Shown in pieces: positions 1-10,298 of a stretch of DNA of 10,298 bases. Under the pieces are notes generated by a model, which saw only the letters and a list, made by a program, of their open reading frames with translations, did no database searches and was not told the origin of the DNA. The position numbers were made by a program, and so were the translations under genes. The first letter of the stretch is position 1. Every line of letters starts with the position of its first letter. Source of the DNA: Natrialbaceae archaeon Tc-Br11_E2g1 (GTDB lineage Archaea; Halobacteriota; Halobacteria; Halobacteriales; Natrialbaceae); the NCBI GenBank assembly GCA_001564255.1, contig LKNC01000080.1:1-10298 (forward strand). The letters run 5' to 3'.

Positions 1-335
1 AGACTGTCACCGGCTTCGACTCGTTGGCCGGCCTCCACCGCCGGTTCGACGTGTAAGACCCGGGCGAACAGTCCCTCGAGGTCGCCCGGTCCGTCACACT
101 CGAGGACGATCAGGTGGTCGTGGTCCGGGGCGTACGGCTTCGTGGGTGCACGGACGGTTCTCGTCTCACGGACGACCCCCGAGACCGGGCTCGGGGCGAC
201 GGTCGTCCGTCCATCACGGAGCGTTCCCGGGTAGAGGTCGATCGCACACCCCTCGTCGTGGGCGGGGTACGGCGAGTTGTAGAGTGAGAACCGCTGGTAC
301 CGTCCGATCACCTCCGCGCCGAGTCTGACTGCCAT
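1..335 (-). CDS. M23-peptidase-like / lysostaphin-fold protein, 5' part (runs off left edge)
   Basis: This frame is open from an ATG at 335 to the left edge, giving the first 111 residues; the C-terminus is missing. The order of motifs recalls the M23 (LytM/lysostaphin) beta fold: a His and Asp in YPAHDEGCAIDLYPG (residues 23-37), then VAPSPVSGVV (46-55), then a His in VLHVEPAVEAGQRVEAGD (93-110), which resembles the closing His and the V-x-x-G-Q-x-V-x-x-G-D turn. The His-Asp spacing is longer than in classical M23 enzymes, so catalysis is uncertain. No signal peptide is visible, so it is probably cytoplasmic, which is odd for a wall hydrolase. A biotinyl/lipoyl-like beta domain is an alternative. 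Acidic composition and a TATA-like element about 30 bases upstream support a real gene. I do not know its function. Confidence 0.7.
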   Translation of the reverse strand, partial: MAVRLGAEVIGRYQRFSLYNSPYPAHDEGCAIDLYPGTLRDGRTTVAPSPVSGVVRETRTVRAPTKPYAPDHDHLIVLECDGPGDLEGLFARVLHVEPAVEAGQRVEAGDS

Positions 336-359
336 CACGGGGATCCAGGTGACGGGAGC

Positions 360-367
360 GTTTAGAC
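360..367. promoter_or_regulatory. TATA-like element between divergent starts
   Basis: GTTTAGAC on the plus strand reads GTCTAAAC on the minus strand. It lies about 28 bases upstream of the minus-strand ATG at 335 and about 27 bases upstream of the plus-strand ATG at 390. Both fit the TATA-to-start distance of haloarchaeal leaderless genes, so it may serve either or both directions. This is inferred from spacing and sequence only. Confidence 0.4.
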
Positions 368-389
368 CCGTCGGGACCAACCGTCGTCT

Positions 390-557
390 ATGTGCGTCTT
401 CGGTGGCCGGGCCGGGACGATCGACGTCGACCGAGCGATGAGCGAACGACTCCTCGAGGAAACGCTCGTCGACGATCGACCCGTGGACAAGGGTTTTGTT
501 GGTGACCACCCGAACTCGAGTATGAACGAGTCCACCCCGGACGGTGGGTGCCGGTGA
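390..557 (+). CDS. Possible small protein, 55 aa
   Basis: A short ORF starts MCVFGGRAGTIDVDRAMSER and ends in GGCR before a TGA at 555-557. Its ATG lies about 27 bases downstream of a TATA-like element, and its stop overlaps the GTG start of the next gene, the arrangement of a translationally coupled pair. Against it, the sequence matches no family I recognise and is less acidic than its neighbours. It may instead be an untranslated leader for the downstream gene. An inner ATG at 522 in the same frame would give only 11 residues. Confidence 0.25.
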   Translation: MCVFGGRAGTIDVDRAMSERLLEETLVDDRPVDKGFVGDHPNSSMNESTPDGGCR

Positions 558-1033
558 CTGACGCCGACGGCGGCACGGGAACGGACCCCTGGAACGAACT
601 GCTCGAGGACGCCCGCTCGCTCGCCGAGAACTACCGCGAGGCGGGCTGGGAGGCGATCGCAGTCAGCCCCACTGACGTCCACGCGGTCGAGCGTGACGGC
701 CACGCCGGCCTCGAGGCCCTGGTCACCGACGGGGAGTACGACCCCGTCGCGACCGCCGTCGACCGCGAGGGGGCCGCCTTCGACCGGGCGGAAGTCTACC
801 GCCGACGGGTCGGAGAGCGCACACACGTCCTGACGGCCGAAGTCGACGACGCGACCGAAGTCGCAGTCGTCGTCCCCCTCTCGTACGACCTCGAGGACGC
901 CCGCGGGATTCTCGAGACGGCCCTCGAGAACGGGGAGCTCAGGATCCACGTCCGGCCCCCCGCCCTCGGGGACGGGTGGGTCTCGTTCGCCCACGACGAG
1001 CCATCACTGTTCATCGAGGAAGATCGTCTCTAA
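554..1033 (+). CDS. Conserved-looking haloarchaeal protein, unknown function
   Basis: An acidic soluble protein of 159 residues, without signal peptide, membrane segments or cysteines. The N-terminal part (about 10-45) is helical and ends in REAGWEAIAVSPTDVHAV. The middle and C-terminal parts alternate strands and helices, with VAVVVPLSYDLEDARGILETA near residues 105-125 and a C-terminal FAHDEPSLFIEEDRL. I think it is one of the haloarchaeal DUF families but cannot assign a function. Start choice: GTG at 554 overlaps the stop of the small upstream ORF in a GTGA junction; an in-frame GTG at 548 would add two residues, and there is no upstream ATG. Its TAA overlaps by four bases with the TAG of the convergent neighbour. 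Confidence 0.8.
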   Translation: MTDADGGTGTDPWNELLEDARSLAENYREAGWEAIAVSPTDVHAVERDGHAGLEALVTDGEYDPVATAVDREGAAFDRAEVYRRRVGERTHVLTAEVDDATEVAVVVPLSYDLEDARGILETALENGELRIHVRPPALGDGWVSFAHDEPSLFIEEDRL

Positions 1034-1623
1034 CTCTCCTCTTGCTCGCGCAGTTCCTTGCTCGCTTCCCGCACTTCACGCATCACCGAGGAGATGCGTT
1101 CTTCGGCCTCGAGTTCCGCTTCGACCGAGAGGTCGACGCCCTCGACCTCGAGGAGGAACTTGGCGACCTCGGTGGCCTCGTACATCACGTCGTCGAGTTC
1201 CTCCGCGGTGAAGAAATCACACATCGCACCGTAGAGGAAGGTCGCCCCGGCGGTCCGGACTTTCTCCTCGAAACTCGCCCGGGCCTGGTTTACCGCCTGT
1301 GGGGAGTAGGTGTCGGTCATGAACGGGACGAGTTCGGGGAGGTTCTCGCCGATTTTGGTCATCTCGACGCCCGTCTCGGTCCGAAAGTCAGCACAGAGTC
1401 GTGCGATCGCCCACTCTCGGGCGGTGACGTAGGTCCGATCGCGGAGGAACTCGTTTACCCGATCGTACTGTGCGCCGTCGACTTTCTGGAACCGGGCGTA
1501 CTTCCGGACGTCCTCGGGTACCTCCTCGTCTCCCCCGGCCGGGTCCGGGACGCCGGGCATCGATTTCCCCTCGTTGGCCTGTGCCGACGCTCCATCGGCA
1601 TCCGGGCCGTCGTCTTCGGTCAT
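1030..1623 (-). CDS. Conserved haloarchaeal protein, DUF5806-like
   Basis: A soluble protein of 197 residues. The first 35 or so are low-complexity and acidic (MTEDDGPDADGASAQANEGK), and then a mostly helical domain follows. Its core contains YARFQKVDGAQYDRVNEFL, a WAIARLCADFRTETGVEMTK stretch and ENLPELVPFMTDTYSPQAV. The C-terminus (about 160-197) is a Glu-rich amphipathic helix and may be a coiled coil. I recall this pattern as the haloarchaeal DUF5806 family; the function is unknown. The ATG at 1623 is chosen because the GAATAAG element at 1647-1653 (CTTATTC on this strand) sits about 27 bases upstream; an upstream extension of 16 residues is less acidic and crosses that promoter. The gene is convergent with the 554-1033 gene and the stop codons overlap. 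Confidence 0.8.
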   Translation of the reverse strand: MTEDDGPDADGASAQANEGKSMPGVPDPAGGDEEVPEDVRKYARFQKVDGAQYDRVNEFLRDRTYVTAREWAIARLCADFRTETGVEMTKIGENLPELVPFMTDTYSPQAVNQARASFEEKVRTAGATFLYGAMCDFFTAEELDDVMYEATEVAKFLLEVEGVDLSVEAELEAEERISSVMREVREASKELREQEES

Positions 1624-1646
1624 AGGGGTTCCTTTCGACAGACCCG

Positions 1647-1653
1647 GAATAAG
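1647..1653 (-). promoter_or_regulatory. TATA-like element of the DUF5806-like gene
   Basis: On the minus strand this reads CTTATTC, centred about 27 bases before the ATG at 1623. That is the usual TATA-to-start spacing for leaderless haloarchaeal transcripts, and it supports the shorter start. Confidence 0.45.
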
Positions 1654-1714
1654 GGTTGTCCTCGCTTGCACGACCGACAGGGGGCCGCCCGCGAATTCGG
1701 TCGTCTGGAGGACG

Positions 1715-2008
1715 TCAGTGTGCGTAAAGCGAGAAGGCGATGACGACGAACCCGACGAGCGAGAGCAGGCTCTCGATCAGGATCCCGACGGCGAGTGGCA
1801 CCGAGAGCAGTTCGTAGAGCAACCCGGCCAGCACCAGACCGAGCGTGACGATACCGAAGCCAGCAGCCAGATAGCCGAGGGGGCGTTGACGGGTCCGTCG
1901 GTAGGCCTTGTACGCGAAGTAGGTGATGATCCCTCCGACGATCAAAAGCAGCGTCTTCACGACTGTGAGTGCGATCGTTACCTCCATACCGATAGCTTCG
2001 TATGTCAT
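1715..2008 (-). CDS. Small three-helix membrane protein paired with an HTH regulator
   Basis: A protein of 97 residues with three hydrophobic segments: about 9-33, 45-67 and 72-94. A basic loop (KAYRRTRQRP, 34-43) between the first two suggests that loop is cytoplasmic. No enzyme motif is visible. I recall similar small membrane proteins (DUF7521-like) encoded next to winged-HTH genes in haloarchaea; the function is unknown. The ATG at 2008 is chosen because it overlaps the TGA of the upstream regulator (ATGA) and is preceded by AAAGGAGAC, a good Shine-Dalgarno sequence, so re-initiation after the regulator is likely. It shares the regulator's promoter and may act with it, for example as a membrane sensor or anti-regulator; that role is inference. 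Confidence 0.8.
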   Translation of the reverse strand: MTYEAIGMEVTIALTVVKTLLLIVGGIITYFAYKAYRRTRQRPLGYLAAGFGIVTLGLVLAGLLYELLSVPLAVGILIESLLSLVGFVVIAFSLYAH

Positions 2009-2382
2009 GTCTCCTTTCTCACCTCCGACCACATCTCGGCGAGTCGCTCGTCGACACTCCGTGACGGTCGCTCTATTTTCACCCCAAGCGAGAGGTCCTC
2101 GTCGAGAAAGAGCGTGATCTCCTCGAAGGCCACGGAGTACTTGCTCGCGTGGTGGCCGTCCCGACGGATCTCGGTCGATTCCTCGAGTAACGTCGACTCG
2201 GTCAACAACTCGAGTTTTCGATACAACGTCGATTGGGGGATATCACAGTGTGAACTGAGTTCAGAGGCGGTCATTGGCTCGTCGAGATTCCGGATGATCT
2301 CTCGACAGTCGGGGTCGTCGAGCGCAGAGCAGATGTCCTCTGCCGACGGCAGCGACTCCGACCCGATCGAGTCCCGGACCAT
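2005..2382 (-). CDS. ArsR-like winged helix-turn-helix transcription regulator
   Basis: A protein of 125 residues with a winged-HTH domain covering about 15-90. The region DDPDCREIIRNLDEPMTASE (22-41) is the entry helix and turn, SELSSHCDIP (40-49) the positioning helix, QSTLYRKLELLTES (50-63) the recognition helix, and the wing follows with EIRRDGHHASKYSV (71-84). The C-terminal part (87-125) is acidic, with no ligand motif I recognise. This layout is typical of small haloarchaeal ArsR/TrmB-like DNA-binding proteins. The ATG at 2382 lies about 29 bases from a TATA box and directly next to a palindrome, which suggests autoregulation. The TGA overlaps the ATG of the membrane-protein gene, so the two form an operon. 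Target and signal are unknown. Confidence 0.85.
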   Translation of the reverse strand: MVRDSIGSESLPSAEDICSALDDPDCREIIRNLDEPMTASELSSHCDIPQSTLYRKLELLTESTLLEESTEIRRDGHHASKYSVAFEEITLFLDEDLSLGVKIERPSRSVDERLAEMWSEVRKET

Positions 2383-2383
2383 T

Positions 2384-2394
2384 CGTACGGTACG
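2384..2394. promoter_or_regulatory. Perfect palindrome at the start of the HTH gene, candidate operator
   Basis: CGTAC-G-GTACG is a perfect inverted repeat with a one-base centre. It ends one base before the ATG of the HTH gene, so in a leaderless transcript it covers the transcription start. A regulator bound here would block its own promoter. The link to this particular regulator is inferred from position. Confidence 0.4.
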
Positions 2395-2406
2395 TTTTCA
2401 CCCGTC

Positions 2407-2415
2407 TGATATAGG
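2407..2415 (-). promoter_or_regulatory. TATA box of the HTH/membrane-protein operon
   Basis: The minus strand reads CCTATATCA, centred about 29 bases upstream of the ATG at 2382. It is a good archaeal TATA match at near-leaderless spacing. Confidence 0.5.
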
Positions 2416-2473
2416 GCCATCGATGAGAGAACCACGGCACTGGCCGGCCGTCGACGGGGAAGACGATGCCAGG

Positions 2474-2632
2474 TCAGTTGCTCCGCGAGGAACGGGCGGT
2501 CCGCACGTCAGCCCCGTCGCGTATCTTGTCCTCACACTCCGGACAGACGCGGGGGTTTTCCACCCCCGTCGGCGTGAACACTCGAGCGTACGCTTCGGTG
2601 ACGAACGCACCGCAGTTCTGACATTCCGGCAT
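2474..2632 (-). CDS. Small zinc-ribbon protein (DUF7563-like), 52 aa
   Basis: A 52-residue protein with two CxxC knuckles, C4-x2-C7 (MPECQNCGAF) and C30-x2-C33 (RVCPECEDK), which should bind one zinc ion. The sequence between them, VTEAYARVFTPTGVENP, is a compact beta region. The tail is basic and Ser-rich (ARSSRSN). I recall this as a haloarchaeal micro-protein family, DUF7563; its role is unknown, though single zinc ribbons often serve nucleic-acid or protein contacts. The start at 2632 is set by the first CxxC knuckle beginning at residue 4 and by a TATA element upstream; a longer reading to 2818 lacks haloarchaeal composition and crosses the promoter. Its own promoter suggests independent transcription. 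Confidence 0.85.
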   Translation of the reverse strand: MPECQNCGAFVTEAYARVFTPTGVENPRVCPECEDKIRDGADVRTARSSRSN

Positions 2633-2660
2633 ACTCGGTTTCCTGTAGGGAAGTGATGGG

Positions 2661-2669
2661 TAATAATTG
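2661..2669 (-). promoter_or_regulatory. TATA element of the 52-aa zinc-ribbon gene
   Basis: CAATTATTA on the minus strand, centred about 32 bases upstream of the ATG at 2632, in the only AT-rich stretch of this gap. Confidence 0.45.
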
Positions 2670-2753
2670 TGTTGACGGCTATTCAGTTCAAAAATCACGA
2701 ACCGGCGTGGCTGGTAGTGCCATCGCCGAAACCCGCCGGGAATCGGGTCCCGG

Positions 2754-2939
2754 TCAGGTTCGCGGTTCCCACCCACAGACGGTACAGGACGTGGCGGCGT
2801 CGTCGTGGAGCCCGCCACACTCCGGACACTGCTTTTTGTTGTACTCCGTCTCCCAGCCTACCCGCTCGACAGCGTGGCCGCGGTCGTTCAGGAACTGGTC
2901 GAACACGTCGTCGTCGGCACCGTTGGGTGCGGATGCCAT
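2754..2939 (-). CDS. HVO_0416-like zinc finger protein, 61 aa
   Basis: A 61-residue acidic micro-protein. Residues 1-36 hold a helix (DDDVFDQFLNDRGH) and a VGWETEYNKK strand. Residues 38-55 hold a four-cysteine zinc site, C38-x2-C41 and C52-x2-C55 (QCPECGGLHDD ... SCTVCGWEP). I recognise the pattern of the haloarchaeal HVO_0416 zinc-finger family; its biochemical role is not known to me. The ATG at 2939 is preferred over an in-frame ATG at 2960 because TTTATTA on this strand is centred about 27 bases before it, ideal for a leaderless message. The gene is divergent from ubaA across 142 bases and next to another zinc-ribbon gene, but has its own promoter. Confidence 0.88.
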   Translation of the reverse strand: MASAPNGADDDVFDQFLNDRGHAVERVGWETEYNKKQCPECGGLHDDAATSCTVCGWEPRT

Positions 2940-2962
2940 AGGTGTGTCATCGAACACCATGG

Positions 2963-2969
2963 TAATAAA
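2963..2969 (-). promoter_or_regulatory. TATA box of the HVO_0416-like gene
   Basis: TTTATTA on the minus strand, 27 bases from its centre to the ATG at 2939. It matches the haloarchaeal TATA consensus well and decides the start. Confidence 0.55.
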
Positions 2970-3052
2970 GCATCCGGTCGTGACAGACAGTACCAGCCAC
3001 GACGGGAGCCGTTCGGTACCGCCGCCTCGGGACGGACGGCTGACCCGGTAGC

Positions 3053-3058
3053 TTTTCT
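3053..3058 (+). promoter_or_regulatory. Weak TATA-like element of ubaA
   Basis: TTTTCT is centred about 27 bases before the ubaA ATG. The match is poor but the spacing is right, and there is no Shine-Dalgarno sequence before the start, which fits leaderless translation. Confidence 0.3.
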
Positions 3059-3081
3059 CACTCTCGGGTCAAAGACGGGGT

Positions 3082-3897
3082 ATGAGTGACCTGCGCCTCG
3101 ACGCCACACAGCTCGATCGGTACTCGAGACACGTCATCATGGACGAGGTCGGCCCCGACGGACAGAAGCGACTGCTCGACGGTTCCGTACTCGTCGTCGG
3201 TGCCGGCGGACTCGGCTCGCCGGCGATCCAGTATCTGGCGGCGGCCGGCGTCGGCGAACTCGGGATCGTCGACGACGACGCGGTCGAACGCTCCAATCTC
3301 CAGCGACAGATCGTCCACGGCGACGCCGACGTCGGCCGACCCAAGGTGGTGAGCGCGACCGAGTACGTCACGACCCAGAACCCGGACGTCGACGTCACCA
3401 CCCACGGGACCCGTCTGACCGCCGAGAACGTCGCCGAAATCCTCGAGGGGTACGACGTCGTCTTAGACGCCAGTGACAACTTCGCGACCCGGTACCTGCT
3501 CAACGACTACTGCACCCTCGAGGGGATCCCCCTCTCTCACGGCGCGATCTACCGCTTCGAAGGGCAGGTCACGACGTTCGAGAACGACGGCGACGGTCCG
3601 TGCTACCGGTGTGTCTTCCCCGAAGCACCCGAGCCGGGCACCGTCCCCGACTGTGCGACCACCGGCGTCCTCGGCGTCCTGCCGGGCACCGTCGGCTGTA
3701 TCCAGGCGACGGAGGTCATCAAGTACCTGCTCGAGACCGGGGAGACCCTCGAGGGGCGCCTGCTGATGTACGACGCGATGGGAATGAGCTTCGAGACCGT
3801 CGACATCCGACGCGATCCGGCCTGTCCGGTCTGTGGTGAAAAGACGGAAATCGAGTCGGTAGAAGACGTCTCCTACGAGGGGACCTGTACGATGTAA
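3082..3897 (+). CDS. ubaA: UbaA: ubiquitin-like E1 (MoeB/ThiF/HesA family) activating SAMPs
   Basis: E1-like enzymes adenylate the C-terminal Gly of ubiquitin-fold proteins. In Haloferax volcanii UbaA activates the SAMPs for protein conjugation (sampylation) and for sulfur transfer to molybdopterin and tRNA thiolation. This 271-residue protein is full length for the family. It has the N-terminal RYSRHVIMDEVG (13-24), the nucleotide loop VVGAGGLGSP (38-47), ERSNLQRQ (69-76), the metal/ATP DASDNFATR (129-137), and the crossover region with the probable catalytic Cys191 in VPDCATTGVLGVLPG. Four zinc ligands are present, C174-x2-C177 (CYRC) and C248-x2-C251 (CPVC). No rhodanese domain follows, as in other archaeal members. 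It is cytoplasmic and seems monocistronic. A JAMM protease gene lies about 600 bases downstream. MoeB-only function cannot be excluded from sequence. Confidence 0.92.
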   Translation: MSDLRLDATQLDRYSRHVIMDEVGPDGQKRLLDGSVLVVGAGGLGSPAIQYLAAAGVGELGIVDDDAVERSNLQRQIVHGDADVGRPKVVSATEYVTTQNPDVDVTTHGTRLTAENVAEILEGYDVVLDASDNFATRYLLNDYCTLEGIPLSHGAIYRFEGQVTTFENDGDGPCYRCVFPEAPEPGTVPDCATTGVLGVLPGTVGCIQATEVIKYLLETGETLEGRLLMYDAMGMSFETVDIRRDPACPVCGEKTEIESVEDVSYEGTCTM

Positions 3898-3923
3898 AAC
3901 TGCTCGCTTCGCTCGCAGTTTCT
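3897..3923 (+). terminator. Hairpin after ubaA, probable terminator
   Basis: AAACTGC (3897-3903) pairs with GCAGTTT (3915-3921) around an 11-base loop, TCGCTTCGCTC. The second arm ends in TTT and runs on into TCTC. It begins at the last base of the ubaA stop codon. The GC-rich loop with a TTCG core and the short T run fit an archaeal 3' end signal. Confidence 0.5.
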
Positions 3924-4056
3924 CGGTAGACAGATCGCCGTTCGAGACGCGCGAGCGCGTCTCTCTGGGATGACGAACGCGCCGCGAGCGTAGGGAGGCC
4001 TCAGAATGGCGAACGGGGAACGAAGTGACTCGTGAGCCAAGCGAGCGGTAAGTGAG
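3898..4056. repeat. Intergenic region rich in inverted and degenerate repeats
   Basis: These 159 bases separate the convergent ends of ubaA and the aIF1A gene and hold no convincing gene. They contain a perfect 9-base inverted repeat with a 2-base centre (GAGACGCGC / GCGCGTCTC, 3944-3963), a TGACTC / GAGTCA pair (4026-4031 and 4054-4059) that runs into the aIF1A stop codon, and degenerate words such as GCGAACGGGG, GAACGAAGTGA and GCCAAGCGAGCGG. Words of this style recur in haloarchaeal intergenic DNA. A bidirectional terminator or a dispersed repeat are both possible. Confidence 0.5.
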
Positions 4057-4341
4057 TCAGTCGATGTGGCCTTCGCGCCGGAGCTGGTCTGCGTCCTGGC
4101 CCGTGTAGCGCCACTCGATGTTCGCTTTCTCGTCTTGCCAGTCCCACGGTTCCGCGAGAACGACGTCGTCCTCGTTGATCCAGGTCCGGTATTTCATCCG
4201 GCCGGGGATCCGACCGAGTCGCTCCTCGCCGTCCTCACAGCGCAAGCGCACGTGGTTCCCGCCGAGGTGTTCCGTTACGACCGCGAACAGTTCGTCACTG
4301 TTAGGCATCCGGAGGTTCCGGCGCCCTGTTTCTTCGCTCAT
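4057..4341 (-). CDS. eif1A: Translation initiation factor aIF1A
   Basis: aIF1A binds the small ribosomal subunit at the A site and works with aIF1 and aIF2 in selecting the start codon. The protein has 94 residues, normal for haloarchaea. A basic N-terminal tail (GRRNLRMP, 6-13) leads into the OB fold: [19 protein letters not shown] (17-35), [19 protein letters not shown] (44-62) and [16 protein letters not shown] (64-79), then a C-terminal helix, [12 protein letters not shown]. The PGRM-K-x-R-x-W and PWDWQD-K motifs are diagnostic. The ATG at 4341 is chosen because CTTAAA on this strand lies about 26 bases upstream. Haloarchaea often carry more than one aIF1A gene, so this may be one of two paralogues. 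It has its own promoter. Confidence 0.95.
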
Positions 4342-4364
4342 ACGTCTACTACGAGCGACAGAGG

Positions 4365-4370
4365 TTTAAG
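4365..4370 (-). promoter_or_regulatory. TATA box of the aIF1A gene
   Basis: CTTAAA on the minus strand, within GACTTAAACC, is centred about 26 bases before the ATG at 4341. It is a strong match at leaderless spacing. Confidence 0.55.
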
Positions 4371-4448
4371 TCATTGGAGATGCGCGCTAGCGTTTACCAT
4401 GACTCTGTGGGCCGTAGACCCGCACGGAGGGATCGGTGTCCCGTTTTA

Positions 4449-4483
4449 CCGGTGGTCGACCCGAACGGGGCGGCGATCACCGG
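4449..4483. repeat. Inverted repeat downstream of the JAMM gene
   Basis: CCGGTGGTCG (4449-4458) and CGATCACCGG (4474-4483) are complementary except for one position that can form a G-U pair, around a 15-base loop. It lies about 23 bases past the JAMM stop and may mark the 3' end of that minus-strand transcript, but there is no clear T run. Nothing else is supported in the 164-base gap 4342-4505 besides the aIF1A promoter. Confidence 0.3.
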
Positions 4484-4505
4484 AAACGAATCACACCGGA
4501 CCGTA

Positions 4506-4910
4506 TCAGCTCTCGACCACCATCTCACGTTCGAACCCCCCATCACGAAAGCGCCAGGAGCCGACCTCGAACGGGGTAACGGAGACGATGACGTAGGACC
4601 GATCCGGCCAGGTCGCCGCCTCGAGGTCGGTTTCGCTCGGTTCCGCCGGCCCACGGGGGTGGGAGTGATAGAAGCCGACGATCCCCTCACCGTCGGCCTC
4701 GAGGCGCTCGAAGATCTCGAGGGCTTCCTCGGGGTCGAGGCGATATCGTGTCCGTGGCTCCTCGGCGGCGTTTGCGGCGTGGTAGGACGACCGAACGTGG
4801 CTCCAGTCGGCGTCGAACTCGCCGCCGAGGACGCCACAGACCTCCTCGGGTGTCCCCTCGCGTGCCCTGGCGACGATCCCCTCGCGAACGTCGGCGGGGA
4901 GGACGATCAC
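4506..4910 (-). CDS. JAMM/MPN metalloprotease (candidate desampylase)
   Basis: A 134-residue protein with a single MPN+ (JAMM) domain. The motif is complete: Glu23 in TPEEVCGVLGGE (20-31), then GFYHSHPRGPAEPSETDLEAA with His82, His84, Ser92 and Asp95 (H-x-H-x7-S-x2-D). Enzymes with this zinc site cleave isopeptide or linear bonds after a ubiquitin-fold Gly-Gly; the haloarchaeal HvJAMM1 removes SAMPs from targets. A related bacterial/archaeal group acts on Cys or sulfur-carrier proteins, so the substrate here is inferred. The start is a GTG at 4910, inside a GTGA overlap with the stop of the BtuF-like gene, and gives the normal small-JAMM length. Longer readings of this frame run back through that gene and are arginine-rich shadow sequence. 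It is probably co-transcribed with the BtuF-like gene. Confidence 0.9.
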   Translation of the reverse strand: MIVLPADVREGIVARAREGTPEEVCGVLGGEFDADWSHVRSSYHAANAAEEPRTRYRLDPEEALEIFERLEADGEGIVGFYHSHPRGPAEPSETDLEAATWPDRSYVIVSVTPFEVGSWRFRDGGFEREMVVES

Positions 4911-5827
4911 GCCTCGACGCCCCACTCGAGGTCGGCGAACGGAACGGCCACGTCCGCGGGTGGCTCCTCGAACCGATCGGGGTGGACGATCCCCGCGAGG
5001 TACTCGGCGGTGTCGACGATCCGTGGCCCCGGGCGGTTGACGTAGTGGTCGCCGTCCATCGCCCACACCCGTCCCTCGCGGACGGCAGTCAGATCCGCCC
5101 ACCCCTCCCGGTCGGTCAGGTCCGAGCGGTTCCGGGCGACGTCCGCCAGCCCGTACCCACAGGGGGCGACGACGAGCAGTTCGGGATCGTATTCACGGAC
5201 CGCCGCCCACTCCCGTGGCGTCGAACGGTCGGCGGGGTCGGCCATCCCGTACTCGCCGCCGGCGGCCGCTACGAGTTCGGGCATCCAGTGGCCCGCGACC
5301 ATCACCGGATCGGTCCAGTCGAAAATGACGGTTCGGGGTCGGTCCTCGAGGTCGACGAGCCGGTCCCGGACCGTCGCGAGCCGTTCGCGCAGCCTCGAGA
5401 CCACCCCTCTGGCGTGGCTCTCCCGACCTGCGGCCCGGCCGATGCGCTCGATATCGCCCATGACGTCCGCGACCGTGTTCGGATCGGTCGTCACGATCTC
5501 GGGGTCGGCGTCGATCTCCGCGACCGCCCGCTCGATCTCGGCTACGTCGACCGCACAGACCTCACACATCCCCTGGGTGACGATCAGGTCCGGTTCGAGG
5601 TCGTCCAGGGTTTCGACGTCGACCTCGTAAACGCCCGCATCGGCGACCTCGAGTACCTGCTGGTCGATCTCCGCGCTCGAGGCGTCGGTGTCGATCCGCG
5701 AGTTCGTGACCGCGGGGGCCGACTCGACGCCCGGCGGGTGATCACACTCGTGGGAGACGCCGACGGGTTCGAACCCGAGCGCATGGACGATTTCCGTCGC
5801 GGACGGGAGCGTCGTAACGATTCGCAT
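4907..5827 (-). CDS. BtuF-like (cobalamin/Fe-siderophore type) binding protein without signal peptide
   Basis: A 306-residue two-lobed periplasmic-binding-protein fold of the BtuF/FepB class (COG0614). The N-terminal lobe begins RIVTTLPSATEIVHALG (2-18) and VGVSHECDHPPG (22-33), and contains DLEPDLIVTQGMCEVCAVD (76-94). A long helix with basic and acidic residues (125-160) links it to the C-terminal lobe, with MVAGHWMPELVAAAGG (176-191) and YDPELLVVAPCGYGL (213-227). The family usually binds cobalamin or siderophores outside the membrane for an ABC importer. Here no signal peptide or lipobox is present, so it should stay in the cytoplasm and may have another ligand; the CEVC pair (Cys88, Cys91) could bind metal or be redox active. 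The ATG at 5827 is supported by a TATA element about 28 bases upstream. No permease or ATPase gene is near. Confidence 0.85.
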   Translation of the reverse strand: MRIVTTLPSATEIVHALGFEPVGVSHECDHPPGVESAPAVTNSRIDTDASSAEIDQQVLEVADAGVYEVDVETLDDLEPDLIVTQGMCEVCAVDVAEIERAVAEIDADPEIVTTDPNTVADVMGDIERIGRAAGRESHARGVVSRLRERLATVRDRLVDLEDRPRTVIFDWTDPVMVAGHWMPELVAAAGGEYGMADPADRSTPREWAAVREYDPELLVVAPCGYGLADVARNRSDLTDREGWADLTAVREGRVWAMDGDHYVNRPGPRIVDTAEYLAGIVHPDRFEEPPADVAVPFADLEWGVEA

Positions 5828-5850
5828 AGCCGTCCTTACGGGCTGGATCG

Positions 5851-5859
5851 GCTTAATAG
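5851..5859 (-). promoter_or_regulatory. TATA box of the BtuF-like/JAMM operon
   Basis: CTATTAAGC on the minus strand, centred about 28 bases before the ATG at 5827. The spacing fits a leaderless transcript and argues against the longer reading that begins at 5869. Confidence 0.5.
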
Positions 5860-5920
5860 CGAGCGACACACGGTACGTTTCATGTCGTCGAGGAAAACCC
5901 CCGAGACGGTCCCGCCAGCG

Positions 5921-6421
5921 TCACGCAGGTAAAGATACCCGGCTTACCGGCAGCCGATAGGAGCCATCGAAGAACTCGAGTCCGTTGACCGTCCACGTGA
6001 TCGGCTCGATCTCCCGGTCGGTGAGCCGTCTGGCGGCCTCTAGGTCCCCACCACGGGCGAGGGTGACGTGGGGGACGTAGTCGTCGGCTTCCAGTCCCTC
6101 GACCGCGCCGAAGGCGTCGACGAGGTCGGCGTGGATCGACTCGAGGCCGGGGCTCTCGACGGCCAGGTAGACGACCGGCGCGTTCCCGAGGGGCGGATCC
6201 TCGAAGACGTCGATCCCCGTGACCCGTGCCTCGACGGCGGGTGCGCCCTCGAGGGCGCGGTGGGTTCGGTGTTGGAGCTGGGCGACGTGGTCGGCGTCGC
6301 CGAGGCGCTTGAGCAGCAACGAGTGGTTCTCGCGGACGGTCTCGAACGTCGACAGCGACGGATACAGGCCGGCTGCGAGTTCGCGAACGCGACCGGGGAC
6401 CGGAACGTTGACGCTGTACAC
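5921..6421 (-). CDS. 2'-5' RNA ligase / cyclic phosphodiesterase family protein (2H superfamily)
   Basis: A 166-residue 2H phosphoesterase-like protein. The first catalytic motif is H33-S-L-L (ENHSLLLKRLG, 31-41), a variant of H-x-T-L with Ser for Thr, and the second is H118-V-T-L (PHVTLARG, 117-124); they are spaced as in the family. Members join or hydrolyse 2'-5' or 2',3'-cyclic phosphate RNA ends; the natural substrate in haloarchaea is unknown to me. The start is uncertain. A GTG at 6421 gives the family-like beginning MYSVNVPVPGRV. A GTG at 6508 would add 29 residues that do not look like the family, but it has the better-placed TATA element (6531-6538). I prefer 6421 with the upstream part as a leader. 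Its 3' end lies 93 bases before the BtuF-like start, which has its own promoter. Confidence 0.85.
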   Translation of the reverse strand: MYSVNVPVPGRVRELAAGLYPSLSTFETVRENHSLLLKRLGDADHVAQLQHRTHRALEGAPAVEARVTGIDVFEDPPLGNAPVVYLAVESPGLESIHADLVDAFGAVEGLEADDYVPHVTLARGGDLEAARRLTDREIEPITWTVNGLEFFDGSYRLPVSRVSLPA

Positions 6422-6482
6422 GTAGGTCGATGTAGGTAGCGGTTCGGCTATGAGTCTGGTGGTTTCTCCGGACCGATCACGG

Positions 6483-6506
6483 GACCGTCCGCATTCGGGG
6501 ACGGTC
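6483..6506. repeat. Perfect 8-base inverted repeat upstream of the RNA ligase-like gene
   Basis: GACCGTCC (6483-6490) and GGACGGTC (6499-6506) flank an 8-base loop. If the minus-strand transcript starts near 6508, as the TATA position predicts, this hairpin forms at its extreme 5' end. It could be a leader structure or an operator. Confidence 0.4.
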
Positions 6507-6530
6507 ACTCCCCGGGGACACTCAATTCAC

Positions 6531-6538
6531 ATAATACA
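6531..6538 (-). promoter_or_regulatory. TATA element for the RNA ligase-like gene
   Basis: TGTATTAT on the minus strand, centred 26 bases before position 6508. It predicts a transcript start at or near the upstream GTG, leaving about 87 bases before the family-like GTG at 6421. Confidence 0.45.
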
Positions 6539-6553
6539 TTACTCGTAAGAAAG

Positions 6554-6560
6554 ACATATC
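6554..6560 (+). promoter_or_regulatory. TATA element for the membrane HTH gene
   Basis: ACATATC preceded by purine-rich AAGAAAG, centred about 29 bases before the ATG at 6586. The divergent promoter for the RNA ligase-like gene lies about 20 bases away, so the two share one short AT-rich control region. Confidence 0.45.
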
Positions 6561-6585
6561 CGGTCGGGCATACCATCTTTCCCCA

Positions 6586-7650
6586 ATGGGAACGGGGTAC
6601 CGGGTGCTCGTGTGTACCGTTTTGCTACTCGGGTGTCTGGTCGGTGGTGTGATCGTCGTGGGGGGGACACCCGACACAGGCGATGGTGTCGTCGACCGTC
6701 CGGCTGGCGGACAGGGAGAGCCCTCGCTGTCGGGGTACGACGAACTCCGGTACGAGGTCGAACTTCGGGATGACGGGTCGGCCTCCTGGACAGTCGAGTA
6801 CCGCTACCGGTTAGACGACGACAACGAGAGCGTCGACTGGGAGGCCCTACAGACCGACGTCGAGGACCGATCGGATCGGTACCTCGAGTCCTTCGAGAGC
6901 GACGTGCGGGCGGACGTCACCGAGGCCGAAAACGAGAGCGGCCGGGAGATGTTCGCGTCGGGCTTTTCGATCGAGACCGACGAGACGAGTACGGCACCCG
7001 AGTACGGCTACGTCCGGATCGGCTTCGAGTGGGACTCGTTCGCCCACGTCGAACTCAACCGCATCGAAGCCGGTGACGCACTCGGGTGGCTCGAGCTCGA
7101 CGAGCGGGTCGTTTTCGACGTCGCCTGGCCCGAAGAGTACAGCGAGACGACGGCCGAGCCGACACCCGACGACCGCCGGGAAACCGCGGTCATCTGGCAC
7201 GGCGAGGAGACGGAGTTCCGGGACGGGGAACCCCGAATAGAGGTGATGGACACCGGGGGTGAGCCGGTCGACGCCGGCGAGCAGCCGGATCGGTTCTACA
7301 CGTTGCCGTGGCTCGTCGTCGCCGGCGCGGTCGCCCTCACCGTCGCCGGAGTTGGGTGGTGGGTGACGCGGGGCGAGGAAGACCCCCTGGAGAGCACCGA
7401 ACCGACCCACCCGGAGGGTGGGACGGAACCGGACCGGCCACCGCCGGAACTGCTGAGCAACGAAGAACGGGTCCTGTGCCTGATCGAGGACCGTGGCGGC
7501 CGGATCAAACAACAGGAAGTCGTCTCGGAACTCGAGTGGACGGAAGCGAAGACCAGCCAGGTCGTCGGCCAGCTCCGGGAGGACGGTGAAATCGAGGTCT
7601 TCCGGATCGGCCGGGAGAACGTGTTGGCGTTGCCAGACGACGATGACTGA
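6586..7650 (+). CDS. Membrane-anchored winged-HTH protein (one-component regulator)
   Basis: A 354-residue protein. Residues 1-27 are a hydrophobic signal sequence (VLVCTVLLLGCLVGGVIVVG). Residues 50-222 form an acidic beta-rich domain, starting YDELRYEVELRDDGSASWTV. A transmembrane helix lies at about 239-260, followed by an acidic, Pro-rich linker (262-288), and a C-terminal winged HTH at 290-350: NEERVLCLIEDRGGRIKQQE, VSELEWTEAKTSQVVGQL, and a wing ending FRIGRENVLALP. The extracellular-domain/TM/cytoplasmic-HTH plan is known from haloarchaea (I recall DUF7345 plus DUF7343-type domains). It suggests that an outside signal is passed to DNA without a kinase. LLGC at 14-17 resembles a lipobox, but no twin-arginine precedes it, so lipidation is doubtful. 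The gene is monocistronic; a role in controlling argGH downstream cannot be judged. Confidence 0.85.
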   Translation: MGTGYRVLVCTVLLLGCLVGGVIVVGGTPDTGDGVVDRPAGGQGEPSLSGYDELRYEVELRDDGSASWTVEYRYRLDDDNESVDWEALQTDVEDRSDRYLESFESDVRADVTEAENESGREMFASGFSIETDETSTAPEYGYVRIGFEWDSFAHVELNRIEAGDALGWLELDERVVFDVAWPEEYSETTAEPTPDDRRETAVIWHGEETEFRDGEPRIEVMDTGGEPVDAGEQPDRFYTLPWLVVAGAVALTVAGVGWWVTRGEEDPLESTEPTHPEGGTEPDRPPPELLSNEERVLCLIEDRGGRIKQQEVVSELEWTEAKTSQVVGQLREDGEIEVFRIGRENVLALPDDDD

Positions 7651-7676
7651 TAGCCGTCTCCGTCGTTCACGTACTT

Positions 7677-7687
7677 CTGTCTGACAG
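7677..7687. repeat. Short palindrome CTGTC-T-GACAG
   Basis: A perfect 5-base inverted repeat with a one-base centre, lying inside a wider pair CCGTCGT (7660-7666) / ACGACGG (7694-7700). With no room for a loop, the short one is more likely a protein-binding dyad than an RNA hairpin. It sits just after the membrane HTH gene and about 36 bases before the TATA-like box that leads to the Arg-rich ORF. Confidence 0.25.
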
Positions 7688-7721
7688 TATCACACGACGG
7701 TGTCCGGGTGGGATCGACAGG

Positions 7722-7729
7722 GTTTAGTA
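7722..7729 (+). promoter_or_regulatory. TATA box of the arginine-rich leader ORF
   Basis: GTTTAGTA is preceded by GATCGACAGG and centred about 30 bases before the ATG at 7756. The predicted transcript would start within a few bases of that ATG. It is separate from the promoter directly before argG. Confidence 0.45.
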
Positions 7730-7755
7730 CAGCGGTCTTGCTACTCCCCTAGCAT

Positions 7756-7836
7756 ATGCAACCGCCCGCGTCGGCTGGCTCCGCCTTTTTCGACAGCCAC
7801 GCGGCCGTCATCTCGCGGCGGCGACGGGGCCGGTAG
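7756..7836 (+). CDS. Candidate 26-aa arginine-rich leader peptide upstream of argG
   Basis: A short ORF reads MQPPASAGSAFF, then DSHAAVISRRRRGR and a TAG. Five of the last six residues are Arg (codons CGG CGG CGA CGG, GGC, CGG). It begins about 30 bases after a TATA-like box, so the message would be almost leaderless. A stable hairpin overlaps its last codons and stop. Its position upstream of argG and argH, whose product pathway ends in arginine, matches the logic of amino-acid leader peptides, where the ribosome stalls when the charged tRNA is scarce. I know of no proven example of this in haloarchaea. The GC-rich CGG repeat could also give Arg runs by chance. Whether it is translated is unknown. 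Confidence 0.45.
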   Translation: MQPPASAGSAFFDSHAAVISRRRRGR

Positions 7837-7840
7837 GCCC
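7827..7840 (+). promoter_or_regulatory. GC hairpin over the end of the Arg-rich ORF
   Basis: GGGCC (7827-7831) pairs with GGCCC (7836-7840) around the loop GGTA. The left arm contains the end of the fourth Arg codon and the last Arg codon begins in it; the TAG lies at the loop/right-arm border. A ribosome paused on the Arg codons would cover it, and a freely moving one would release it. No strong T run follows directly; the nearest, CTCTTTTCC, lies about 70 bases further on (7911-7919). Confidence 0.4.
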
Positions 7841-7941
7841 TACTTTACCCCATCTCCGGTTACGGAACCAGTTCGGCACGAGAAACCCAGATTTCCCGCG
7901 TAGTGACTGCTCTTTTCCAAATATTCTAAATCTAAATCAGT
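7837..7941. other. Non-coding stretch between the Arg-rich ORF and the argG promoter
   Basis: There is no supported gene here. The part before 7910 is of mixed composition, with no clear structure beyond the hairpin at its left end. From 7911 it becomes AT-rich: a T run (CTCTTTTCC), then CAAATAT and a tandem hexamer, TCTAAA TCTAAA (7925-7936), directly before the argG TATA element. The T run could end the leader transcript; the tandem hexamers could be part of the promoter or a binding site. Confidence 0.4.
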
Positions 7942-7950
7942 GAATTTAAG
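7942..7950 (+). promoter_or_regulatory. TATA box of argGH
   Basis: GAATTTAAG is a strong match, centred about 34 bases before the argG ATG, so the expected transcript begins a few bases before the ATG. Three GTCC repeats (7950-7961) follow. The inverted repeat TCCGA-TTTCT-TCGGA (7959-7973) then covers the predicted transcription start and is a reasonable operator candidate. Confidence 0.5.
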
Positions 7951-7979
7951 TCCGTCCGTCCGATTTCTTCGGATACGAC

Positions 7980-9200
7980 ATGACACGCGTGGCACTTGCG
8001 TTCTCGGGCGGACTGGACACGACGGTCTGTGTCCCGCTGCTCGAGGAAGAGTACGGACACGACGACGTAATCGGCGTCACCGTCGACGTCGGCCAGCCGG
8101 CCGAGGAGTTCGACGAAGCCGAAGAGACCGCCGAGGCACTCGGCCTCGAGTTGCACGTCGTCGACGCGCGGGAGGAATTCGCGCAACTCTGTCTCGAGAG
8201 CGTTCGCGCGAACGCCTCCTATCAGGGTTACCCGCTTGGCACCGCACTCGCACGCCCGGTGATCGCGAACGCGATCCTCGAGGTTGCGAAAGAACGAGAC
8301 TGTGACGCCGTCGCCCACGGCTGTACGGGCAAGGGCAACGACCAGCTGCGCTTTGAGGCGATCTGGCGTGACTCCGATCTGGACGTCTACGCACCCGTGC
8401 GCGAACTCGGTCTCACCCGCGAGTGGGAACAGGAGTACGCCGAGGAGAAAGACCTGCCCGTCGAAGGCGGCAGTGGCGGCGACTGGTCGATCGACACCAA
8501 CATCTGGAGTCGCTCGATCGAGGGCGACGAACTCGAGGATCCGAACTACGTCCCACCCAAGGAGATCTACGAGTGGACCGCAGAGCCCACCGGGGAGACC
8601 GAAGAGATCGAAATCACCTTCGAGAACGGCTATCCCGTCGCCGTCGACGGCGAGGAGATGGGTTCGGTCTCGCTCATCGAGCAGCTGAACGAACTGGCCG
8701 GGGCCTACGGCGTCGGCCGCACGGACTCGATGGAAGACCGTATGCTCGGCCTGAAGGTCCGTGAGAACTACGAGCACCCCGCGGCGACGACGCTTTTGAA
8801 CGCCCACGAGGCACTCGAGGCGCTCGTGCTCACCCAGGAAGAACGCGAGTTCAAACAGCTGGTCGACCAGCGCTGGTCGAAGAAAGGCTACGAGGGTCTG
8901 GTCGACGCCCCGCTCGTGGACGCACTCGAGGGCTTCATCGCCGAGACCCAAAAACGCGTCACCGGCACCGTCACGATCCGCTTTGAGGGTGGCCAGGCAC
9001 GCGCCGTCGGCCGTGACAGCGAGTACGCCGCCTACTCGGCCTCTCACGCTTCATTCGACACCGAAACCGTCGGCTCGATCGAACAGGAAGACGCCACCGG
9101 CGTCGCCAAGTACCACGGCTTCCAGCGTCGCCTCGCGAAGAAGGCAGCCCAAAAGGCAGCGGGGACGGAACTGAGCGCCGACGGCGGGAGCGAAGAGTGA
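7980..9200 (+). CDS. argG: Argininosuccinate synthase
   Basis: ArgG joins citrulline and aspartate, using ATP, to make argininosuccinate, the penultimate step of arginine synthesis, in the cytoplasm. The 406-residue length is normal. Residues 9-14 (SGGLDT) are the N-type ATP pyrophosphatase P-loop. IGVTVDVGQP (31-40) follows, then YQGYPLGTALARP (81-93), which contributes to citrulline binding, and HGCTGKGNDQLRFE (113-126), which binds aspartate and the adenylate. The SIDTNIWSRS stretch after residue 165 is also typical. The last 25 or so residues are rich in Lys/Ala and then acidic, a common haloarchaeal tail. The ATG at 7980 directly precedes the conserved start TRVALAFSGG. argH follows after one base, so the two are co-transcribed. 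Confidence 0.97.
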   Translation: MTRVALAFSGGLDTTVCVPLLEEEYGHDDVIGVTVDVGQPAEEFDEAEETAEALGLELHVVDAREEFAQLCLESVRANASYQGYPLGTALARPVIANAILEVAKERDCDAVAHGCTGKGNDQLRFEAIWRDSDLDVYAPVRELGLTREWEQEYAEEKDLPVEGGSGGDWSIDTNIWSRSIEGDELEDPNYVPPKEIYEWTAEPTGETEEIEITFENGYPVAVDGEEMGSVSLIEQLNELAGAYGVGRTDSMEDRMLGLKVRENYEHPAATTLLNAHEALEALVLTQEEREFKQLVDQRWSKKGYEGLVDAPLVDALEGFIAETQKRVTGTVTIRFEGGQARAVGRDSEYAAYSASHASFDTETVGSIEQEDATGVAKYHGFQRRLAKKAAQKAAGTELSADGGSEE

Positions 9201-9201
9201 G

Positions 9202-10298
9202 ATGACCGAGGAGAGCGAAGACGAGAGCGTCGTTCGCCGCGACCGGTTTAGCGGCGGCCCCGCGCGATCGTTCCTCTCCTCACTCGAGGCCGATCGGCGG
9301 ATCTTCGAGGCCGACCTCGAGGTCGACCGCGCCCACGTCCTCATGCTCGCCGAGTGTGACGTGATCGGCGACGACGTGGCCGGCGCGATCTTGCAGGCCC
9401 TCGACGCGGTCGAAGTCGACGGCCACGACTCGCTGCCCGACGGCGAGGACGTCCACGAGGCGATCGAAACCGCCGTCATCGACCGCGTCGGCGACGAGGG
9501 CGGGAAGATGCACACGGCACGCTCGAGAAACGACGAGGTCGCCGCCTGCATCCGCTATCGCCTGCGCGAGGACGTCCTCGAAACGCTCGAGGCCACGATC
9601 GGCCTCCGGGAAGCGTTACTCGAGGTGGCCGCCGAACACCTGGAGACGGTGATGCCCGGCTACACCCACCTCCAGCCCGCCCAGCCGACGACGGTCGCCC
9701 ACTGGGCGCTGTCATATGCGGGGACGATCGCCCGCGACACCGAACGCTTGCTTTCCGCCTACGGCCGGATCAACCGCTCGCCGCTTGGCGGGGCCGCCTT
9801 CGCGGGCACGACGTTCCCGATCGACCGCGAGCGCACCGCCGAGTTACTCGGGTTCGATTCGGTGATCGAGAACTCGATGGACGCCTCCTCGAGTCGGGAC
9901 TTCCTCCTCGAGACGACGGGGGCGTTATCGACGCTCGCGACGACGCTGTCGGGGCTCGCCGAGGACGTCATCGTCTTCGCCAACCGCGGCTACGTCGACC
10001 TCTCCGATGACTACTCGTCGACGTCGTCGATCATGCCCCAGAAGAAAAACCCCGATACGCTCGAGCTCGTCCGTGCGGTCGCGGGCGACGCGGCGGGCGG
10101 GGTCCAGGGCCTTTCGACGACGCTGAAGGGACTGCCACGCGCGTACAACCGCGACCTCCAGCGGGCGACACCCCACGCCTGGGAGACGGTCGACGCCGTC
10201 TGTCAAGCGAGCGAGGTCGCCGCCGGCGCAGTAGCGACGGCCGACTGGAACGGGGACGTGCTCGCCGAGGCTGCCGGCGAGGGCTTTGCGACGGCGAC
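9202..10298 (+). CDS. argH: Argininosuccinate lyase, 5' part (runs off right edge)
   Basis: ArgH splits argininosuccinate into arginine and fumarate. The first 365 residues are present, most of the enzyme; roughly the last quarter is outside the window. Fumarase/aspartase superfamily landmarks are in order: KMHTARSRNDEVA (102-114), GYTHLQPAQPTT (153-164, with Thr155 and His156) and the signature SSIMPQKKNPD (275-285), with catalytic Ser at about 276 and Lys281. The acidic N-terminal tail (MTEESEDESVV) precedes RRDRFSGGPA, which is the family start. The ATG lies one base after the argG stop, and GGGAG at 9186-9190 is a possible ribosome site about 11 bases upstream. In many haloarchaea argGH is followed by the LysW-dependent argX/lysX group; that cannot be seen here. 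Confidence 0.96.
   Translation, partial: MTEESEDESVVRRDRFSGGPARSFLSSLEADRRIFEADLEVDRAHVLMLAECDVIGDDVAGAILQALDAVEVDGHDSLPDGEDVHEAIETAVIDRVGDEGGKMHTARSRNDEVAACIRYRLREDVLETLEATIGLREALLEVAAEHLETVMPGYTHLQPAQPTTVAHWALSYAGTIARDTERLLSAYGRINRSPLGGAAFAGTTFPIDRERTAELLGFDSVIENSMDASSSRDFLLETTGALSTLATTLSGLAEDVIVFANRGYVDLSDDYSSTSSIMPQKKNPDTLELVRAVAGDAAGGVQGLSTTLKGLPRAYNRDLQRATPHAWETVDAVCQASEVAAGAVATADWNGDVLAEAAGEGFATA

Follow-up and report, generated by a model that had tools for sequence, protein, structure and literature searches.

A putative arginine-sensing leader ORF upstream of argG in haloarchaea, with parallel leaders before ilvB, pheS and a second trpS

The argG locus and the parts of its leader

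We analysed a window of 10,298 nucleotides, i.e. the whole stretch of DNA considered here, which is one contig from a 68%-complete haloarchaeal assembly. Its 3' part is occupied by the argininosuccinate synthase gene argG (7980..9200, + strand; PF00764, PF20979) and the argininosuccinate lyase gene argH (9202..10296, +; PF00206), the latter truncated by the window end. In the same-genus genome G001, argG stands first in a row of genes on one strand (argG-argH-LysX-type ligase-argC-acetylglutamate/acetylaminoadipate kinase-ArgD-type transaminase-LysW-lysine-hydrolase-type deacetylase-argF-thrC; the transaminase, ArgD-type, scored below the NCBIfam cut-off), and thus the leader described here heads an arginine operon. 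A protein with DUF7345 and DUF7343 domains is encoded just 5' of the leader (6586-7647, +), and other genes of the window encode a ThiF-family protein (3082-3894, +), an eIF-1A-like protein (4060-4341, -), a JAB-domain protein (4509-4865, -), a periplasmic-binding-protein domain protein (4910-5869, -) and a 2'-5' RNA ligase family protein (5924-6508, -).

The whole leader element, on the + strand like all its parts, spans 7716..7861, where covariance model R1 matched with an E value of 9.1e-23, the window's own leader being one of the 33 used to build that model. A sequence-only reading of this DNA had pointed to a TATA-like box at 7722-7729 with an ATG about 30 bases later; we found the box TTTAGTA of a distal promoter (P1) at 7723..7729 and the ATG at 7756, 33 nt from the start of the box, a leaderless spacing. 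The leader ORF (7756..7836) has 26 codons, MQPPASAGSAFFDSHAAVISRRRRGR*, and ends in Arg-Arg-Arg-Arg-Gly-Arg-stop, exactly as had been read before. Within the ORF lies a first hairpin, with its 5' arm (A) at 7767..7777 and its 3' arm (B) at 7794..7803, followed by the Arg codon run CGG CGG CGA CGG GGC CGG (R R R R G R; 7816..7833). The GC hairpin previously noticed over the last codons is our hairpin 2, formed by GGGCC (5' arm C, 7827..7831) and GGCCC (3' arm D, 7836..7840), which enclose the leader stop codon TAG (7834..7836). A G-free tract of 17 nt, made of C, T and A, comes next (7841..7857). The T run that had been reported after the hairpin held only in a weak form, since no more than TTT occurs near the hairpin and the one TTTT, at 7913, lies between leader and argG.

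The second promoter suspected before argG was also recovered: the proximal TATA box AATTTAA (P2; 7943..7949) stands 37 nt 5' of the argG ATG (7980), and would give a near-leaderless argG mRNA. By reading of the sequence, P2-like TATA boxes are present in the loci of relatives as well. From 5' to 3', the TATA box is therefore followed by the start codon, hairpin 1, the Arg codons, hairpin 2 with the stop enclosed, and the nearly G-free tract; hairpin 1 inside the ORF, the G-free stretch and the family-wide codon bias described below had not figured in the sequence-only reading.

Conservation, codon usage and RNA structure

We examined 40 haloarchaeal argG loci, comprising the 30 best argG matches from 41 genomes and the 10 haloarchaeal loci out of 80 returned by a further search (among them Haloferax, Haloarcula, Halosimplex, Halogranum, Halobaculum, Halonotius and a Natronomonas MAG). 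Of these loci, 39 carry a leader built in this way: 35 were found by rule (TATA-like box, start codon 28-36 nt downstream, at least 4 Arg) and 4 were placed by eye (L003, L019, L034 and L038). The one locus with no leader (L039) belongs to a second copy of argG in MAG QS_4_69_34, which lies directly 3' of another gene. A stricter blind rule selected 31/40 argG upstreams and 0/137 control upstreams, the controls being those of hisG, thrC, trpE, trpD, trpC and the ordinary trpS. The comparison that the sequence-only reading had proposed, i.e. a search for a reading frame conserved, with its Arg-rich end, ahead of argG in other haloarchaea, thus came out in its favour.

A covariance model built from 33 argG leaders (six with long inserts were excluded) matched, at an E value no higher than 0.01, 269 out of 293 genomes and 80 out of 87 genera, and the positions of the matches were compared with argG coordinates for the genomes common to the 41-genome and 293-genome sets. 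Several of the 24 genomes with no model match are small or incomplete. Among the non-haloarchaeal archaeal argG loci (within L040-L056), a regex search found no ORF of the leader kind. In a background screen of 400 kb, the first rule set gave 0 matches and a looser one 3 unlike matches; this looser screen is insensitive, because it recovers just 27/39 argG and 7/30 pheS loci. Window positions 7600-8000 had no Rfam 15 match up to E 5, and none of six loci that carry a leader of the Arg, Ile/Val, Phe or Trp type matched Rfam 15 at the gathering threshold.

The distance from TATA box to start codon was 30-34 nt in the 35 rule-found loci; leaderless transcripts make up 72% of the coding transcripts of Haloferax volcanii (PMC4983044). 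The 39 leaders start with ATG (37) or GTG (2) and are 23-53 codons long, with the Arg tail in frame throughout. Arg accounts for 38% of the last 12 residues and 13.5% of those before, and every leader has at least 2 Arg in its last 12 residues. Over the last 36 nt, the Arg count was 4.6 in frame vs 2.6 and 1.1 in the other forward frames. The Arg codons of the last 12 positions (n=179) were CGA 63%, CGG 26%, CGT 8% and CGC 3%, whereas those of the argG bodies (n=557) were CGC 75%, CGT 13%, CGG 8% and CGA 3%. Relative to 172 long ORFs of G001 (CGG 33%, CGC 32%, CGA 18%), the leader Arg codons are likewise biased, family-wide, to less-used synonyms (CGA at 63% vs 18%, CGC at 3% vs 32%). The leader of the window itself uses CGG four times and CGA once, and for this leader the rare-codon argument is weaker because its run is CGG-rich and CGG is common in the genome sample.

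Hairpin 2 was found by search in 39/39 leaders. In the 33-row MAFFT alignment, RNAalifold showed changes on both sides that keep pairing at 2 of the 4 consensus pairs, for instance a swap of GGGCC/GGCCC to GGCCC/GGGCC in L029 and L032. The stop codon lies within the hairpin-2 span in 34/39 leaders and is not kept there in 5/39. L008, L013, L030 and L033 have lost the stop codon within hairpin 2, and their leader frames continue; the segments of L008 and L013 used for codon permutation extend beyond hairpin 2, since their frames stay open.

Hairpin 1 was not recovered by RNAalifold on that alignment, which gave hairpin 2 only, nor did a column-pair scan yield an aligned hairpin 1, because its register and sequence vary between families. 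It was therefore tested through codon permutation and in 13 gap-free rows. Against codon permutations, z was negative in 36/39 leaders, with a value of 0.05 or less in 19/39 and a Stouffer score of -10.7, which is overstated because relatives are not independent. In the 13 gap-free leaders, 84.6% of cells pair vs 21-48% in slid versions, and the covariation score was reached by 1/500 shuffles; the inner pairs are frequently disrupted in these 13 rows, and additional pair types did not exceed those of shuffles. No conserved alternative helix (antiterminator) stood out in the alignment, either by RNAalifold or by column-pair scan.

The first 17 nt after hairpin 2 contained G at only 13 of 663 positions (17 nt in each of 39 leaders), and the next 43 positions contained 371 G of 1677. 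TTTT was found within 17 nt of hairpin 2 in 0/39 leaders, and within 40 nt in 2/39. With no U-tract, we rejected the reading of hairpin 2 as a canonical terminator. An archaeal U-tract terminator, defined after PMC8716108 and PMC7237163 by a 3'-terminal run of at least four Us, was not found either.

Matching leaders before other genes

Leaders with codons that match the downstream gene were found before three further genes. An Ile/Val leader of the same two-hairpin plan precedes ilvB in 22/23 loci (L162-L184); it ends in I-V-G-A with ATT and GTA codons, and its hairpin 2 is of the GUAGGGGC...GCCCCUAC type, with the stop within. The ATT share of Ile codons in these leaders was 72% vs 7%, and this share was not selected, whereas the GTA share of Val codons (73%) was partly selected, because leader picks required a GTAGG- or GTCGGG-like string. 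Before pheS, a leader with a Phe run (...GFGFFFAR*) was found in 21/30 loci (L132-L161), with the arms of its hairpin 1 around CGAATCCC and GGGATTCG; L133 and L155 have variant leaders recognised by eye and missed by the rule. A CGGTGGA-like stretch is conserved 3' of the stop of the pheS leaders. The Stouffer scores from codon permutation were -6.7 for the ilvB leaders and -7.1 for the pheS leaders, overstated in the same way as for argG. The G-poor tract is weaker in ilvB leaders (32 G of 374) and was not seen in pheS leaders. Finally, a second trpS is preceded by a W-R-W (Trp) leader in 8/11 loci (L187-L197), in a variant plan that has the Trp codons in the hairpin 1 loop.

The argG model linked the argG and ilvB leaders independently: of 18 loci examined among its lesser matches on 15 genomes, 6 were fragments of argG leaders, 4 belonged to ilvB leaders and 8 were unrelated. 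No shared His or Thr leader was found before hisG (24 loci) and thrC (30 loci), and no shared leader before the ordinary trpS (19 loci). The upstreams of trpE (25 loci), trpD (18) and trpC (21) had scattered unlike ORFs only, with no shared Trp leader.

Proposed mechanism, alternatives and known systems

We consider it likely that this stretch is a cis-acting leader in which translation of a tiny ORF would report arginine supply to the arg operon. Arginine sensing by the leader, as judged from its sequence, is well supported by the codon choice, the two hairpins and the matching-codon leaders before ilvB, pheS and the second trpS, which favour the arginine-sensing leader that had been suggested from the window over a free-standing micro-protein. 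The read-out, namely what hairpin 2 would do, we infer; transcription, translation and arginine response of the leader are predicted.

Transcription would start at or next to the leader ATG, as the 30-34 nt TATA spacing suggests, and a ribosome would trail RNA polymerase, pass hairpin 1 and reach the Arg codons. When charged tRNA-Arg is scarce, the ribosome would stall at these codons with its footprint over the 5' arm of hairpin 2, hairpin 2 would be blocked and the polymerase would probably continue into argG. When arginine is plentiful, the ribosome would reach the stop codon and depart, hairpin 2 would fold 5' of the G-free tract, where the transcript would presumably be terminated or destabilised. 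More speculatively, hairpin 1, a few codons past the leaderless start, may pace the polymerase or bar further ribosome loading, in which case one pioneer ribosome would decide.

Assuming a 30-nt footprint, at least 2 Arg codons put the ribosome on arm C in 39/39 leaders, and the predicted probability of hairpin 2 averaged 0.88 when free vs 0.21 when masked. This probability was still at least 0.4 at the first masking codon in 14/39 leaders, and below 0.5 even when free in 5/39. On the footprint geometry and the predicted drop in pairing, a stall would mean no hairpin 2 and completion would mean hairpin 2.

The sequence-only reading had seen argG's own promoter as a problem for attenuation, and that objection stands: an argG-proximal TATA is present in most loci, which counts against an attenuator. 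At loci that have a P2, the leader would tune an added supply from P1; in lineages with no P2 it would be the main switch. No searched TATA-like string occurs between hairpin 2 and argG in 6/39 loci (L025, L027, L029, L035, L036 and L038), so that the leader transcript would be the only obvious source of argG mRNA there, and P1 and P2 coexist elsewhere; L078 has only ATTA, near the hairpin, and L033 has TTTATA at -70. L025, L029, L035, L038 and L078 show a further possible hairpin about 30-60 nt 5' of the argG start, and CA-rich sequence at that start. Two blocks conserved 5' of the argG TATA are possibly operators: TTAGC...GCTCT in window-family loci, and CTATAGGCATCTCT in L024, L032 and L057.

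According to PMC7237163 and PMC8716108, archaeal terminators are U-tracts and usually need no hairpin, which, given the lack of TTTT close to hairpin 2, counts against the reading proposed here. In an H. volcanii reporter, one hairpin motif terminated 59% of transcripts (PMC7237163), so hairpin-based termination is possible in this species.

The alternative that survives best, which we nevertheless regard as fairly unlikely, is a post-transcriptional read-out with no true terminator, in which the state of translation governs how the leader-argG RNA is cleaved or decays at the G-free tract, with the termination nuclease aCPSF1/FttA as one candidate, or how accessible the argG start is. It would fit a hairpin 2 with no U-tract downstream and a strongly conserved G-poor single strand 3' of it, and has a bacterial precedent in Salmonella orf34/speF, where Arg codons direct how the RNA folds and its decay by RNase G (PMC6386406); against it, aCPSF1 is described in PMC8716108 as a binder of U-tracts, which are absent here, and argG RNA from P2, where present, carries no leader.

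Very improbable, in our judgement, is the separate micro-protein that the sequence-only reading had kept as an alternative, i.e. a free-standing gene for a small basic Arg-rich product acting in trans and merely adjoining argG. Its own promoter, the conserved start, stop and Arg-rich end, and the separate promoter of argG in window-type loci would suit such a gene, but the peptide outside the Arg run varies widely between families while the RNA pairing persists, the codon choice of the run departs from that of gene bodies, and Ile/Val, Phe and Trp versions precede the matching genes.

A structured non-coding RNA or DNA-level element, with the Arg run as a by-product of GC-rich pairing, has if anything slightly poorer prospects. 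The hairpins are conserved, hairpin 2 is GC-only and CGG-rich DNA yields Arg in one frame, as this explanation would have it; yet the Arg count is highest in the reading frame (4.6 vs 2.6 and 1.1), the leaders retain their start codon, stop and leaderless spacing despite varying length, most Arg codons lie 5' of the hairpin, and the control upstreams gave 0/137. A chance ORF, which had been raised because the ORF is short and the DNA CGG-rich, is refuted by the conservation (39/40 loci, 269/293 genomes, 31/40 vs 0/137) and can practically be dismissed; the 400-kb background screens also speak against it.

Beyond the argG leader, we tentatively suggest that haloarchaea may own a general class of ribosome-sensing leaders, in which case ribosome-mediated attenuation would have its first archaeal example. 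They would be leaderless ORFs that carry Arg, Ile/Val, Phe or Trp codons between two hairpins, the stop in the second, and that switch amino-acid operons as well as tRNA-synthetase genes by means of a hairpin and G-free tract, a signal for termination or cleavage that resembles neither the bacterial U-run terminator nor the archaeal U-tract. That one anatomy recurs with four amino-acid/gene pairs across haloarchaea suggests that archaea, too, use transcription-translation coupling for regulation and that leaderless mRNAs can support it. It also suggests that there may be a termination or cleavage signal not described so far.

Ribosome stalling on a leader peptide is a classic way of controlling amino-acid genes in bacteria, and the trp, his, leu, ilv, thr and pheST leaders are known bacterial ribosome-mediated transcription attenuators. 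We found no description of leader-peptide attenuation in archaea in the open-licence literature, in line with the earlier remark that such control is not established in haloarchaea. The haloarchaeal leaders share with the bacterial attenuators a short ORF before a biosynthetic operon or tRNA-synthetase gene, a run of product-amino-acid codons near the ORF end, a hairpin just past the stalling site and, commonly though not universally, less-used synonyms. They differ in their archaeal host, the leaderless-type start, the stop inside the second hairpin, masking, as modelled, in place of a visible antiterminator, and the extra argG-adjacent promoter in most loci. Hairpin 2, present in all 39 leaders, has no U-run; the leader would thus work like a ribosome-mediated attenuator, and we do not class it with the bacterial kind because a terminator hairpin with U-run was not found.

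Likened by description, Salmonella orf34/speF also has Arg codons in a leader ORF at which ribosome pausing under low arginine alters the fate of the RNA, but it is bacterial, controls polyamine synthesis and involves Rho and RNase G (PMC6386406). The uORF of the Corynebacterium ilvBNC mRNA, reportedly an attenuator (PMC10272879, PMC11857589), resembles the haloarchaeal ilvB leaders, again by description, in lying before ilvB, and differs in being bacterial.

Closest in host are the uORFs in long 5'-UTRs of H. volcanii given in Table 2 of PMC4983044. The uORF section of that paper gives no regulatory reading from codon content, hairpins or conservation; argG and ilvB are absent from its list, and all 16 uORFs are said there to have a low isoelectric point. 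In the same table, pheS (HVO_2948) is preceded by a uORF of 26 aa and a tryptophan-tRNA ligase gene (HVO_A0127) by one of 23 aa; judged by the genes that they precede rather than by sequence, these are probably the Phe and Trp leaders found here. The class suggested above would explain these uORFs, reported with no function before pheS and a trpS, and the genetic tractability of H. volcanii makes the leader hypothesis directly testable.
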